Shown: positions 1 through 64,000 of the stretch, in pieces
How positions within the stretch are numbered: position 1 is the first letter of the stretch
How the letters are laid out: the number at the start of each line of letters is the position of its first letter
NCBI GenBank assembly: GCA_009693115.1
Contig: SHXW01000001.1
Coordinates: 1 to 64,000, forward strand
DNA length: 64,000 bases
Reading direction: 5' to 3'
Source: Dehalococcoidia bacterium
Lineage (GTDB): Bacteria > Chloroflexota > Dehalococcoidia > Lucifugimonadales > Lucifugimonadaceae
Notes under the pieces: generated by a model
The model's input: only the letters and a program-made list of their open reading frames with translations
Database searches by the model: none
Told to the model about the DNA's origin: nothing
Translations under genes and position numbers: made by a program

Positions 1-411
1 GTCTACCTGCCCGCCGAAGTATCCGGCGATGAGGCCCATCGTAGTCCCGATGCCTACTCCGGTGACGACTGATACTGCCATGACCATGGCCGAGACGCGC
101 GCACCGTAGATGATGCGGCTCAGGATGTCACGTCCCACCTGATCCCCGCCAAGGATGTGCTTCGCTGACCCTTCAGGGAAGCCCCACGGCGGAGTGTTGC
201 GGGCCATAAGGTCTGACTTGAACGGATCCACCGGCGCGATGAGGGGGGCGAAGACGGCGGTGATTACAAGTAGTAGAAGGACGCCAGAAGGGAGCGCCGG
301 GTAGCGGCGGATGAAGCGCCATGCCGCGCCGGGTATCCACAGCGCTCCCCGGGGGCTGGAACGCGCCTGGGGAGGCCGTAGTGTCTCTGCCGTTTTGGGT
401 GCTTGAGCCAT
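1..411 (-). CDS. ABC transporter permease, DppC/OppC type (partial)
   Basis: Second membrane permease of a family-5 (peptide/nickel/oligosaccharide) ABC importer. Only the N-terminal 137 residues are inside the window; the gene runs off the left edge. My own reverse-strand translation from the ATG at 411 gives a polar N-terminus (MAQAPKTAETLR), one hydrophobic segment at about residues 41-60, and then GGDQVGRDILSRIIYGAR, which matches the GTDxxGRDxxSR signature typical of DppC/OppC proteins just before the BPD transmembrane domain. It lies 227 bp downstream of the DppB-type gene on the same strand, as expected for the binding protein-permease-permease order. The transported substrate cannot be deduced. 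Confidence 0.9.
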   Translation of the reverse strand, partial: MAQAPKTAETLRPPQARSSPRGALWIPGAAWRFIRRYPALPSGVLLLLVITAVFAPLIAPVDPFKSDLMARNTPPWGFPEGSAKHILGGDQVGRDILSRIIYGARVSAMVMAVSVVTGVGIGTTMGLIAGYFGGQVD

Positions 412-638
412 ATTCTTGCCAGTTCCATCCAGTTTCAACCGAACCGCCATGAAGCCGCCGTTCCAGCCCTGGGAACGATGTGCCTAGATGGGCGGACTTA
501 ACTGCTAAACCATCTTGGACGGATATGTGTTCTGGGTTTCATCGGTCCTATCCCATTGCGGGAGCGGGCCGATATTGGGTGCCATTGACCTCAGAGCTAC
601 TCCCTATTTCGCTGAGCAACGGTTGGTGCGCTGGTCAC

Positions 639-1577
639 TTACGCGTGCCCGATGCGCGGGTCTATTAGCGCATAAATGATGTCTAGAAGCAGTGTCACCC
701 CCACATAAAGCAACACGGATACCAGCATGGCGCCGGCGAGCACTGGGAAGTCATTGCCAAAGACGGCGTCCGCCGCCAGCCTGCCCATGCCGGGCCACGA
801 AAAGATCGTCTCTGTCACCACCGTCCCGGTGATGAACCCCACAAAGAGCAGGGCGGAGAAGGTCACAGGGGCGAGCATTGCGTTCCTGAACCCGTGCTTC
901 CACACCACCTTCCAGGACGCCACCCCTTTCGCTCGGGCCAGCTTCATGAACTCACTGTCCATGACATCAAGCATGCTAGTTCGCGTCAACCTCATATACC
1001 CGGCGGCCGGCAGCCACCCCAGCACTATCGCGGGCAGGACATAGTTGCGAACGGAAAAGCCCTCTCCCATGGTGCCGCTGGGCAGCCAGCGGAGCCTCAC
1101 CGAAAACAGCAATATCGCCATGATCCCCACCCAGAACGTGGGCAGTGTCTGACCGAGGAGGGCGAAGCCGCGTCCGCCGTAGTCCCAGGCCGTGCCCCGC
1201 CTGACTGCGGAGAGCACTCCCAGCGGGACCCCGACAGCCGTACCAAACGTCCATGCGACGAACGCAAGCTTGAGTGTGTTGGGGAGCCGCTGTCTGAGCA
1301 TTTCAGTGACCGGCCTTTGAGAGGTGAGACTTTCCCCCATGTCCCCTCTCAACACGCCCCCCAGCCAGAGCACATATTGCACCGGCACAGGCTTGTCGAG
1401 GTTCAGTTCCCTCCCAAGCCGGTCCCACTGCTCTGTGGAGAGCCCGTAGCCGCTCTCGGAAAAGTAGAGGTAGCGCGGGTCAACGCCCGACATCCTCGAC
1501 AGGCCGAAAACGATCAGCGTGCCCCCGAGGACGGCGGCGATCCCGTATATGAGGCGTCTGACGAGAAAATTGCGCAT
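639..1577 (-). CDS. ABC transporter permease, DppB/OppB type
   Basis: First membrane permease of the family-5 ABC importer, 312 residues, the usual size for DppB. It opens with MRNFLVRRLIYGIAAVLGG, a basic start followed by the first membrane helix. A periplasmic stretch holds the family-typical LNLDKPVPVQYVLWLGG, and several further helices follow. The EAA-type cytoplasmic loop that docks on the ATPase is visible at about residue 215 (ARAKGVASWKVVWKHGFRNA). The C-terminus IIYALIDPRI resembles the conserved YxxxDPRI ending. It lies between the binding-protein gene upstream and the DppC-type gene downstream, all on the minus strand. No ATPase genes are visible here; they may lie left of the window. 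Confidence 0.93.
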   Translation of the reverse strand: MRNFLVRRLIYGIAAVLGGTLIVFGLSRMSGVDPRYLYFSESGYGLSTEQWDRLGRELNLDKPVPVQYVLWLGGVLRGDMGESLTSQRPVTEMLRQRLPNTLKLAFVAWTFGTAVGVPLGVLSAVRRGTAWDYGGRGFALLGQTLPTFWVGIMAILLFSVRLRWLPSGTMGEGFSVRNYVLPAIVLGWLPAAGYMRLTRTSMLDVMDSEFMKLARAKGVASWKVVWKHGFRNAMLAPVTFSALLFVGFITGTVVTETIFSWPGMGRLAADAVFGNDFPVLAGAMLVSVLLYVGVTLLLDIIYALIDPRIGHA

Positions 1578-1774
1578 CCAGCGGTGGCGCTTTCAACTTT
1601 CCTGCCCTGCCACATTGCCAGTCGGGGCATGGCATACTCACGCGAAGGTGTCGCTATGAGCAGAACCCCGATAGATCGGGAATCTGCCCGGCCGACTTCA
1701 AACATCGGGGCCGGGTCTGCCCGCACCACGCGGACGGCCCGGCCCTGATGTTTGTTTTGAGGGCAAGAGCTTCA

Positions 1775-1812
1775 ACCCTCACCCCGGCCCTCTCCCTCTC
1801 AGAGGGAGGGGA
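1775..1812. repeat. Short palindromic repeat, CCCTCTCCC family
   Basis: GC-rich imperfect palindrome CCCTCTCCCTCTCAGAGGGAGGGG preceded by CAACCCTCACCCCGGC, between the binding-protein stop and the DppB start. It may act as an mRNA stabiliser or attenuator within the operon. Similar palindromes occur near 3945, 12331, 44071, 50072 and 52964. Confidence 0.6.
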
Positions 1813-1819
1813 TTTGCAT

Positions 1820-3637
1820 CTACTTCAGGACGATCGTCTCAAGCGCGATGATTTCCGCACCGCCGACGCCGATTTCAAGCGGCCGGTCCCAGGAGGCGAT
1901 CTTCTTCGGGTTGTACCAGACCCAGTCGAGGGTCTCGACCACGCTTGGGAACTGCCAGGTCTCGTACTGGCGCTGCCAGAACTTGCTGGCGATCTCCGTG
2001 CGCTTCCCGATGTCGTTTTCCTTGAACGCCTGGAGGGTAAGTTGTGCGCGGACAGGGTCGGTGACGCCGCAGATGGTGCCGCCTGCGGAGAGGCTGGTGG
2101 TCTCAAGCCCTTTCGGGTGGTCTGCGGTGTACTGCGTGAACCCGTCGGCGCAGCCGCGTAGCTCCACGTTGTTCCACTCCCTGGCCACCAGGCTTGGGCG
2201 GTGCGCGGCGTACTCAATGGTTGAGATCTCAACGTCGATTCCGAGGTTTTCCTTCCAGGCGGCGGCAATGGCAGCCGCGATCTCGGCCAGATCGCCGGTG
2301 CTGGTCCAGATCTGGATCTTGAACGGTTTCGTGCCTGTCTCTGCGAACAGCGCCTTGGCCTGGGCCGTGTCGTACGGGATCACCCACTCCTTCTTGTGGA
2401 CAGGGTTGTCAACAGACAGGCCATGGATGTAGTTGGGCTTGGCCAGGCCCTTCAGGATGGTCTTGTTGATGGTTTCGCGGTCGATCACGAGCGCCATGGC
2501 TTTGCGGACTTTGACCGCGCGGTCGAAGTCAACCTGGTTGTCTATGTTTCCGATCCAGGGCTTCGCGCCGGAGAGGTCGTAGCCCGGGTTTTTGAGCTCT
2601 TCCTTGGTGTCTGCGCGGGCCTTCTCCCAGTAGTTGCCGCCGAAGAAGGTTGTGTTCGAGACGCTGCGTCCGAGCACCTTGGTGAAGCCCTTCTTTTCGA
2701 GGTTAGGAACGTCCTTCACAGCGACGGTCGTGATGTCCGCCTCGCCGGTCTCAAGCATGGAGAGGCGCACGGTTATGTCGGGGACTGAAATCACCCGAAT
2801 GTCCTTGACCCCTGCGACCTTGCGCCAGTGCGCGGGCAGCGCCTCGAGGACCGCCTTGTCATCCTTGACCCAGGAGACCATCCTGTACGGCCCGGTGCCG
2901 GTGAAATCGGCCTTCATGGCGTCGGCGCCAAGTTTGTCGAACGCCTTCTTGGAGTGCATGCCTATGGACTGGTAGTAGGGCGTGAGGTAGTGCCGAATGG
3001 CGTGCGCCTGCCAGGTGTTGATGTTCATGCGAACCGTGTACTGATCCAAAACCTCAACGCTCTTGAGCATCGTGCGCCACTCGCCCGCCTGGTCGTTCAC
3101 TGATTTCGGGTTTGTGGTCGGGTTGGCGTTCTGGAAGGTCCAAGCCACGTCCTCGGCGGTCATCTCGCCGTAGCCGTTGTGGAACTGGACGCCCTTCTGG
3201 AGGACGATGTCCAGGGTGGAGGTGTCGGGGGCGAGCTTCCATGAAAGCCCGAGGCGCGGGATGACGTTACCGTCCTTATCCGTGAAGAACAGGTTCTCGG
3301 TCACGCCCATGCGGAACTTCTCGTTCTCGCACCCAGGCACGCAGGCTTCTGGGATACCGACCGGGATGCCGACGTTCTGCCGGGCGATCACGAGGCTGCC
3401 GGCGGGCCCGGCGGGTTTGGGCGTGTTAGTCGGCGCAGGGACGGCAGTCGCAGGCACGTTTGTCGCGGTGGGCGCTGGGGCAGCCGTCGCAGGTACGGCC
3501 GTCGCTTTGGGCGCGGGGGCAGCAGTGGGCTGAACTGGGACAGGCGTGCTCTCGCTGCCTCCGCAGGCTGCTGCGGTCAGGGCGATAGCCCCTGCCACAA
3601 GCAGCAGGACCTTCGATAGATGCCTTCGGGGTATCAC
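1820..3637 (-). CDS. ABC transporter substrate-binding lipoprotein, SBP family 5
   Basis: Extracytoplasmic solute-binding protein of a peptide/nickel-type ABC importer. I place the start at the GTG at 3637, giving 605 residues, because AGGAG lies 9 nt upstream; the open frame extends to 3709. The N-terminus is basic, then hydrophobic (KVLLLVAGAIALTAAAC), ending in a lipobox-like TAAAC with Cys25 as probable lipid anchor. A Pro/Ala/Thr linker follows at about residues 31-75. The SBP_bac_5 domain follows, with typical elements such as GLSWKLAPDTSTLDIVLQKG, the FHNGYGEMTAEDVAWTF segment and TGPYRM. First gene of an operon with the DppB- and DppC-like permeases. Its ligand is not predictable from sequence. 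Confidence 0.92.
   Translation of the reverse strand: MIPRRHLSKVLLLVAGAIALTAAACGGSESTPVPVQPTAAPAPKATAVPATAAPAPTATNVPATAVPAPTNTPKPAGPAGSLVIARQNVGIPVGIPEACVPGCENEKFRMGVTENLFFTDKDGNVIPRLGLSWKLAPDTSTLDIVLQKGVQFHNGYGEMTAEDVAWTFQNANPTTNPKSVNDQAGEWRTMLKSVEVLDQYTVRMNINTWQAHAIRHYLTPYYQSIGMHSKKAFDKLGADAMKADFTGTGPYRMVSWVKDDKAVLEALPAHWRKVAGVKDIRVISVPDITVRLSMLETGEADITTVAVKDVPNLEKKGFTKVLGRSVSNTTFFGGNYWEKARADTKEELKNPGYDLSGAKPWIGNIDNQVDFDRAVKVRKAMALVIDRETINKTILKGLAKPNYIHGLSVDNPVHKKEWVIPYDTAQAKALFAETGTKPFKIQIWTSTGDLAEIAAAIAAAWKENLGIDVEISTIEYAAHRPSLVAREWNNVELRGCADGFTQYTADHPKGLETTSLSAGGTICGVTDPVRAQLTLQAFKENDIGKRTEIASKFWQRQYETWQFPSVVETLDWVWYNPKKIASWDRPLEIGVGGAEIIALETIVLK
3413..3529 (-). repeat. In-gene tandem repeat encoding a Pro/Ala/Thr linker
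   Basis: Within the binding-protein gene the linker consists of three roughly 13-residue units: TAAPAPKATAVPA, TAAPAPTATNVPA and TAVPAPTNTPKPA. Such disordered linkers tether the ligand-binding domain to the lipid-anchored Cys. The repeat could be unstable in copy number. Confidence 0.7.
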
Positions 3638-3681
3638 TTGCGTACGCTCCTGGGTTCTTCCCGCTTCTATAAGGTTTATCT

Positions 3682-3749
3682 GGCGATATAGCCACCATGA
3701 ACCGGCCAAGCTTGGGCGAAAACCTATATCGCCGGTGCCTGGATGTCAA
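3682..3749 (-). promoter_or_regulatory. Promoter and paired inverted-repeat operator of the SBP operon
   Basis: On the minus strand TTGACA (3749-3744) is followed after 15 bp by TATAGG (3728-3723), a plausible though short-spaced sigma-70 type promoter. A perfect 10-bp inverted repeat, GGCGATATAG at 3682-3691 and CTATATCGCC at 3724-3733, flanks 32 bp, and its distal arm overlaps the -10. Each arm is part of a near-palindromic 12-mer (GGCGATATAGCC). The geometry fits two operator sites for one dimeric repressor, or a leader hairpin. The regulator is not identified. Confidence 0.5.
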
Positions 3750-4075
3750 GTTTAAAGCTGATCTACAGCCCGCCTTCCGGCTCTGTTGAAACCTCCGGTC
3801 CTCCGGCTGTGTCGTTCTTCTACCGGGCGCGTCGGGATGAAGGATCTCTTCTTCGCACTCTTGAACCGGTACAAAAGAGACTGGCTGGCCCTTCCGGAGC
3901 CCAGAATGACATCGCCCGGCAACAGAGCCAGGTTATTTCAAACCCTCTCTCCCGCCGGGAGAGAGTTCGCGCGGCCTACTCCTCAGCCCCTTCCTTTGTC
4001 CCGGCAGGCCGGGGATTGCAGGAAGAAGAGGTGAGCTGGACTTGACTGCGCCAGGTGTGCAAGTCAAGCACGGGC
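3750..4075. other. Intergenic region with one palindrome, no gene seen
   Basis: The stretch between the SBP promoter and the stop of the first aldo/keto reductase holds no convincing ORF. It contains a perfect palindrome, CTCTCTCCCGCCGGGAGAGAG, at 3945-3965, a member of the CCCTCTCCC repeat family. Short reading frames here lack family resemblance or a Shine-Dalgarno sequence. Confidence 0.55.
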
Positions 4076-5050
4076 CTACCCCCCCCACGGCCCGTTCTGG
4101 CGCATCCAGTCGCCCACCTCAGTCGCCTCTTTCACCGCTTCGGCAGGGACCCGCTCCTCCCACGCCGCAAGGTTCTCCATCAGCTGCTTCTGGTCCTTTG
4201 CCCCCACGATGCAAGCCGTGATCCCTGGCTGGCTCCGTACCCAGGTCAGAGCTAGTGACTGCCTTGACACTCCGTGTTTCTTTGCGACTGCCCCGAACTT
4301 CTCCGAGGCATCAAAGGCCACGTCGTTCCAGTACGTGCGACGGTAGAACTGGTGCGCCCGGAACTGCTCTGAGAAGCGCGATCCGGACGGGACTGTTTCC
4401 TTCGAGTATTTGCCCAGAAGGAACCCGCCCGCCATAGGCGAGTACGCCACGATGCCCACGCCGTGTTCCCGCGCCGCAGGGAACGCCTCGCGCTCCGGGT
4501 CCCGGTAAAGAAGGTTGTAGCGAGGCTGGAGCGCGTCGAACCGGGCCAGGTTCTGCCTGTCGCTGGTCCAGAGCGCTTTTGTGAGCTGCCACCCGTTGAA
4601 GTTCGAGCAGCCCGTGTACCGCACCTTGCCCTGATGGACAAGGTCGTCAAAGGCGCGCAGGGTTTCCTCCAGAGGCGTGTCCGGGTCAAACGAGTGGATG
4701 TAGTAAAGGTCTATGTACTCGGTGTTTAGACGGCGCAGGGAGTCGTCGCACGCCTGCATCACAGCCTTCCGGGACACGCCGATGTCGTTCGGGCCTGTGC
4801 CAACCTTGCCGCGGCACTTCGTCGCCAGGACCACCTGCGAACGGCGGCCTGCGATGAACTTGGAGATGATCTCCTCGGACTTGCCGCCACAGTAGGAGTT
4901 GGCGGTGTCTATGAAGTTCACGCCGGCCCCGAAGGCCCTGCCGAGGAGGAGCAGCGACTCCGCCTCGGGCGTCTGGTCGCCAAAGTTGTCCCCGCCGACG
5001 CAGTACGCCGAGACCTTCAACCCTGTGCGGCCAAGCTTCACGTAGTCCAT
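4076..5050 (-). CDS. Aldo/keto reductase family protein
   Basis: Probable cytosolic NADPH-dependent oxidoreductase acting on aldehydes, ketones or sugars, 324 residues, the usual length. It begins MDYVKLGRTGLKVS, the classic AKR opening strand. The catalytic tetrad can be placed at the Asp and Tyr of DTANSYCGGKSEE, the Lys of VLATKC and the His of LYYIHSFD. The C-terminal cofactor-binding part includes ITACIVGAKDQKQLMENL. A second aldo/keto reductase with nearly the same opening lies 365 bp upstream on the same strand, so the two are probably a tandem duplication. The substrate is unknown; the neighbours suggest carbohydrate or xenobiotic catabolism. Confidence 0.9.
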   Translation of the reverse strand: MDYVKLGRTGLKVSAYCVGGDNFGDQTPEAESLLLLGRAFGAGVNFIDTANSYCGGKSEEIISKFIAGRRSQVVLATKCRGKVGTGPNDIGVSRKAVMQACDDSLRRLNTEYIDLYYIHSFDPDTPLEETLRAFDDLVHQGKVRYTGCSNFNGWQLTKALWTSDRQNLARFDALQPRYNLLYRDPEREAFPAAREHGVGIVAYSPMAGGFLLGKYSKETVPSGSRFSEQFRAHQFYRRTYWNDVAFDASEKFGAVAKKHGVSRQSLALTWVRSQPGITACIVGAKDQKQLMENLAAWEERVPAEAVKEATEVGDWMRQNGPWGG

Positions 5051-5415
5051 GTGGTCAGTCTCTCCCTGATGGATGTGTCGTTCTGAGTGAAGTGAAGGAC
5101 CCTGTTTCGCCGTCCCGGTCTGATCCGTGTCATGTGCCTATCGGGTTAGCTCCGCTCCGTCGTCCCGGTCCCGATGAAGTCTGGAAAGGGACGTGGGGTG
5201 GGCGAAGTTCTGAATTCAACGAACCCCTCCCAAGATTCCTCTCCCGACTTCATCGGGACCGGAATGACGGGTTGCTGAGGCAGCCCGATAGGCCAACCGT
5301 GTCATTCCGTCCAGCCATGTCATTTCAAGTGGAGCGAGGACTCTCTTTCCGTAGCTTCAACCCTTGCCCTGAACCCTCTCGCGCCCAAGGGGCACCCGAG
5401 GGAGAAGGGGAGTCC
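5051..5415. repeat. Intergenic repeat cluster between two aldo/keto reductases
   Basis: No gene seen. A long inverted repeat joins CCCGGTCCCGATGAAGTC (within 5161-5181) to GACTTCATCGGGACCGG (from 5246), separated by 64 bp. A second repeat type, with core AGTGGAGCGAGGA, lies at 5319-5344 and recurs near 61641. A degraded CCCTCTC palindrome follows near 5380-5412. Repeats flanked by duplicated genes may mark recombination. Confidence 0.6.
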
Positions 5416-6429
5416 CTAAAGCGGCGACGGCGCGGGCGGGTAGTCCATCGGCGAGCTGGCCGCGAAGGCATCGGCGATCACCCTAACCTCGGCCATCGCC
5501 TCCTTCGGAGGCTCGTTCTGCCAGGCGTCCAGCACGCCCTTCACCTGCTCCTCACTGCGCGCGCCGAAGATCGGCGCCGTCACCCCCGGCGACTGCAGCG
5601 TCCAGTGCAGCGCCAGCCTGATCATGGGCTGATTGAACTTGTCTGAAACGGCGCGAAGTTCCTCAACAACCTCCAGCTTCGCCTCCTGGAAATAGCGCGT
5701 CGTCAACGTCGGCCCACGGAGCTGATCCCGCTGGAAGATTTTGGAGTCCTTACGCGGTGCAGCGTTCGGGTGTTTGCCGGATAGGAACCCGGAGGCGAGC
5801 GGGCTGTAAGGCACCACCGCCACACCTTCCTGCAACGCGAGCGGAATGACCTCACGCGCCAGGCCGGGCTGAACGATGTTGTATACGGACTGGATGGCGT
5901 CGAACCGGGAGAGGTTCCGGACATCACTGATCCAGAGTGACTTCGCGAGGTGCCATGCAGAGAAGTTAGAGCAGCCGACGTATAGGACCTTGCCCTGCCT
6001 GACCAGCAGGTCAAGAGCGGCTACTGTCTCGTCCAGCGGTGTTGTGGGGTCGAAAGAGTGGATGTAGTAAAGGTCTATTCGGTCGGTCTGGAGGCGCTTC
6101 AGTGAAGCCTCGGCGGCGCGGACGATGTGGTATCTGGACGCGCCGGCGTCGTTTGGGCCAGGCCCCGTGCGGCTGCGGCACTTCGTTGCGAGCACAACCT
6201 GGTCGCGTCGCCCCGCGTCTTTCAGGTAGCGGCCGATCATCTCCTCCGACTTGCCTTCGTTGTACGAGTCGGCGGTATCGACGAAGTTGATGCCAGCGTC
6301 AAATGCCAGCGCCATGACGCGGCGCGCAGTGGACTCGTCAGCGCCGCCCTGAAACCCGAAATGGTCTGAGCCGAGGCAGATGTTCGAGACCTTTACGCCC
6401 GTCCGGCCTAACTTGACGTACTGGACCAA
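5416..6429 (-). CDS. Aldo/keto reductase family protein
   Basis: Paralogue of the preceding aldo/keto reductase, about 337 residues. I choose the TTG at 6429 because GGAG lies 7 nt upstream and the resulting start (MVQYVKLGRTGVKVS) aligns with its neighbour; the frame stays open to 6465. The tetrad residues are visible in DTADSYNEGKSEE, VLATKC and YYIHSFDP. The C-terminal ITAPIFGAR-like segment (VTAPIFGARSEEQVKGVL) fits the NADP-binding site. Reaction inferred: reversible NADPH-dependent carbonyl reduction or sugar oxidation in the cytosol. Specificity is unknown. Confidence 0.9.
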   Translation of the reverse strand: MVQYVKLGRTGVKVSNICLGSDHFGFQGGADESTARRVMALAFDAGINFVDTADSYNEGKSEEMIGRYLKDAGRRDQVVLATKCRSRTGPGPNDAGASRYHIVRAAEASLKRLQTDRIDLYYIHSFDPTTPLDETVAALDLLVRQGKVLYVGCSNFSAWHLAKSLWISDVRNLSRFDAIQSVYNIVQPGLAREVIPLALQEGVAVVPYSPLASGFLSGKHPNAAPRKDSKIFQRDQLRGPTLTTRYFQEAKLEVVEELRAVSDKFNQPMIRLALHWTLQSPGVTAPIFGARSEEQVKGVLDAWQNEPPKEAMAEVRVIADAFAASSPMDYPPAPSPL

Positions 6430-6657
6430 TTCACTACTCCATACTCGCTGGCAGGGACCTTCCAACCCCCAATGGGAGAGGGTGTGTCCTTATGTCATTC
6501 ATCCGTTTCTGGACAGATATGTGTGCGCACTCAACAGACCTTCATGCCATTCCGAGTGTGCCGTGTCCGCATAGTGCGGCTTGTTCCAACGGGACGCCGC
6601 AAAAGGACGCCTTCACCACACGCGCGCACCAAGGTGACACACAGTCAACCCGGCATG

Positions 6658-7716
6658 TCAGTTGATCTCCACCCACTTGTTTTCCCGAGCGGCCACATAC
6701 GCCGCGTCCACAAGCTGTGCAGCCTTGTACCCGTCATGGAAACTTGTCTTCACCGGCTCTCCTGTCAGTATGGCCTTTATGAACTGCTCATAAGGTTGCG
6801 GGTATGGGTCACCTGGGTCCAACTCCCGCAACGGGCCCTGGCCTGCGCCCAGAGTGGTGCTGAACCCTAGGATGGCGAACCGTCCGTGGTTCATGATTCT
6901 GCCCGCTTCGCCAACCACTTCGATGCGTGCAGATGTGCCTCCATCCGGGTCGCTGCCGCGCGTTACAAAGCTCGTGTGCAGCACGCCGTACGCGCCACTA
7001 TGGAACTCGAGAAGAAAGGCCGATGAGTCTGGCGCCTTCACGTCCATGCCCTCTGGAGCGTCGGCAAACTTCCTATGTTTTTCTGCCGTGCTCAGCACGG
7101 CGGTAAGCCGTTTGACTTCGCCGCACAGGAAGCGGGCCATGTCAAACACGTGGATGAGTTCATAGACCGTCCCGCCGCCGGTTTCAGGCCTGAGCCTCCA
7201 GGAAAGCGCGTTCGGCCGGGCGTCATACTGCTGCGTCATCATCCAAGAGATATTGCAGTGGTAAGTCTTGCCTATGAACCCCTGATCCATATACCGCTTC
7301 ATTCGGCCTACCGGAGTGCGCCCGCGCTGATTGAAGTTCGTGCAGTGCACCAACTTCAATCTCTCCGCGGCCTCCAGCATCTCCTTGCACTGCGCCGCGG
7401 TCATGGCGAGCGGCTTATCGCACAGCACATGCTTGCCGGCGGACAGGGCGTCAAGAGTAATGCGGTGGTGAGAGTCTGTGGGTGTGATGATGTCCACGGC
7501 GTCAAGGCCGTCCATCCTCAGCAACTCTTTATAGTCCGTGAAGCCCTGTGGCACGTTCCAGTTCGCCTGCATCGCCTTCAGGGCCACCGAGTCACGCCGA
7601 CAGAGCGCCACGACCTGGACGTCCGGCATCTGCGACAGGAACTGCATATGCGTGTTGGCAAAGCCTCCGGCGCCGATTATGCCCAGCCGGACTGGGCCTC
7701 TTGTCTTCGTTGGCAT
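6658..7716 (-). CDS. Gfo/Idh/MocA family oxidoreductase
   Basis: NAD(P)-dependent sugar or cyclitol dehydrogenase-like protein of 352 residues. An N-terminal Rossmann fold shows GIIGAGGFANTHM at about residues 13-25. The usual EKP motif appears as DKP (HVLCDKPLAMT) near residue 100. The C-terminal alpha/beta domain is typical of the family and includes a possible His-containing active-site region (YELIHVFDMARFLCG). Its closest functional context is the two aldo/keto reductases downstream and the amidase upstream, all on the minus strand, which suggests a small-molecule catabolic module. The substrate cannot be named. Confidence 0.9.
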   Translation of the reverse strand: MPTKTRGPVRLGIIGAGGFANTHMQFLSQMPDVQVVALCRRDSVALKAMQANWNVPQGFTDYKELLRMDGLDAVDIITPTDSHHRITLDALSAGKHVLCDKPLAMTAAQCKEMLEAAERLKLVHCTNFNQRGRTPVGRMKRYMDQGFIGKTYHCNISWMMTQQYDARPNALSWRLRPETGGGTVYELIHVFDMARFLCGEVKRLTAVLSTAEKHRKFADAPEGMDVKAPDSSAFLLEFHSGAYGVLHTSFVTRGSDPDGGTSARIEVVGEAGRIMNHGRFAILGFSTTLGAGQGPLRELDPGDPYPQPYEQFIKAILTGEPVKTSFHDGYKAAQLVDAAYVAARENKWVEIN

Positions 7717-7778
7717 GGACTACTCCAGTGGCAGTGAGTTGGCAATTCGGTGTGACCGATCGTTGTTGACGGTGGCAG

Positions 7779-9362
7779 TCACGCTATCCCAGGGCGCATC
7801 TCGCCGATATGAGTCGACTGTTCGTATGCGTGAGCGATCTGCAGCACTGGCAGGTCCTGCCGCGGCCCGCCGACGATCTGCAGGCCCACAGGCAGTCCAC
7901 TGGTTCTTCCCGTCACAGCCGGTTCTTTCAAGAGACTTCTCGCTCTGGGTGCGGGTGTGGGACGCTTCGCTTTGAGGGGACCCGTGAAACCCGCTGGAAC
8001 GGAAATCGCCGGGAACCCAGTCACTGAAATGGCATAGCAGATGGCGAACCAGTCGATGTATGTTTTCAACTTCACGCCATTGATCTCGGTCACATACTCC
8101 TGATCGACGGGGAATGGCGGCACGCTCGTCGTGGGCAGCACGAGGAAGTCATACTTCTCAAAAAAGCTCACTGCCCGTTCGTAGAGCCTGGTGCGCTTCT
8201 CCTCTGCCCGCGCCATATCCAGCGCAGATAGTTTCAACCCCTGCTCTGTGTTCCAGACGACCGTCTGCTTCATCAGGTCCCGGTGTTCACTCAGGTGTCG
8301 TTCGTGCTGTTGGGCGAAGGCGTAGGCTCGGTACACTTGGAATATTTCGTCGGCGTCTGACAGGTCCGGGCTGGCGTCCTCGACCTCACACCCGAGCGAT
8401 TCGAATACCTTCCTCTGCCCATCCACAACGCTCGTCACCGCCGGGTCTATCGGATACCGGCCCAGATCCCGCGACCATGCGATTCTCGTTCTCCTGCGAC
8501 GGCGCGCACCCCGAACCTGGCGAAGTACGTCTACCGGACGTCCAGCTTGCGCATCCCACTCCATCCTTTGAGCGAACATCGTCGGGTCATCATCAAATGA
8601 CACAGGTGCAGCGCTGTCCGGGCCGGCCGCAATTGACATTTGCAGGGCCACGTCGGCCACCGTCCGCCCCATGGGTCCGTCAACGGAGAGTGAGTTCCAC
8701 CCCAGGGCATTGGGCCTGCGCGGTATCCGACCAATCGAAGGCCTGATCCCTACGACGTTGTTCCATGCTGCCGGGTTCCGCAGAGACCCGCCCAGATCCG
8801 AGCCGGTTGCCACTGGGAAAAGCCCGCACGCCAGGCCCACAGCAGAACCGCCGCTTGACCCGCCGCACGTCTTCGTCACGTCATACGGGTTCAGCGTCTT
8901 GCCAAACACCTCGTTAAACGTATGCGAACCCGCGCCGAACTCGGGCGTGTTTGTCTTGCCGATCACGATCGCGCCGGCCACCTTGTACCTCTGGACGATC
9001 AGGGAGTCATCTTCCGGCACGAAGTCTTTGTAGATGCGTGACCCGTATGTCGTCCTTATGCCCGCCGTCGCCTGCAGGTCCTTCACGCCCACCGGCAGTC
9101 CAAGCAGAGGCGACACTGATGCGCCTTTTGCTCCCCTCGAGCGAGATCTGGGAGAGCCGCCCTGAACTCCAACCTTGTCAAGTGCCTCCGCCTGCTTCAA
9201 CGCACTCTCAGTGACAAGCGTGCAGACGGCGTTCACCTTGGGGTTCACACGTTCTATCTGCTCTATGTGTGCCCGCATCACTTCGATGCACGACAGCTCG
9301 CGCTCTCGTATGAGCCGCGCCAATTCCACCGCAGTCTTGAATACAAGTTCACTTGCTGCCAC
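7779..9362 (-). CDS. Amidase signature family protein with in-frame insertions
   Basis: Amidohydrolase of 527 residues hydrolysing a C-N amide bond in the cytosol; the substrate is unknown. The Ser-cisSer-Lys triad is recognisable: Lys in GLPVGVKD (about residue 94), cis-Ser in CGGSSGGSAVG (about 167-177), and the nucleophile region GSDLGGSLRNPAAW. The GTG start at 9362 lies 6 nt after the stop of the NHL gene, so the two are probably co-transcribed. Three low-complexity, basic or Pro-rich segments (residues about 64-84, 271-291 and 461-485) sit where family members normally run directly from one conserved block to the next. They look like in-frame insertions and make the protein longer than the common 460-500 residues. 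Confidence 0.9.
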   Translation of the reverse strand: MAASELVFKTAVELARLIRERELSCIEVMRAHIEQIERVNPKVNAVCTLVTESALKQAEALDKVGVQGGSPRSRSRGAKGASVSPLLGLPVGVKDLQATAGIRTTYGSRIYKDFVPEDDSLIVQRYKVAGAIVIGKTNTPEFGAGSHTFNEVFGKTLNPYDVTKTCGGSSGGSAVGLACGLFPVATGSDLGGSLRNPAAWNNVVGIRPSIGRIPRRPNALGWNSLSVDGPMGRTVADVALQMSIAAGPDSAAPVSFDDDPTMFAQRMEWDAQAGRPVDVLRQVRGARRRRRTRIAWSRDLGRYPIDPAVTSVVDGQRKVFESLGCEVEDASPDLSDADEIFQVYRAYAFAQQHERHLSEHRDLMKQTVVWNTEQGLKLSALDMARAEEKRTRLYERAVSFFEKYDFLVLPTTSVPPFPVDQEYVTEINGVKLKTYIDWFAICYAISVTGFPAISVPAGFTGPLKAKRPTPAPRARSLLKEPAVTGRTSGLPVGLQIVGGPRQDLPVLQIAHAYEQSTHIGEMRPGIA

Positions 9363-9368
9363 TTCTAG

Positions 9369-10307
9369 CTACACCCTCACGAACTTCTGCAAACGGTTGT
9401 TGCCGCCTACCTCGGCCACGTAAAGCGTGCCGTCCGGTTCGATCCACAACCCGTGTGGTGAGGCAAGGAACTGCCCGGGCGCTGCACCCTTTTCGCCCCA
9501 CCGGCCCACCAGCCTTCCGTCCAACCTACGCAACTCCAGCCCCGGCGCGCTCACGGTGTGCATGATGCCTTCAGAGTCGATGAACGCATCGTTCGGGTTT
9601 CTCACATCGTCCCACGTTGCCAGGTGATTGCCTTCCATAGTGAACACCTGGATGCGGACATTCTCACGGTCGCAGACATAGACGCGACTGTTCGAATCAA
9701 TCATGACATCGTGCGGCAGGTTGAACTCTCCGGGCCCTGTTCCTGTTTTGCCAGTCACCGGCAGTTTCGCCCACTTCTGATAGAACACAGGGTCGCCCTT
9801 GCCGAACGTGAGGATGTGCTCGCCCTTTGACGTGAACCTATGCACCCGGTTCTGGCCGTAGCCGTCCGAGACAAAGATGTCGCCGTTCGGAGCCTGCTTG
9901 GCCCGTGTCGGCATGTTGAAGGGCTTGCCAGCGCGTCCTGCCTTGCCTTTCTTGCCGAGTTCCAGCAACACACGACCTTTAAAGTCGTACTTCGTAACCG
10001 TGTGGAAGCCGGTGTCAGCGTGAAACACTTCGCCATCGGCGTTGCACCACAGGCCGTGCGGGGCCGAAAACACGTTCCCGGCCCATGTGTCCTTCAGGTT
10101 GCCGTCCCGGTCGAGCACAATCATCGTCCCGGTGCCTGGGCCGATGCTAGACGGCATCCCGTCAGCCTGCGGGTTCCGCACACAGACGTACACACGGCCC
10201 TTCCGGTCCATGCACACGTCCGCAGCGACGCCCCGTATCTCGACCTTCGGCCAGCCCGTTACAACCTCGTATTTGTAGCTGCCAACGCCGAATCGTTTTG
10301 CGGGCAT
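9369..10307 (-). CDS. NHL-repeat beta-propeller protein
   Basis: A 312-residue protein built of NHL/six-bladed propeller repeats, resembling peptidyl-alpha-hydroxyglycine amidating lyase-like and SMP-30-like proteins. Repeated blades carry motifs such as SAPHGLWCNADGEVFHADTG, NMPTRAKQAPNGDIFVSDGY, NLPHDVMIDSNSRVYVCDR and ASPHGLWIEPDGTLYVAEVG. No signal peptide is evident, so a cytosolic location is likely. AAAGGAAA lies just upstream of the ATG. It is immediately followed by the amidase, suggesting a shared transcript. A lactonase or lyase activity is possible, but only the fold is supported. Confidence 0.85.
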   Translation of the reverse strand: MPAKRFGVGSYKYEVVTGWPKVEIRGVAADVCMDRKGRVYVCVRNPQADGMPSSIGPGTGTMIVLDRDGNLKDTWAGNVFSAPHGLWCNADGEVFHADTGFHTVTKYDFKGRVLLELGKKGKAGRAGKPFNMPTRAKQAPNGDIFVSDGYGQNRVHRFTSKGEHILTFGKGDPVFYQKWAKLPVTGKTGTGPGEFNLPHDVMIDSNSRVYVCDRENVRIQVFTMEGNHLATWDDVRNPNDAFIDSEGIMHTVSAPGLELRRLDGRLVGRWGEKGAAPGQFLASPHGLWIEPDGTLYVAEVGGNNRLQKFVRV

Positions 10308-10459
10308 GGGGATTTCCTTTCGTACAACTCCCGGATCAGATCCGGGGCGAACCCTTCCAACATGTCATGTCGTGCCCAGGTGATACCGGCTCCGGCGGGT
10401 CGACAGCAACACGACGAAGAACCTGGCTGCTCACATATCGGTGGAGCGACACATGCCTC

Positions 10460-10942
10460 TCAACGTCTGGGTCTTGTCACCGCCCGGACGGCCTCATAAC
10501 GGCTGATGTATTGCTCCACTGTGACTCTTGCGATGGTTTTCCCGATCACAACTAGCGGCAGGTCATCCAGCTTCTTGAACCGCACACACGATTTCCCCAT
10601 GTCCAGTTTCCTGCCGGACGCCTCGAACCGCTCTTTGAACCAATGTCTGGTCTCCTGGTCACCGTATACGGTCATCAAGTACACCGACATGTAATTCTTC
10701 TGAGACGCCAATGCTGCGATCGGCAACGCCTGTCCGCTATAGGTATTTGGAAACCGGGAGATCGGGATGACGTAGGCGATCATTCCGAACTGCATCGTCT
10801 CCTCGTACCCGTCCGGCAGATTTTGGAGTATGACCCTACGCACGGCTGAAACTGCGTCGCGCCGGTCAGGCGGCAATTCCGTCAGATACGATTCCGCGGT
10901 GTCCATCTTGCTGTGCATCGGGTTTCGCCCATCACATGTCAT
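10460..10942 (-). CDS. DUF1801 domain protein
   Basis: Small cytosolic protein, up to 160 residues, with the DUF1801/YdhG-like fold. The core reads YLTELPPDRRDAVSAVRRVI, then GYEETMQFGMIAYVIPISRF, then NYMSVYLMTVYGDQE and a basic stretch with SCVRFKKLDDLPL. The fold is found in iron-chaperone-like and uncharacterised stress proteins, and no enzymatic role is established. Start alternatives exist at residues 9 and 13 of the open frame (10918 and 10906), and the latter, MDTAESYL, matches how homologues usually begin. It is isolated from its neighbours by more than 150 bp on each side. Confidence 0.85.
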   Translation of the reverse strand: MTCDGRNPMHSKMDTAESYLTELPPDRRDAVSAVRRVILQNLPDGYEETMQFGMIAYVIPISRFPNTYSGQALPIAALASQKNYMSVYLMTVYGDQETRHWFKERFEASGRKLDMGKSCVRFKKLDDLPLVVIGKTIARVTVEQYISRYEAVRAVTRPRR

Positions 10943-11148
10943 GCGGTGGCACGCTATTCATCAACCGAGGCCGAAATCGCAGGCAGGATACATCCTCCGC
11001 AGCGATGCTGTCCCTGCTACTTCACCAGCTGCCACCTGTAGGTGCGGCCCCGCGAAGCAAGCTTGGTCTTACATTGCCTCCCGCGCTGGGAGTACGATAA
11101 CCGCCTCATAGTCAAGAGTTCGACGCTTACAACAGGAGATGCAACTAC

Positions 11149-11922
11149 ATGCCAGCAGGCAAACTGCCCAGCAACCCCTTGAACCTACCCACTATCAAGC
11201 GCCCTTCCAAAAGCATGGTGGAGGCGCTCAAGAAGATCGGCAGCGCCACCGCAAGTGGCGAACTCAGCCGCCTCGGATTCAAACGCTGCACCATCATCGG
11301 CCCCACCAACTGGTCTCCCGGCATAGTCATGGCCGGCCCTGCTCTCACGCTTCAGTTCATGCCCAAACGCGAGGACGTTTACAACGACGCCGAATACGTA
11401 GGCCCCGACAAACAGCTCCATCGCCACGTGCTGTATCAGGCCGAACTAGGCGACGTGGTAGTCGTGGACGCCCGCGGTGAAATGTCCAGCGGAGTGTTCG
11501 GTGAAATGATGATGACCTACTTCAAAGGTCGCGGTGGCGCTGGCGTCGTCATCGACGGTTGCCTGCGCGACATCTCTGAAATCAAGAAGCTCGGCATGGG
11601 CCTGTGGCTCAAAGGCGCCACGCCGAACTTCCACACGCAGACCATCCAATACCCCTACGCCGTGAACGTGCCAATCGCTTGCGGCGGCGTTCTCGTTATG
11701 CCCGGCGACATCATCATTGCTGACGATGACGGTGTTGTGGCAGTCCCGATCTCCGCCGCTCCCGAGCTTGTCAAGAAAGCCGGAGAACATGTCGAGTGGG
11801 AGGTGTTCTCACGCATGCGCCTGTCTCAGGGTGGCGACCTCCGCACTTACTACCCCCTGACAGACGAGGCCCATGTCGAGTACGAAGCATGGAAGAAGAA
11901 GCAGTCGAAGAAACGAACCTAG
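11149..11922 (+). CDS. RraA family protein (aldolase/demethylmenaquinone methyltransferase-like fold)
   Basis: Member of the RraA/HMG-aldolase family, 257 residues, probably a divalent-metal-dependent 4-hydroxy-4-methyl-2-oxoglutarate aldolase or oxaloacetate decarboxylase-type enzyme. It is not a methyltransferase despite the old family name. Visible core: ATASGELSRLG, GPALTLQF, VVVVDARGEMSSGVFGEMM, then GVVIDGCLRDISEIKK with the characteristic DGxxRD, and VMPGDIIIADDDGVVAVP. AGGAG stands 9-11 nt before the ATG. It is one of few plus-strand genes in this region and probably forms its own transcript. Two HpcH/HpaI aldolases nearby suggest work on related keto acids. Confidence 0.9.
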   Translation: MPAGKLPSNPLNLPTIKRPSKSMVEALKKIGSATASGELSRLGFKRCTIIGPTNWSPGIVMAGPALTLQFMPKREDVYNDAEYVGPDKQLHRHVLYQAELGDVVVVDARGEMSSGVFGEMMMTYFKGRGGAGVVIDGCLRDISEIKKLGMGLWLKGATPNFHTQTIQYPYAVNVPIACGGVLVMPGDIIIADDDGVVAVPISAAPELVKKAGEHVEWEVFSRMRLSQGGDLRTYYPLTDEAHVEYEAWKKKQSKKRT

Positions 11923-12285
11923 GTCTTCTCCCCTCGGTGGGGCAGGGCAAGGGAGAGTGTGACGATCGGGTCCGGACGGCAGATTCTGGAACCCGGGTTC
12001 TGTTTCAGGTAGAAAGTCGTGAAGTAGAAGTAGCGACCTGAAAATATTGCCGCCAGCCCGGTGTGGTGCCGGTGGACATGCACCTGTGGCGGACGGATTC
12101 GGTTCAGTGTCCGGGGCGAGTGAAGCATGCTTGCATAAGGAAGAAGAGAACTTCGAAACCGACGAGTGCTTCAAAGTTGCCTATGGGCAGTGGAAGTAAC
12201 ACTGCCCCGCCGTGGATCATGTCGCTGAATCCGCGTATGGCATAGACAGTCGCAGATACAGAGACACACAAACGCTGTTTAATTT
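11923..12285 (+). other. Intergenic region after the RraA gene; possible ORF remnant
   Basis: No recognisable gene. A frame open from about 12015 ends at a TAA near 12200 in coding-like sequence (NFETDECFKVAYGQWK) but has no good start or Shine-Dalgarno sequence and no family resemblance. A weak CCCTC palindrome lies just after the RraA stop. The stretch ends in the terminator at 12286. Confidence 0.4.
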
Positions 12286-12318
12286 GGGCCGGGGGTGCAA
12301 TGCCTCCGGCCCTCTTTT
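12286..12318 (+). terminator. Rho-independent terminator
   Basis: A 10-bp GC-rich stem pairs GGGCCGGGGG (12286-12295) with CCTCCGGCCC (12303-12312), including one G-U pair. The loop is short and TCTTTT follows. The orientation suits plus-strand transcripts coming from the RraA gene and protects the convergent HpcH gene. Confidence 0.7.
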
Positions 12319-12466
12319 GGCGTGCTCAGTCCCTCTCCCGGCAATAGAGGGCCCGAGTGAATCAGAAGTCTGAAACTGACGGATCCATTTGGCACCGTCT
12401 CCGATTGTTCCTGGGATGACCGCGATCTGCGTTCATGTGAGCCACCTGTAGTCCGTCATGTCGCCG

Positions 12467-13513
12467 TCACACAAGCATGACTCGACTGCTATGCGCCCGG
12501 CCTACCCGCGCCGTCTCCTCTTTACCACCGGCCACCACACGAACCCCGGCGTCGATCTTCTTTGCAATATCGTCCGGCGTGGCCCCTTCCAGGAACGCCA
12601 CGCCGTTCCTACGGCACGCTGCGAAAATCTTCTCGTGCGCCCACTGCATCTCCGGCGGGTATGGGTTCCGTGGCGCGCCTCTCAAATATCCGAGCGATAG
12701 TCCCAGGTCCCCCGGCCCCATCTCCGCGTACCCGATGCCAGGCACGGCGAGTATTTCGTCGCACCTTGCCACTCCCTCCGGGCTTTCGATCTTCACGCCC
12801 AACAACAACTCGCCCCTACGGTTCAGAGGCCACGGATCGCATCGCTCGACATAATCAATGTGGTCAACGCCCCATATCGGCGCCGCCGTATCCTCCGACC
12901 CTCTACCTCTCGCCCCCACACCCAGCCACATCCGCCCGTCTGCGCGGGCCGTTAGCCCCGAGCCTTTTTGGGGAGCGCCACCTTCTGCGCGTGCTGAACC
13001 TGTCGAACCACCGCGCTTCACAGCATCTGCGCCATCAGAGTAATCCCTGTTCTCATACCGCATCCGTTCCAACGGCGACGGCAGCGACGGGTCAACCCCC
13101 GCGATGTTGATCGGATACCTGCAACACTCAACGAAAGCCCGAACCGCATCCGCCGACTCCGCCTGGCACAGCATCAACCCATGTACCCCGCGGCCAAGGA
13201 TCTGCCGCATCTGCCAGGCATTGAACCGGACACTGGCCTCATCAATAGCGTCCACTGGCAACTCGACGATGACCGCAGGCGTCCGGTGCCCCGACGCCGT
13301 TGGTCCGCCATCCACCAGGCCGCGGATGTACTCCGCCAGCCCTGCCATGTCGAACGACCCATGCTCCATGCCCACGTTTATGTAGTCCGCCCACGTCCGG
13401 GCATCCTTCCTCCCCTGCTCATACGTCAGTACATGCCCCGAATGCGGGCCCATGTAATAGATCGGCTGGTCTTGCTCCAGCAGTTCAATGGCCCGGTTAA
13501 TGCGGTGGGTCAT
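12467..13513 (-). CDS. HpcH/HpaI aldolase family protein with in-frame repeat insertion
   Basis: TIM-barrel aldolase/citrate-lyase-like enzyme, probably cleaving or forming 2-keto-3-deoxy acids with a divalent metal. I favour the ATG at 13513 (MTHRINRAIELLEQDQ, 348 residues) with AAGGGA 11 nt upstream; a GTG at 13552 is the alternative. Recognisable blocks are VELPVDAIDE, HGLMLCQAESADAVRAFVE, DPWPLNRRGELLLGVKIE, and GIGYAEMGPGDLGLSLGY carrying the GPxDL metal-site signature. About 28 residues (roughly 166-193), including GGSTGSARAEGGAPQK, interrupt the loop before AAPIWG and look like an inserted repeat. The downstream barrel remains intact, so the enzyme may still fold. Confidence 0.88.
   Translation of the reverse strand: MTHRINRAIELLEQDQPIYYMGPHSGHVLTYEQGRKDARTWADYINVGMEHGSFDMAGLAEYIRGLVDGGPTASGHRTPAVIVELPVDAIDEASVRFNAWQMRQILGRGVHGLMLCQAESADAVRAFVECCRYPINIAGVDPSLPSPLERMRYENRDYSDGADAVKRGGSTGSARAEGGAPQKGSGLTARADGRMWLGVGARGRGSEDTAAPIWGVDHIDYVERCDPWPLNRRGELLLGVKIESPEGVARCDEILAVPGIGYAEMGPGDLGLSLGYLRGAPRNPYPPEMQWAHEKIFAACRRNGVAFLEGATPDDIAKKIDAGVRVVAGGKEETARVGRAHSSRVMLV
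12935..13021. repeat. Putative in-frame repeat insertion within the HpcH gene
   Basis: About 87 bp, a multiple of three, encode a low-complexity Gly/Ala/Arg/Ser segment absent from the usual family architecture. The minus-strand DNA begins near GGTTCGACAGGTTCAGCA, which resembles dispersed short repeats of many environmental genomes. Boundaries are approximate. Confidence 0.45.
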
Positions 13514-13652
13514 GGGGACCGTTTTCCCTTCCAGATCAATTTGACTCTTCACCTGTGATCAGAATGACACGACGGCCCCCTCGGTGCGCTAGGGGCGAGC
13601 GGATGCGGCGAGAGTCCTATCTTCAAACCCTCTCTCGCTCAGTGGCTGGGAG

Positions 13653-15242
13653 TTACACGATCTCGTTCCCACCTGTGCGCTGCGGCTTGAAGCTCACTGA
13701 CTGGGCAGGGGGTTGCTCGTGCCATCCGCCATGGACGGCCCCGCCGGGGAAGATCTTTCCGGGGTTGAAGCGGGAGTGGCGGGTTTCCTGGACTCTCACA
13801 CCGGCCCGCTTTCCTTTGGCCCGTTCAGGACGTCGCCGTAAGGGTAGAGGGTACTCTTGACCCCCACCCGGCCCCTCCGCCTCTGAGGGGCTGTCCAAAA
13901 CCTGCCCGAAGGCGGGCCGGAGCCGCATCATTGCCTCAAGGTCCTCCGGCGTGAAGACCATGCCCATATACGCCTGCTTCTCGATGCCGATACCGTGCTC
14001 ACCGGATAGGGCGCCACCGGCCTCGACACATGCCTTTAGGATGCGGTGTCCTGCTGCGATCACCTTCTCCACATCCCCCGGCTTCCGCTCGTCGAACAGG
14101 ATGCACGGGTGGATGTTCCCATCCCCCGCGTGGAACACGTTCGCGATGGTCAGGCCAAGTTCGTCGCCGACGGCACGAACCGTCCGCATCACTTCTTTGA
14201 GCTTCGTACGCGGAGACACACCGTCCACCAGGTAGTAGTTCGGCGCGAGTGTGCCCATCGCCCCGATCGCGCCCTTGCGCGTCGCCCACAACTCGGCGCG
14301 TTTTGCTGCGTCCGTCGCTGCGCGGATCTCCGATGCGCTGTTGCGTCTCAAGATCGCTTCACACTGCTCCGACTCCTCAGCTACATGCTCCCGCAACCCG
14401 TCAACCTCCACGATCAGCACAGCCTCGGCGTCAGCAGGGTAGCCGGGGTGGTACACGGCCTCGCACGCCTTGATCGTCACCGCGTCCATCATTTCAAGGG
14501 CCGCGGGGATGATCCCGGCGGCGATGATGTCCGACACCGCCTGCGACGCATCGTCCATCGTTCGGAATGCGGCGAGCAGCGTCTTCACGGCCTCGGGCGC
14601 TCGCAACAGCCGGACCGCGATTTTTGTGGCGATGCCCAGCGTGCCTTCCGACCCTATGAACACACCCCGCAGGTCGTATCCAGGCCACTCCCGTGCGTCA
14701 CCTCCTAGCCACACGATGGTGCCATCCGCCAGCACGACCTCGACGCCCATGACGTGGTTCGTCGTGACGCCGTACGCCAGACAATGCGGCCCGCCAGCGT
14801 TTTCGGCCACATTTCCGCCTATGGTGCAGGCGCGCTGCGATGATGGGTCCGGCGCGTAGTAGAGGCCGTGCTTGGCGACGGCGGTGGTCAGGTCCAGGTT
14901 CACCACGCCCGGCTCGACGATGGCGACTCTGTTTTCGACGTCCACTTCCAAGATTCGGCTGAGGCGCGTCAGTGCGATGACAAGTGAGTTACGGAGAGGT
15001 ATCGCGCCGCCCGAAAGGCCCGTCCCCGCGCCGCGTGGGACGATGTCCAGTCCGTAGCGATTGGCTATGCGCACGCACTCTGCCGCCTGATCTGCGTCTC
15101 CTGGCAGCACGACCGCGCCCGGCATGGCCCTGTCGATCGAGCCGTCGTACTCGTAGAGGAGCAGATCCTCGGGCCGCCAGACGACGTATCGAGCGTCGCC
15201 CACGGCGTGCTCAAGGTCCTTTATGTACTGGGGCTTCGGCAT
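13653..15242 (-). CDS. FAD-linked oxidase, GlcD/D-lactate dehydrogenase type
   Basis: Flavoprotein of the FAD_binding_4 plus FAD-oxidase C family, oxidising an alpha-hydroxy acid such as glycolate or D-lactate. The preferred start is the ATG at 15242 (MPKPQYIKDLEHAVG, 529 residues). The N-terminal FAD domain shows VPRGAGTGLSGGAIP, GVVNLDLTTAVAKHGLYYAPDP and TIGGNVAENAGGPHC. The C-terminal domain shows NVFHAGDGNIHPCILFD and GGALSGEHGIGIEK. Between MRLRPAFG and the terminal RFNPGKIFP block, which are normally close, about 43 extra residues are inserted, and a further tail of about 35 residues follows. No GlcE or GlcF partner is adjacent, so electrons may pass through a stand-alone route. Confidence 0.92.
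   Translation of the reverse strand: MPKPQYIKDLEHAVGDARYVVWRPEDLLLYEYDGSIDRAMPGAVVLPGDADQAAECVRIANRYGLDIVPRGAGTGLSGGAIPLRNSLVIALTRLSRILEVDVENRVAIVEPGVVNLDLTTAVAKHGLYYAPDPSSQRACTIGGNVAENAGGPHCLAYGVTTNHVMGVEVVLADGTIVWLGGDAREWPGYDLRGVFIGSEGTLGIATKIAVRLLRAPEAVKTLLAAFRTMDDASQAVSDIIAAGIIPAALEMMDAVTIKACEAVYHPGYPADAEAVLIVEVDGLREHVAEESEQCEAILRRNSASEIRAATDAAKRAELWATRKGAIGAMGTLAPNYYLVDGVSPRTKLKEVMRTVRAVGDELGLTIANVFHAGDGNIHPCILFDERKPGDVEKVIAAGHRILKACVEAGGALSGEHGIGIEKQAYMGMVFTPEDLEAMMRLRPAFGQVLDSPSEAEGPGGGQEYPLPLRRRPERAKGKRAGVRVQETRHSRFNPGKIFPGGAVHGGWHEQPPAQSVSFKPQRTGGNEIV
13776..13904. repeat. Putative in-frame repeat insertion within the GlcD-like gene
   Basis: About 129 bp (43 codons) separate two family-conserved blocks near the C-terminus. 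The plus-strand sequence around 13860-13895 (CACCCGGCCCCTCCGCCTCT then GAGGGG) resembles the intergenic palindrome at 1775-1812. The encoded segment is rich in Pro, Gly and Arg. Exact ends are uncertain. Confidence 0.5.
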
Positions 15243-15537
15243 GAGTACACCCACCAGGGGGAACTAATCCATATATGGCACGCATACGGAACGATTGGTT
15301 ACCCGGGCCAGAATCCACCAGAATCCGATTGAGGTGGCTCCAAATTGTTCATCTGGCAAACAGGAGTCCTTTGTATCCCGGGCCTGCACCATCTTTAAGT
15401 TCAGCGAAGAACCTAGGGGCACTTTCGAACCCAATGTGGAGTTCTATTTCATCCAGCGCAGCCAACATACTCCCAATCAATGACTAGTTCTCGCAACTGG
15501 GTTGGTCTAGGTCATCTGTGGATTGGTTCGTTCCGTT

Positions 15538-16470
15538 CTATCTCTTGATGAGGTATCTCTTGGGAAACTTTGCGACGATGGTGTACAGGATGTCCACCAT
15601 GTTCGCCACGCGGACGCGCGCCACCTGTGAGCAGAGTTGATAGGCCGCCATCCGGTCGAAGCCGTAGTCCGCAGCCAACCACGTCACCAGATCATAGAAA
15701 GCGATGCGTGCCGCGTCTTCCATGGGCCTTGCGCTGCCCACCGACATGAGGAATTCACTGTTCTCGATGCGTGGTGTGCCCACCGCCTTGCGCTTGATCA
15801 GGTCAACGGTGAGCGTGCCAGTGGTGGGCACCTCAGCGGCGACACCGCACACCTCAGCGTCTCCTTGCGCGGCATGACCGTCGCCTATGAATAGGAGAGC
15901 GCCCTTGACGTTTACGGGCAGATAGACGGTATTGCCGGGGCACACGTCCGCCGCGTCCATGTTGCCGCCATGGAACCCCGGCGAAAGCGTCGAGATGGCC
16001 TCGACTGCAGGTGAAGTCCCGATCGTCCCGTAAAACGGCTCGACAGGAATCGGCGGGATCTTCAGCCGCGGGTCGTGGATGATCCCCTGCTTCGTAATGC
16101 GCTGGATCAGGATGCGTTGATCGAGAGGCTCGTTCAGCACGCGGGTGAACACCGTGCCGCACAACCCGCCGAACTCCGGGATGATGCAGCTCACTGCGTA
16201 GTCCCGCGTGATGGCAATGTTCTCGATCCGCACCGATAGCGTGTCGCCCGGCTCTGCGTTTTCAACGTAGATCGGCCCGGTGCAAGGGTTCACGTAGGGC
16301 AGGGTGATGACCTTCTTCAGGTCAGCCTTCGCCGACTCGATCTTGTTGCCGAAGGCGTCTAGCGTGCTGACCTGAAACGTCTCGCCTGGATTTACCGTGG
16401 CGATCGGCTCTTGGTAAGGCCCGATGACCCAGGCGAGTTTCTTAGTGGGCGGCGGAGTTATGTGCTGCAT
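15538..16470 (-). CDS. Acetamidase/formamidase family protein
   Basis: FmdA/AmdA-type amidohydrolase, probably releasing ammonia from formamide, acetamide or a related short amide in the cytosol. The ATG at 16470 gives 310 residues, the common length of this family; a TTG at 16491 is the alternative. Conserved elements include IGPYQEPIATVNPGETF at the start, NAEPGDTLSVRIENI, PVEPFYGTIGTSPA, and the core HGGNMDAADVCPGNTVYLP followed by LLFIGDGHAAQGDAEVCG, whose His and Asp residues fit the metal-binding site. It lies between a GlcD-like oxidase and an HpcH aldolase on the same strand, with gaps of 295 and 168 bp. Confidence 0.92.
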   Translation of the reverse strand: MQHITPPPTKKLAWVIGPYQEPIATVNPGETFQVSTLDAFGNKIESAKADLKKVITLPYVNPCTGPIYVENAEPGDTLSVRIENIAITRDYAVSCIIPEFGGLCGTVFTRVLNEPLDQRILIQRITKQGIIHDPRLKIPPIPVEPFYGTIGTSPAVEAISTLSPGFHGGNMDAADVCPGNTVYLPVNVKGALLFIGDGHAAQGDAEVCGVAAEVPTTGTLTVDLIKRKAVGTPRIENSEFLMSVGSARPMEDAARIAFYDLVTWLAADYGFDRMAAYQLCSQVARVRVANMVDILYTIVAKFPKRYLIKR

Positions 16471-16638
16471 GGAGGCAGTTTTCCTAGGCAATGTTCATAC
16501 CTTCTTACTCAACCGGACGCAGGTGTCATTCTGATGCCAGAAGGGCCGATGAATCCCGTTGTCAATCGACCTTTGAATGAACAGGATTCTCCAATCCTTC
16601 CCAAGGCTGGCTGGGGAACCCTGTTCAGAATGGCACGC

Positions 16639-17424
16639 CTAGCGTTGTCCCGCCTTCAAGGACGCGACTTTGCGCTTTGCTCCGGCCATCGCCTTCTTAT
16701 CCTTGAGCAGAGCGCGGCCAGAATCAAGGAGCATGTCGTGTATCCAGACAGACTGCATGAAGTCACCGCTCATGCGGCCTCCGCCACGGCGGATGCGCTC
16801 GGTCAAGTCCTTGATTGCCTTCACCACCTTCGGATGTTCTGGCTGGCCGGGGAATCCTATCCCCTGCGCGAAGTCGTTCGGTCCGATCCCGAAATAGTCA
16901 ATGCCCTCTACTTTGACGATCGAGTCGATGTTGTCCACGGAGGCCCGGTCTTCAAGAAGAGCGCCGACGAGCATATTGTCGTTCGCTTCGCGGTAAAAGG
17001 CGCGCTTGTCACCCCATGGATCCGGTGTCAGCGTGTACCTGGTTCCGCGGTTGCCGCCGAACGAACGCTCGCCCAGCGGCCCGAAGTGGCACGCCTTCAC
17101 AAGCTGCTCCGCCTGCTCACGGGTGCCGATGTGCGGCCCCATGATTCCCATGATGCCGCGGTCGAGGTAGCGCAGCACCGTTGACGCCTCGATGCTGGGG
17201 ACGCGGGCCACAGGTGTGATGCCGACCTGTTCAGCCACCCTGCAGGACTCCTCTAACTGATCCAGCCCGAACGGGCCGTGCTCACCGTCTAGCCAGACAA
17301 AGTCTAGATCGAGGATGCCGAGGATCTCAATGACCCACGGTGACGGGAACGTTAGGTTGTAGCCGTACGCGATGTTGCCTTCGCGCATCGCCTTCTTCAC
17401 CCGGTTCGTATTGAGAAAAGACAC
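16639..17424 (-). CDS. HpcH/HpaI aldolase family protein
   Basis: Class II-type aldolase of the HpcH/HpaI family, 261 residues. The start is the GTG at 17424, supported by AAGGAG six nt upstream; the open frame extends further to 17499. Core motifs are VWLDGEHGPFGLDQLEE (substrate and metal loop), PVARVPSIEASTVLRYLDRGIMG, and GIGPNDFAQGIG. They place the enzyme with 2-keto-3-deoxy-sugar-acid or 4-hydroxy-2-oxo-heptanedioate aldolases acting on pyruvate plus an aldehyde. It differs clearly from the other HpcH-like protein in this window and carries no inserted segment. Confidence 0.9.
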   Translation of the reverse strand: MSFLNTNRVKKAMREGNIAYGYNLTFPSPWVIEILGILDLDFVWLDGEHGPFGLDQLEESCRVAEQVGITPVARVPSIEASTVLRYLDRGIMGIMGPHIGTREQAEQLVKACHFGPLGERSFGGNRGTRYTLTPDPWGDKRAFYREANDNMLVGALLEDRASVDNIDSIVKVEGIDYFGIGPNDFAQGIGFPGQPEHPKVVKAIKDLTERIRRGGGRMSGDFMQSVWIHDMLLDSGRALLKDKKAMAGAKRKVASLKAGQR

Positions 17425-17769
17425 ACTCAGCTCCTTACGCCTTTCGTTCCGTGCCTGCGGCAGGGAGGAATGGCAGCAAACGTGATGCTCAGGCCGCAAT
17501 AGCGACGGCGAATACGGTACGCCCGCTCCTCCGCGCAGGCAATCCCCAGCCGGACATCAGATCCGGATGGGCTGCTGCAACTACAATCTATTGCCTGCCT
17601 ATCCATTTGGCATTCTGAGTCCATACGATGAAGAATATGTCTCATCATGGACTCGTTCGGACGGTCGAACACACCCGACCCTGACCGGTGCCCAAGGGGC
17701 ATCCATCGAGGGACGTGTGGATGGCATTGTCACGGCGGCGTCTTGAACATGTAGTTCCCCAGGAGACCC
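17425..17769. other. Intergenic region between divergent genes, nothing recognised
   Basis: This region separates the minus-strand HpcH gene from the plus-strand threonine synthase and must hold both promoters. I could not identify convincing -35/-10 pairs, operators or a small gene. AGGAG directly precedes the threonine synthase start. Confidence 0.4.
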
Positions 17770-18906
17770 ATGCAGACACGTTCACAACCGCCCTCAGGCT
17801 TCCATCTCAAATGTGTTGCTTGTGCGACGCCCTGTGCTTCCACGGTGCGTGAACTGGCGTGCGAAGTGTGTGGTGGGGTATTCGAAGTTGAGTACGACTA
17901 CGCTCCATCCGCGCTTGGGCAACGCCTGCCGCTGGTGCGACCACACGAAAAACTCACCCTCGGCGAGGGCAACACCCCTGTAATAGAACTCAAACGGTTG
18001 GCCGCGGAGTTGGGCCTTGGCAGGCTGTGGGCAAAGTTAGAACAGATAGCTCCTACGGGCTCATTCAAAGACCGCGGGAGCGCGGTCTTGATGTCCGTCG
18101 CCGTCGAGCACGGGGTCAGGGAGTTTGTAGAGGATTCGTCTGGCAATGCCGGGGCGTCTCTGTCCGCATTTGCCGCCTCGGCCGGTCTGAAAGCCCACGT
18201 CTTTGCACCGGCAAGCGCCTCACCCGGCAAACTCCAGCAAATCAGTGTTTTCGGCGCGGAACTGCACACAGTGGCAGGTCCCAGGCAGGCAGCGACAGAC
18301 GCGGCGCGTGCGTATGTCAAGGAACGCGGCCTCGTTTATCTATCGCACTACCACAGTCCGTTTTTCAGCGAGGGGATGAAGGCCTTTGCATATGAGGCCA
18401 CGCGTAGCCCGGCGGCCAATGTTCGCCACATAGTCATGCCAGTGGGCAACGGGTCTCTGCTGATAGGCGCCAGCCGCGGCTACGACGAACTTCGTCAGGC
18501 ATCTGCAATTGAAGTCGGACCGAAATTTCACTGCGTGCAGGCCGAGGCGGTCAGGCCGCTCGTCGCCGTCCTCAACGGGGAAGACTGGCAGTTCGATAGG
18601 GCAGGGCGGACCGTCGCGTCCGGCATCGCTGTCTCAAAACCGCCGAGGATCGAACAGGCAATTGACGCGGTCCGAGGCACCGGGGGCTCAGGTGTAGCAG
18701 TTAGCGATGACGCCACACTTGCCTGGCAGATCAGACTGGCCCGGCAGGAAGGGGTCTTCTGCGAGCCAACATCCGCGGCCGCGTTCGCTGGATTAGAAAA
18801 ACTCATTCTCTCCGGGGCCATCAAGCACGGTGAAGACGTCCTCGTCCCCATTACAGGTTCAGGGCTGAAAGAGCCGCTTCAGGCACATCCCGCTCTTCAC
18901 ATATAG
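17770..18906 (+). CDS. Threonine synthase-like PLP enzyme
   Basis: Fold-type II pyridoxal-phosphate enzyme of 378 residues, probably converting O-phosphohomoserine to threonine in the cytosol. An N-terminal zinc-ribbon-like region has CVACATPC and CEVCGG, as in class I threonine synthases. The cofactor Lys is in TGSFKDRGS at about residue 100, and the phosphate-binding loop in SSGNAGASLSAFAASAGL. A C-terminal glycine loop (VPITGSGLKEPL) closes the site. AGGAG is spaced 4-5 nt from the ATG. The gene stands alone and is not next to hom or thrB, so a catabolic diaminopropionate or threonine dehydratase-like role remains possible. Confidence 0.85.
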   Translation: MQTRSQPPSGFHLKCVACATPCASTVRELACEVCGGVFEVEYDYAPSALGQRLPLVRPHEKLTLGEGNTPVIELKRLAAELGLGRLWAKLEQIAPTGSFKDRGSAVLMSVAVEHGVREFVEDSSGNAGASLSAFAASAGLKAHVFAPASASPGKLQQISVFGAELHTVAGPRQAATDAARAYVKERGLVYLSHYHSPFFSEGMKAFAYEATRSPAANVRHIVMPVGNGSLLIGASRGYDELRQASAIEVGPKFHCVQAEAVRPLVAVLNGEDWQFDRAGRTVASGIAVSKPPRIEQAIDAVRGTGGSGVAVSDDATLAWQIRLARQEGVFCEPTSAAAFAGLEKLILSGAIKHGEDVLVPITGSGLKEPLQAHPALHI

Positions 18907-19073
18907 ATGGCGGACCTGCGCTCCGCCAGGTGGAAGCCAGAGGCTTCGCACGCAGGCCGGTGCGAGTTGGCCTGAGGATCTGGATGCCCCTATCTTAAGT
19001 CGCGGGTACGGGAACGCGCCGAGGAATGCTCTGTGCAGCCTGCCACACGGACCGCGGGAACTCACCCATAACC

Positions 19074-20267
19074 TTAAGGGAGCATAGTCTTCGCTTCGTC
19101 ATATGCCTCGCGGAAGCCCGGGACGCAGCCCTTGAGTGTCCGGTCGTCCACGCAATACGAAATGCGGAAGTAACCGGGAGTACCGAACCCGACTCCTGGC
19201 ACGCAGAGGACGAACTTAGACTGAAGAAGGCGTATGAAATCCCGGTCATCGGGTAGGGGAGACTTCGGGAACATGTAGAAGGCACCCTCGGGCTTTACGC
19301 ACTCATAGCCGATTCCCGTGAGGGCCCCGTAAAGGAAATCGCGCTTTTTCCTGTACTCGTCCACGTCTACGCTCGCACCCTGTATCCGGGCAACAATGCG
19401 TTGCATTATCGCCGGGGCGTTGACAAATCCCAGGGTGCGGTTGGCGAATACAGCTGCTTCCAGTAACTCGCTCTTGTCCGGGCAGCCGGGGTTCACCGCG
19501 ATATATCCGATCCTCTCGCCAGCGAGGCCGAGGTCTTTTGAGTGCGATGTCGCCACTATCGACCGCTGGTGGTATTTGTAGACAAACGGGTACTCCTGCC
19601 CTGAGTAGATCAGCTTCCGGTACGGTTCATCAGCGATCAGATAAATCTCGGTCCCGAATGTCTTCTCAGCGGCGCTGATGGCCTGGCCGATCGCAGCGAT
19701 GATTGAAGCGGGGTAGATGACGCCCGTAGGGTTGTTTGGAGAGTTGATGATTACGGCGCGTGTCCGAGCTGTGAGGGCAGCGGCGAGCGACGCCACATCC
19801 GGCTGGAAACCGCTATCACACTGCGCCACCTTCATCACGCCGCCGTTGTGCTGAATGTAGAAAATATATTCGGCAAAATACGGGGCGAAGATCACCACCT
19901 CATCGCCTCGATCGAGGATTGACCTGAGCGTCACGTTCAGCGCACCCGCAGCGCCGCATGTCATGAGTATTTCGCCTGCGGTGAAGGCCATACCCGTCTC
20001 AGCAGCCAGCGTCTTCGCCACGGCAGCGCGCGTCTCCGCATACCCCGTGTTCGGCATGTACCTGTGCGTACCAGGCGTCTCATCCTGCGCGATGCGCATT
20101 AGCTCAGTCCGGAACTCTGTTGGAGGTTCGAGAACCGGGTTCCCGAGAGATAGATCGAACACCTTGTCCGCACCGTGCTTCCGGCGCATCTCGGTCCCTT
20201 CCTCGAACATGCGGCGTATCCACGAACTTTCCTTCATTTGCTCGCGGATCGTTTTTGAGATCGCCAT
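19074..20267 (-). CDS. Pyridoxal-phosphate-dependent class I/II aminotransferase
   Basis: Fold-type I aminotransferase of 397 residues with the start chosen at 20267 (MAISKTIREQMKESSWIRRM), preceded by GAGGG; the frame stays open to 20357. Visible residues: FDLSLGNPVLEPP at the N-terminus, the cofactor-stacking loop after TCGAAGALNVTL, SPNNPTGVIYP with the Asn/Pro of the PLP site, DEPYRKLIY with the Asp, and TSHSKDLGLAGERIGY with the Schiff-base Lys. The C-terminal FRISYCVDDRTL contains the substrate-carboxylate Arg. Probably an aspartate, alanine or aromatic aminotransferase; no neighbour specifies the amino acid. Confidence 0.9.
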   Translation of the reverse strand: MAISKTIREQMKESSWIRRMFEEGTEMRRKHGADKVFDLSLGNPVLEPPTEFRTELMRIAQDETPGTHRYMPNTGYAETRAAVAKTLAAETGMAFTAGEILMTCGAAGALNVTLRSILDRGDEVVIFAPYFAEYIFYIQHNGGVMKVAQCDSGFQPDVASLAAALTARTRAVIINSPNNPTGVIYPASIIAAIGQAISAAEKTFGTEIYLIADEPYRKLIYSGQEYPFVYKYHQRSIVATSHSKDLGLAGERIGYIAVNPGCPDKSELLEAAVFANRTLGFVNAPAIMQRIVARIQGASVDVDEYRKKRDFLYGALTGIGYECVKPEGAFYMFPKSPLPDDRDFIRLLQSKFVLCVPGVGFGTPGYFRISYCVDDRTLKGCVPGFREAYDEAKTMLP

Positions 20268-20462
20268 GCGGCCCTCACACTCTGCAAGTGGTGTTAGCGC
20301 TGAGTAGCGGTCAATTATAGGGACAGGCTGAGGAGCGTCACGAAGCGGGCCTGGCATTGCTGAACGCCGACATTGTTCTGTTTACCGCGGAAGCGAGCGG
20401 ATTCCACTAGCGCTGCCTGATAATGCCTCTATGGGCCGGATCTTTCACGCTAGGAGGCAAAC

Positions 20463-20909
20463 GTGCACGGTGTCTTGAAATGGGTGCTGGTGGTTGTAGT
20501 CATCGCCGCTGCGGCGATCGTCATCCTATCTGTAGTCGCGATATTCACTGGGGGAACCGTGCCGAAAAGCGCAATAGAGTAGGTCACAGGTGACATCGTC
20601 GAAACCCTGCGATATCCCGGCGCAGAGCAACTCGCTGGCAAATCTGACGCCGAGATCCCTGATGATATGAAACGCCTGCTCGGGTTCATCAATGGCTACC
20701 GCTACTTCGTCACACAGGATTCCGAAAGCCACACCAAGGAGCCTTACGACCGACAGATGGGGCAGGGCGGATACATTAGGGGCCGGTTACCTGAATCGGG
20801 GGTGGCCGTCTATCGAAATGGCGATGGTGGGTACGCCTCATTGCTGTCGCGACAAAAAGACGGCCTCCATGGCTTCCTGGGGACAGACTGGCAGCTGGCA
20901 GCGCCCTGA
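20463..20909 (+). pseudogene. Small membrane-anchored protein gene interrupted by an amber codon
   Basis: A strong AGGAGG five nt before a GTG at 20463 opens a frame that encodes one hydrophobic helix (KWVLVVVVIAAAAIVILSVV) and meets TAG at 20580-20582 after 39 codons. The same frame then continues open for 108 codons to a natural stop at 20907-20909 with a soluble, coherent domain (RYPGAEQLAGKSDAEIPDD, then NGYRYFVTQDSE and GFLGTDWQLAAP). The simplest reading is one roughly 148-residue anchored protein with a nonsense mutation. Alternatives are a sequencing error, readthrough, or a real 39-residue membrane peptide. TAG is an ordinary stop elsewhere in the window. The domain is not recognised. 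Confidence 0.6.
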
Positions 20910-21413
20910 AAACGCTCCCGCTCTCGGCCTAGCGAACGTGGTGCTTCCCATGCGGGCAGTTGCCCACGCTGCAGAAAAGTTAATTGTGCGTCGTCAGCAA
21001 GAATGGGACACTTCGTCTAATAGAGAGCCGGTGATGGCTGACCCCTGCGGGACTGGTTAGTGGTCCTGCGGTTCTCGATGGTCCGGGCCTGCACTTCCTT
21101 CCTGCGCCCACCCTCACTCCACGAGTGGACGGTAGAGCCGGATTAGTGGATGAGCCTGAACTGGTCGAAGTGAGTTCTACCTTTCATCCCCTCAGCTCCA
21201 CCAGCAGAGGTGTGGACGCCACCGTTGGCGAGGCGTTGCTGAAGTAAAGGCTTCAGATCCAAAGGATTAAGTGTTGCCTCGGGATCCGGATTCTTAATGG
21301 CGAGCAATGCAATCCACTCGGAATGACATCGGTGGCGAGCATGAAGGGCGGAGCGCACGACTGCGGGCCAATGGGAACGTTGGAGATGCGGCCACTCCCC
21401 CGGCGAACGCATG
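20910..21413. other. Intergenic region, no supported gene
   Basis: About 500 bp between the amber-interrupted gene and the RDD gene. A minus-strand frame of 89 codons starts one base after the RDD stop (21412 to 21143), but it has no Shine-Dalgarno sequence of its own, no domain, and contains a repeat-like CATTCCGAGTGGA segment. I therefore do not call it a gene. Confidence 0.4.
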
Positions 21414-22022
21414 CTATTTCTTTTTCCTCCCGATGTTCCTGAACAATTTGCTCAGGATGGGTGCTTCAGGATCCGGGATAAGAACCACCCACGTCCCCGC
21501 CAGCTTGTCGTGCCACCCTCGGCGTTCCTTGTCGAAGAAAATCCAAAACAGGCCGATGCCGGCTGCAAGGTACGACACCACTTTCCACGCCACTTCGCGC
21601 GGTATTGCCATCGCCACTCCCGGAGGGCGCCCTTGTTCGTCCACAACGGCAATCCCTGCCGCCCATTTGCCCAGAGTCTGGCCCCAGATGCCCGTGGGAA
21701 TGATGAAATACGCCAGAAAGAGAAAGATGTCCTGGGGCGCTGCCCCCTTGCTGAACAGCGCGCCTTGCAATATCCGGCCCAGCATCATCACAAGCAGGAC
21801 TAGCACAGTGGCGTCAATCGTCCACGCGTACACACGTTTCAGGGGCGACGCTGGGATCCTCGGATATCTCTTGTAGGTGCGGACTGACACCATCTGTCCG
21901 GATGGCGAGCCACCTGCCTCCTCGACTGGGGACGGGAGGTCAGCCTGTGAGGGATCCTCAGAACGTACGGATCCAGACTCCACTATGTCTCGCAGCGTCT
22001 GTTTTGTCTTATGTGGTGGCAT
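21414..22022 (-). CDS. RDD family membrane protein
   Basis: Integral membrane protein of 202 residues with an RDD domain, a small family often linked to transport or stress but without a settled function. The first 70 residues are polar (MPPHKTKQTLRDIVESGS). The domain begins with the modified signature RVYAWTIDATVLVLLVMMLG, in which the usual R-D-D pattern is recognisable as R..A..ID. A second helix pair lies around FLFLAYFIIPTGIWGQTLGK, then VAWKVVSYLAAGIGLFWIFF and RRGWHDKLAGTWVVLI, whose WHD is typical. The tail is Lys/Arg-rich. The neighbours give no functional clue. Confidence 0.87.
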   Translation of the reverse strand: MPPHKTKQTLRDIVESGSVRSEDPSQADLPSPVEEAGGSPSGQMVSVRTYKRYPRIPASPLKRVYAWTIDATVLVLLVMMLGRILQGALFSKGAAPQDIFLFLAYFIIPTGIWGQTLGKWAAGIAVVDEQGRPPGVAMAIPREVAWKVVSYLAAGIGLFWIFFDKERRGWHDKLAGTWVVLIPDPEAPILSKLFRNIGRKKK

Positions 22023-22270
22023 GGTGGCTCACGATGATACGTCCAACAGTTGAGAAGTGGCAGGCAACCCTTCTCTAAACGGAAAGGGTCTTGGGTAGAG
22101 AGGCAAGAACTTGATCAAAGACCTCTGGCACCTTGGCCCAGTTGACCTCAACCGCGCCCGCCCATACGATGCGCCGCATTCTAGTTCTGGTAAAGGCCTC
22201 ACCATTGCCCTCTTCCGTTGGGACAAGGGGCTTCGCGACAATTTCCGAACCGTTTGGTAGGGAGCAACGC

Positions 22271-23044
22271 ATGACACGGAGACTCGAAGACAAGGTCGTC
22301 CTCATCACAGGCGCGGGGTCCGGCATTGGAGCGGCATGCGCCACTCTGTTTGCAAGTGAAGGAGCAAAGGTTTTTGCGTCTGACCTCAAACTGGAAGCAG
22401 TCCAGCATGTTGCCCGGCAGATCGTTGACTCAGGCGGTGAGGCCGTTGGGTTCGCCGCAGATGTATCGAAGCGGGCCGATGCCGAGAAGCTCGTCCACGA
22501 GGTCGTAGCACGTTTTGGCAGAGTTGACGCCGTCATCAATAGCGCAGGTGTCGCTCCACGCAATGCCCCGGTGGATTGGGACTGGGAGCGTGTCTGGGAC
22601 TTCGTCATGGCCGTCAACATGAAGGGCACTTTCCTGGTATCCAAGTTCGCCGTCGAGCAGATGGTCAGACAGGGTGGGGGAGCGATAGTCAACCTTTCCT
22701 CGATTTATGGCCTCGTTGGGCGCCCTGCGGACCTCGGCTCAGGCCTGGATCCGTACGTGCACAGCAAGGGCGGCGTGGCGCAGCTCACGCGGGACATGGG
22801 AGTCCACTTCGCCAGACAAGGGGTGCGCGTGAACGCACTGTGTCCCGGATTCGTGTATACCGCGCTAACAAAGCGACTTACCGATGACGCCGAGCGCCTG
22901 AAATTTCTTGAGGAGCGCCACCCGATGGGCCGCCTCGGCAGGCCGGACGAGATTGCCCGCGCCGCCCTCTTCCTGGCATCGGACGACGCCTCGTTCATAA
23001 CAGGCGCGTGCCTGCCGGTGGACGGGGGGTACACGGCGCAGTAG
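22271..23044 (+). CDS. SDR family oxidoreductase
   Basis: Classical short-chain dehydrogenase/reductase of 257 residues. The ATG at 22271 has GGAG seven nt upstream and starts MTRRLEDKVVLITGAGSGIG; the frame is open 138 bp further but that part has no family resemblance. Cofactor loop TGAGSGIGAACA, NSAG motif as NSAGVAPRNA, catalytic Ser in NLSSIYGLVG, and a YxxxK motif as YVHSKGG. The C-terminal GxPxEIA region reads GRPDEIARAALFLASDD, with FITGACLPVDGGYTAQ at the end. It probably oxidises a secondary alcohol with NAD(P) in the cytosol, with substrate unknown. It converges with the FAD oxidase gene. Confidence 0.93.
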   Translation: MTRRLEDKVVLITGAGSGIGAACATLFASEGAKVFASDLKLEAVQHVARQIVDSGGEAVGFAADVSKRADAEKLVHEVVARFGRVDAVINSAGVAPRNAPVDWDWERVWDFVMAVNMKGTFLVSKFAVEQMVRQGGGAIVNLSSIYGLVGRPADLGSGLDPYVHSKGGVAQLTRDMGVHFARQGVRVNALCPGFVYTALTKRLTDDAERLKFLEERHPMGRLGRPDEIARAALFLASDDASFITGACLPVDGGYTAQ

Positions 23045-23102
23045 CCGGTGTGCTAGGCGGGCGGAGTCGTTCGAAGCGTCCTGAGCGGAGGTGCGCAGGG
23101 CT

Positions 23103-23149
23103 GTGTTATCCACATGGTGAAGTTGCGCGGTAGGGGATACGGATAACAC
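23103..23149. repeat. 9-bp inverted repeat between convergent genes
   Basis: Perfect arms GTGTTATCC (23103-23111) and GGATAACAC (23141-23149) are separated by 29 bp, in the 145-bp gap between the SDR and FAD oxidase stops. It could form a hairpin limiting read-through from either side, although neither side has a T-run. A protein-binding site is the other possibility. Confidence 0.45.
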
Positions 23150-23189
23150 CGTTCTGCCCCAGCAACGTCCGTTTCTCAATACAGGAGTG

Positions 23190-24332
23190 CTACAGGCCGA
23201 ACCGCGCAGTCGAAAGTTCAGGCGGCAATGGCCAAGCGTCCCGTTTGCCTAGAACTAAAGCCGATGTCCACTTCGCCATGACCAGGCTCAGAAGCACTCC
23301 CTTCTTGCCTGCGGCCACCGCTGCGAAGAGTCCCTCGACGCTGCCGAGCGGGCCCACAATTGGCAGGCCGTCCACAGCGACAGGGCGGAGGCACGCGGTT
23401 TGCTGTACAAGTTCGGCATCAGCCAGCTTGGGAGCATATTTCAGCGCACCCGAAAAGATGAAGTCTCGGCCTTCCGCCGTGGTCTGTTCATCGAAGTTAT
23501 CCACGACCTCGGTCGTGCCAATCCACACAAGGCCGTCGGGCTTGCGGCCCACGTTGCGCCCGTACATGCCGCACCTGTGGTGAAAATCCATCCCGGGCAG
23601 GCGCATACGCAAGATCTCGCCCTTAACCGCTTTCACAGGAAGGCTTGGCAGGGGAAGGGCAGAACTCTCTCTCGCAGGCGCAGCTTCAGGCGTCGACCCA
23701 GCCCAAGGGCCAGTCGCCATCACAACCGCGCCGCCGCTCATAACCGAACCCGTTCGTGTCTTTACGCCCGTGACACAGTCTCTTGACCCTGCGAGCGCCA
23801 TAACGTCTGCTCTGACGATGTTGCCCCCGTGTTTTTCGATCCCCCGCGCCAAAGCCGACGTGAACTTGTAGGAGTCAAGTTCGTAGTGGGTACGCTGGAG
23901 TAGTCCGCCTGCCAGCCCTGGGGCGAGTGAAGGTTCCATTCCGTACACATCTCTGCTCGAAAGTGTTTCCGCGTCGAAGCCCTGTGATATCTGCCAGTCG
24001 CAGTCCTTCTGCAGCGCCGGGAGGCCTGCTTCGTCCGCGGCCAGGGCGATCGACTCAACCTGCCGCAACTCGAAGTCAATGCCTGTTTCAGCCTTCAAGC
24101 GTGGGTAAAGTTCAATGTGCAGATCCAGAGCCTGTTTGGCAGGCTCCAGGACGGGGCCCGGTATGCCTGCTCCCCACGTCGGGTACAGCCCGCCGTACGA
24201 ATACCCCGACGCGTGCGACGCGATTCCGTCTCGCTCGACGACTGTGACCTTCATCCCCGCGCACGCGAGTTCGTACCCGGCGGCGCAGCCGATCACTCCT
24301 CCGCCTATGATCACAACGTCTGGCAGGCTCAC
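23190..24332 (-). CDS. FAD-dependent oxidoreductase, DadA/glycine-oxidase type
   Basis: D-amino-acid dehydrogenase/sarcosine oxidase-like flavoprotein of 380 residues. The start is the GTG at 24332, which overlaps the stop of the upstream amidohydrolase gene as GTGA, implying translational coupling; the longer frame to 24386 is unlikely. The N-terminus is the Rossmann dinucleotide site DVVIIGGGVIGCAAGYELA, followed by VVERDGIASHASGYSYGG. The C-terminal part with TACLRPVAVDGLPIVGPLGS and KKGVLLSLVMAK fits the DAO family FAD-binding end. It probably deaminates or demethylates an amino compound. Linkage with an amidohydrolase suggests that the latter releases the amine substrate. Confidence 0.9.
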   Translation of the reverse strand: MSLPDVVIIGGGVIGCAAGYELACAGMKVTVVERDGIASHASGYSYGGLYPTWGAGIPGPVLEPAKQALDLHIELYPRLKAETGIDFELRQVESIALAADEAGLPALQKDCDWQISQGFDAETLSSRDVYGMEPSLAPGLAGGLLQRTHYELDSYKFTSALARGIEKHGGNIVRADVMALAGSRDCVTGVKTRTGSVMSGGAVVMATGPWAGSTPEAAPARESSALPLPSLPVKAVKGEILRMRLPGMDFHHRCGMYGRNVGRKPDGLVWIGTTEVVDNFDEQTTAEGRDFIFSGALKYAPKLADAELVQQTACLRPVAVDGLPIVGPLGSVEGLFAAVAAGKKGVLLSLVMAKWTSALVLGKRDAWPLPPELSTARFGL

Positions 24333-25591
24333 TTCGTGCCGCGGTTCACTCGTATGCCAGCCCTGTAAACATCTTTCACGTCCCACAGAGCGCCCAAGTC
24401 CTTCGTGGGATCTCCTCCGACTACGAGCACATCTGCCGGACGGCCCTTTGCGAGGATCCCCGCCCTCTCGTGTACAGCTATGGACTCCGCAGCTCCCGAG
24501 GTGCCTGATTGCAGAGCCTGAACATTGGAAAGTCCCGCCCTCGCCAGGAACTCCAACTCCTTGACGAACTCACCCGGCGGATAAGCGCCCCACGGCGAGT
24601 CGGAGCCACCAGTCATCCTTATGCCCATCCCGGCCATCCTGCGTGTTGCTCCGATACGGTTTTCCAGGCTCCGCTTTGACCGGTCCACCTGCCGTTTCTC
24701 GTCTTCCGTCATGCGGCCCCGTTCTTTGGCGCGACGCTCCGTGAACTCTATCCCCGCCTGCACGACGTGGAGCGTCGGGTTCACCCATGCCTGCGCCTTG
24801 GCCAGACTATCGGCGATATCCTGCCTGAACTCATAAGTCCCGTTTTCGTCCTCGAATACGCAGTGGATGATCATGTCCACGCCCGCGGCGAGCGAATTCT
24901 CTATGCCCCTAACGCTGGCGCAGTGCGCGGCGGTGAGCTTGCCGAAGCGGTGTGCCTCGTCAACGATCACGCGTAGCTCCTCGACTGTGTAGCTCGGTCT
25001 GCCTCCGTACGATGAGCGCGTGCTGCCTCCGGTGGCCATAATCTTGATGAAGTCTGCACCTTCTTTGACCAGTTTCCGGACTTCAGCGCGTACTCCATCT
25101 ACACCGTCCGCCTCCGATCCGCAGAACCACATGTGGCCGCCAGTGATCGTCACCGGCCTCCCGCAGACGACCAGGTTTGGGCCATCAGCCAGCCCGCGTC
25201 TGATCCCTTCCTTCAAAGAAAAGGCCACACCGTTCTTCGCGCCGTTCTCCCGGCACGTCGTTACTCCTGCGTGGAGGAATGTCCGGGCGTTCTTCACTGC
25301 CTGCAAAAGGAGGACGTCGTCCGGTTCATTTGCGACGTCGTCTCCGTGCGTGCCATCACCGGGGGCCATGAGGTGCGTGTGGGCGTCAACAAGGCCTGGC
25401 AGAATCGTCGCCTCGCCGTAGTCTGATTCGGTCACCGTCCCTCCGTCCGGGGCCCGCACCCGCGTCCCGGCACCGATTGAAACAATCAGCCCGTCCCTAA
25501 GAAGGACAGCGCCGTTGCGTACAGCGGGCGCGCCTGTGCCATCCCACAGCCGGGCTGCCTTGAGCAATGTGAATGATGACCTCGCAGGCAA
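24329..25591 (-). CDS. Amidohydrolase family protein
   Basis: Metal-dependent amidohydrolase of the imidazolonepropionase/prolidase-like group, about 420 residues. I prefer the TTG at 25591 because AGGAGG lies 6 nt upstream; the ATG at 25606 would place that Shine-Dalgarno sequence inside the gene. Metal ligands are visible in LPGLVDAHTHLMAP (HxH), a Lys in GADFIKIMATGG that may be carboxylated, His in TAAHCASVRG and DMIIHCVFED, and Asp in MTGGSDSPWGAY. It lies 12-27 bp after the HAD gene and overlaps the FAD oxidase start, so all three probably form one operon. Confidence 0.9.
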   Translation of the reverse strand: MPARSSFTLLKAARLWDGTGAPAVRNGAVLLRDGLIVSIGAGTRVRAPDGGTVTESDYGEATILPGLVDAHTHLMAPGDGTHGDDVANEPDDVLLLQAVKNARTFLHAGVTTCRENGAKNGVAFSLKEGIRRGLADGPNLVVCGRPVTITGGHMWFCGSEADGVDGVRAEVRKLVKEGADFIKIMATGGSTRSSYGGRPSYTVEELRVIVDEAHRFGKLTAAHCASVRGIENSLAAGVDMIIHCVFEDENGTYEFRQDIADSLAKAQAWVNPTLHVVQAGIEFTERRAKERGRMTEDEKRQVDRSKRSLENRIGATRRMAGMGIRMTGGSDSPWGAYPPGEFVKELEFLARAGLSNVQALQSGTSGAAESIAVHERAGILAKGRPADVLVVGGDPTKDLGALWDVKDVYRAGIRVNRGTK

Positions 25592-25618
25592 CTCACGCCT
25601 CCTCATGCCCGGATGACT

Positions 25619-26227
25619 TTAGATCACGCCCAGCCGCTTCAGGTCTGCCTCCAGCCCGGCGACGCTCTTGAATTCAAGTGCACTCAGCCCAGCCCGCTCC
25701 GCTCCCTCGACATTCTCAGACCTGTCGTCAATAAACAATATCCGGCCAGCGTCCACGCCGGCCTGCCGCGCGAGTGCTGCAAAGATACCCGGCTCTGGTT
25801 TCATCACGCCCACTTGGTACGAGACGATGGCCGGCTCGAGCCGCCTGGCGAAGGGCAGTCTGCGCCTTTCCAATTCCCAATGGACGCTGCTCGTGTTGCT
25901 ACACAGGCCCATTCGGTACGAGCGCATCAGCCTCTCGACGAGCGGGAACACCGCCCAATTTGGTGTAAGAACAGATTCATAGACCGTTCGGAACCTGTCT
26001 TGAGGGATCTGCACACCCAGCCTCTCGCAGCACTCGCGGGAAAAGTCTTCAATGCTCTGGTTGCCCGTCTCGATGGGAACCTTGCGCGCTGGGGCGAACA
26101 CAGCGTCGAACGCCTCCCACTCCTGCTTCCCGCTCATGTTCGCGAACTCGCGGGCGCCGACGCCTTCGTCCACCAGCGAAAGCACATTGCCCAGATCGAG
26201 GGCTATGAAAAGGTCAGCGCCATACAT
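25619..26227 (-). CDS. HAD superfamily hydrolase
   Basis: Haloacid dehalogenase-like hydrolase of 202 residues, probably a phosphatase or dehalogenase. Motif I appears as FIALDLGNVLSLVD, with the nucleophile Asp in a DxGxV variant common in YihX-like proteins. Motif II lies in MGLCSNTSSVHWEL. A Lys is offered in YQVGVMKPEPGIF. Motif III is LFIDDRSENVEGAERAG. The cap region is alpha-helical and small. It is the first gene of a tight minus-strand trio with the amidohydrolase and DadA-like oxidase. The role is inferred only by fold. Confidence 0.9.
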   Translation of the reverse strand: MYGADLFIALDLGNVLSLVDEGVGAREFANMSGKQEWEAFDAVFAPARKVPIETGNQSIEDFSRECCERLGVQIPQDRFRTVYESVLTPNWAVFPLVERLMRSYRMGLCSNTSSVHWELERRRLPFARRLEPAIVSYQVGVMKPEPGIFAALARQAGVDAGRILFIDDRSENVEGAERAGLSALEFKSVAGLEADLKRLGVI

Positions 26228-26301
26228 GGGAGCGTTGAATCCTCTTTCACTCGCGGTGGGAGGGCGGGGCGGTAGTTGAAGCCTCGATTTGCCGTTGACG
26301 C

Positions 26302-27018
26302 TTATGGGCTGACCGGCTTGGTGATGGAGACGGCGCGGATAGTCCCATCTGCCAGGCGCTGGCCGCGAACCATCACATCATCGCCTGCCTTCAGAGATCC
26401 CACCGGCAGCGATGAGGTAACTTGCACCGGGATCGTGGCGTCAATGCTGACGACCACTGTGCCCTGGGCGGTCTCAACTGTCATCTTTGTGTCAGAGATG
26501 GAAGTGATCTTGCCCTCGACACCCGCTGCTCGCTGCGTGGCGCCAGCACCTGTTCCTCCGGCACTCGGGGCGTCTGTCGCACCCGCACCCGGCCCACCGG
26601 CTGCGCCTGCGCCAATTCCACCAGCGCCTCTAGGCTGAGCTCCCTGGCCGCCGAGGAAGAACTGGCCCTGTCCTCCTGGAGGAGGCGCCCCCAGCCCGCC
26701 CATCGGAAGTTCAAGTTGCCCCCCATCTCGGAAACCATCCAACGCGCCCTGCAACGCGGGAGGGATCTGCCCGCCGAACCGCTGAGCGAGCTGTTCACGG
26801 AGCCTTGCCACATCGTCCACGGTGAAATTCAGCACCGGTGGCTGGCCCTGTCCAGTTGCCGGCAGCGTAGCCGTCGGCAGTGCAACGATATCTGAGGCCA
26901 CTGCGGACTTCGGCGCTGACGAGCGGCCGTATAGGGCCCCACCTCCAAACGCTGCGCCGTAAGTCAGACCGAGCGCGAGGACTCCAATTACGACTTTGAA
27001 AAATGAGCTTCCAGTCAC
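26302..27018 (-). CDS. Secreted or membrane-anchored Gly-rich protein with DUF5666-like domain
   Basis: A 238-residue exported protein. The N-terminus has a hydrophobic helix (FFKVVIGVLALGLTYGAAFG) acting as signal or anchor. Residues about 60-95 form an amphipathic helix (VDDVARLREQLAQRFGG). The centre (about 100-165) is a long Gly/Ala/Gln low-complexity stretch. The C-terminal 70 residues form a small beta domain (GVEGKITSISDTKMTVETAQ, then GSLKAGDDVMVRGQRLADGT) resembling DUF5666/OB-like domains. It is the last gene downstream of the MacB-like transporter and may be an accessory or cargo protein of that system. The function is unknown. Confidence 0.75.
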   Translation of the reverse strand: MTGSSFFKVVIGVLALGLTYGAAFGGGALYGRSSAPKSAVASDIVALPTATLPATGQGQPPVLNFTVDDVARLREQLAQRFGGQIPPALQGALDGFRDGGQLELPMGGLGAPPPGGQGQFFLGGQGAQPRGAGGIGAGAAGGPGAGATDAPSAGGTGAGATQRAAGVEGKITSISDTKMTVETAQGTVVVSIDATIPVQVTSSLPVGSLKAGDDVMVRGQRLADGTIRAVSITKPVSP

Positions 27019-27208
27019 AAATCCCTCCCGTTGCTAATTCAGTTCACACAGAAACCTGTATCCGAATAAAGGGCGAGTACACGTCGTCGTCGCTCTCCCC
27101 GCGCGTGTGTGCGGCCTTGTCAGTGGAAACGCGTAGCCCAGTGCCCTGGGGCGATGGCCACTCCGACCGGCTATGAAGTGTTCAGCGTCTTTTCTCATCA
27201 AGGATCGC

Positions 27209-28459
27209 CTACTCATGTCTCAGCGCGACTATCGGGTCCATGCGCGAGGCGCGCAGGGCAGGGTAGATGCCAAAGAACAGGCCAATCGCCGCAGAGACAA
27301 TCAGGGCCAGCGCCATCACGTCGCCTGAAATTGTCGTCCGAAACGTCTGATTGCCCAGGTTTTTGCCGTTGATCAACACCGACAAACCCCAGCCGGACGC
27401 CAGCCCTAATAGACCGCCGCCCACGCTGAGGAGGGTCGCCTCCAAGAGGAACTGCGATAGCACGTCCCGCCGCTTGGCCCCTACTGCCCGCCTTATCCCT
27501 ATCTCTCGCGTGCGTTCGGTGACGGACACAAGCATGATGTTCATGATTCCGATGCCGCCCACGAGGAGCGAAATCCCGGCTATCGACCCAAGGAACACTA
27601 CGAACGTATTTGTCGTCTCGTTCAGGGTCGCCACTGTCTCTTGCTGGGAGGTCACGGTGAAGTCGTCTGCCGCGTCTGGTTCGATGCGGTGCCGGACTCG
27701 TAGCAGGATGGAAATCTCGGCCGTGGCAGAATCAAGGGAAGCGCCGCTTGCAGCTTGGACGTTGATCGTCTGGACGGTTACATCGCCCTGCGACGTGCGG
27801 GAGCCGCTCAGCCGGTAATAGGCCGTCGTGATGGGCACAAGCACCTGGTCGTCCTCGTTGCCGAATGCTGTGCCACCGCGCGACTGGAGCACCCCTATGA
27901 CCATGAACTTTCGCCCGCGCAGTCGCACGGATTCTCCCACCGGGTCACGCACGCCGAACAGCGTCTCTGAGATGCGGGATCCCAGCACGACGAACTCCTT
28001 GCGGTTCTGCACGTCAGCGGGCGAGATATTGCGGCCGTACTTGAGCTTCAGGTTACGGACTTCCATGTACTCGGTTGTGACGCCAAGCGCTTGCGTGAAA
28101 GCATTCTTGCCTTGGGCCGCCGCTTGCAACCCCACCTGCGTCTGAGGTGCTGTGCGCAACACCGAGGGAGTGTAAACAGGGTCTGCCAGGGCAGCTGCAT
28201 CACTCAGCGTCAACGTCGCCGCGCTCCCCAGCGCCTGGAATATGCCTCCTTGCTGAGTTGCCCCGGGCCGCACGAACAACAGATCGGTTCCCAGGCCCTG
28301 AATCCGCTCCGTAACCTGCTGCTGCGCGCCACGGCCGATGGACATGAGTGCGATCACGGACGACACGCCTATGACGACGCCGAGCAAAGTCAGCCCGGCT
28401 CGCAGTTTGTTCAATCCTATGGACGATAGCGCCGTCCCGAATGTCATCAACGGGCTCAC
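27209..28459 (-). CDS. ABC transporter permease, MacB/FtsX type
   Basis: Membrane subunit of a MacB-like mechanotransmission ABC system, 416 residues. It shows the N-terminal helix (LRAGLTLLGVVIGVSSVIAL), a long extracytoplasmic MacB periplasmic core domain at about residues 50-285, and three C-terminal helices beginning FVVFLGSIAGISLLVGGIGI. These include the FtsX signature IMLVSVTERTREIGIRRAVG. The start GTG overlaps the stop of the ATPase gene as GTGA, so the two are co-translated. Together with the HlyD-like adaptor it may export a peptide, lipid or antimicrobial. In a monoderm Chloroflexota cell no outer-membrane channel would be required. Confidence 0.93.
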   Translation of the reverse strand: MSPLMTFGTALSSIGLNKLRAGLTLLGVVIGVSSVIALMSIGRGAQQQVTERIQGLGTDLLFVRPGATQQGGIFQALGSAATLTLSDAAALADPVYTPSVLRTAPQTQVGLQAAAQGKNAFTQALGVTTEYMEVRNLKLKYGRNISPADVQNRKEFVVLGSRISETLFGVRDPVGESVRLRGRKFMVIGVLQSRGGTAFGNEDDQVLVPITTAYYRLSGSRTSQGDVTVQTINVQAASGASLDSATAEISILLRVRHRIEPDAADDFTVTSQQETVATLNETTNTFVVFLGSIAGISLLVGGIGIMNIMLVSVTERTREIGIRRAVGAKRRDVLSQFLLEATLLSVGGGLLGLASGWGLSVLINGKNLGNQTFRTTISGDVMALALIVSAAIGLFFGIYPALRASRMDPIVALRHE

Positions 28460-29241
28460 TGGGCTCCCTCCACCTGAGACCGCAGGCCGGGCAGGCTTGC
28501 GGGAGAGGCAGCCAGGGGTTGCGATGCTGGGACAACCGGGCGGACTATGCGTTGGGTGATCCGCTCATCGTTCACAACGCGCCCGTCTCGCATCGCCACT
28601 ATCCGCTTCGCAGCCGCTGCTACATCAAGTTCATGTGTCACCAGCATTATCGTGATGCCATCATCCCTGTTGAGCGACTGGAGCGTGGCAATGATCGCCT
28701 CGCTGGAGCGGCTGTCCAAGTTGCCCGTCGGCTCGTCAGCCAAGATCAGGCGCGGCTTTTTTACAAGGGCGCGGGCTATCCCCACGCGCTGCTGTTCGCC
28801 GCCTGACAGTTCGGCAGGGCGGTGGTTGGCCCGGTGGGCAAGGCCCACCCGGTCTAACGCGGCTAGGGCCGCTGCGCGTCGCTGGCGCGTGTCTCGGCCA
28901 TAAACCATGGGTAACTCCACATTTTCAACAGCGCGCAGGCGCGGCAGCAAGTTATAGCTCTGGAAGACAAACCCCACGTAGAGGTTGCGTATCTCCGCGA
29001 GCCGGTCGTCGGACAGCGAACTGACATCTTCGCCGTTCAGGAGATATCTGCCGGATGTCGGACGGTCCAGGCATGCCAGGATGTTCATCATCGATGACTT
29101 GCCTGAACCGGACGGCCCCATGATTGCCGTCATCTCGCCTTCTTGGACAGTGAGGTCCGCCCCGTCAAGCGCGCGCACCTCCGTATCTCCCATGCGATAA
29201 AGTCTGGTAGCGTTTTCAAGCTTTATGAGTGGTGTGGACAT
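28456..29241 (-). CDS. ABC transporter ATP-binding protein, MacB/LolD type
   Basis: Cytosolic ATPase of 261 residues energising the adjacent FtsX-like permease. The Walker A is [12 protein letters not shown], the Q-loop lies in [12 protein letters not shown], the signature is [16 protein letters not shown], the Walker [14 protein letters not shown], and the switch His is in [10 protein letters not shown]. The N-terminal [20 protein letters not shown] is the MacB/LolD-type opening. The C-terminal 30 residues are a short Pro/Ala-rich tail. It follows the adaptor gene after six bp and overlaps the permease gene by four, indicating a single operon. Confidence 0.96.
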
Positions 29242-29247
29242 TTCGGT

Positions 29248-31605
29248 TTACCGCCCGCCCCGTTGAGTGCCGCCGGGCTGTGGTGCTCTGCCACCTGGCT
29301 GCTGGCGTTGCCCGCCCGCGCCCTGACCGCCGAACTGGCCACCGCCGGGGGCTATGAATATCTGGTTCTGCCCTTGACCGGTCGACCCGCCGAGCAACTG
29401 GCCCTGGCCGAGCTGTCCTTGCCGCTGTAGACGGGTGTCAGCGACAGCAGTCGTCGAGTTCTCTATGACTACCTGATCACCATCTTGGATACCAAGCAGG
29501 ACTGCCACCCATGACTCATCGCTGATACCGAGTTGCACTTCGGTTATCTGTTCTTTGCCTCCCCTGACCAAGATCACGGTGGGTCTGGTGAAAGAACCGC
29601 CGACGGCCTGGACAGGCACCAGGAGGGCGTTCTGTTCGGAACGGATGGTCACACTGGCTGTCGCCGAAAGCCCCTCCCGCAGGGATAGGCCCTGCGGGAC
29701 AGTGATCTTGACCTCGATAGGGTAGTTCACCACGCCGTTCTGGCTGTTTGCCGCCTCCCCGATCTCAGAAACCGTCCCCTGTAGCACCCGGCCAGAGAGG
29801 GCGTCCATCGTTATCGAAGCCGCTGCGTTGACGCCGATCGAAAGCACGTCTATCTCATCCACCACCGCGTTCACCACCAGCACGCTGCGGTCCACGATCT
29901 CTACCACAGCGGTGTTCACTCCGACGCTCTGCCCCTCATCCACGCTGAAGGCCCCGACCACTCCTGCGAATGGTGCACGTATGGTTGCTCCAGCTAGCGT
30001 GTCTTGTGTCAGCTTAAGGCGGGCATTTGCCTCCGAAAGCTGCGCCTGAGCGAGTGCTATGGCGAGGGTGTCCTTGCCCACCGCACGCAGATCCGCAAGC
30101 TTATCCACGGCAGAAGCGATGCGCGCCTTTGCAAGAGCTATGTTCGTCTTACGGCCTTCTGCGCCCCTTGCAAGAAAGTCCTTGGCCGTGGCGAGCTTTG
30201 CCTTTATCTCATCAAGCTGTGCTTTGGCCGCGGCCAAAGCCACGGTGTCCACCTTTGAGGCGGTCGTCAGCTTGTCCTGTGCCACGACAAGGCGCGACCG
30301 GGCAACCGACACATCTGCATTTCGGGCCTGAAGCGTCGTCGCGTCGCTCAATTCGTCTACCGTCCGTTTTGCGGCGTCAAGTGCGTCTTCGGCCTTCGTC
30401 ACTGCGTTCCTGGCGGCGTTTACCAGCGTGGCCTGCTGGCTCACGGCCGTGTCATAGGCGGTGCTGGTTGTTGCCACGGCCTTCCACGTCGTTTCGATCT
30501 CTCCCTGCATGCATCGCATCGTGGACGCGACAGGCGTGCTGCATGCCCCTACGACGGGTACGGGGAGCAGGTGCGTCCAGAGATAAAGGATCTGCTCGTT
30601 CCATGGCGTCGCCGGGTTGTCGATCAGTGGCCCTGAGTCTGCGGCCGCGTTTTTGATCAGCAAGTCATAGGTCGTGCCCCATGATGCGATGAGTTCTTGC
30701 GGGTCCTTGGCTATTTGCGTGGCATCAGGGCGCACCCCCGTCCACGCCATGAACGTTGAGCGGTATTTCGTCTGTGCGTCGTCCAGCGAGGTCTTGGCAG
30801 TGGAGACCTTGTCATCCCGGCTCTTTGAGGCGACGCTGTAGTCAACTTGTACGTTGGCGAGGGACTGCTGGGCGGTCCTGAGGTTGTCGGAAGCGCGGGT
30901 CATCGCCACACCGCCGGACACACTGGCGAGATTGTCCTCAGCCGTCTTCACAGCTGCTTTGGCCTGCGTCACCTCCGCCACGGCAACGGCGATAGCCGCC
31001 GCTGAAGGCGCAGAGAGGTCATCGAACTTCGTCTGGGCGGCGCTCAGAGCGGCATCGGCGTCTGCCAATGCTCGGACAAGAGCCACATCCGTCGCTTTCT
31101 CGGCGTCCTTGAGAGCGTTCTGAGCCGTGATCAGGTCCGCGTCAGCCTGGGCCATCACTAGGGCGTCCGCAGGCTCCTGCAGGGCTGAGACCTTCTCTTC
31201 CGCCGTCCGGGCAGACAGTTCTGCCTCTTTGATTGCGCGGTTCAACGTCGATAGTGTGCCGCTGTCCAGAGTGGCAATTACTGCGTCCTTCGCCACCGTC
31301 TGGCCCTCCGTCACAGCGATATTGCCGACGGTACCGGGTGCGCCGAAGGTCAGGGTTTCACGCGTCGCATAGGCCACTGAGCCGTTCGTGGAGACAGTTT
31401 CGGCTATGTCTCCGCGGCGGACCGGGAATAACTGGCGGCTGGCGCTCGCCTCTTCCTTGCCGAAAATCTGCCCGAAGCCCCAGAAGCTCAGGTAGCCTGC
31501 CCCTCCCAGGATGATGGCCAGGATGACCCACTGGACGGGCGTCAGGCCCAAGAGTTTCCCCTTGGCCAATTTGGCATCGGGCGCTGTAGGGCTGGAATCG
31601 GACAT
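29248..31605 (-). CDS. HlyD/RND-type periplasmic adaptor, unusually long
   Basis: Membrane-fusion adaptor of 785 residues, about twice the typical MacA size. One membrane helix lies at about residues 23-45 (TPVQWVILAIILGGAGYLSFW). A biotinyl-lipoyl-like half motif, GTVGNIAVTEGQTVAKDAVI, follows at about residue 90. Next comes a very long Ala-rich coiled coil from about residue 120 to 530, then the second lipoyl half (TIRAPFAGVVGAFSVDEGQS) and beta-barrel domains. The last 60 residues are Gly/Gln-rich (GQLGQGQLLGG and similar). AAGGAG stands 8 nt before the ATG. It probably couples the MacB-like pump to the thick cell envelope. Confidence 0.9.
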   Translation of the reverse strand: MSDSSPTAPDAKLAKGKLLGLTPVQWVILAIILGGAGYLSFWGFGQIFGKEEASASRQLFPVRRGDIAETVSTNGSVAYATRETLTFGAPGTVGNIAVTEGQTVAKDAVIATLDSGTLSTLNRAIKEAELSARTAEEKVSALQEPADALVMAQADADLITAQNALKDAEKATDVALVRALADADAALSAAQTKFDDLSAPSAAAIAVAVAEVTQAKAAVKTAEDNLASVSGGVAMTRASDNLRTAQQSLANVQVDYSVASKSRDDKVSTAKTSLDDAQTKYRSTFMAWTGVRPDATQIAKDPQELIASWGTTYDLLIKNAAADSGPLIDNPATPWNEQILYLWTHLLPVPVVGACSTPVASTMRCMQGEIETTWKAVATTSTAYDTAVSQQATLVNAARNAVTKAEDALDAAKRTVDELSDATTLQARNADVSVARSRLVVAQDKLTTASKVDTVALAAAKAQLDEIKAKLATAKDFLARGAEGRKTNIALAKARIASAVDKLADLRAVGKDTLAIALAQAQLSEANARLKLTQDTLAGATIRAPFAGVVGAFSVDEGQSVGVNTAVVEIVDRSVLVVNAVVDEIDVLSIGVNAAASITMDALSGRVLQGTVSEIGEAANSQNGVVNYPIEVKITVPQGLSLREGLSATASVTIRSEQNALLVPVQAVGGSFTRPTVILVRGGKEQITEVQLGISDESWVAVLLGIQDGDQVVIENSTTAVADTRLQRQGQLGQGQLLGGSTGQGQNQIFIAPGGGQFGGQGAGGQRQQPGGRAPQPGGTQRGGR

Positions 31606-31661
31606 GCAAAAGTCTCCTTGTTGTAGTTGTGTAGTTAACTCGTGTGGTGGGCGGCGCCGCT

Positions 31662-33236
31662 CTAATCGGTGATCTGATGGGCCAGCGAGACGGGTAGTTC
31701 GATGATGAAGCGCGCTCCACGGCCTGGTTCGCTCTCCGCCCGTACGCTGCCGCCGTGCGCCTCCACGAGCTTCTTGACAATCGTGAGGCCCAGTCCAGCG
31801 CCACCAGTGGTCCGGCTCCGCGATGGGTCAACCCGGTAAAACTGGTCAAAAACCCTTGCCAACTGATCGGCCGGAATGCCAGGGCCACTATCCTCAATGA
31901 CCAGCATTAGAACGTACGGGTTCAATGTCCCAACCATCACATTCACACTTCCGTTCTCAGGCGTGTGCCGCAGAGCATTCTCTACAAGGTTGGCGATCAC
32001 TTGTGTGATCCGAGTCCGGTCGAGGTCGGCAAGTGGTGTTGCCATTGAAGCGACTACTGCCAGGTTGATTTTCTTATCCACAGCACGCGGTTTGAATGCC
32101 GCAACCGCGTCCGCAGCCAGCAGATCCAGACGTAGGGGCCGCTTGTCCAGGTTCAGCCTGCCCGCGTCGGCTAATGCCAGCAGGCGCAGGTCATCCACCA
32201 GGTGTGCCAGGTGCACCGTCTGCTCGTGCAGGACGCCAATCGTCTGGGTGTCCGGCTGGACGACGCCGTCCTTGATTGCCTCCAAATAGCCCTGAATGTT
32301 CGTCAGTGGAGTCCGGAGTTCGTGCGCTATGTCCGCCGTCATCGCCTTGCGCAGGTGGGCAGCCTCTTCGAGGCCGACCGCCATTTCGTTGAACGTCGCC
32401 GCCAGCTGGCCCACCTCATCCCTGCGGACCTGAGGCACGCGGTACGACAGGTCGCCTTTGCCAAGCCTGCGCGCTGCGTTGGTAAGGCCGCGTACGGGTG
32501 CGAGCGCCTGTCTTGTGAGCAGACCGATCACCAAGACGCCCGCCGCGCCTGCCGCTGCCCCCGCCATGATTAGAGATTGACGGAACGATGCTTCCAACCG
32601 AGCTAGTCGCGGCTCCGGAGCGAGCTGGTCAGCAATGAGCGCGTCTACTTCGAACGGTGTGGATGGCCCGGCGCGCCGTCTGGGTTGGGACAATGGGGCC
32701 ACCAGAACGGGCGGGCCCCTAGATTCAGGCGCAAGCTGTGCCAGCGCTGTAGCAGCCGGCCTGCGGAACCTGGGATTGAAAGCACTCCCGGGCGCGAAGT
32801 CAGGCTCCTGATCAACAACAAGCAACAAGCCCACTACTTCGTCGCCCATGATCACCGGACGCTGGTACACACGCTGCCGGAGCCGGAACGGGCCATCCAA
32901 CTGCGCGAAGAGGTCAGTTGTCCGTACCGCGGTTTGGTGTGAGTCGGCAATCACGCCGCCACTATCGTCATGAATGACCACGCGCCAGCCGAGCAGGTTC
33001 GCCGCCTGCTCAATCGTGTACCTCACCTGGTCCCAGTCTTGGTTCGCCTGATACGCCTGTTGAACCAAACGCCCAATGCGTTCGGCGCGCGCCTCCTCCT
33101 GCTCTTTGGCGAAACGCTCTGTTTCGGTGCGCGTCGCGACCGTTGCGTAGGCGCTGACAGCGGCGATGACGAGCGCCAACACAGCGGCAAAGCCCGCGAT
33201 CAGGCGGAATTGGATGGTATGGAACCAGCGGATCAT
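31662..33236 (-). CDS. Sensor histidine kinase with HAMP domain
   Basis: Membrane-bound sensor kinase of 524 residues. The first helix is near residues 10-30 (FRLIAGFAAVLALVIAAVSA), an extracytoplasmic sensing domain covers about 30-215, and a second helix sits near 220-240 (MAGAAAGAAGVLVIGLL). HAMP follows with LTNAARRLGKGDLSYRVPQV. The phosphoacceptor is the His of MTADIAHELRTPLTNIQGYL. The ATPase part has NLVENALRHTPENG, the G1 box DSGPGIPAD and the G2 box TGGAGLGLTIVKKLVEAHGG. It pairs with the response regulator 114 bp upstream and probably controls the MacB-like operon it leads into. Confidence 0.95.
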   Translation of the reverse strand: MIRWFHTIQFRLIAGFAAVLALVIAAVSAYATVATRTETERFAKEQEEARAERIGRLVQQAYQANQDWDQVRYTIEQAANLLGWRVVIHDDSGGVIADSHQTAVRTTDLFAQLDGPFRLRQRVYQRPVIMGDEVVGLLLVVDQEPDFAPGSAFNPRFRRPAATALAQLAPESRGPPVLVAPLSQPRRRAGPSTPFEVDALIADQLAPEPRLARLEASFRQSLIMAGAAAGAAGVLVIGLLTRQALAPVRGLTNAARRLGKGDLSYRVPQVRRDEVGQLAATFNEMAVGLEEAAHLRKAMTADIAHELRTPLTNIQGYLEAIKDGVVQPDTQTIGVLHEQTVHLAHLVDDLRLLALADAGRLNLDKRPLRLDLLAADAVAAFKPRAVDKKINLAVVASMATPLADLDRTRITQVIANLVENALRHTPENGSVNVMVGTLNPYVLMLVIEDSGPGIPADQLARVFDQFYRVDPSRSRTTGGAGLGLTIVKKLVEAHGGSVRAESEPGRGARFIIELPVSLAHQITD

Positions 33237-33350
33237 AGTCTTGACTCTTGTTGCCTATTCTTCGCGAGAGATACTGTTGGCTTTCATTCGGATCCCGGTA
33301 AATGGGATTGGACTCAGGGCCAGAAAGACGCCACACCCTGTGGGTGTGCG

Positions 33351-34073
33351 TCATGTGTCGAACCGGTAGCCAGTTCCGTAAATCGTCTTGATCCTGTTCT
33401 CTCCGCCCGCCGATTCGACCTTCTTGCGCAGGTTCGAAATGTGGGTGTCAACCGTCCGGTCAAGGCCTTCGAAGTCGTATCCGAAGACCGACTCAATGAT
33501 CTGATCCCGGGTGAGCACACGTCCAGGAGAGCGCAAGAAGCCGACAAGGATCCGGTATTCGGTAGGCGTGAGAGAAAGCAGCTTACCGTTCACTGAACAC
33601 GACTGCGCGTCCATGTCTATGGTCAGGTTCGCTGACGTGAGCGTCTGTTGAGAAGGGATGCCGGCCGTGGCCATGGCGGGAGAGCGCTCCATTCGGCGCA
33701 GCACTGCCCGCACACGGGCTGTCAGTTCTCGTGGGCTGAAGGGCTTGGCAATGTAGTCGTCCGCGCCCATGTCGAGGCCCGTCAGCCGGTCGTTCTCATC
33801 TACTCTCGCCGTCACCATGACAATTGGTATATGCGAGAAATTCTGGTCAGCCTTGAGCCTCCGGCATACCTCAATCCCGTCCATTTTGGGCAGGTTCAGA
33901 TCTAATAACACCAGATCGGGGCGGCGACCCTGAGCCAGACGCAGGCCATCCACACCGTCGGTAGCAGTGAGGACTTCAAAGCCATCGCGCACAAGGTACA
34001 GCCTTATCAACTGGGCGACGGTGGCGTCATCTTCAATGATGAGGATTGTCTGTCCGGAGGCCGCTTCAGTCAT
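33351..34073 (-). CDS. OmpR/PhoB-family response regulator
   Basis: DNA-binding response regulator, 240 residues from the ATG at 34073 (MTEAASGQTILIIEDD); the frame is open to 34121. The receiver domain has the acidic pair IIEDD, the phosphoacceptor Asp in DLVLLDLNLPKMDG, a Thr in MVTAR and the conserved Lys in DDYIAKPFSPRELTAR. The C-terminal winged helix shows LSLTPTEYRILVGFLRSPG and the recognition segment DRTVDTHISNLRKKVE. It heads the kinase-adaptor-pump gene series and most likely activates it. A small signal-peptide ORF lies just upstream. Confidence 0.96.
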   Translation of the reverse strand: MTEAASGQTILIIEDDATVAQLIRLYLVRDGFEVLTATDGVDGLRLAQGRRPDLVLLDLNLPKMDGIEVCRRLKADQNFSHIPIVMVTARVDENDRLTGLDMGADDYIAKPFSPRELTARVRAVLRRMERSPAMATAGIPSQQTLTSANLTIDMDAQSCSVNGKLLSLTPTEYRILVGFLRSPGRVLTRDQIIESVFGYDFEGLDRTVDTHISNLRKKVESAGGENRIKTIYGTGYRFDT

Positions 34074-34166
34074 TGCTCTTTGACCTGTAGGGCGGGATAG
34101 GGTTGTAAGTGGTGCCAGCATAGACGATGCTCCTTTGTCCCCGGCATCGGCTGAAGCATGGATGTA

Positions 34167-34322
34167 CTACGCGCCCCCGCCAGCCGAGGGGGCAGTCTGC
34201 TGCTCTGTCACCAAGAAAGAGGAAGGCTCCAGCTGCCTGGAAGATGCGAAGGACACTCCTCCCATGACCTCTGCGATAACGGAAGCGGCGGCCGCAGGAA
34301 TGACAAGCCATCTGTACTTCAT
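34167..34322 (-). CDS. Putative 51-residue secreted peptide
   Basis: A short minus-strand ORF, found by hand translation, starts at ATG 34322 with GGAG 10 nt upstream and stops at TAG 34169-34167. The product begins MKYRWLVIPAAAASVIAEVM and continues GGVSFASS, a textbook signal peptide (basic n-region, hydrophobic core, Ala-Ser cleavage region). About 23 polar residues follow (RQLEPSSFLVTEQQTAPSA and a GGGA end). It lies 93 bp upstream of the response regulator start on the same strand. It could be a secreted accessory or signalling peptide for the two-component system. No family was recognised. Confidence 0.4.
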   Translation of the reverse strand: MKYRWLVIPAAAASVIAEVMGGVSFASSRQLEPSSFLVTEQQTAPSAGGGA

Positions 34323-34926
34323 CGGCAGGGCCCTCCACGCAAATATCCCGAATAGGACGTTCGACAGTATCGCCCTGAGTTTTCAAGAGATCTTGTGGAG
34401 ACCGGGATAACCTAATGCCCAACCATGGGCTGAGTGTGCATTGTTGCCGCGTTGATGGGCATACACACGAGGCACTCCAGTACTTGCTGCGCAGGACGCC
34501 TCCGTAACAGTTGCCACAATGGTCAAACAGGTGGAGGAGAAGGGAAGGAACATACCCGACTCAGACACCATCAATTCCGGCGGGACAGTCCTATACAAAT
34601 CAGTAAATGCCACGGTCAAGCCCAGACGCACAAGGCTCAGGAACAACCGTGACGTCAACGCCCTGGGCCTGACCGCACTTCGCATTTGGAAAGGGAGGTT
34701 GGTTCCATTCCCTTTTCGGACGCTGGCGGCGGCAAACGGTCAGGGCGCACACATCGTTGCGGGGCAATCCGCTTGATCGCGACCCACTCACAGGACGAGG
34801 GTAATCCACCGTCGTTGATAGTCAGGGCGGTTGTCCCTGCACCCTTCTAATTGGTCCCGGCTTGGTCTGCACACGGGTTGGGGGTGACAGCGTCGAACGC
34901 AAAGCCCCCCAGGCCAGCCCGTCTCC
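34323..34926. other. Intergenic region, possible decayed plus-strand ORF
   Basis: No supported gene in about 600 bp. A plus-strand frame open from about 34457 to 34776 reads in part DASVTVATMVKQVEEKGRNI and TVLYKSVNATVKPRR, which is coding-like. It lacks a start with a Shine-Dalgarno sequence, and its presumed hydrophobic leader lies in another frame, so it may be a degraded secreted-protein gene. The promoters of the response regulator operon should also lie in the left part. Confidence 0.35.
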
Positions 34927-35931
34927 CTATCCAGGCGGCCAGCCGCTGATCTCCCTGACCGATTTCGCGCCGGTCTGTTCCATCATCTCCAGCAGGTCAC
35001 GGTTGATCCGCATCGGAAAACTCGGGCCCTCATATATCAGCGCCGTATAAAGCTGTACCGCGTCCGCTCCCACGCTCATAAGTTCCCATACGTCCCGTGC
35101 CGAACACACGCCCCCGCAGCCGATGATCGCCACGCCCGGCAAAGCCGACCGCGCCTCCGCCACCATGCGCACCGTGTGCTCGAAAATCGGCGCACCTGAA
35201 AGCCCACCTCGTCCCACCTTCAGCCGTGCGTCTTCGACAGGGTGCGTATTCGAGACAATAAACCCGTCCGCGCCTGCGCTCACTGCCGTGTCTGCAATGA
35301 GGAGAGCAACGCGCCTCGCCTCGGCATCGCGCGACCATGGCGGCAGCTTCACAAACAGTGGCCTGTCCTTCACTCTTGCAATGGCCTCCACCAGCCCTCT
35401 CAGCCTCGCAGGCTCGTGGAATATCCGCAGCCCGGCCGTATTCGGACTGGAAATGTTCAACTCGACTGCGGCTACTAGCGGCTGCAGTCGGGCATGGCAC
35501 TCCAGGACCTCTTCCTCTATCGTGCCCGATACACTCGCCAGAAGTTGCGAACTGAACACGGCGAGCGAGCGTAGCCTCCGCTCTGCAGCATCAAGACCAG
35601 CCCCCGGAAACCCCATGGCGTTTATGACAGCCCTGCGTTGCACGTCGCGGATCAGCCGCGGCTTGGGGTTTCCTGGCCTGGCCGAAAGTGTCACTGTCCC
35701 GCCTGTCGCAAATCCAAAGCCGAGGTCCAGGAGCGGCTTCAGAAACTTGCAGTCCTTATCCAACCCCGCAGCCGCGCCGACGGGCGACGGCAACTCAAGA
35801 CCGGCCACCATCGTTCTCAACCGCACACTTTGTGTTGGCTGTCCCGACCGCATCGCGCCCCATAACCCAGGTGCGCGTAGAGCGATTTCCCCTAGTTTGC
35901 TAGCTCGTTCAGCTGGCAGAGTGAAAAGCAA
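34927..35931 (-). CDS. pyrD: Dihydroorotate dehydrogenase (quinone), class 2
   Basis: Membrane-associated flavoenzyme of pyrimidine synthesis oxidising dihydroorotate to orotate and passing electrons to the quinone pool. It shows the class 2 N-terminal helix region, the FMN site SPVGAAAGLDKDCKFLKPL, GFGFATGGTVTLSARPGNPK, NAMGFPGAGLD, and the catalytic Ser in ELNISSPNTAGLR. FVKLPPW supplies the FMN Lys, and VSNTHPVED and IGCGGVCSARDVWELM follow. The first usual start is the TTG at 35931. However, the frame upstream, back to a stop at 35961, encodes family-like residues (IIYKAVIRP), so translation may begin at an ATC near 35958. Its quinone partner is presumably the menaquinone made by the mqn operon. 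Confidence 0.95.
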   Translation of the reverse strand: MLFTLPAERASKLGEIALRAPGLWGAMRSGQPTQSVRLRTMVAGLELPSPVGAAAGLDKDCKFLKPLLDLGFGFATGGTVTLSARPGNPKPRLIRDVQRRAVINAMGFPGAGLDAAERRLRSLAVFSSQLLASVSGTIEEEVLECHARLQPLVAAVELNISSPNTAGLRIFHEPARLRGLVEAIARVKDRPLFVKLPPWSRDAEARRVALLIADTAVSAGADGFIVSNTHPVEDARLKVGRGGLSGAPIFEHTVRMVAEARSALPGVAIIGCGGVCSARDVWELMSVGADAVQLYTALIYEGPSFPMRINRDLLEMMEQTGAKSVREISGWPPG

Positions 35932-36085
35932 CGGACGTATGACAGCCTTGTAGATGATTTACCCCACCCCATTCCAGGTATGAAGCCGGTGGCAGGAACG
36001 GGCCTGCCACCATGAGAGCAGCTTCGTGGCATAGGATAAAGGACGCCCACAGACGCTCACCATACCGAAAGGCACAAACCACAGC

Positions 36086-36838
36086 ATGGATCTCACCTTC
36101 GAACGGGGTGACCCTGCCCGCCCGTGTGGCCATGCGCTCATATACTTCTCCGGCCCTGCCCCTGATTCCGCATCTGCCACGTACGTCATCCTCCTACCTG
36201 TGTTGGTGGACATAAAAAAATACGTCCCACCGTTTTTGGCTGGGCAGATTGAAGGCATGAGCGCCGCCGACATGACGGCCTTCGCCTTTCCACCCGTCCC
36301 CGAACCCGTCCAAGGCGCAGCCTGGGTACGCGCTATTGCCGAGGCACGAGGTGATGACCTTCTCTACGCCGGCCCCGGCGGCAGCGCGAATGACACAGCC
36401 ATGCTCATGGGTAAGGTAGGCGAGATCGTTGCCGAATACCGACGCCTTTACACATCCCGAGGGCTTGCGGGGGAAAAGAGCCTTGCGGACGCGCAGGGTG
36501 GCCTTCCCTCCGCGCCGGTCGAAGACGTCCTCTACAGCTTGATGAACGAGGCCGACCTTTTGACCGAACTGACTACGCTTATTGGCCGTCTCAGGTACGC
36601 AGTCGAAGGCGGCGACAAGGCCGCAGCTTCGGAGACCGAGGGCAAGATCAGAGCGTTAGGTCGGCGCCTGCCGGAAAACCGCCGTATTTCCCGTCTGGCA
36701 GAGATTGCTAAGGAACCATCGCCGAAGGCCTCGCTGCTCGCTCAACTTCATGTCGAGCGCGCCTACGCTCTCTACCGGGAAGATTATTTGCGGGTCAAGG
36801 GCATCGAAAAGCAGATTGCACAGACAGAGGCAGGGTAA
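36086..36838 (+). CDS. Uncharacterised protein
   Basis: A 250-residue protein that I do not recognise. The N-terminal half is a compact alpha/beta region (GHALIYFSGPAPDSASATYV, VILLPVLVDIKKYVPPFLAG). The middle has PPVPEPVQGAAWVRAIAEAR and a Gly-rich turn YAGPGGSANDTAMLMGKVGE. The C-terminal half is almost wholly helical and charged (LLTELTTLIGRLRYAVEGG, then QLHVERAYALYREDYLRVKG), suggesting a coiled-coil or scaffold. No signal peptide or transmembrane segment is seen, so it is probably cytosolic. It stands alone between pyrD and the threonine dehydratase gene. Coding status is supported by its length and coherent composition only. Confidence 0.75.
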   Translation: MDLTFERGDPARPCGHALIYFSGPAPDSASATYVILLPVLVDIKKYVPPFLAGQIEGMSAADMTAFAFPPVPEPVQGAAWVRAIAEARGDDLLYAGPGGSANDTAMLMGKVGEIVAEYRRLYTSRGLAGEKSLADAQGGLPSAPVEDVLYSLMNEADLLTELTTLIGRLRYAVEGGDKAAASETEGKIRALGRRLPENRRISRLAEIAKEPSPKASLLAQLHVERAYALYREDYLRVKGIEKQIAQTEAG

Positions 36839-36963
36839 GGCGACCGCCAATGTTTCGTTGGTGGTCTGTGTAAGAAATCCCCTGGCCGGAGTCCAATGGG
36901 GTTGGCCATTTATGTGGCTATTCACCCCAACCGCCTTCCACGCCAGATCTCTGAGACAGGCGT

Positions 36964-37956
36964 TCAGAACCTGCGCGTCCCTACTGCCGATCGTATGTCT
37001 CCGTAATCAAGAGCTGCCCTGAGCTGTTGAGGTGAAGTGTTTGCGCCGCTTGCGATAAGCACCACTCGCTTCCCCTTCAACCTGTCGCGCATGTCCATCG
37101 CGGCGGCAAGCGATGCAGCACCGGCGCCTTCCACTAGCGTCCTCGTGCCTTCGACGAAGTGGAACATCGCCTCGCGTATCCTTTCGTCCTTCACAACTAC
37201 AAAATCATCAAGCCGCTTCCGCAATATGCTCTGTGGCAGCTCATATCCCTGAGAAGTCCCCAGCCCCTCCGCGAACGTGTCCATCGGTCCAGTAGTCACC
37301 TTTCCTTCTTTCCAAGACCTGTATCCCGCCGGTGCCTGCGCCGACTGCACCGCGACCACCTTCGTGTGTGGCGACACAACGTCCGTGACGATGCACGCGC
37401 CCGACGCCCCACTCCCCGCGCCCATGGGCACGATGATGAAGTCAACTCCTCCCAAGTCCTCATGCGCCTCGAGTGTGTACGTAGCCACGCCTGCGATCAA
37501 TGGCGGTTCGTTCGCCGGGTGGACATAACGGGCTCCGCTCTCCTTTGCCAACTCCTCCGCCCGCTCCCGGGCGGCCTCGAAAACGTTGCCGTGGGAGAGG
37601 ACCTTCGCTCCCAGCGCCTCCATGGCCTTCACCTTCACCGCGTTGGCGCCGCTTGGCACCACTATCGTGCATGCTGCACCGAACGTCTTCGCTGCGAAGG
37701 CGATCGACTGGCCGTGGTTGCCTGTTGACGCCGTGATGAAACCCTTAGCCCTCTCGTCCTGCGTCGTGCGGCTGATCAGGTTCAGCCCGCCGCGCACTTT
37801 GAACGAGCCGAGTATCTGGAAATTCTCGTGCTTTACCCACACGTCTGCGCCGATCAGGTCGCACAGCACCGGGTAACGCCGCAGCGGTGTACGGGTGACG
37901 TAGGGGGAAATCATGCGCCGGGCGTCCAGCACGTCTGCGAAAGAGGGTTCTTGCAT
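36964..37956 (-). CDS. Threonine/serine dehydratase (PLP fold type II)
   Basis: Threonine ammonia-lyase-like enzyme of 330 residues. The ATG at 37956 is preferred (GAGG 8 nt upstream); a TTG at 37968 is the alternative. The PLP Lys is in LGSFKVRGGLNL and the phosphate loop in STGNHGQSIAFAAKTFG. A Gly-rich cofactor loop reads PMGAGSGASGACIV. The C-terminus ends shortly after LIASGANTSPQQL, without the ACT regulatory domain of biosynthetic IlvA, which favours a catabolic threonine/serine dehydratase or racemase. It is divergently transcribed from the MFS gene, with starts only 17 bp apart, so control may be shared. Confidence 0.92.
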   Translation of the reverse strand: MQEPSFADVLDARRMISPYVTRTPLRRYPVLCDLIGADVWVKHENFQILGSFKVRGGLNLISRTTQDERAKGFITASTGNHGQSIAFAAKTFGAACTIVVPSGANAVKVKAMEALGAKVLSHGNVFEAARERAEELAKESGARYVHPANEPPLIAGVATYTLEAHEDLGGVDFIIVPMGAGSGASGACIVTDVVSPHTKVVAVQSAQAPAGYRSWKEGKVTTGPMDTFAEGLGTSQGYELPQSILRKRLDDFVVVKDERIREAMFHFVEGTRTLVEGAGAASLAAAMDMRDRLKGKRVVLIASGANTSPQQLRAALDYGDIRSAVGTRRF

Positions 37957-37973
37957 TCCTGACCTCAATCTTT

Positions 37974-39482
37974 ATGGTAGAAAAGCCATCTTCCATCTTT
38001 CCGATTCTATGTGTGACCCGCCCGGCAGTGCGGAGCGCGGGGAACCAGAAACGGCCCGGTATATACTCCCCGGACGGCCTATTTGAATTGCTGACCAACC
38101 GCCACAAGGGCCCGGGGCCCCAGTCCACTACCCCCACCAGCGCGGTTCCCCCATCCGGCGGCGCCGATGTTGGCGCGCGTTCCGTGCCGGATGCGTTGCA
38201 TGGCCCGCTGGCGACACCGCAGCCCGCCCGTCCCGACTCACCAGCAACAGCGGTGTCAGGCGTTTCCGGCTGGACTGCACGCACTTTTGACTCGCTACAA
38301 GTTCGCGACTTCCGATTGCTCTGGATCGGCATGCTCCTGACGATGGGCGGGATGAACATGCAGATGTTCACCCGAGGCCTGCAGGCGTATGACATCACAG
38401 GGAGCGCCGTAATCACCGCCCTGGTCTCAATGGGTTGGGCCCCGACCATGCTTGCCTTCTCCCTGTACGGCGGTGTGCTTGGAGAACGGTTGGAACGGCG
38501 ATCGCTTATCCAATTTGCGCAGATTGGCAACGCCGTAATACCGGCTATCCTCGCTGTCCTCAGCTTCACGGGCGTGGTCCACTGGTGGCACCTGTGCGCG
38601 GCTTCTCTGGTGCAGGGGATCATGTTCGCCACGATGATGCCTGCCCGGCAGGCGATCATCCCAGAGATCGTCGGCAAAGAGCGGGTCAGTAACGCCCTGG
38701 CGTTGAACGCGTCGGCGATGGGGCTGATGAATATTGCGGGGCAGGCGTTTGGGGGGGTGCTGTATGACGTGATCGGCCCAGGCGGGTCGTACGTTACGGC
38801 ATCGGTCATGACCGTCACGGCCGTGTGGTTCACCATGCAGCTGCCCAAGATGTATCCCGAGAAAAAGACGGGCCCGCGCCGTTCCGCATTCGCTGAAATA
38901 GCCGATGGCCTGCGCTACATCAACAGCGCGCCGATGGTCAGGCTCCTGTTGCTCCAAGGCCTGGTAATAACTCTGCTCGCCATGCCGTTCCGGATGCTCA
39001 TACAGGTGTTCGCTACAGAGGTGTATGGGTCAAGTGCATCTCAGATTGGCCTGCTCGGCGCCGTGGCCGGGATAGGCGCTGTGGTGGGAGCACTGTGGAT
39101 AGCAGGGCTGCGTCCCGGACAGGGGCGTGGCGCAACGCTCCTAGGCACCTCGGTCCTTGGGGGAATCGCACTGGTAATGGCCGGCGGGTTGCCATGGCTG
39201 GCCGCCGGGATGGGGGCGATGGTTCTGGCTGGCCTCGGAGAGTCTGGCCGGATGGCCCTCGGCCAGTCACTAGTCATCGAGAACACTGATAGTGCTTACC
39301 GGGCCAGGGTAATGAGCGTCATGATGATGACCTTCGGCCTTATGCCCCTGGCCGTGCTGCCTCTGGGCATCGCCTACGACACCATAGGAGCGAGGCCTCC
39401 TGTCCTGTTTATGGGCGGGCTCCTCCTCGTATTCTGCATGTACTTCATCTTCTTCCAACCAAAACTTAGGCGGCTGCCCTAG
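37974..39482 (+). CDS. MFS transporter, EntS/DHA3-like
   Basis: Twelve-helix major facilitator, up to 502 residues, of the EntS/DHA3 drug or siderophore exporter type. The membrane part begins at about residue 115 after FDSLQVRDFRLLWIGMLLTM. The loop 2-3 signature appears as YGGVLGERLERRSLIQFAQ, and a conserved helix pair follows FATMMPARQAIIPEIVGKER. The roughly 100-residue N-terminal extension is Pro/Gly-rich and unlike the family, so the true start may lie downstream; GTG codons near residue 94 are candidates. Divergent from the threonine dehydratase gene. The substrate is unknown, and proton-driven efflux is the likely mechanism. Confidence 0.9.
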   Translation: MVEKPSSIFPILCVTRPAVRSAGNQKRPGIYSPDGLFELLTNRHKGPGPQSTTPTSAVPPSGGADVGARSVPDALHGPLATPQPARPDSPATAVSGVSGWTARTFDSLQVRDFRLLWIGMLLTMGGMNMQMFTRGLQAYDITGSAVITALVSMGWAPTMLAFSLYGGVLGERLERRSLIQFAQIGNAVIPAILAVLSFTGVVHWWHLCAASLVQGIMFATMMPARQAIIPEIVGKERVSNALALNASAMGLMNIAGQAFGGVLYDVIGPGGSYVTASVMTVTAVWFTMQLPKMYPEKKTGPRRSAFAEIADGLRYINSAPMVRLLLLQGLVITLLAMPFRMLIQVFATEVYGSSASQIGLLGAVAGIGAVVGALWIAGLRPGQGRGATLLGTSVLGGIALVMAGGLPWLAAGMGAMVLAGLGESGRMALGQSLVIENTDSAYRARVMSVMMMTFGLMPLAVLPLGIAYDTIGARPPVLFMGGLLLVFCMYFIFFQPKLRRLP

Positions 39483-39653
39483 GAGCGAGTAGCGCAGGCG
39501 AGGGTTGGCAGCACCTCTGCCATCACACGATTGCGCACACGCACCGGCCACATATCCTGACGTCGTTGATCCCCTCACGTGAGATGGCGCCGCCATGCTT
39601 CCCGGTGATCGCCAACAGAAACCTCGCATGCAGTCAAAAAAGTGCTGAACGCC

Positions 39654-41549
39654 ATGTCCATAAGACGCCTTAGCGAGGCCACTGCATCCCGCATCGCAGC
39701 CGGGGAAGTCATCGAACGCCCAGCGTCCGTCGTCAAGGAACTTGTCGAAAACTCGCTCGACGCCGGTGCGACTCGCATCGACATAGAGGTGCGCGACGGC
39801 GGCATGCGCCTCATTTCCATTACAGATAACGGCACAGGTATCCGGCCCGATGAAATCGCCCTCGCCTTCGAGCGTTTCGCCACCAGCAAGATTGCTGACG
39901 ACTCAGAACTCACCGGCATCCGCACCCTAGGCTTCCGTGGTGAGGCCCTCCCCAGCGTCGCCTCTGTCGCGCACGTCGAAGCTGTTAGTCGGGTGCCCAT
40001 CAGGGACAGCGGGGTCAGGATTGTCCTGAATTACGGGCGCGTCGTCATACAGGAGCCTGCCGCCGCTCCCCCCGGCACCACTGTTCGGGTGAGCGACATC
40101 TTCCGCAACGTCCCTGCGCGCCTCAAGTTCCTGAGTTCCCCCGGGACTGAACTGGCTAGAATCCAGCATCTGGCAAGCATCCTTGCCCTCGTTTATCCCC
40201 ACGTCGCATTCAGGCTCGCCTCAGACGGCGCAGTGCGCCTCACATCACCAGGCGGTGGGGACCGTCTGGCGGCCATCGCCGCCGTCTATGGCAGCAAGGC
40301 CGCGCAGGCCATGCTCGCCGTAGAGGGCGACTCCACTGCAGCTTTCTCCGTCAGCGGCCTCGCTGGCAGCCCCGAACTTGCCCGCGGTAACCGGACATAC
40401 ATCACCCTCTCAGTCAATGGCCGGTGGGTGCAGAGCAGACGTTTGCAGTTTGCCGTCGAGCAGGCATATTTGGGCTTTCTACCAGAGCGACGTTACCCTG
40501 TCGCGGTGCTTGATGTCAGAGCCCCATTCGAGGACATTGACGTCAACGTCCATCCGGCCAAAGCGGAGGTGCGGTTCCTAAGAGAAGACATCGTATTCGC
40601 TGAGATCCAGCGCGCCATCAGGCGAACACTTACCGAAGGTGCGCACGTCCGGCCTTTGCGCGCCCCGTCAGCGAACCCAGGCATAGGCGGGAAGGCCCAC
40701 CATCAGGATGATGGGGCAGCCCGGCGTAGCGCAACAACGAATGCTGTCCCCGGCGACCCGGCAACGACTCCCGAACAACGCCTATTCGCGACCGAGGCCA
40801 CATGGCCCATTCGCGGTCAGCCATTGCTTTCGCCTGCCTCCGGCCCTACTCAGCAGACACCGACAACCGGTCCAGCCGTGCATCCGGCCTCTGAGATTGG
40901 CCACCCGCTCTCATCCCAGACTGGGGGTGCACCAGCGGGAAAGCCCATTCCACAACGACAGGTCCTGCCGGTGTTGCGCGTCGTAGGTCAGGCGCAGGAG
41001 ACCTACATCCTTTGCGAAGGCCCGGACGGTGTTTATCTCATTGATCAGCATGCAGCGCACGAACGCGTGCTTTACGAAGACATTAAACGCCGCTCAGCGG
41101 CAAGGTCGGTTGAGTCCCAGCCATTGCTCGAACCAGAGGCTTTTGACCTTGGCCCTGCGCACGCATCCTTTATCGAATCACACTTAGAAACTCTGTCTAC
41201 CCTTGGCTTCGTCGTGGAACCCTTCGGCCCGAAAACCGCGCTCGTGCGCGCCATCCCGAAACTTCTTGTCGACCGCGGGCATGGCGGAGGAAAAGCAGGC
41301 GAGTGGCTTCTGCGGCTTATCGATGAATCGGCAGAGCGTGGACGCACAGATTCGTGGCAGGACAGGCTGCTCTACACGATGGCCTGTCACGCTTCGGTCA
41401 GGGCAGGGCAGAAGCTCACCAACGACGAATGCCGCGAACTGATCCGCCAGCTCGAACAGGTTGAGCAACCTCACACCTGCCCGCATGGCCGCCCGACCAT
41501 GCTCCACCTCAACTCCGGTCACCTCGAACGCGAGTTTGGTCGCCGTTAA
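39654..41549 (+). CDS. mutL: DNA mismatch repair protein MutL
   Basis: MutL ATPase and endonuclease of 631 residues from the ATG at 39654 (MSIRRLSEATASRIAAGEVI); GTG at 39642 is the alternative. The GHKL ATPase shows IERPASVVKELVENSLDAGA, ITDNGTGI and LGFRGEALPSVAS. A Pro/Thr/Ala-rich linker at about residues 335-435 leads to the C-terminal domain. This domain carries the metal-dependent nicking motif DQHAAHERVLYE, matching DQHA(X)2E(X)4E, and CPHGRPTMLHL near the end, so it should be an endonuclease-active MutL, as in bacteria without MutH. mutS is not nearby. Confidence 0.97.
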   Translation: MSIRRLSEATASRIAAGEVIERPASVVKELVENSLDAGATRIDIEVRDGGMRLISITDNGTGIRPDEIALAFERFATSKIADDSELTGIRTLGFRGEALPSVASVAHVEAVSRVPIRDSGVRIVLNYGRVVIQEPAAAPPGTTVRVSDIFRNVPARLKFLSSPGTELARIQHLASILALVYPHVAFRLASDGAVRLTSPGGGDRLAAIAAVYGSKAAQAMLAVEGDSTAAFSVSGLAGSPELARGNRTYITLSVNGRWVQSRRLQFAVEQAYLGFLPERRYPVAVLDVRAPFEDIDVNVHPAKAEVRFLREDIVFAEIQRAIRRTLTEGAHVRPLRAPSANPGIGGKAHHQDDGAARRSATTNAVPGDPATTPEQRLFATEATWPIRGQPLLSPASGPTQQTPTTGPAVHPASEIGHPLSSQTGGAPAGKPIPQRQVLPVLRVVGQAQETYILCEGPDGVYLIDQHAAHERVLYEDIKRRSAARSVESQPLLEPEAFDLGPAHASFIESHLETLSTLGFVVEPFGPKTALVRAIPKLLVDRGHGGGKAGEWLLRLIDESAERGRTDSWQDRLLYTMACHASVRAGQKLTNDECRELIRQLEQVEQPHTCPHGRPTMLHLNSGHLEREFGRR

Positions 41550-41649
41550 CAACCCTCGTTTGGGAGTGTCCCCGGGCGCGGAGCGAGGTCGTGGCTGATC
41601 TCCAGCGACCCCTTTTGACCACCCTCTCGAACTGGCCTAAAATCATCAG

Positions 41650-41698
41650 TTGACACCGACCGGCCAGTCGGTTGACATGGCTCCGTTTCCAGTATGGA
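41650..41698 (+). promoter_or_regulatory. TetR-type operator and promoter of the menaquinone operon
   Basis: An 18-bp near-perfect palindrome ACCGACCGGCCAGTCGGT (41655-41672; only positions 7 and 12 break symmetry) lies about 68 bp before the tetR start. It resembles operators bound by many TetR-family repressors. TTGACA hexamers flank it at 41650-41655 and 41672-41677, the latter followed after 15 bp by TATGGA. A repressor bound here would block both possible -35 elements, implying autoregulation and control of the whole operon. Functional assignment is inference. Confidence 0.6.
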
Positions 41699-41739
41699 GA
41701 ACTCAGGACGAGTCCGTAACAGGGTCTCATCAACCTCCA

Positions 41740-42333
41740 ATGACCACAGCCTCAGACGCCACACGCGAACGGATCCTTGAAGCCGCCGAGACCGTCTTCG
41801 GCGACAAGGGTTACCACGATGCCATCGTGGATGACATCGGTCGCGCCACCTCAATCTCCAAGGGTGGCCTTTACTTCCATTTCCCCAAAAAAGAGGTTCT
41901 CTTTTTTGCGGTTATGGACCGTCTCGCTGACCGGCTTGTCCAAAAGGCCGAAATGGCTGCGGCTGCCCAGACTTCACCATTGGCAAGCGCAGAAGCGGCC
42001 CTCGAAGCCGTGCTCACGTCCTTGTCTAAACGCCGGAGGATTGCCCGGCTCCTGATCGTGCAGGGCTATTCAATGGGCAACTCCTTCGAACGCAAGCGGG
42101 TTGAAGTTTTCGACCGCTTCGCCGCCATCATTAGAGACCATCTCGACAGAGCTGTCTCATCAGGCGAGGTCAGGCCCGTGGACACCCATATCGCCGCTCG
42201 GGTCTGGCTCGGGGCCATGAACGAAGTCATCATCCACTGGCTCTATGAAGGTGGCGATTCCCCGGTTCAGAGTATGCCAACCATCAAACGGCTGCTCTCC
42301 GCGGGCATCGCGCCAGAAAGGGAAGGGCAGTAG
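41740..42333 (+). CDS. TetR/AcrR family transcriptional regulator
   Basis: Repressor of 197 residues from the ATG at 41740 (MTTASDATRERILEAAETVF); the upstream open frame would run across the operator and is unlikely. The helix-turn-helix is at about residues 25-47: YHDAIVDDIGRATSISKGGL followed by YFHFPKKEVLF. The C-terminal ligand domain is helical, with a conserved-looking RVWLGAMNEVIIHWLYEGGD. It lies 2 bp before the ubiA gene and directly downstream of a TetR-like palindrome, so it probably represses the futalosine menaquinone operon that it heads. The inducer is unknown; a quinone or fatty-acid-like ligand is conceivable. Confidence 0.92.
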   Translation: MTTASDATRERILEAAETVFGDKGYHDAIVDDIGRATSISKGGLYFHFPKKEVLFFAVMDRLADRLVQKAEMAAAAQTSPLASAEAALEAVLTSLSKRRRIARLLIVQGYSMGNSFERKRVEVFDRFAAIIRDHLDRAVSSGEVRPVDTHIAARVWLGAMNEVIIHWLYEGGDSPVQSMPTIKRLLSAGIAPEREGQ

Positions 42334-42335
42334 CG

Positions 42336-43253
42336 ATGGCAGCCCATGCCACATCACAGTCCAAGTCTTCGCCCGGTCGCGGCGGGCGTCCAACAACACC
42401 CTGGGGTCGCGTCGCCCTCTTTCTCGAAACCATCAAATTCGAGCACTCAGTGTTCGCACTACCCTTCGCCATTCTCAGCGCCTTCATTCTCGCGGAAGGC
42501 GTTCCTGCCATGGGTAAACTCGGCTGGATCGTCCTGGCAATGGTCGGTATGCGTACGTTTGGCATGGGCGCGAACAGGCTCATTGACGCCGAGATCGACG
42601 CTCGTAACCCTCGCACCGTTGGCCGCGCCGTGCCCGCCGGCGTAATCAGGAAGGGCGAGGTGTGGGTCTACCTGACGATCTCAGCGGCAGCCTTTGGTCT
42701 GTCCGTGTCCCGGCTTGACAGGCTGGCCTGGTATCTCGCTCCCATTGTCCTGGCCGTCCTGATCTTTTACCCGTACACCAAGCGCTTTACCTGGCTCTGC
42801 CACATCGCGCTAGGCGTCGTCTACCTCATCGTTCCGCCCGCGGTGTGGATCGCAATGAGCGGCGAGCTGGATCCAGGCATCGTGGTCCTGGGTTTTGGGG
42901 CGATGTTTTGGGTCACCGGGTTCGATGTTCTATATTCGACGTTCGACTACAAGATCGACACTGAGCAGGGCATCTACTCGATCCCCGCGCGGTTTGGCAT
43001 CTCGGCTGCGTTGTGGGTTGCGCGTTGTTTCCATGCAGGAGCGGCGGCCCTTATCGTAGTGGCGGGTGCAATGCTCGGTGCAGGTCCACTTTATTTCGTA
43101 GGGGCGGCCGCAGCTGCATTGCTGCTTGCCTATGAAAACAACCTTGTCCGGCCCAACAACCTATCGAAGCTCAACATGGCCTTTTTCACGATGAACGGCA
43201 TCATCGCCGTGATATTCGGGACATTCGCGTCCCTTGATGCGGTGATCTTTTGA
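42336..43253 (+). CDS. ubiA: UbiA family prenyltransferase of menaquinone synthesis
   Basis: Polytopic membrane prenyltransferase of 305 residues. The first aspartate-rich motif is GANRLIDAEIDARNPRTVGR (NRxxDxxxDxxNPRT) and the second DVLYSTFDYKID (YxxxDxxxD). Eight to nine hydrophobic segments follow, including WIVLAMVGMRTFGMG and LIVVAGAMLGAGPLYFVG. In futalosine-pathway organisms a UbiA-like enzyme (MqnP) attaches the prenyl chain to 1,4-dihydroxy-6-naphthoate. The position between tetR and ubiX/ubiD/mqn genes strongly supports that role over 4-hydroxybenzoate prenylation. Confidence 0.93.
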   Translation: MAAHATSQSKSSPGRGGRPTTPWGRVALFLETIKFEHSVFALPFAILSAFILAEGVPAMGKLGWIVLAMVGMRTFGMGANRLIDAEIDARNPRTVGRAVPAGVIRKGEVWVYLTISAAAFGLSVSRLDRLAWYLAPIVLAVLIFYPYTKRFTWLCHIALGVVYLIVPPAVWIAMSGELDPGIVVLGFGAMFWVTGFDVLYSTFDYKIDTEQGIYSIPARFGISAALWVARCFHAGAAALIVVAGAMLGAGPLYFVGAAAAALLLAYENNLVRPNNLSKLNMAFFTMNGIIAVIFGTFASLDAVIF

Positions 43254-43383
43254 TGCACGCCATCAATGTCGGACTGGGCGAAGTCGAAGTCCCAGTGCTC
43301 TCCGAGCCTGTAAGAAGGGGCCCAGTGTGAAGCATCGAGTGCAATCGAGCCGGTCCGTCGGCCGGCTCACGTGTGAGGGGTAA

Positions 43384-44037
43384 ATGCCCATTTACGTCAT
43401 AGGCATCGCGGGCGCAAGCGGTGCCCCTTATGCAAAGCGCGTCATCCAGGGGCTCCTCGCCGCTCATCATGACGTGAAGGCCGTCATCACCGATGCTGGT
43501 CGACGCGTTCTTGAGGTTGAAGAGGGCGTCCGCCTAACCGGTGTCCCGACCGCCGACCTTCCCATATTGAAAGCATGGGTAGGCGGGGATGTTTCTAACC
43601 TTGAACTTGTGGACGAGCGGGACGTTTCTGCCCCCATCGCATCCGGTTCGTATCCCATTGCTGGAATGGCGGTCGTACCGTGTTCGACAGGCACTCTCGC
43701 TCGCATCGCTCACGGCATCTCAAGCGGGCTTTTGGAACGCGCCGCAGACGTCTGCCTCAAAGAACGTCGCAGACTGATCCTTGTGCCGCGCGAAACGCCC
43801 CTCAACCTTGTCCACCTTAGGAATATGACCGCAGTCACCGAGGCCGGGGCGATAGTCCTGCCAGCCATGCCCGGTTTTTACCACCGCCCACAGACCGTAC
43901 AGGACATCGTGGATTTCATAGCCGGAAGAGTTCTGGCGCACCTTGGCGTAGAGGCGAGTTTCCACAAAAATTGGACCGGCCCGGATGCCGACGTTCTCGA
44001 TGATTCGGACTTGGTCCGGCAGGAGCGAAAAGGGTGA
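43384..44037 (+). CDS. ubiX: UbiX-like flavin prenyltransferase
   Basis: Cytosolic FMN prenyltransferase of 217 residues that makes prenylated FMN, the cofactor of UbiD-type decarboxylases. The family start is clear: YVIGIAGASGAPYAKRVIQG, followed by ITDAGRRVLEVEEGVRL. The nucleotide-binding PIASGSYPIAGMAVVPCSTG and the C-terminal LPAMPGFYHRPQTVQDIVDF match the family. It stands directly before the ubiD gene it serves (MqnM-like role in the futalosine pathway). A 130-bp gap with a GAGCCGG/CCGGCTC hairpin separates it from ubiA. Confidence 0.95.
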   Translation: MPIYVIGIAGASGAPYAKRVIQGLLAAHHDVKAVITDAGRRVLEVEEGVRLTGVPTADLPILKAWVGGDVSNLELVDERDVSAPIASGSYPIAGMAVVPCSTGTLARIAHGISSGLLERAADVCLKERRRLILVPRETPLNLVHLRNMTAVTEAGAIVLPAMPGFYHRPQTVQDIVDFIAGRVLAHLGVEASFHKNWTGPDADVLDDSDLVRQERKG

Positions 44038-44070
44038 ACAACCTGCCCGTGCTTAGCCATGCCCTAATCC

Positions 44071-44100
44071 CAACCCTCTCCCGGTGGGGGAGGGGGGTTG
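44071..44100. repeat. Palindromic repeat, CCCTCTCCC family
   Basis: CAACCCTCTCCC (44071-44082) pairs imperfectly with GGGGGAGGGGGGTTG (44086-44100), between ubiX and ubiD inside the menaquinone operon. It ends 14 nt before the ubiD start and could modulate ubiD translation. Confidence 0.55.
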
Positions 44101-44114
44101 CGAGGCAGAAATAA

Positions 44115-45884
44115 GTGCCATTCCTTGATCTCCAATCCTTCATGCAGCGCCTGGAGGCGGTCGGGGAGCTCCACCGGGTGACGACGGAGGTAGACCCCGA
44201 ACTGGAAATCACTGAGATCGCCACGCGCTCGGTGCGTGAGGGTAGGCCCGCGCTCCTTTTTGAAAACGTGCGCGGCTCACAATTCCCGCTGGTGATCAAC
44301 ACACTGGCTTCTCGAAAACGCATAGAAATCGCCCTCGGTCGCCCCCCTGACGAGATTGGAGAGGAGCTTGTTTCGTTTGTAGAGCGCATGAACCCACCCA
44401 GTCTGGGCAAACTCTGGCATGGCCGTAAGGAGCTCATGCGTTTGTCCAACATCAGACCGAGGCACATACGCAGCGCACCTGTCCAACAGGTCATCGAACA
44501 GAGCCCGGACCTCCTGACCATGCCGGCACTCAAGTGCTGGCCCGGCGACGCTGGCCGGTTCATCACACTTCCTCTCGTCCACTCTCGCGACCCAGAGACT
44601 GGCGTGGGCAACCTCGGCATCTACCGTATGCAGGTCTTCGGCGCGGCAGAGGCGGGGATGCATATGCAGATTCAAAAAGGTGGCGGGTTCCATCATTGGA
44701 AGGCCGAGAAAGAGGGCAAGCCGCTTGAGATGGCCGTGGCTCTAGGTGGCGACCCTGCTCTAATCCTGTCGGCGATCATGGCCCTGCCAGAAGGCATCGA
44801 CGAGATGGGCTTCGCTGGCATTGTCCGGGGAGCGCGGACGCCCCTGGTGAAAGCTCGCACGGTCGATCTGCGCGTACCGGCGAATGCCGAGTTTGTGCTG
44901 GAAGGCGTGGTCAGGCCCGGAGTGCGCCGACTCGAAGGCCCATTCGGCGATCACTTCGGCCACTACTCCGGAGCAGCGGAGTTCCCCGTTTTCGAGGTGA
45001 AGGCCATCACGCACCGCAGGAACGCCGTGTACCCGGCGACAGTCGTGGGCAGACCACCTCAGGAAGACCGTTTCATGGGCGACGCCACGCAAATGCTCTT
45101 GAAACCTTTCATTCGGTTGTTGCGGAAAGAGGTCAAAGACCTCTGGGCATACTACGAGGCGGGGTTCCACAACCTGCTCGTAGTTTCTGTCGAGACTCGC
45201 TACGCCCGTGAGCCGATCAAGACCGCGCTGGGCCTACTTGGCGAGGGCCAGCTTTCGCTCACAAAGTGCATGGTCTTGGTCGGCCCTGACGTTGATCCGG
45301 GGGACTTCAAGGCCGTGCTCGGGGCCATCCGCCGCAACTTTGATGCGCCCGAGGACTTTCAACTAATCGCCCGAACTGCCATCGATACGCTCGACTTCAC
45401 GGGAGAAGCCACGCATCGTGGCTCGAAAATGGTGCTGGACGCCACCGGCCTCAATGATGCAGCAAAGGAGCAGGAGCTCACCGGCATCCCTGTTGACCTG
45501 CGCACTGCTTCGCCCTATATCTCAAAGCAACGGCTGTTCGCAGGCGCCCTCCTTGCTGTCCAAGTCTCTGGCCAGGGCCAGGGCAGGGGAGTTATCGAAA
45601 CTCTTATCAAACACCCAGGCCTCAGCCGCATCAAGATCGTCGTCGCTGTGTCCGAGGACGTTGACATTGGAGATGATGAGCAGCTCCTGTGGGGCATCTT
45701 CACCCGGTTCGATCCGGCGCGAGATGTCGTATTCACGGACGTGGGATTCAAGGGCATCGCCCCGGTGTACAGGGGCGTAATGGGAATAGACGCGACATGG
45801 AAGCAGGGCTACCAGGCGCCCCTGCAGATGGACCCTGACATCATCAGAAAGGTGGACCAGAGATGGGCCGAGTACTGGAAGTAG
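44115..45884 (+). CDS. ubiD: UbiD family decarboxylase of menaquinone synthesis
   Basis: Prenyl-FMN-dependent decarboxylase of 589 residues starting with GTG at 44115 (MPFLDLQSFMQRLEAVGEL). Family features include LLFENVRGSQFPLVINTLAS, the HITLPLVHSRDPETGVGNLG-like region (FITLPLVHSRDPETGVGNLG), GARTPLVKARTVDLRVPAN, and EGPFGDHFGHYSG, which holds catalytic and metal residues. The C-terminal half follows the menaquinone-specific pattern (AKIVVAVSEDVDI-like IKIVVAVSEDVDIGDDEQLL). In the futalosine route (MqnL-like) it removes the carboxylate from prenylated naphthoate. It overlaps mqnE by 22 nt, implying coupled translation. Confidence 0.94.
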   Translation: MPFLDLQSFMQRLEAVGELHRVTTEVDPELEITEIATRSVREGRPALLFENVRGSQFPLVINTLASRKRIEIALGRPPDEIGEELVSFVERMNPPSLGKLWHGRKELMRLSNIRPRHIRSAPVQQVIEQSPDLLTMPALKCWPGDAGRFITLPLVHSRDPETGVGNLGIYRMQVFGAAEAGMHMQIQKGGGFHHWKAEKEGKPLEMAVALGGDPALILSAIMALPEGIDEMGFAGIVRGARTPLVKARTVDLRVPANAEFVLEGVVRPGVRRLEGPFGDHFGHYSGAAEFPVFEVKAITHRRNAVYPATVVGRPPQEDRFMGDATQMLLKPFIRLLRKEVKDLWAYYEAGFHNLLVVSVETRYAREPIKTALGLLGEGQLSLTKCMVLVGPDVDPGDFKAVLGAIRRNFDAPEDFQLIARTAIDTLDFTGEATHRGSKMVLDATGLNDAAKEQELTGIPVDLRTASPYISKQRLFAGALLAVQVSGQGQGRGVIETLIKHPGLSRIKIVVAVSEDVDIGDDEQLLWGIFTRFDPARDVVFTDVGFKGIAPVYRGVMGIDATWKQGYQAPLQMDPDIIRKVDQRWAEYWK

Positions 45885-46969
45885 AAGGCGTTCAGTTCGT
45901 TGACAGCCGCCTCGTCCCGATATGGGAGAAAGTGCTTGACGGCGGACGATTGTCGCTTGCGGACGGTATGGCGCTGCTGGAGACAGAAGATTTCGCCGCG
46001 GCAGGGAAGATGGCCAGCTGGAAGAAACAGCAGGTATCGGGGGAAAAGGTCTACTTCGTACTGAACCGCCATATCAACCCTACGAACATATGCGTGCTGT
46101 CATGCAAGTTCTGCGACTTTGCAAAGAAGAAGGGTGACGCCGACGCCTACGAAATGAGCATGGATGACATCCTGTCTCATATTGATGATGAGATCAGGGA
46201 GGTCCATATCGTCGGCGGGCACCACCCGACCTGGCCGTTCGAGTTCTACGAGGACATGATCAAGGCCATCCGTCAGAAGAACCCGACTCTTCAAATCAAG
46301 GCGTTCACGGCGTCCGAGATCGATTACTTCTGGCGGAGGTGGAAGATACCGCCTGAGGAGTCACTGGCCCGTTTCAAGGCCGCAGGGCTGGACTCGATGC
46401 CCGGTGGAGGCGCAGAGGTCTTCTCCGAGCGCGTTCACAGGTTGCTCCTACCAGCGAAGGCCAATGGGGCCCGGTGGGCGGAGATACACAAAACCGCACA
46501 CAGGATGGGCATCAAGTCCAACTGCACGCTCCTATACGGCCACATAGAAACGTTAGAAGAGCGCATCGTCCACCTGATAAAGCTGCGGGAGATACAAGAC
46601 GAGACCGGAGGTTTTCTGGCGTTCATCCCGCTCGAATACCAGGTGGGGCACACGAAACTGCGACCACGGCACACTCCGCCAATGGATGACCTGAAGATGA
46701 TCGCAGCGTCGCGCCTGATGTTGGACAACATTCCTTACATCAAGAGTTACTGGGTGATGCTGGGTGAAGCTACGGCCTCAATTGGACTGAACTTCGGAGC
46801 GAACGACATGGACGGCACGATAGGCAAGGAGCGTATCGCCCATGCCGCGCTGGCGGCATCACCAGGCGGGCTGGCGCGGGACCGTATCGTGCGGATCATC
46901 AAGGAGGGTGGGCGCATCCCGGTTGAACGTGACGCCCTTTACAACGAGATCAAGGTGTACGCGAACTGA
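45863..46969 (+). CDS. mqnE: Aminofutalosine synthase (radical SAM)
   Basis: Radical SAM enzyme of 368 residues that joins 3-(1-carboxyvinyl)oxybenzoate with the adenosyl part of SAM to give 6-amino-6-deoxyfutalosine. The iron-sulfur site is CVLSCKFC (CxxxCxxC) at about residues 77-84, followed by DFAKKKGDADAYEMS. MqnE-typical elements include VHIVGGHHPTWPFEFYEDMI, DSMPGGGAEVFSERV and GIKSNCTLLYGHIETLEERI. The start lies inside the end of ubiD, a 22-nt overlap. It belongs to the same paralogue group as the mqnC gene downstream. Confidence 0.95.
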   Translation: MGRVLEVEGVQFVDSRLVPIWEKVLDGGRLSLADGMALLETEDFAAAGKMASWKKQQVSGEKVYFVLNRHINPTNICVLSCKFCDFAKKKGDADAYEMSMDDILSHIDDEIREVHIVGGHHPTWPFEFYEDMIKAIRQKNPTLQIKAFTASEIDYFWRRWKIPPEESLARFKAAGLDSMPGGGAEVFSERVHRLLLPAKANGARWAEIHKTAHRMGIKSNCTLLYGHIETLEERIVHLIKLREIQDETGGFLAFIPLEYQVGHTKLRPRHTPPMDDLKMIAASRLMLDNIPYIKSYWVMLGEATASIGLNFGANDMDGTIGKERIAHAALAASPGGLARDRIVRIIKEGGRIPVERDALYNEIKVYAN

Positions 46970-47149
46970 CAGGGAGCGCCTCGGGGATCTCCCTTAGGTT
47001 TTCCGACTGGTACAGGATGCTTGGAAAGACCCTTCTCCCATGGAGGGAAATGGACGAGAGTGAGGGTTATGCCCCGCTCAGATGTACCCGGGACGGTGCC
47101 CGGCATGACAGGCACGAACTGACAGAGAAGGCAGTGAGGAAGGCAATGC

Positions 47150-47947
47150 TTGGCGCATAACGAACAGGTGAAGAACCTCAGGGTCGGCCTCATGCCGTAC
47201 CTGAACTCCGAGGTCTTCTATCGGAACCTTCCGGCAGAGCGCACCGTGCTTGTGTCGCTGCCTCCACGCGCCATGGCCGCGGCAGTAGAACGGGGTGAAC
47301 TCGACGCTGGGCCGCTCCCACTCGCAGAAGTGGTTCGGCTGGGGGAAATGCTGCGGCCTGTCGGCGACTTCTGCATTGCCACGTCCGGGCGGGTCAAGAG
47401 CGTCCTGCTTCTCACAAAAGTTCCCGTCGGCCAGCTAGGCGGCATGCCTGTCGCCGTCACGTCCCATACAGCTACATCCATCCAGCTTTTGAGGGTGCTG
47501 TTTGCCGAACGATGGCACGTCCATCCTGGCAGTTACGTCGAAATTAACGAGCCACATGAGGCGAAGCTCATCATTGGGGACGAGGCTCTCAGGTATCGCA
47601 AAGACCACCCCGGCTATGGCCACGTCTACGACCTGGGTGAGGAGTGGCAGAGCCTGACCGGATTGCCGTTTGTGTTCGCGGTGTGGGCAATGAGAACTGG
47701 GTGTGAGGCGCAGTCCTCGGCCGGGCTGGCAAGTGCGCTCGAACGGAGCATAAATATCAGTCTCACGCAGGTTGACGCCATCTCCCGCGAGCGCAAGACC
47801 TCGTATCTCACCGAGGCAGAAGTCGCTGAATATGTCCGCAGCTTCACCTATAGGCTCGGCCCGGAAGAGTACCGGGCCATGGACGAGTTCAAGGCACGCC
47901 TCTCCCGGTTGCCCGCATGGCGTCCCGCGCTGGTTCGGCAGGTGTAG
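47150..47947 (+). CDS. mqnA: Chorismate dehydratase
   Basis: First enzyme of the futalosine pathway, 265 residues, converting chorismate to 3-[(1-carboxyvinyl)oxy]benzoate by dehydration. It starts at TTG 47150 with GAGGAAGG nine nt upstream. The periplasmic-binding-protein-like fold is typical: VGLMPYLNSEVFYRNLPAER, AAVERGELDAGPLPLAEVVR, SVLLLTKVPVGQLGGMPVAV, and LIIGDEALRYR with the hinge Asp. The C-terminal VDAISRERKTSYLTEAEVAE also fits. It lies 180 bp after mqnE, and that gap carries a weak palindrome near 47028-47047. Confidence 0.94.
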   Translation: MAHNEQVKNLRVGLMPYLNSEVFYRNLPAERTVLVSLPPRAMAAAVERGELDAGPLPLAEVVRLGEMLRPVGDFCIATSGRVKSVLLLTKVPVGQLGGMPVAVTSHTATSIQLLRVLFAERWHVHPGSYVEINEPHEAKLIIGDEALRYRKDHPGYGHVYDLGEEWQSLTGLPFVFAVWAMRTGCEAQSSAGLASALERSINISLTQVDAISRERKTSYLTEAEVAEYVRSFTYRLGPEEYRAMDEFKARLSRLPAWRPALVRQV

Positions 47948-48051
47948 ACCTCCCACTCAACCTTCTCAAGCAAAGTGAGAGGGAGTTCAAAACCCCTGCG
48001 CCGAAGCGGCATGCCGATAGAAGCGAAACACAGGCAAGGAGGATGACCGTT

Positions 48052-49194
48052 ATGTTGTCTCAGATTAGGAACAAGGTAGAGGCTGGCGAACGGATCACAC
48101 CAGAGGAGGGACTGTTCCTCCTGTCAAAGGCTGATCTGCTCGATCTCGCTCCACTTGCCCAGACGTGGCGTTGGCGGCACAACCCTGCGCCGCACGTTTC
48201 GTTCGTCGTGGACACGAACCTCAACTACACCAATATTTGCGACGCCTACTGCTCGTTTTGCGCGTTCTACCGGACGGATCCGTCCGACCCTTCGGCTTAC
48301 ACATACACCGTCGAGCAGATCATGGAAAAGATCGGCAAGTCGGTCGAAAAGGGTGTCACCACAGTGCTCATGCAGGGCGGGTTGAACGACGCGCTGCCGC
48401 TCAGCTACTACGTCGAGATGGTGCGCGAGACGAAGCGCCGCTTTCCGACCGTGACGCCGCATTACTGGTCTGCGCCCGAAATAATGAAAATGTCCCAAGT
48501 CTCAGGAGAGTCCGTCCACTATGTCTTGCAGGCACTCTGGGACGCCGGCCAGCGCACAATGCCGGGGGGTGGATCCGAAATCCTCTCTAACCGCGCCAAG
48601 GCCATTATCAGCCGGTTCAAGCCCAAGGACACCGTTGACCAGTGGACGCAGGTGCACGTAGAAGCGCACAAGATCGGTTTTGTGACGACGGCGACGATGA
48701 TGTACGGCCACGTTGAAACGGACGAGGAGATCGTCGAGAGCCTTGATCACATCCGCAAGGTCGAGGATCAGGCGAAGGGCGGCCCGGGCGGATTTACGGC
48801 TTTCATCCCGTGGTCCTATAAGCGGTCGAACACAGCACTGGCGAAGAAGGTGTTGGAAGAGGCAGGGCCGAACAAGTACCTGCGGATCATTGCCCTGTCC
48901 CGCATCTATCTCGACAACGTCCCACACATCCAGGCTTCGTGGTTCTCGGAGGGGCGCAAGACGGGTCAGGTCGCGCTACAGTTCGGCGCGGACGACTTCG
49001 GCGGGACACTGTTCGATGAGAACGTGATGCTTGCCGCGGGGTTCTACAATCGCACAACAATTGACGAAGCAAAGTCGCTGATCTCGGAGGCGGGATTCAT
49101 TCCGTCGCAGCGTACAACCAGCTACAGGATCCTTGAGGTCTTCGAGAAGGACGCACCGATTAAGCCGCTTGCAGTGCCAGTGAGCGCGGGGTAG
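48052..49194 (+). CDS. mqnC: Cyclic dehypoxanthinyl futalosine synthase (radical SAM)
   Basis: Radical SAM enzyme of 380 residues that cyclises dehypoxanthine futalosine. Of two adjacent ATGs I choose 48052, because AGGAGG lies nine nt upstream of it but abuts the first. The cluster motif is CDAYCSFCAFYR at about residues 64-75. Other typical blocks are VTTVLMQGGLNDALPLSYYV, RTMPGGGSEILSNRA, TTATMMYGHVETDEEIVESL and the C-terminal FTAFIPWSYKRSNTAL. It sits between mqnA and mqnD, 10 bp before the latter. Homologous to mqnE but clearly distinct in its motif context. Confidence 0.95.
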   Translation: MLSQIRNKVEAGERITPEEGLFLLSKADLLDLAPLAQTWRWRHNPAPHVSFVVDTNLNYTNICDAYCSFCAFYRTDPSDPSAYTYTVEQIMEKIGKSVEKGVTTVLMQGGLNDALPLSYYVEMVRETKRRFPTVTPHYWSAPEIMKMSQVSGESVHYVLQALWDAGQRTMPGGGSEILSNRAKAIISRFKPKDTVDQWTQVHVEAHKIGFVTTATMMYGHVETDEEIVESLDHIRKVEDQAKGGPGGFTAFIPWSYKRSNTALAKKVLEEAGPNKYLRIIALSRIYLDNVPHIQASWFSEGRKTGQVALQFGADDFGGTLFDENVMLAAGFYNRTTIDEAKSLISEAGFIPSQRTTSYRILEVFEKDAPIKPLAVPVSAG

Positions 49195-49204
49195 GGGACG
49201 CAGC

Positions 49205-50056
49205 TTGACCACCAAGACAAAGCACATCATTTTCGGACACAGCCCGGACTCGGACGACGCCTTCATGTTCTACGCGCTGGCAAAGGGCCATGTGAAGGTC
49301 CCCGGATACGAGATCGGGCACCGGCTTGAAGACATACAGTCCCTTAATGTGCGAGCAGCGACGGGCGAATTGGATATCACGGCGATTTCAGCCGCCGTGT
49401 ACCCGAAAGTGGCGCAACATTACCGCATCATGTCCTGCGGGGCGAGCGTTGGCCGCAATTACGGCCCTGTCGTCGTAAGCAGGAAACCGATGACGGCAGG
49501 CCAGCTTGCAGGCAAGAAGATCGGCATACCGGGCGAACATACGACTTCGTGGATGCTATTTCAGATATTCGTCAGAGAGCCCATTACGCCAGTGTTCCTG
49601 AACTTTGATTCCGTCGGTCCAGCGGTGCTGGAGGGCAGGGTAGACGCAGGCATCCTTCTTCACGAGGGGCAGATCCTGTACCAGCGGCAGGGGTTGCATG
49701 GTGTACTGGACCTGGGCAAGAAGTGGTTCGAGACGACGGAACTGCCAATACCGCTTGGCCTTGACTGTGTACACCGCCGCCTTGGCGACAAGGTCTCCCA
49801 GGCCGCTGCCGATGCGCTGCGAGCGAGCGTGGTCTATGCGCGGTCGCACGAGGACGACGCTCTCGACTATGCTCTGGCGTACGGGCGGGGCATAGCGAAA
49901 GAGGATGCTCGCAAATTCGTGCGCATGTATGTGAACGATGACACTGTGGACATGGGCGGGGAGGGCCGCCGTGCGTTGGAGATGCTTTACCGCCTCGCCG
50001 CAGAACGCGGGATCATCCCTGCTTCGCCGAAGCTCGACTTCGTTCAGGCGAAGTAG
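49205..50056 (+). CDS. mqnD: 1,4-dihydroxy-6-naphthoate synthase
   Basis: Last pathway-specific enzyme of the futalosine branch, 283 residues, converting cyclic dehypoxanthinyl futalosine to 1,4-dihydroxy-6-naphthoate. It begins at TTG 49205 after a G-rich Shine-Dalgarno-like stretch. Characteristic segments: IIFGHSPDSDDAFMFYALAK at the start, LDITAISAAVYPKVAQHYRI, KIGIPGEHTTSWMLFQIF and VDAGILLHEGQILY with the active-site region. As expected it has the two-lobed binding-protein fold shared with MqnA. It is the last gene of the operon. Confidence 0.95.
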   Translation: MTTKTKHIIFGHSPDSDDAFMFYALAKGHVKVPGYEIGHRLEDIQSLNVRAATGELDITAISAAVYPKVAQHYRIMSCGASVGRNYGPVVVSRKPMTAGQLAGKKIGIPGEHTTSWMLFQIFVREPITPVFLNFDSVGPAVLEGRVDAGILLHEGQILYQRQGLHGVLDLGKKWFETTELPIPLGLDCVHRRLGDKVSQAAADALRASVVYARSHEDDALDYALAYGRGIAKEDARKFVRMYVNDDTVDMGGEGRRALEMLYRLAAERGIIPASPKLDFVQAK

Positions 50057-50331
50057 CCCTGCTTGGCGGTTCCTCTCCCATAGGGAGAGGGTGTGAGGGA
50101 AAGGCCGCGATTTCCAATCCGAAGAGGTGGCATTCCCACCCTCGTCTTGAAAGCCCTGTCAGCTCCGGAATGCCGGGATCGGATGGCCCGGCGTGATCAG
50201 CGAAGTCGCATCTCCCACTGACACGACGTCATTCCGGGCATCACGAGGAACATCTTCCAGTTCTCCCGTCAGCGACTTGACACCCCCCCGGTAACATCAA
50301 GCCCTTAACCAAACGGCGATGGAGCAGGGCG
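50057..50331. other. Intergenic region with a palindromic repeat
   Basis: Directly after mqnD a perfect hairpin CCTCTCCC-ATA-GGGAGAGG lies at 50072-50090, another CCCTCTCCC-family copy. It may mark the 3' end of the operon transcript, although no T-run follows. The remainder shows no gene up to the decayed DUF3052-like gene. Confidence 0.5.
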
Positions 50332-50561
50332 GTGGATGGCTATTCAGGGACCCCGCTCGCGAAAAGTTCGGAATCAAGCCGGGATAGAGTGTCGGGCTTG
50401 TGAACGCGCCTGATGCATTCAAGAATAAGCTCGATGGTCTCCCTGATAGCGCGAAAGTGTCCCGCGTCGTGGCACAGTCAGAAGAATTTGACGTACTGAT
50501 CTGCTTCTTTTCGCAACGTTTGGGCTTGGTGACGGCGTTTCCATCATTACTGTCCCAATGA
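50332..50561 (+). pseudogene. Decayed DUF3052-family gene
   Basis: Hand translation of the plus strand shows an N-terminus VDGYSGTPLAK from GTG 50332. It is followed, in a shifted frame, by EKFGIKPG, a TAG at about 50385, and then SVGLVNAPDAFKNKLDGLP and EEFDVLICFFSQRLGL, ending at TGA 50559-50561. Intact DUF3052 proteins read GYSGTPLAKKLGIKPG followed by a NAP-containing strand and FDV-type strands, so all pieces fit in order. The gene has therefore suffered a frameshift near 50365, a nonsense codon and loss of its C-terminal third. It occupies most of the gap between mqnD and the ManD-like gene. Confidence 0.6.
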
Positions 50562-50575
50562 TTTCGGGTCAAGCC

Positions 50576-51859
50576 CTACGGTGTCACGACCGTTCCGTCA
50601 GCGCGGCGGACGTTGTCAAACGCGCTTGTGGGGTGCAGCTTGTGCGGGTGGCTCGCGGCCAACTTCTCGTCTATGTCGATTCCAAGACCGGGCCTGCCGT
50701 TCGACCACATGTAACCGTCCCTGACTTCAGGGGTGCCAGGGAACATCTCAACGGTGTGGTTGTTGAACTCGGGCCCTTCTTGGACGCCGAAATTAGACAC
50801 CGCCAGGTCCAGCATCAAGTGAGCGGCGTGGCCCACAGGCGAAATGTTGCCGGGCCCCTGCCATGCCGTCTTCACGCCGAAGGTCTCTGCGACAGTGGCG
50901 TACTTGCGGGCGGGCGTGATCCCGCCGATGTGAGCAACCCGCAACCGCAGGTAGTCTATGAGGCGGTCCTTTAGGAGCGGGACGATCTCGTGTGGGTGAT
51001 TGAAGATCTCGCCTATCGAGAGCGGGGTGGCGCACTGTTCCCGCACACGCCTGAACCATTCGATGTCATTGGGAGAGAACAAGTCTTCCAGGAAGAAAAG
51101 TTTGAACTTTTCAACTTCCTTGGCGAAATCAACCGCGAGCGGGGCGGGCAGCCGTTCGTGGACATCGTGCAGCAATTCCACCTTCCACCCGAGAGCGCCT
51201 CTCATGTGCTCGAGGAGCCCGATGGCGGATCGCATGTACGGTTTCGGTTCGAACACCCCAGCCTTCTGTGCCCAGGCGTGCTGAGGATCCGCGGCCTCTG
51301 CCTGGGTTGTGATCCATTTCGGACCGTCCTGGGGGTCACGTGCCGATCCGGCCCCTCCTGATACACCGTAAGTGGCGAACCCCGGCGTAGCCACCTGGAC
51401 GCGGATGTGATGAAACCCCTCGGCCATGAAGGCGCGCGCCTTGTCCTCGACTTCTTTGATATCACGGCCAGAGGCGTGAGCATATGTGGCCGCTGCTTCC
51501 CGCGCCTTACCGCCTAGCAGGTCATACACAGGCATCCCAGCCATCTTGCCCTTGATGTCCCACAACGCCTCATCCACCCCGCCAAGGGCGTTGTTCAGGA
51601 TAGGGCCGTTGCGCCAGTATGCAGAAACGTATGCCGATTGCCAGATGTCCTCTATGTTCGCCACGTCCTTGCCTATCAGGAACGGACGGAGGTATTCCTC
51701 GATTGCGGTCTTCACAGCCAGCGGCCGGGTCCTGGATGAGGCGTCTCCCACGCCGTACAGCCCCGGCTCGGTCGTCTCAATCTTCACGACCGTGAACTGG
51801 GCGCTGCGGTCCGGCTGGGCCATGATGACCCGCACATCTCTGATCTTCACATTGCTCAT
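50576..51859 (-). CDS. Mandelate racemase/enolase superfamily protein, ManD-like
   Basis: Enolase-superfamily sugar-acid dehydratase of 427 residues, most like D-mannonate dehydratase/RspA-type proteins. The N-terminal capping domain runs to about residue 130 (GVDEALWDIKGKMAGMPVYDL). The barrel shows HDVHERLPAPLAVDFAKEVE with the first metal Asp, FFLEDLFSPND with a metal Glu, and LSIGEIFNHPHE with another. The C-terminal AWQGPGNISPVGHAAHLMLD and VSNFGVQE are the ManD-type loop. Magnesium-dependent dehydration of an aldonic acid is likely. No other uronate-pathway gene adjoins it, although two HpcH aldolases lie elsewhere in the window. Confidence 0.9.
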   Translation of the reverse strand: MSNVKIRDVRVIMAQPDRSAQFTVVKIETTEPGLYGVGDASSRTRPLAVKTAIEEYLRPFLIGKDVANIEDIWQSAYVSAYWRNGPILNNALGGVDEALWDIKGKMAGMPVYDLLGGKAREAAATYAHASGRDIKEVEDKARAFMAEGFHHIRVQVATPGFATYGVSGGAGSARDPQDGPKWITTQAEAADPQHAWAQKAGVFEPKPYMRSAIGLLEHMRGALGWKVELLHDVHERLPAPLAVDFAKEVEKFKLFFLEDLFSPNDIEWFRRVREQCATPLSIGEIFNHPHEIVPLLKDRLIDYLRLRVAHIGGITPARKYATVAETFGVKTAWQGPGNISPVGHAAHLMLDLAVSNFGVQEGPEFNNHTVEMFPGTPEVRDGYMWSNGRPGLGIDIDEKLAASHPHKLHPTSAFDNVRRADGTVVTP

Positions 51860-51973
51860 GTTTGAGGCTCCAGATCACGGCTGAATTGTTTGGCGGGGAG
51901 ATTATGCGCTTGTTCCGAAACGCCCGTATCTGTATTTCGGCCCCGGAGGCCGGAAGCAGCCTTTGGTTGACCG

Positions 51974-52930
51974 TCAACTCTTGTCGTCAGGAGGCCGGGC
52001 AGTGGCGTCTGTCACTTCGCCACCTTGTGTTGGAGGCATCAGCAACTCAAGCTGGACGGGTGCTGGGCTGGGCCAGCGTGCAGCGCGGTGGCGGTGAATA
52101 TCCGCCGTGACAGCGGCAGGTTTGCGGCGACGGATGAACCAGTGCCCGGTCTCGACAGCCGCCAACCCCGCCACGCCTGTCAGCACGACTGCGCCGCCGG
52201 GCGCGATGTCCACGTAGTAAGAAATCAAAGTCCCGGCTATCGACATCGCTATCCCGGCGGCAACCGCAACGCCCACCGTCTTCGCCAGCCCCGTCGCTAG
52301 CCGCAGAGCGATCAGTGCAGGCACGACTATCAGCGCTCCCACAAGAAGGATGCCGACAATGCGCATGGACACGGTGATGACTGCGCCTGTGAGCACCGCA
52401 AGGCCCACGTTCACCAGATGCACCCGCACACCGTTGATGCGCGCCAGGTCAGTATCAAATGAGGTCTGCGCCAAGTCCGAGTAGAACCATGTGAAGAATC
52501 CGGCTGCTATGACCATCAGTCCGCCAACCATCCACAGGTCACCCGCAGTGATCGTCAGCACCGATCCGAACAGGTATCCGAACAGGGAAGAGTTGAATCC
52601 GTTCGCCAGGCTGAAAATAACGACGGCTGTCGCAAGGGCGCCGTAAAGAAAGACGGCCAGAGCGGCGTCGCCCGGCAGAAGCCTCCTTGCGCGCATCTCC
52701 TCTATCGAGGCAGCAGCGACCGAGGTCGCGCAAAGGGCGACCAATGGTGGGTAAGTGCGTGAGAGCACACCTATGGCAACTCCCGTGAGGGCCACGTGAG
52801 AGAGAGTGTCAGCTATGAGGGATAGCCGCCTCAGCACCATGAAAACGCCGAAGGCAGGAGCGAGTGCTCCCACCATGAGCGCCCCTATGAGCGCCCGCAC
52901 CATGAAACCATATTCAAATATGTCTGGCAT
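51974..52930 (-). CDS. znuB: Metal ABC transporter permease, ZnuB type
   Basis: Polytopic permease of 318 residues for zinc or manganese uptake, ABC-3 family. It begins FEYGFMVRALIGALMVGALA, then GVFMVLRRLSLIADTLSHVA, the conserved segment of ZnuB/MntB proteins. About eight to nine helices follow, with the ATPase-contact region near RINGVRVHLVNVGLAVLTGA. The C-terminal 50 residues are Pro/Arg-rich and cytosolic. It is the third minus-strand gene after fur and znuC. No zinc-binding ZnuA gene is present in the window. Confidence 0.93.
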   Translation of the reverse strand: MPDIFEYGFMVRALIGALMVGALAPAFGVFMVLRRLSLIADTLSHVALTGVAIGVLSRTYPPLVALCATSVAAASIEEMRARRLLPGDAALAVFLYGALATAVVIFSLANGFNSSLFGYLFGSVLTITAGDLWMVGGLMVIAAGFFTWFYSDLAQTSFDTDLARINGVRVHLVNVGLAVLTGAVITVSMRIVGILLVGALIVVPALIALRLATGLAKTVGVAVAAGIAMSIAGTLISYYVDIAPGGAVVLTGVAGLAAVETGHWFIRRRKPAAVTADIHRHRAARWPSPAPVQLELLMPPTQGGEVTDATARPPDDKS

Positions 52931-52963
52931 CTATCTACTGTCTGCTCGCGCTGAATCCGGGTT

Positions 52964-52988
52964 ACCCTCTCTCCAGGCGGGAGAGGGA
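52964..52988. repeat. Palindromic repeat, CCCTCTC family
   Basis: ACCCTCTCTCCAGGCGGGAGAGGGA, a near-perfect GC-rich palindrome in the 215-bp gap between znuC and znuB. It could reduce read-through or stabilise the upstream mRNA. Confidence 0.55.
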
Positions 52989-53145
52989 ATGTGCAAGGAC
53001 ATGAGCGCCTCGATCTTCCCATCCCTAATGCCAGTACTTTCTGGTCGCTCGCCCTGAATTTCGACATGCCGGCCGTGGGCTCTTGCACTACAACAGCCAC
53101 GCGAGGAGGGGAGGGCGGAGGTTCTGCGGCCCGCCAGCGTGGTTT

Positions 53146-53991
53146 TCACCGGTGCTCCTGCAGGGCATCGTGCGAGTGTTCGTGGCCAGCATCATGGACA
53201 AGCACATCCACAGGGAACCCGTAGAGATCCGAAAGCTCCCTCGACGTAAGCTGATGCACCGGACCGTGGAAGACCATGGCGCAATTAATGCACGCGCATG
53301 TACTTGCCTCGCGCATCACGGCGCCAATGTCGTGCGAGACGATCACCACTGTGAGACCCATCTCGCGGTTGAGGCGCCGCATCAGCGAGTGGAACTGCTC
53401 CTGACCAGCTGCGTCAACCCCGGCGACAGGCTCGTCCAAGAACAGCAACTCCGGTTTCCGTACTAGCGCACGAGCCAGCAACATCCGCTGCTGCTGCCCC
53501 ACTGACAACTCTGAAACCCGCCGGTCCGCGAGAGCTGCGATGCCTGCTGACTCAATCGCCCCGCTTACCTGTGCTCTTGCTGCAGAGCGTCCGGAGATCG
53601 ACGGCAGGCCGGGGCCGCGATATAAACCGAAGGCGACCACCTCGCGAACCGTAGCCGGGAAGCGGTTCTGAAGCGCTTCTGTGCGCTGCGGCACATACCC
53701 CACCTTCAGCCAGTCCCTGAAGTGCGAGGGCGGCTGGCCGAACAGGAGCACATCTCCGCGCGTTGGCCGCAGGAGGCCGAGAGCGAGTTTAAGGAGTGTC
53801 GTTTTACCGCTGCCGTTAGGACCGAGGATAGCCATGAACTCGCCGCGCTTCACGGCGAAGGTGATGTCTTCAACTACAGGTTCTGCGCCGTACGCGTACC
53901 AGACGTGTTTGTACTCAAGCGGAGGCGTGTCAGTGACCGGAGTCCCCGTGACTGCGGCGTTTGCGTCTCTGGACTGCATTGTTAGGGGCAT
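53146..53991 (-). CDS. znuC: Metal ABC transporter ATP-binding protein, ZnuC type
   Basis: Cytosolic ATPase of 281 residues for the ZnuB permease. The preferred start is the ATG at 53991; a GTG at 54006 is possible. Walker A GPNGSGKTTLLKLALG, Q-loop VGYVPQRTEAL, signature LSVGQQQRMLLARALV, Walker B LLFLDEPVAGVD and the switch His in VIVSHDIGAV are all present. The C-terminus is His-rich (HDAGHEHSHDALQEH), as is common in zinc-handling ATPases, and may buffer Zn. It is preceded by fur and followed by znuB on the same strand. Confidence 0.95.
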   Translation of the reverse strand: MPLTMQSRDANAAVTGTPVTDTPPLEYKHVWYAYGAEPVVEDITFAVKRGEFMAILGPNGSGKTTLLKLALGLLRPTRGDVLLFGQPPSHFRDWLKVGYVPQRTEALQNRFPATVREVVAFGLYRGPGLPSISGRSAARAQVSGAIESAGIAALADRRVSELSVGQQQRMLLARALVRKPELLFLDEPVAGVDAAGQEQFHSLMRRLNREMGLTVVIVSHDIGAVMREASTCACINCAMVFHGPVHQLTSRELSDLYGFPVDVLVHDAGHEHSHDALQEHR

Positions 53992-54009
53992 GAGATTCCG
54001 TATCACTTC

Positions 54010-54029
54010 ACCGTGGCGAAGGCCACGGT
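54010..54029. repeat. Hairpin between fur and znuC
   Basis: Perfect 8-bp stem ACCGTGGC/GCCACGGT with a GAAG (plus-strand) tetraloop, in the 51-bp intergenic space 18 nt upstream of the preferred znuC start. It may be an attenuator or mRNA-processing element; no T-run follows on the minus strand. Confidence 0.5.
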
Positions 54030-54042
54030 GTTAAAAATGGCG

Positions 54043-54477
54043 TTACGCCTTTCGGGCTGCCTTGCATGAAGTGCAGATGATGTAAAACTCCATCCGGTGT
54101 CCCACGATCTCGCCGGTTATCTCTTTGCCCATTGAGCGGACCACCCGTTCAACTGTTGTGTCCCTGAATTCGCCCACGGCCCCGCAACGCACACAGACGG
54201 TGTGGTGGTGATGTTCAAGCTGCGCCAGCATGTATCTGGGAGCTCCGTCAGGCATCGGCAGCTTGCATACCACCCCTGCTTCGAGGAGCAGCTTCAGCGT
54301 CCGGTAGACGGTGGCGCGTCCGGTGTCCTGAACCTCCGCGCACAGCGACTCTGCCGTGAACCCGTCCTCTTGTTTACGCCCGACCGCCTCCGCCACTCGC
54401 TTGCGCGGGCCGGTCAGTCGGTATCCTCTGTCCTGAAGGGCCGCCTGGAGGTCACGACGTGCGGGCGCCAGTGTCAT
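54043..54477 (-). CDS. Fur family transcriptional regulator (probably Zur-like)
   Basis: Metal-sensing repressor of 144 residues. AGGA precedes the ATG. The DNA-binding winged helix includes YRLTGPRKRVAEAVGRKQED and TVYRTLKLLLEAGVVCKL. The dimerisation domain has HHHHTVCVRCGAVGEFRD and a C-terminal CTSCKAARKA, giving the two CxxC pairs of the structural zinc site. Its location directly before znuC and znuB suggests zinc uptake control (Zur) rather than iron, which is inference. An AT-rich palindrome-like stretch, ATATGAGACACAATAT, lies 25-40 nt upstream and may be its own operator. Confidence 0.92.
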   Translation of the reverse strand: MTLAPARRDLQAALQDRGYRLTGPRKRVAEAVGRKQEDGFTAESLCAEVQDTGRATVYRTLKLLLEAGVVCKLPMPDGAPRYMLAQLEHHHHTVCVRCGAVGEFRDTTVERVVRSMGKEITGEIVGHRMEFYIICTSCKAARKA

Positions 54478-54568
54478 CGGTGTGTCCTGAATAAGCGGAA
54501 AATATGAGACACAATATCAGTAAGTCCGGCCTCAATCAACTCTGCGACTCTTTGTCCTTACTGTGCGT

Positions 54569-55360
54569 TCAAGGCCATGCAGGGCCGCGGAACTGCGTGG
54601 CCCAATATGCGATGAGAGCCGCCAGGGCACACGCCACCGCGACTACTACCGCTATCTGTGCAACACCCGGACGCGCCTTCACCCGCTTGATCACTGGCCC
54701 CATGTGAATAGGCCCGGAAGGAACCGCCAGACTTTCCTGTGGTGCGAGCGCAAAACCTATCAGGGTTCCACCCAGCAGACCTCCCACGTGAGCTGCGTTG
54801 TCCACGCCAGTGATGAGAAGTCCGAATAGCACGTTGATGACAATTAGGAACCCGACCGTCGTCAGCGACTGCCTCCCGATCTGCCCAAGGTGCTGCCGGT
54901 TCAGCAGGAGGTATGCTCCGAACGCTCCGATCATGCCAAACACGGCACCGCTGGCACCCACTCCAAGATCCGGGCCCCACCAGAGGCTGGCTACGTTGCC
55001 CAGTACGCCCGAGAGGAGGTAAATCGCTGCGAAAGAGACGCTGCCGAAGATCCTCTCGATAGTGCCGCCGAACGCAACCAGACCGAACGTGTTGGCAACA
55101 AGGTGAAAGATGCCAGCATGCAGGAAGACAGGCACGATCAACCTCCACCACTCGCCGTCAAGGATGCCGCTGAGAAGGCTATCGGGCCCACCGCCATACT
55201 TGGCTCCCCAGTGATACAGGTTGATCGTGTTCTCCGATCCGCCTGTGATGGTGAGTCCGATCCACAGCAAAATGTTTACTGCGATGATCGCCCATGTCAC
55301 CGGCGATTCTCGCAACCCAAGCGCCGGGCCTATCGCGCCCCTGTATCTCGATCTGTTCAT
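54569..55360 (-). CDS. Rhomboid family intramembrane serine protease
   Basis: Membrane protease of 263 residues. The ATG at 55360 is supported by GGAGG 9-10 nt upstream. Six to seven helices are visible, beginning ITWAIIAVNILLWIGL-like (VTWAIIAVNILLWIGL). The L1 loop region is followed by FLHAGIFHLVANTFGLVAFG with the conserved HxxxN. The catalytic Ser is in VGASGAVFGMIGAFG and the partner His in DNAAHVGGLLGGTLIG, so the dyad is complete. The C-terminus ends in an extra helix (VVVAVACALAALIAYW). It lies upstream of fur but is separated by about 90 bp. Substrates are unknown. Confidence 0.94.
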   Translation of the reverse strand: MNRSRYRGAIGPALGLRESPVTWAIIAVNILLWIGLTITGGSENTINLYHWGAKYGGGPDSLLSGILDGEWWRLIVPVFLHAGIFHLVANTFGLVAFGGTIERIFGSVSFAAIYLLSGVLGNVASLWWGPDLGVGASGAVFGMIGAFGAYLLLNRQHLGQIGRQSLTTVGFLIVINVLFGLLITGVDNAAHVGGLLGGTLIGFALAPQESLAVPSGPIHMGPVIKRVKARPGVAQIAVVVAVACALAALIAYWATQFRGPAWP

Positions 55361-55693
55361 GTGTGATGGCCTCCGGCGTGCAGGAAATGGAATCCTGAAA
55401 GCAATGAACACGTACTATCAACAGGTATCCCGCCAGTCCCGAAACCGTCCAGTTTGCGAACTGTAATCACACGCAGGGATATTCATTCCGCAGGCGCGAC
55501 AGTCGCTCCATCACTTTTGGGCACCATTCAAAGTAACATCTACGGGCAGTGTGCTGAAGGGGTTGGGCGCGCCGCGTTTGCAATGTTCCTCCAAATGCTG
55601 TCAACATATACATGCAGCAAGCGGGGATCATGCTGAAGATATTCTTTAGACGTTCTTTGCCAAATACCGGCTGTGCCGGGAAGGACACTTTGG

Positions 55694-56209
55694 ATGCCGA
55701 TACAGATTGTTGATGCCGATATACAACACCTCAAACACGCCTCTCGAATTGGCCGGGTGCGGGCCAAAGATATCCAGCAAATCATCAAGGCAATCCAGGA
55801 ACTTGGGCCGGGCAAGGCCAAAGCCCTCGTCCCGGAGCGCGGGGAAACGGTCGTTAAACTTCGGACAAAACTTTCGTATGCCGCTCGCGCTGCCGGTGTG
55901 AAACTTCGGGTGGTCAAAGAGGAAAATCGCATCCTCTTTGCCCTGAAGGGCGGGCGACGCGGGGTTGCAGTCAAGAGTGGCGCAGCGGACCGCAAGCGCC
56001 TGGTTCAGCAGAAGGCTTTGCAGTTGGGCAAGGGCGCCCGCAGGTCCTTAACTGCAGAAGACGTGCTCAAAGCTTTCGACGCGGACGGGGTGTCTTTGGG
56101 TATGGCTAGACCAGCGACGATGGTCGGGGCGATCTTGCGTTCCATGCCGGAGTTCAAGCGCACAGGCAAGAACACATTCACATATCATGGAAAGGCAACC
56201 GCGGAATAA
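55694..56209 (+). CDS. Uncharacterised protein with possible winged-helix C-terminus
   Basis: Basic protein of 171 residues from the ATG at 55694 (AAGGA 8 nt upstream); a GTG at 55673 is the alternative. The N-terminal part (IQIVDADIQHLKHASRIGRV) is helical. The centre (TKLSYAARAAGVKLRVVKEE, then NRILFALKGG) resembles a small nucleic-acid-binding fold. The C-terminus, SLTAEDVLKAFDADGVSL followed by ATMVGAILRSMPEFKRTGKN and TFTYHGK, has the layout of a winged helix (helix, helix, two-strand wing). No family name can be given, and DNA binding is inference. It is a single-gene transcript ended by a strong terminator. Confidence 0.75.
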   Translation: MPIQIVDADIQHLKHASRIGRVRAKDIQQIIKAIQELGPGKAKALVPERGETVVKLRTKLSYAARAAGVKLRVVKEENRILFALKGGRRGVAVKSGAADRKRLVQQKALQLGKGARRSLTAEDVLKAFDADGVSLGMARPATMVGAILRSMPEFKRTGKNTFTYHGKATAE

Positions 56210-56222
56210 CGGAGAAATAATT

Positions 56223-56260
56223 AGACGGCATGCAGTCAATCTGCATGCCGTCTGTATTTA
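56223..56260 (+). terminator. Strong Rho-independent terminator
   Basis: Perfect 13-bp stem AGACGGCATGCAG/CTGCATGCCGTCT (56223-56235 and 56241-56253) with a 5-nt loop TCAAT, then GTATTTA. It lies 14 bp after the stop of the 171-residue protein gene. Confidence 0.85.
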
Positions 56261-56535
56261 ACTCCAACTCGGGACTTATTGTGACCAACACTATGTGGCC
56301 AACAGGTTGAACACGCCGAGAGGGTGTAGAAGCGCAGTCAACCCAAATGACCGGCCCCATCATCAGTCCGTTACGTTGTCATGGACGCTTCCTGCGCGGG
56401 ACTCCCTACCCCTTTCAGGTGTCCAAGGCAACTCTGGGGCGGCAGGCTCTGCCCGGCTTCATCAGGCGTCGTTCAGATCCCCTGCTGCCTCGTTGGCTGC
56501 AGGCGGCACGGCCGAAAACCTTGTTGGGATAGTTG
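56261..56535. other. Intergenic region with a possible truncated prenyltransferase start
   Basis: No intact gene. A plus-strand frame at 56347-56532 ends in LLPRWLQAARPKTLLG just before TAG. This resembles the first conserved residues of MenA-type prenyltransferases (W...ARPKTL). It might be a relic of such a gene, or chance. Confidence 0.3.
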
Positions 56536-57126
56536 CTAAGAAACGCCTGTTGCCGTGGCGAGGAGATGCCGCATCTCCTTCACCGTCTCTTGCTGCCAGA
56601 CGGGGTACCGCACCGAAGTCCGTTTGCGCATTTCTGCACGGAAGTCCTGATCGTTGGCCGCGGGCAGGTCCTTCTTGGCCTGCTCAGTGATCCGGGTGCG
56701 CTCTTCATTGGCAAACACGGGTCGCTCGGTCCAGTGGGCGATGTACTTGACGTCCCGGGTATAGAAGACCGCCACCGGTATCGACTGGTGCAGGCCTTGA
56801 TTGAGGAACTCGTTCATGATGTCGACGTTGCTGTCCCTCGGGAACACCCGCAATTCCATCCCTGATGCTTCGGCGATCTTCACCATGACCGGCAGTCCCC
56901 GGTACACATCCGGGCACCAGTCTTCGCCGATGGCGATCATCTTTGCGGGGCCGCCAGGCATTGATGCCAGCTTCTTGAAGAATGCAGCATCCTCGGCGGA
57001 TACGTGCGCCGTGCCGTAATACTCCTCGAACTTGTCAACGTTGACCTTTGCCTGCGCCAGGAAGTCCTTATAGGTCAGGCCTGAAGCAAAGCGAGCCGGA
57101 GTGACTGCTGTTGTAGTTCCAGCCAT
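56536..57126 (-). CDS. Thioredoxin-fold protein with atypical active site
   Basis: Cytosolic protein of 196 residues of the thioredoxin-like superfamily (Thioredoxin_9-like). The first 60 residues are helical (YKDFLAQAKVNVDKFEEYYG). The fold core is MIAIGEDWCPDVYRGLPVM, where the usual WCxxC is WCPDV, so only one Cys remains. SIPVAVFYTRD holds the cis-Pro after strand 3. The C-terminal helix is long and basic. A dithiol oxidoreductase function is doubtful, but a monothiol or binding role is possible. It stands 72 bp after the glutaredoxin-like gene on the same strand, so both may be co-transcribed. Confidence 0.88.
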   Translation of the reverse strand: MAGTTTAVTPARFASGLTYKDFLAQAKVNVDKFEEYYGTAHVSAEDAAFFKKLASMPGGPAKMIAIGEDWCPDVYRGLPVMVKIAEASGMELRVFPRDSNVDIMNEFLNQGLHQSIPVAVFYTRDVKYIAHWTERPVFANEERTRITEQAKKDLPAANDQDFRAEMRKRTSVRYPVWQQETVKEMRHLLATATGVS

Positions 57127-57198
57127 GGTGTGATTCCTCCCTCGGGATTCATCCTGTCACTGGTTGTTCGGGCGGACACGCCGCCCCTAACCAATGTG

Positions 57199-57411
57199 TC
57201 AGCCGATCATGTTCTTGTAGCCGACCTCGACGCGCCCATCAGGGTGGACGATGATCGGCACCATGTCGCCCAATTTGAGCGCCTCATCGAGCACGTCCTG
57301 GTTCCCGCTGACTTGCCGCTCTTCGAACTTGATCCCCTCCTGCGTCCAGTCCTCTTTCAATTTCAGGCAGGCTGGACAGGATGGGAGGGTGTAAATGACA
57401 GCGACGCTCAA
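57199..57411 (-). CDS. Glutaredoxin-like protein
   Basis: Very small thioredoxin-fold protein of 70 residues. The active site is YTLPSCPACLKLKEDW, with the dithiol CPAC at about residues 12-15. GDMVPIIVHPDGRVEVGYKN contains the cis-Pro (VP) and the Gly region for glutathione-type binding. The length fits the minimal glutaredoxin/NrdH class. It probably reduces protein disulfides in the cytosol using an unidentified thiol or thioredoxin reductase. Its tandem position with a Cys-poor thioredoxin-like protein suggests a shared redox task. Confidence 0.88.
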   Translation of the reverse strand: MSVAVIYTLPSCPACLKLKEDWTQEGIKFEERQVSGNQDVLDEALKLGDMVPIIVHPDGRVEVGYKNMIG

Positions 57412-57652
57412 TAGATCACCTTTTCTCGCCGGTCAGAAAGTCAGGTCTGTAACATTCGGCCCGGCGCCAGGCATGGAGTACCACGCTAGGGTTCAGAAAA
57501 CGATCACTAAACCATTCGGCCAGTCGTCCAGGCGCGCATGCCGGGATGCGCGGTCGGCCCATACTGGTCGGAGGCATTTGCAGGTGCGAATATACCCTAA
57601 ATTGCTTTGGGACGAGCGCGGCACGCGAACAGTCGGACTCTTGAGAAACACA

Positions 57653-57680
57653 CAGCCCCCGGAGGGAGAGCCGGGGGCTG
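57653..57680 (-). terminator. Terminator of the tmRNA gene
   Basis: Perfect 10-bp stem CAGCCCCCGG/CCGGGGGCTG (57653-57662 and 57671-57680) with an 8-nt loop, 14 bp downstream of the tmRNA 3' end. On the minus strand it is followed by TGTGTTTCTC, a short U-rich tail. Confidence 0.75.
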
Positions 57681-57694
57681 GCGAGCGGTGTCTA

Positions 57695-58048
57695 TGGTGG
57701 AGACGGGGGAGAGTCGAACTCCCCGTCCAGAAAGGGTTCTGTGGAACGTCTACGAGCGTAGCTGGGACTTGAGTTCTCGCCGGCGAGCATACCTTTCCAG
57801 CCAGGCATCACGACGGCCAGCCGAAGTGTCTTAGGCCCGCGCTATCGGCGTCGCCGGTGCCGCACCCTGGATTAATTGCGCCCTTGCTGACCCCTCCAGG
57901 GTTGGGACCAGTAGGACGTCGCTGTCAGTTAAGCAGCGAGGGCGAGCTGTTGCTCGGGATTTTTTTGTTTTGCCACCTGATTTACGAGGGTGATGGCACC
58001 TCGGCTCGCAATCTTCCAGTCGCCTCCCTGTCGAGACCACGCGTCCCC
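57695..58048 (-). ncRNA. ssrA: Transfer-messenger RNA (tmRNA)
   Basis: Ribosome-rescue RNA of 354 nt. The 5' end GGGGACG pairs with CGTCTCC at the 3' end to form the tRNA-like acceptor stem, with discriminator A and an encoded CCA (57697-57695). A T-arm (GGGGAG TTCGACT CTCCCC) lies just inside. The tag reading frame starts at GCA 57973 and stops at TAA 57931-57929. It encodes AKQKNPEQQLALAA, ending in the protease-recognised LALAA. The smpB gene, whose product binds this RNA, lies 246 bp upstream on the same strand. Confidence 0.95.
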
Positions 58049-58060
58049 ATGACAGGTTCG

Positions 58061-58066
58061 ATTCTA
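58061..58066 (-). promoter_or_regulatory. Possible -10 element of ssrA
   Basis: Minus-strand TAGAAT lies 12 nt before the mature tmRNA 5' end, compatible with a short processed leader. I did not find a good -35 at the proper distance. Confidence 0.35.
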
Positions 58067-58294
58067 ACTCCAGCCAGGGAATTCCGGCATGCGCGATACC
58101 TTTCTCAGGCCGGGCGTGATTGTCGGAGGGGTGGCTTGTGACCTGCCCTCAAGAGCTGCGCTAATCGTAATCAGAGATCGGCCGAGGCTGCGGAGGACAG
58201 TAGGGCGGCAGTTCAGCCCAAAGAGGTTCCGTTGGGAGAATGCACACAAGAGATCCTGGGACGGACAGAACCATGGATCCGGTTCGGGATGGCG

Positions 58295-58762
58295 CTATCG
58301 CCGGTCTCTCATCGCCCGGCCCATTTCGCGGTCGGCCTCACGCTTCTGGATCACGTCACGTTTTTCATACGTGCGCCGTCCCTTCGCCAGGCCAACTTCA
58401 ACCTTTGCGACGTGACCCTTGATGTACATGCGCAAAGGGACGATTGTCAGCCGCTGGCGGTTCGCCTCTAACCCCAGGTGCGCGATTTGTGACCGATGCA
58501 TCAGGAGTTTTCGAGGGCGCGCCGGGTCGAGCTGGCCGTAGTGCCCGGCAGCCTTGTACTGCGAGATATTGCAGTTGTAGAGCCAGAGTTCGCCGTTGCG
58601 CACCTGGGCGTAGGCCTCGGCCAGGCTCACATGCCGGTCTCGGACCGACTTGATCTCGCCCCCGGTCAGAGCGATCCCTGCCTCGTAACTTTCGAGGATG
58701 TCGTAGTCGGCACGTGCACGGCGGTTGACGGCGATGGATTTTGAACCATCTTCCTGAGTCAT
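58295..58762 (-). CDS. smpB: SsrA-binding protein SmpB
   Basis: RNA-binding partner of tmRNA, 155 residues, the usual length. The conserved OB-fold core includes AVNRRARADYDILESYEAGI, LTGGEIKSVRDRHVSLAEAY, ELWLYNCNISQYKAAGHYG and the family signature DPARPRKLLMHRSQI. The C-terminal tail, normally inserted into the mRNA channel of stalled ribosomes, is basic (KGRRTYEKRDVIQKREADRE). It is transcribed towards ssrA, and that synteny supports both calls. The ATG is at 58762. Confidence 0.97.
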   Translation of the reverse strand: MTQEDGSKSIAVNRRARADYDILESYEAGIALTGGEIKSVRDRHVSLAEAYAQVRNGELWLYNCNISQYKAAGHYGQLDPARPRKLLMHRSQIAHLGLEANRQRLTIVPLRMYIKGHVAKVEVGLAKGRRTYEKRDVIQKREADREMGRAMRDRR

Positions 58763-58838
58763 TCCGCCATTATGGAGAGAAACACGGGACAGGTGGAGGC
58801 ACGATTCACTGGGAAGGTGAGGGGTTTTCGCGACACCT

Positions 58839-60134
58839 CTACTTTGCTGGCATCGCTGCTGCCGCCTGCCCCGTCTGGAAATTCAACTGCTTGATTGCCG
58901 CCGACATCTGCACGTCTTCGGTGATCGTCTTGGCCGATGCACCTTCGGGGAAGGTCACTGTCACATCCGGCGTGACGCCCTTGGCCTCGATAGTGCGCCC
59001 ATTGGGCGTGTACCACCGGGCCACGGTCAGGTATAGCCCGCCGCCATTTGAAAGTTCACGCAGGAAGTTAACGCTGCCCTTGCCGAACGTTGTTGTTCCG
59101 ATGACGATAGAGCGCCCGTGGTCCTGCAGCGCGCCGGAAAGCACTTCGCTGCCGCTTGCTGAAAACCCGTCCACGAGTATCACGATGGGAATGTCCTGAT
59201 ACCTGCCGCCTTTTTTCACGGGCCATTCCGTCCGGTTGCCGCGACTATCCACTTCGTACGTCACAAGGCCGTCCTTGAGGAAGTCGCTGGCGATGTCGAC
59301 AACCGACGACAGCAGGCCACCGGGGTTCTGGCGCAGGTCAATGACGATGCCTTTGGCCCCGGCATTGACAAGTTTGTCGATTGTGACGCGGGTCTCTTCG
59401 TGTGTGCGAGCGGTGAAGGTGTTGATCTTTACGACGCCATACTGCTCATCTTCCAGCATGCGGCCTCTCACGCTGGGCGTTTCTATAGTGCCGCGAACAA
59501 TTTTCACTATGATGGGTAGCGACTCTCCGATGCGGTCTAATTTCAATTCAACAGTCGTCCCCTTGCGGCCCCGGATCTTGTTGACGCCCTCTACCACGCT
59601 CCATCCCTCCGCGTCTGCGCCGTCAACCGCCAGGATGATGTCCCCTGACTTTACGCCCGCCTTGTCAGCAGGCGAACCTTCGATGGGCGCGACGATGATG
59701 ATGTGGCGACCGTCCTTCGACTGGTCCACGTGGGCGCCTATGCCATCGAATTCGCCCTGGAAGCCCGACTGTTCAACTTTCATGTTGGCGGGGTCTATGT
59801 AAGCCGTGTGGGTATCGCCGAGCGCATCGATCATTCCTTTGATGGCACCCTCGGTGAGCTTCGCCGGGTCGACCTTGTTCCGCTCGACGTACTCCCTCAC
59901 CATGATTGTGTACGCCTCCCAGACCGGTTCCAGGCCGTCCGGGACAGCGTCTGGCGGCGGGATTCTTGGCAACGCGGTCGAGGTGGCTATTGCACCGTCG
60001 GCGAGGATGTCTGCAGTGCGTGTAACAGGGGCCAGCGCCGGTTTTTCTCCTCCGCAGGAGATAGCCGCAGTGGTGGCCACCACGATCATCATGAGTGACA
60101 GGCAGGTGAAAAGAGGAGTCCGGCAGAGTTTCAA
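58839..60134 (-). CDS. S41 family C-terminal processing peptidase
   Basis: Extracytoplasmic, lipid-anchored serine protease of the CtpA/Prc type, 431 residues from a TTG at 60134 (AGGA upstream). The N-terminus has a hydrophobic leader and a lipobox-like AAISC. The PDZ domain spans about residues 130-215 (GEFDGIGAHVDQSKDG, SPADKAGVKSGDIILAVDG). The catalytic core shows IDLRQNPGGLLSSVVDIAS, the nucleophile in VDGFSASGSEVLSGALQDHG and the Lys in TTTFGKGSVNF, so the Ser-Lys dyad is complete. It probably trims C-termini of secreted proteins. It ends 76 bp upstream of the smpB start on the same strand. Confidence 0.94.
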   Translation of the reverse strand: MKLCRTPLFTCLSLMMIVVATTAAISCGGEKPALAPVTRTADILADGAIATSTALPRIPPPDAVPDGLEPVWEAYTIMVREYVERNKVDPAKLTEGAIKGMIDALGDTHTAYIDPANMKVEQSGFQGEFDGIGAHVDQSKDGRHIIIVAPIEGSPADKAGVKSGDIILAVDGADAEGWSVVEGVNKIRGRKGTTVELKLDRIGESLPIIVKIVRGTIETPSVRGRMLEDEQYGVVKINTFTARTHEETRVTIDKLVNAGAKGIVIDLRQNPGGLLSSVVDIASDFLKDGLVTYEVDSRGNRTEWPVKKGGRYQDIPIVILVDGFSASGSEVLSGALQDHGRSIVIGTTTFGKGSVNFLRELSNGGGLYLTVARWYTPNGRTIEAKGVTPDVTVTFPEGASAKTITEDVQMSAAIKQLNFQTGQAAAAMPAK

Positions 60135-60447
60135 AGTCTGGAGTCCTTAATAAATGGCGCAACGATGGACCGAGCGTTGCATGCGCCGACTAAATGAGGG
60201 GTCTCAAATGTCGCCCTAGATTGGGGCCAGAGTACCACCAGAAAATACCGCCAAGACCGGGCGGCCAGCCAGATAGTGGATACGGCTAGAGAGCATTGAG
60301 CCATGCCCGAGGCACAAAATCCGGGCGGCTGTTTCAGGCGGGGATACAGAGTTTAAGCGCGCACCCGCTTAGAGGTACCGCTTCCATTCGTGAATACCGC
60401 CTCGGACTTTACATAACAATGATAGTGCGAAGCGATGTTAGGGGTTT
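60135..60447. other. Intergenic region upstream of the S41 protease gene
   Basis: About 310 bp between hflX and the protease gene, expected to hold the protease promoter. I see no gene, tRNA or strong hairpin. A degenerate repeat-like GGGCGGCCAGCC and GGGCGGCTG occur near 60260 and 60330. Confidence 0.35.
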
Positions 60448-61629
60448 CTAGTGTCCGTTCCCATGTGGCGGCGCTCTTCCGGCTCCCACTGCCACGGGCA
60501 GGGACAGTTCCTCGTCAATAATCAGCCGCAGTTCATCGACGCCCCACCCCTTCAGTGCCGAAGTCATGACGGCGCGGCGCGCCCCGCTTGTCATACCTGC
60601 CCGTGCCGTGTCGGGTTCCGGCTTGCCAGGCCCCTGGGAGATCAGATCCAATTTGTTCAGGACCAGGACTCTTGGTTTGTCGCCAAGCCCCAGTCCCGTC
60701 AAGACCTCATCAACGATCTGCGCCTGCTCGGCTGCGTGCTGGCTACTCATGTCCACAACGTGCAGCATCAGGTCTGCCTCGTGCAACTCCTCAAGTGTCG
60801 CCTGGAAAGCCTCCACGAGCACCGGAGGTAACTTGTGGACGAAGCCGACCGTGTCCGAAAGCGTCGCTGGCTGAGTTGAGGGCAGGAAGAGGCGCCGGGT
60901 CGTGGTGTCAAGAGTCGAGAAAAGCTGATCCTTGGAGAGCACTCCAGAAGATGTCAGCCGGTTGAAGAGAGCGCTTTTGCCTGCGTTGGTATAACCCACA
61001 AGTGAGACGACCTTTGTCGCTCCACGTGCGCGTTGGCCGCGTTGCTGGGCCCGCGCTGACCTAACCTGCTCGATCTCAAGTTTCAGGCGCGCCATCCGGG
61101 CCCGCACGATGCGCCGGTCAGTCTCTAACTGGCTTTCGCCAGGCCCTCTGGTGCCTATGCCGCCTCCCAATCGCTCAAGGTGCGACCACTGGCCGGCCAG
61201 CCTTGGGAGGAGGTATTTGGCCTGCGCCGCCTCCACTTGGAGGTGCCCTTCGCGGGTGCGGGCGCGCCGCGCAAAAACGTCAAGGATCAGCGCCGTCCGG
61301 TCTATTACCTTTACAGCGAGCTTTTCTTCCAGAGTGCGCTGCTGGCCGGGATCAAGTTCATCGTCAAAGATGACTGTTTCTATGCCATCCTCCTGGACGA
61401 CCTGCAGCAGCTCATCGATCTTGCCCTTGCCCAGATAGGTTGGCGAAGGTCTTGGCAGCACCTGGGTGAACCGGCCCACAACTTCCGCTCCGCCGGCGCC
61501 GGCCAGTTCAGCAAGCTCATTCAACGAATCATCGAGTGACCATAGTTCCTTTTGGCCGCGCACACTCACGGCCACCAGCAGAGCGCGCTCGCGTCGGGGG
61601 CCAGTGGAGTGGGTCCTGGCAGATGTCAT
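60448..61629 (-). CDS. hflX: GTPase HflX
   Basis: Ribosome-associated GTPase of 393 residues, which splits or rescues ribosomes under stress. The N-terminal HflX domain contains [39 protein letters not shown] and [20 protein letters not shown]. The glycine-rich linker region has [19 protein letters not shown]. The G domain shows G1 [15 protein letters not shown]3 in [12 protein letters not shown] and G4 NKLD. The C-terminal extension is short, with a [12 protein letters not shown] tail. It is placed alone between dapL and the S41 protease, all on the minus strand. Confidence 0.96.
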
Positions 61630-61640
61630 GTAGTCCCTTT

Positions 61641-61666
61641 GTCATACCGAGTGGAGCGAGGAATCT
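61641..61666. repeat. Dispersed short repeat with core AGTGGAGCGAGGA
   Basis: GTCATACCGAGTGGAGCGAG and the six bases after it closely match the 26 bp at 5319-5344. Both lie in gaps between protein genes, so this is a second intergenic repeat type in the window. Confidence 0.5.
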
Positions 61667-61778
61667 TTGGATGCGGGGTTTAAATTCACTTTACGCCGCA
61701 CCCCAGATCCCGATCCTGAGCGGAGCGAAGGGGAGTGAAGACGAATCAAGGCGTTGCTGAGACGACTCGATGGGGCAT

Positions 61779-62957
61779 TCATTTTATTGGTGGCGGCGGG
61801 ACAATCCACCCCTTCAGGCGGCGGAAGCCCTCTTCTATTCTCTCATCCGGTGTTGTCAGAGAGAGCCTGACGTAACCCTCTCCGGCTGGACCGTACCCGC
61901 GGCCGGGTGTCACTACTATGTCCTTTTCGTCCAGCAACACCCTGGCGAAGTCAGCCGAAGTGTACCCCGGGGGCGTTTTGGTCCAGATGTATAGTCCAGC
62001 CTTTGGCGCGACCGCGTCCAGACCGATGTCCCGCAGCCCGCGCACTACCCTATCGCGCCGCCGTCTGTAGATTGCGTTGTTACCGTCCAGCCATCTCTGC
62101 GGGAGGTTGATGGCGGCGATACCCATCTCCTGAATCGCCTGCGACAGCCCAGAGTCTATGTTGGACTTTACCCGCATCAGCGCGTTCACCATCGCTGAGT
62201 TGCCGACCGCCATGCCCACGCGCCAGCCCGTCATATTCGCCGTCTTGGACAGCGAGTGAAACTCCATGCAGATGTCCATCGCGCCCTTCGCCTGGAGCGC
62301 GCTCGGGGCCACGTAGCCCTCGTACGTCACCTCCGTGTAACAGGCGTCGTGCAGGAGATAGAGGTCGAACTCCTTGCAGTAGCGCACCGCCTCCTCAAAG
62401 AATTCCAGGTTGGCGACTGCGCCCGTGGGGTTGTTTGGGTAGTTCAGCCATAGCACCTTCGCACGCTTCGCAACGTCCGTCGGGATGTCGGCGAAGTCCA
62501 TTAGGAAGCCGTTCTTCTCCTTCAGAGGGACGTAGTGCGTGATGCCTCCGGCGAACATCGTGCCGATGTTGTAAACCGGGTAAGCCGGGTCCGGCACGAT
62601 GGCTGTGTCGCCGGGGTCGATAAAGCAGAGCGCGGCGTGGCCTATCCCCTCCTTGGCGCCGATGAGGTTGATCGCCTCGGTGGCCGGGTCCAGCTTCACG
62701 CCGAAGCGGCGCATGTAGAAGTCGCACACAGCCTTGCGGAACTCCGGAAGGCCTTCCGATTCCGGGTAGCGGTGGTTCGCGGGCTTGTGTGCGCCCTTTT
62801 CGAGCGCGTCGAGCACAGGGTCAGGCGTCGGGATGTCAGGGTCGCCTATCCCGAACGAGATCACGTCTATGCCCTTTGCCCTTTTCTCGGCGATGGCCCT
62901 CGAAATGCCGACGAACAGGTACGGAGGGAGTTGCTGCACACGCTTTGCCAGTTGCAT
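61779..62957 (-). CDS. dapL: LL-diaminopimelate aminotransferase
   Basis: PLP aminotransferase of 392 residues that makes LL-diaminopimelate directly from tetrahydrodipicolinate and glutamate in lysine and peptidoglycan synthesis. It has the DapL-type opening AKRVQQLPPYLFVGISRAIA and VISFGIGDPDIPTPDPVL, then HRYPESEGLPEFRKAV. The PLP-site residues are in LNYPNNPTGAVANLEFF, the Asp in LLHDACYTEVTYEG, and the Schiff-base Lys in FHSLSKTANMTGWRVGMAVG. dapF lies 338 bp upstream on the same strand, giving the two consecutive steps to meso-diaminopimelate. Confidence 0.93.
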   Translation of the reverse strand: MQLAKRVQQLPPYLFVGISRAIAEKRAKGIDVISFGIGDPDIPTPDPVLDALEKGAHKPANHRYPESEGLPEFRKAVCDFYMRRFGVKLDPATEAINLIGAKEGIGHAALCFIDPGDTAIVPDPAYPVYNIGTMFAGGITHYVPLKEKNGFLMDFADIPTDVAKRAKVLWLNYPNNPTGAVANLEFFEEAVRYCKEFDLYLLHDACYTEVTYEGYVAPSALQAKGAMDICMEFHSLSKTANMTGWRVGMAVGNSAMVNALMRVKSNIDSGLSQAIQEMGIAAINLPQRWLDGNNAIYRRRRDRVVRGLRDIGLDAVAPKAGLYIWTKTPPGYTSADFARVLLDEKDIVVTPGRGYGPAGEGYVRLSLTTPDERIEEGFRRLKGWIVPPPPIK

Positions 62958-62985
62958 TGAGACACCTCAGACGAAACGAAACAAC

Positions 62986-63282
62986 GATTTCGCAGATTAC
63001 ACAGATTTGAGGGACGAAGGCTCTCTTCCAGAAACAGGTCGGACACTACCCCCGGACATGTGGTTCTGATGCCGCGCAGGGCCGAAAAATCCCAAAGCTA
63101 GTGTCAGCAGGGCAGGGCGCTCCCCTGCCCCGCCGGGTTCATCCACAGAACCCGTCCTGAACTCGCCGAAGGATGGCACAGATTACACAAGTCGTCTGGA
63201 AAGTACAGCCTGGGCCCGGTACCCGCCTCTTCCCGCTATGTCGCTCGGTTTTCATGCCGGAATGTACGCAATCTGCGAAATC
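62986..63282. repeat. Putative miniature repeat element with 13-bp terminal inverted repeats
   Basis: The dapF-dapL gap is bracketed by GATTTCGCAGATT (62986-62998) and its perfect inverse AATCTGCGAAATC (63270-63282). The motif CAGATTACACA recurs at 62993-63003 and 63179-63189. The 297-bp interior has no gene, consistent with a MITE-like or REP-type element. No target duplication was recognised. Confidence 0.5.
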
Positions 63283-63295
63283 CCTGTTTCGCAGC

Positions 63296-64000
63296 TCAGT
63301 CCGGCCACACGCCGGTGAAGACCTCGACGGCCGGCCCTTCGAGGAATGCCTCGCCCTTGCCCGGCCACGCTATTTTCAAGATGCCGCCCGGCAGGAGCAC
63401 CTCGGCCTCGTCCCCCACAAAGTTGTGGATGCGCGACGCGATAAACGATGCCGTGCTGCCCGTCCCCGACGATAGCGTCTCCCCTGCCCCGCGCTCGAAG
63501 ATGCGTGCCCTGATCTGGGACTTCGATAGCACATTCACGATCTCGAAGTTGACCCGGTTCGGGAAGATCTTGTGCCTCTCGACCAATGGGCCGATCTCAA
63601 GCAGCGGGAACTGCTCGACAGGCTCGTCCGGGAATACCACGCAATGCGGGTTGCCTATGGCCAGGCAGGTGATCTTCAGCGTCCGGTTGCCCACCTTCAG
63701 GGGATAGTCAAACACACGCTCGGGGCTACCCACAGCGGCGGAGTCAACGGGGATCTCCTCAGGCATAAATGTAGGCGCACCCATCCCCACGCGCGCCGCC
63801 TCCATTTTGTCGCCCTTCATGCGAGGCCACAGTGTGCGCACGCCGCCACCCGTCTCGATCACCATCCCGCCGTCCGGCCCCGGCAGCGCTATCTTGCGGT
63901 CGATCACGAACTTCGCAAAGAGGCGGATGCCGTTCCCGCTCATCTCGGCTTCGGAACCGTCAGGGTTGAACACGCGCATCCGCACCTGCGCCTTGCGGGA
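63296..64000 (-). CDS. dapF: Diaminopimelate epimerase (partial), both catalytic Cys replaced
   Basis: Cofactor-independent epimerase converting LL- to meso-diaminopimelate. The 5' end lies beyond the right edge; 234 residues are visible, and the reading frame is open to the last base. Family blocks are RMRVFNPDGSEAEMSGNGIR, CLAIGNPHCVVFPDEPVEQF, FPNRVNFEIVNVLSKSQIR and RGAGETLSSGTGSTASFIAS. Canonical DapF carries CGNG and ACGTGA at the two active-site positions, but here they read SGNG and SSGTGS, so both catalytic cysteines are serine. Activity is therefore uncertain; a lineage variant or altered substrate is possible. It is paired with dapL downstream. Confidence 0.88.
   Translation of the reverse strand, partial: SRKAQVRMRVFNPDGSEAEMSGNGIRLFAKFVIDRKIALPGPDGGMVIETGGGVRTLWPRMKGDKMEAARVGMGAPTFMPEEIPVDSAAVGSPERVFDYPLKVGNRTLKITCLAIGNPHCVVFPDEPVEQFPLLEIGPLVERHKIFPNRVNFEIVNVLSKSQIRARIFERGAGETLSSGTGSTASFIASRIHNFVGDEAEVLLPGGILKIAWPGKGEAFLEGPAVEVFTGVWPD

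Follow-up and report, generated by a model that had tools for sequence, protein, structure and literature searches.

Probable derivation of an in-frame segment of a glcD-type oxidase gene from short intergenic repeats in a SAR202-like Chloroflexota bacterium

The window analysed here comprises 64,000 nucleotides (G000:C28:1-64000) of a genome of 2.02 Mb that is divided into 40 contigs and is 95.6% complete. Nearest named matches belong to Chloroflexota, including SAR202 cluster bacterium Io17-Chloro-G2, and the host is SAR202-like. The window contains a gene for a GlcD/D-lactate dehydrogenase-type FAD oxidase with an unusual segment near its C-terminal end, followed immediately downstream by a gene for an HpcH/HpaI aldolase (Table 1). 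A full-length tmRNA gene (57695-58048, minus strand; Rfam RF00023) and a long inverted repeat with 46-nt arms that are 80% complementary and separated by a 22 nt spacer (5157-5270) are also present.

Table 1. Repeat-related features of the window (positions are those of the window).
Feature	Position	Strand	Remarks
GlcD/D-lactate dehydrogenase-type FAD oxidase, insertion host	13653-15254	-	PF01565 + PF02913, 533 aa
Extra 45-codon segment of glcD, RLRPAFG to FNPGKIFP	13770-13904	-	Length in same-family homologues: mostly 4 codons, 10-26 for six of them
Composite module (B in loop of A) in glcD insert	13795-13851	-	43/57 identical, ungapped, to G000:C4:79937-79995
Repeat B core GTCCTGAACGGGCCAAAGG in glcD insert	13813-13831	-	2 mismatches
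Repeat A, degenerate, inside glcD insert	13858-13891	+	Arms CCCTC/GAGGGG
Second in-frame insert, in HpcH/HpaI aldolase gene (12467-13552)	12929-13093	-	~53 extra aa; boundaries approximate
Repeat B in HpcH insert, reverse orientation, TTCGACAGGTTCAGCAC	12991-13007	-	B score 37, 0/200 shuffles as good
Repeat A, intergenic (palindrome 1775-1812 of the earlier note)	1773-1814	+	
Repeat A, best intergenic copy in window	44059-44096	+	
Repeat A copy	50071-50102	-	

Comparison of the GlcD protein with 29 homologues reveals that the sequences are collinear to RLRPAFG and that the alignment resumes at FNPGKIFPGG. Between these blocks the protein reads RLRPAFG-QVLDSPSEAEGPGGGQEYPLPLRRRPERAKGKRAGVRVQETRHSR-FNPGKIFP, whereas its relatives read RLRPAFG-AGER-FNPGKVFP or similar and named homologues have FAPENRLNPGK or FDPxGLANPGK at the corresponding stretch. 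The net excess over the four residues of most same-family relatives is ~41 codons, and the frame is kept. An earlier note on this DNA had placed an insertion of ~43 codons at 13776-13904; the in-frame insertion stands, with the slightly larger extent given in Table 1. Its limits were set by protein alignment to homologues that are at most ~74% identical, because none of the 60 relatives examined belongs to the same genus. These homologues lack the segment in repeat-rich genomes and in genomes nearly without the repeat alike, a comparison that the earlier note had proposed. Six same-family homologues (L033, L034, L036, L043, L045, and L051) have longer stretches at this site, which indicates that the site tolerates changes in length. 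An AlphaFold model of GlcD built with 9 sequences has pLDDT values <50 all along the C-terminus, too low to resolve the insert as a separate loop.

Two short repeats, designated repeat A and repeat B, occur in many copies in the genome. The consensus of repeat A is ATGCCCTCACCCTGRCCCTCTCCC-NNN-GGGAGAGGGGA, a unit of ~38 nt whose second half is a 9-bp hairpin. Pattern searching located 74 genomic sites, compared with 4 for the reversed pattern used as control. A covariance model trained on 13 copies, all of which lie outside glcD, yielded 152 genomic matches at E <=10 that correspond to ~115 sites once both strands are merged. Many copies have sharp ends: in the 49 strongest, information content is confined to ~38 nt and falls to background level just beyond. 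Repeat B (GTCCTGAGCNNNNCGAAGG, ~20 nt) occurs at 52 genomic sites versus 1 in the control. The two families are combined in an intergenic composite at G000:C4:79937-79995, in which a B element lies within the loop of an A element. Neither repeat matched a known structured RNA family when the window was searched against Rfam at gathering score, where the tmRNA was the only match.

To locate copies relative to genes, only the stretches around repeat copies were read, with genes called by a codon-usage score; 83% of the DNA sampled in this way is coding. Despite this, the located A sites lie mostly outside genes: 55 of 119 copies are intergenic, 37 overlap gene ends, and 27 fall within stop-to-stop frames, most of the latter upstream of the likely start. 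Placement tracks the available gap lengths (20 tandem, 9 convergent, and 6 divergent), with no preference that would support a REP-like role of repeat A at gene 3' ends, which we rejected. Of the frames read through A copies, 78% are open, against 73% for ordinary intergenic DNA. The idea that repeat A is specially stop-free is therefore unsupported, and the keeping of frame by inserted copies is best understood as survivorship.

Resemblance between the glcD insert and these repeats was found in several ways. Applied to the 64-kb window, the covariance model of repeat A identified the degenerate copy at 13858-13891 with E = 0.018 and weakly touched 13790-13832. The composite module aligns to the intergenic composite with a score of 49 (z = 11.8), and none of 1000 dinucleotide shuffles scored above 33, although this result is not blind, as the composite was spotted by eye after the pattern search. 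More independent support comes from the pre-built A model and from the rank of the match: among 15,000 windows covering 462 kb of the genome, the top non-self match of the intergenic composite is the glcD insert, followed by a window with a score of 42. Matches to single copies of A (6 of 200 shuffles as good) and of B (3 of 200) are moderate, as expected of an old, worn insertion, and a BLAST search of the insert against its own genome found nothing else of significance (lowest E 0.4). The insert is too degenerate for such a search, so that the profile and the composite were needed. The earlier note had compared the insert with the palindrome at 1775-1812. This palindrome is a real A copy, but its score of 30, reached by 1 of 1000 shuffles, is too weak to serve as the main evidence and falls below that of the composite. 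It is the composite match that carries the case for the glcD insert as probably repeat-derived. Rather than a single palindrome, the insert is a patchwork in which a B copy is combined with two or more A-like stretches, and it is an old, worn example of its kind. The broader claim of the earlier note, that an intergenic repeat lies within the gene with the frame kept, is borne out by the composite match, the A model match, and the homologues without the segment.

One alternative is that the segment represents ordinary, lineage-specific loop expansion at a tolerant site and resembles the repeats by chance in GC-rich DNA. The moderate strength of the single-repeat matches agrees with such an origin, as do the six homologues whose other, longer loops contain no A or B matches. 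The ungapped 57-nt match, however, exceeds all 1000 shuffles and is the best among the 15,000 genomic windows, the A model match is independent of it, and a B core is present that the control predicts at a rate of 1 per genome. Moreover, nearly intact copies of these repeats are present in the in-frame inserts of other genes. Loop expansion is already disfavoured by these results, and we regard it as quite improbable.

Several other genes of this genome contain comparable inserts. The extra residues of the HpcH/HpaI aldolase are missing from the homologues of 14 of 14 relatives compared. In glycerol kinase (C20:14731-16425), a first insert with B and a second with A are both missing from family relatives and from PDB homologues. 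Longer glycerol kinase loops of relatives, which like the longer GlcD loops were considered as further repeat inserts, contain no A or B match, and both candidates were rejected. An enzyme of the enolase superfamily (C34:4431-5759) contains a nearly perfect A copy in a loop, where homologues define the insert. A homologue-defined, in-frame insert holding B is present in lysyl-tRNA synthetase (L088:334-2112, equal to G000:C4:45639-47417), and homologues likewise define an insert in argininosuccinate lyase (ArgH) with a weaker A-like match (1 of 200 shuffles as good). Sequence inspection combined with Pfam places A in mid-protein in an MFS transporter (C5:44855-46366) and B in frame in a second amidase (G000:C26:7404-9047) and in RecO; NudC is a B case by inspection. 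Judged from sequence, the argininosuccinate lyase, RecO, second amidase, and MFS transporter probably carry in-frame A or B inserts. All of these genes except those for GlcD and HpcH were picked because they hold repeats, so that they establish recurrence and give no rate.

Other regions show related oddities. The amidase encoded at 7779-9362 (minus strand) has odd extra segments near 9105-9182 and 7899-7985, neither with a significant A or B match; at the same sites the second amidase is also extended, there with B and A-like matches. A possible second insert in lysyl-tRNA synthetase consists of ~45 further residues ahead of the OB-fold domain. One open frame (L170:468-2429; G000:C13:6167-8128) joins two short-chain dehydrogenase domains, each of which is normally a whole protein, and a copy of repeat A lies at their junction. 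Another (L134:987-3038; G000:C38:57490-59541), which is transketolase-like, contains successive A-derived peptides (SPRQGE, MPSPWEGEGQGAG). A PDB search with the latter protein returned no match at 1e-60, and the case was therefore left out of the count.

The genes that contain inserts could instead be decaying pseudogenes that have remained open by chance. The inserts do score poorly for codons, with a local score of -9 in the B stretch of GlcD, and the functions of the proteins are predictions. Against decay, the 533-aa frame of GlcD is free of stops and frame shifts, its conserved FNPGKIFPGGAVHG tail is still in frame beyond the insert, and core genes, namely those for lysyl-tRNA synthetase, RecO, and argininosuccinate lyase, contain inserts with their domains intact. 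Decay is thus a very improbable explanation, and the GlcD protein is presumably made and active.

Repeat A is not confined to this genome. It was found in 34 of 60 relatives and in 93 of 201 genomes sampled from the phylum. No A match was found in family members with small genomes of 0.7-1.5 Mb (G004-G007, G014-G017, G024-G027, and G033-G035), and most larger genomes hold from a few to >100 matches. Among repeat copies sampled in other genomes, two lie in frame within longer coding frames of single-contig assemblies: one in an HsdM-like gene of G041, where codon scores mark the flanks as clearly coding, and one in an Idh/MocA-like gene of G029, where flanking codon scores are weaker; both gene names come from sequence inspection rather than family search. 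An artefact of assembly or binning, to which a metagenome-assembled genome split into 40 contigs might be prone, is extremely improbable given flanks that are collinear and in frame with homologues across many separate genes and contigs and the comparable inserts in the single-contig genomes.

Known repeat systems provide precedents. Rickettsia palindromic elements (RPEs) are palindromic repeats of many copies and several families per genome, some of which lie in frame within conserved protein genes (PMC10969869, PMC2229807). Their length is ~105-150 bp, their terminal repeats span 12 bp, and almost half of the R. conorii copies are in ORFs. Repeats A and B resemble RPEs in that several families in one genome form in-frame inserts in conserved protein genes, behaviour that the earlier note had likened to RPEs and that recurs in several other genes of the genome and in two relatives. 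They differ in size and structure, with 38 nt and a 9-bp hairpin for A and ~20 nt for B compared with ~105-150 bp and ~12-bp terminal inverted repeats. In addition, A and B copies are mostly intergenic, their inserts are mosaics, and the host belongs to Chloroflexota. Our analysis thus argues for describing A and B as working like RPEs and not as being RPEs. Reviews also mention in-frame gene fusions of ERIC, Correia, and Yersinia repeats (PMC10969869, PMC2229807), and ERIC/IRU, Correia/NEMIS, and YPAL are short, mostly intergenic, MITE-like repeats with occasional in-frame gene fusions (PMC2229807). A and B share this distribution but are much shorter than these elements of ~100-200 bp, several of which have TA ends and target duplications. 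REP elements are mostly intergenic palindromes of 20-40 bp present in many copies (PMC3733652). Repeat A is likewise an imperfect palindrome in this size range with many, mainly intergenic copies; however, its consensus has no GTAG/CGTC tag, its copies are not concentrated at the 3' ends of genes, and no RAYT-type Y1 transposase accompanies it. Searches for Y1_Tnp (PF01797), which were positive in control genomes, returned 0 matches in this 95.6% complete genome and likewise 0 in the copy-rich relatives G009, G018, G028, G029, G036, G041, and G046; a RAYT/Y1 transposase as the mover of A and B was therefore rejected. No candidate transposase was found in these genomes.

Taken together, the in-frame insertion, its repeat match, the recurrence in other genes and relatives, and many sharp-ended copies are observed. 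The glcD segment is very probably a degenerate, multi-part, in-frame insertion of short intergenic repeats A and B, tolerated because this stretch varies in length among homologues, with the same families present in several other conserved genes. The repeats would have entered beyond the last core helix and ahead of the conserved FNPGK(I/V)FP motif. They are most likely non-autonomous mobile or copy-prone hairpin elements whose landing sites are largely random. Gene-breaking insertions would mostly be purged, and in-frame copies in tolerant loops would survive and then slowly lose similarity, with selection acting as a filter. This reading departs from the earlier description of a 'protein-compatible mobile repeat' as regards protein compatibility; mobility is suggested by copy number, sharp ends, and homologues without the insert. 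Among the located A sites, several fall well inside genes and most lie outside them. A further proposal is that unrelated families of short intergenic repeats in Chloroflexota share transposase-independent copying (e.g. hairpin-dependent, at replication forks). Such copying would plant in-frame peptides again and again at the same loop positions, in unrelated as well as paralogous enzymes, so that proteins of the phylum would be varied steadily by repeat-derived peptides. We consider this speculative and rather unlikely.

Given the precedents of RPEs and ERIC, the A/B case is not a new kind of behaviour. Our literature search of open-licence full texts turned up no account of it for SAR202 or for any other Chloroflexota. 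Rickettsia, whose members live inside cells, has been described as unusually rich in in-frame repeat insertions in conserved genes. That a SAR202-like member of the Chloroflexota does the same with different repeats, even in the gene for lysyl-tRNA synthetase, suggests that the behaviour reflects the spread of short repeats combined with selection for frame and is not a speciality of Rickettsia. For annotators and structure modellers, odd segments of 20-50 aa in such genomes can be repeat-derived, and the presence of repeat A in 93 of 201 phylum genomes makes the effect widely measurable.
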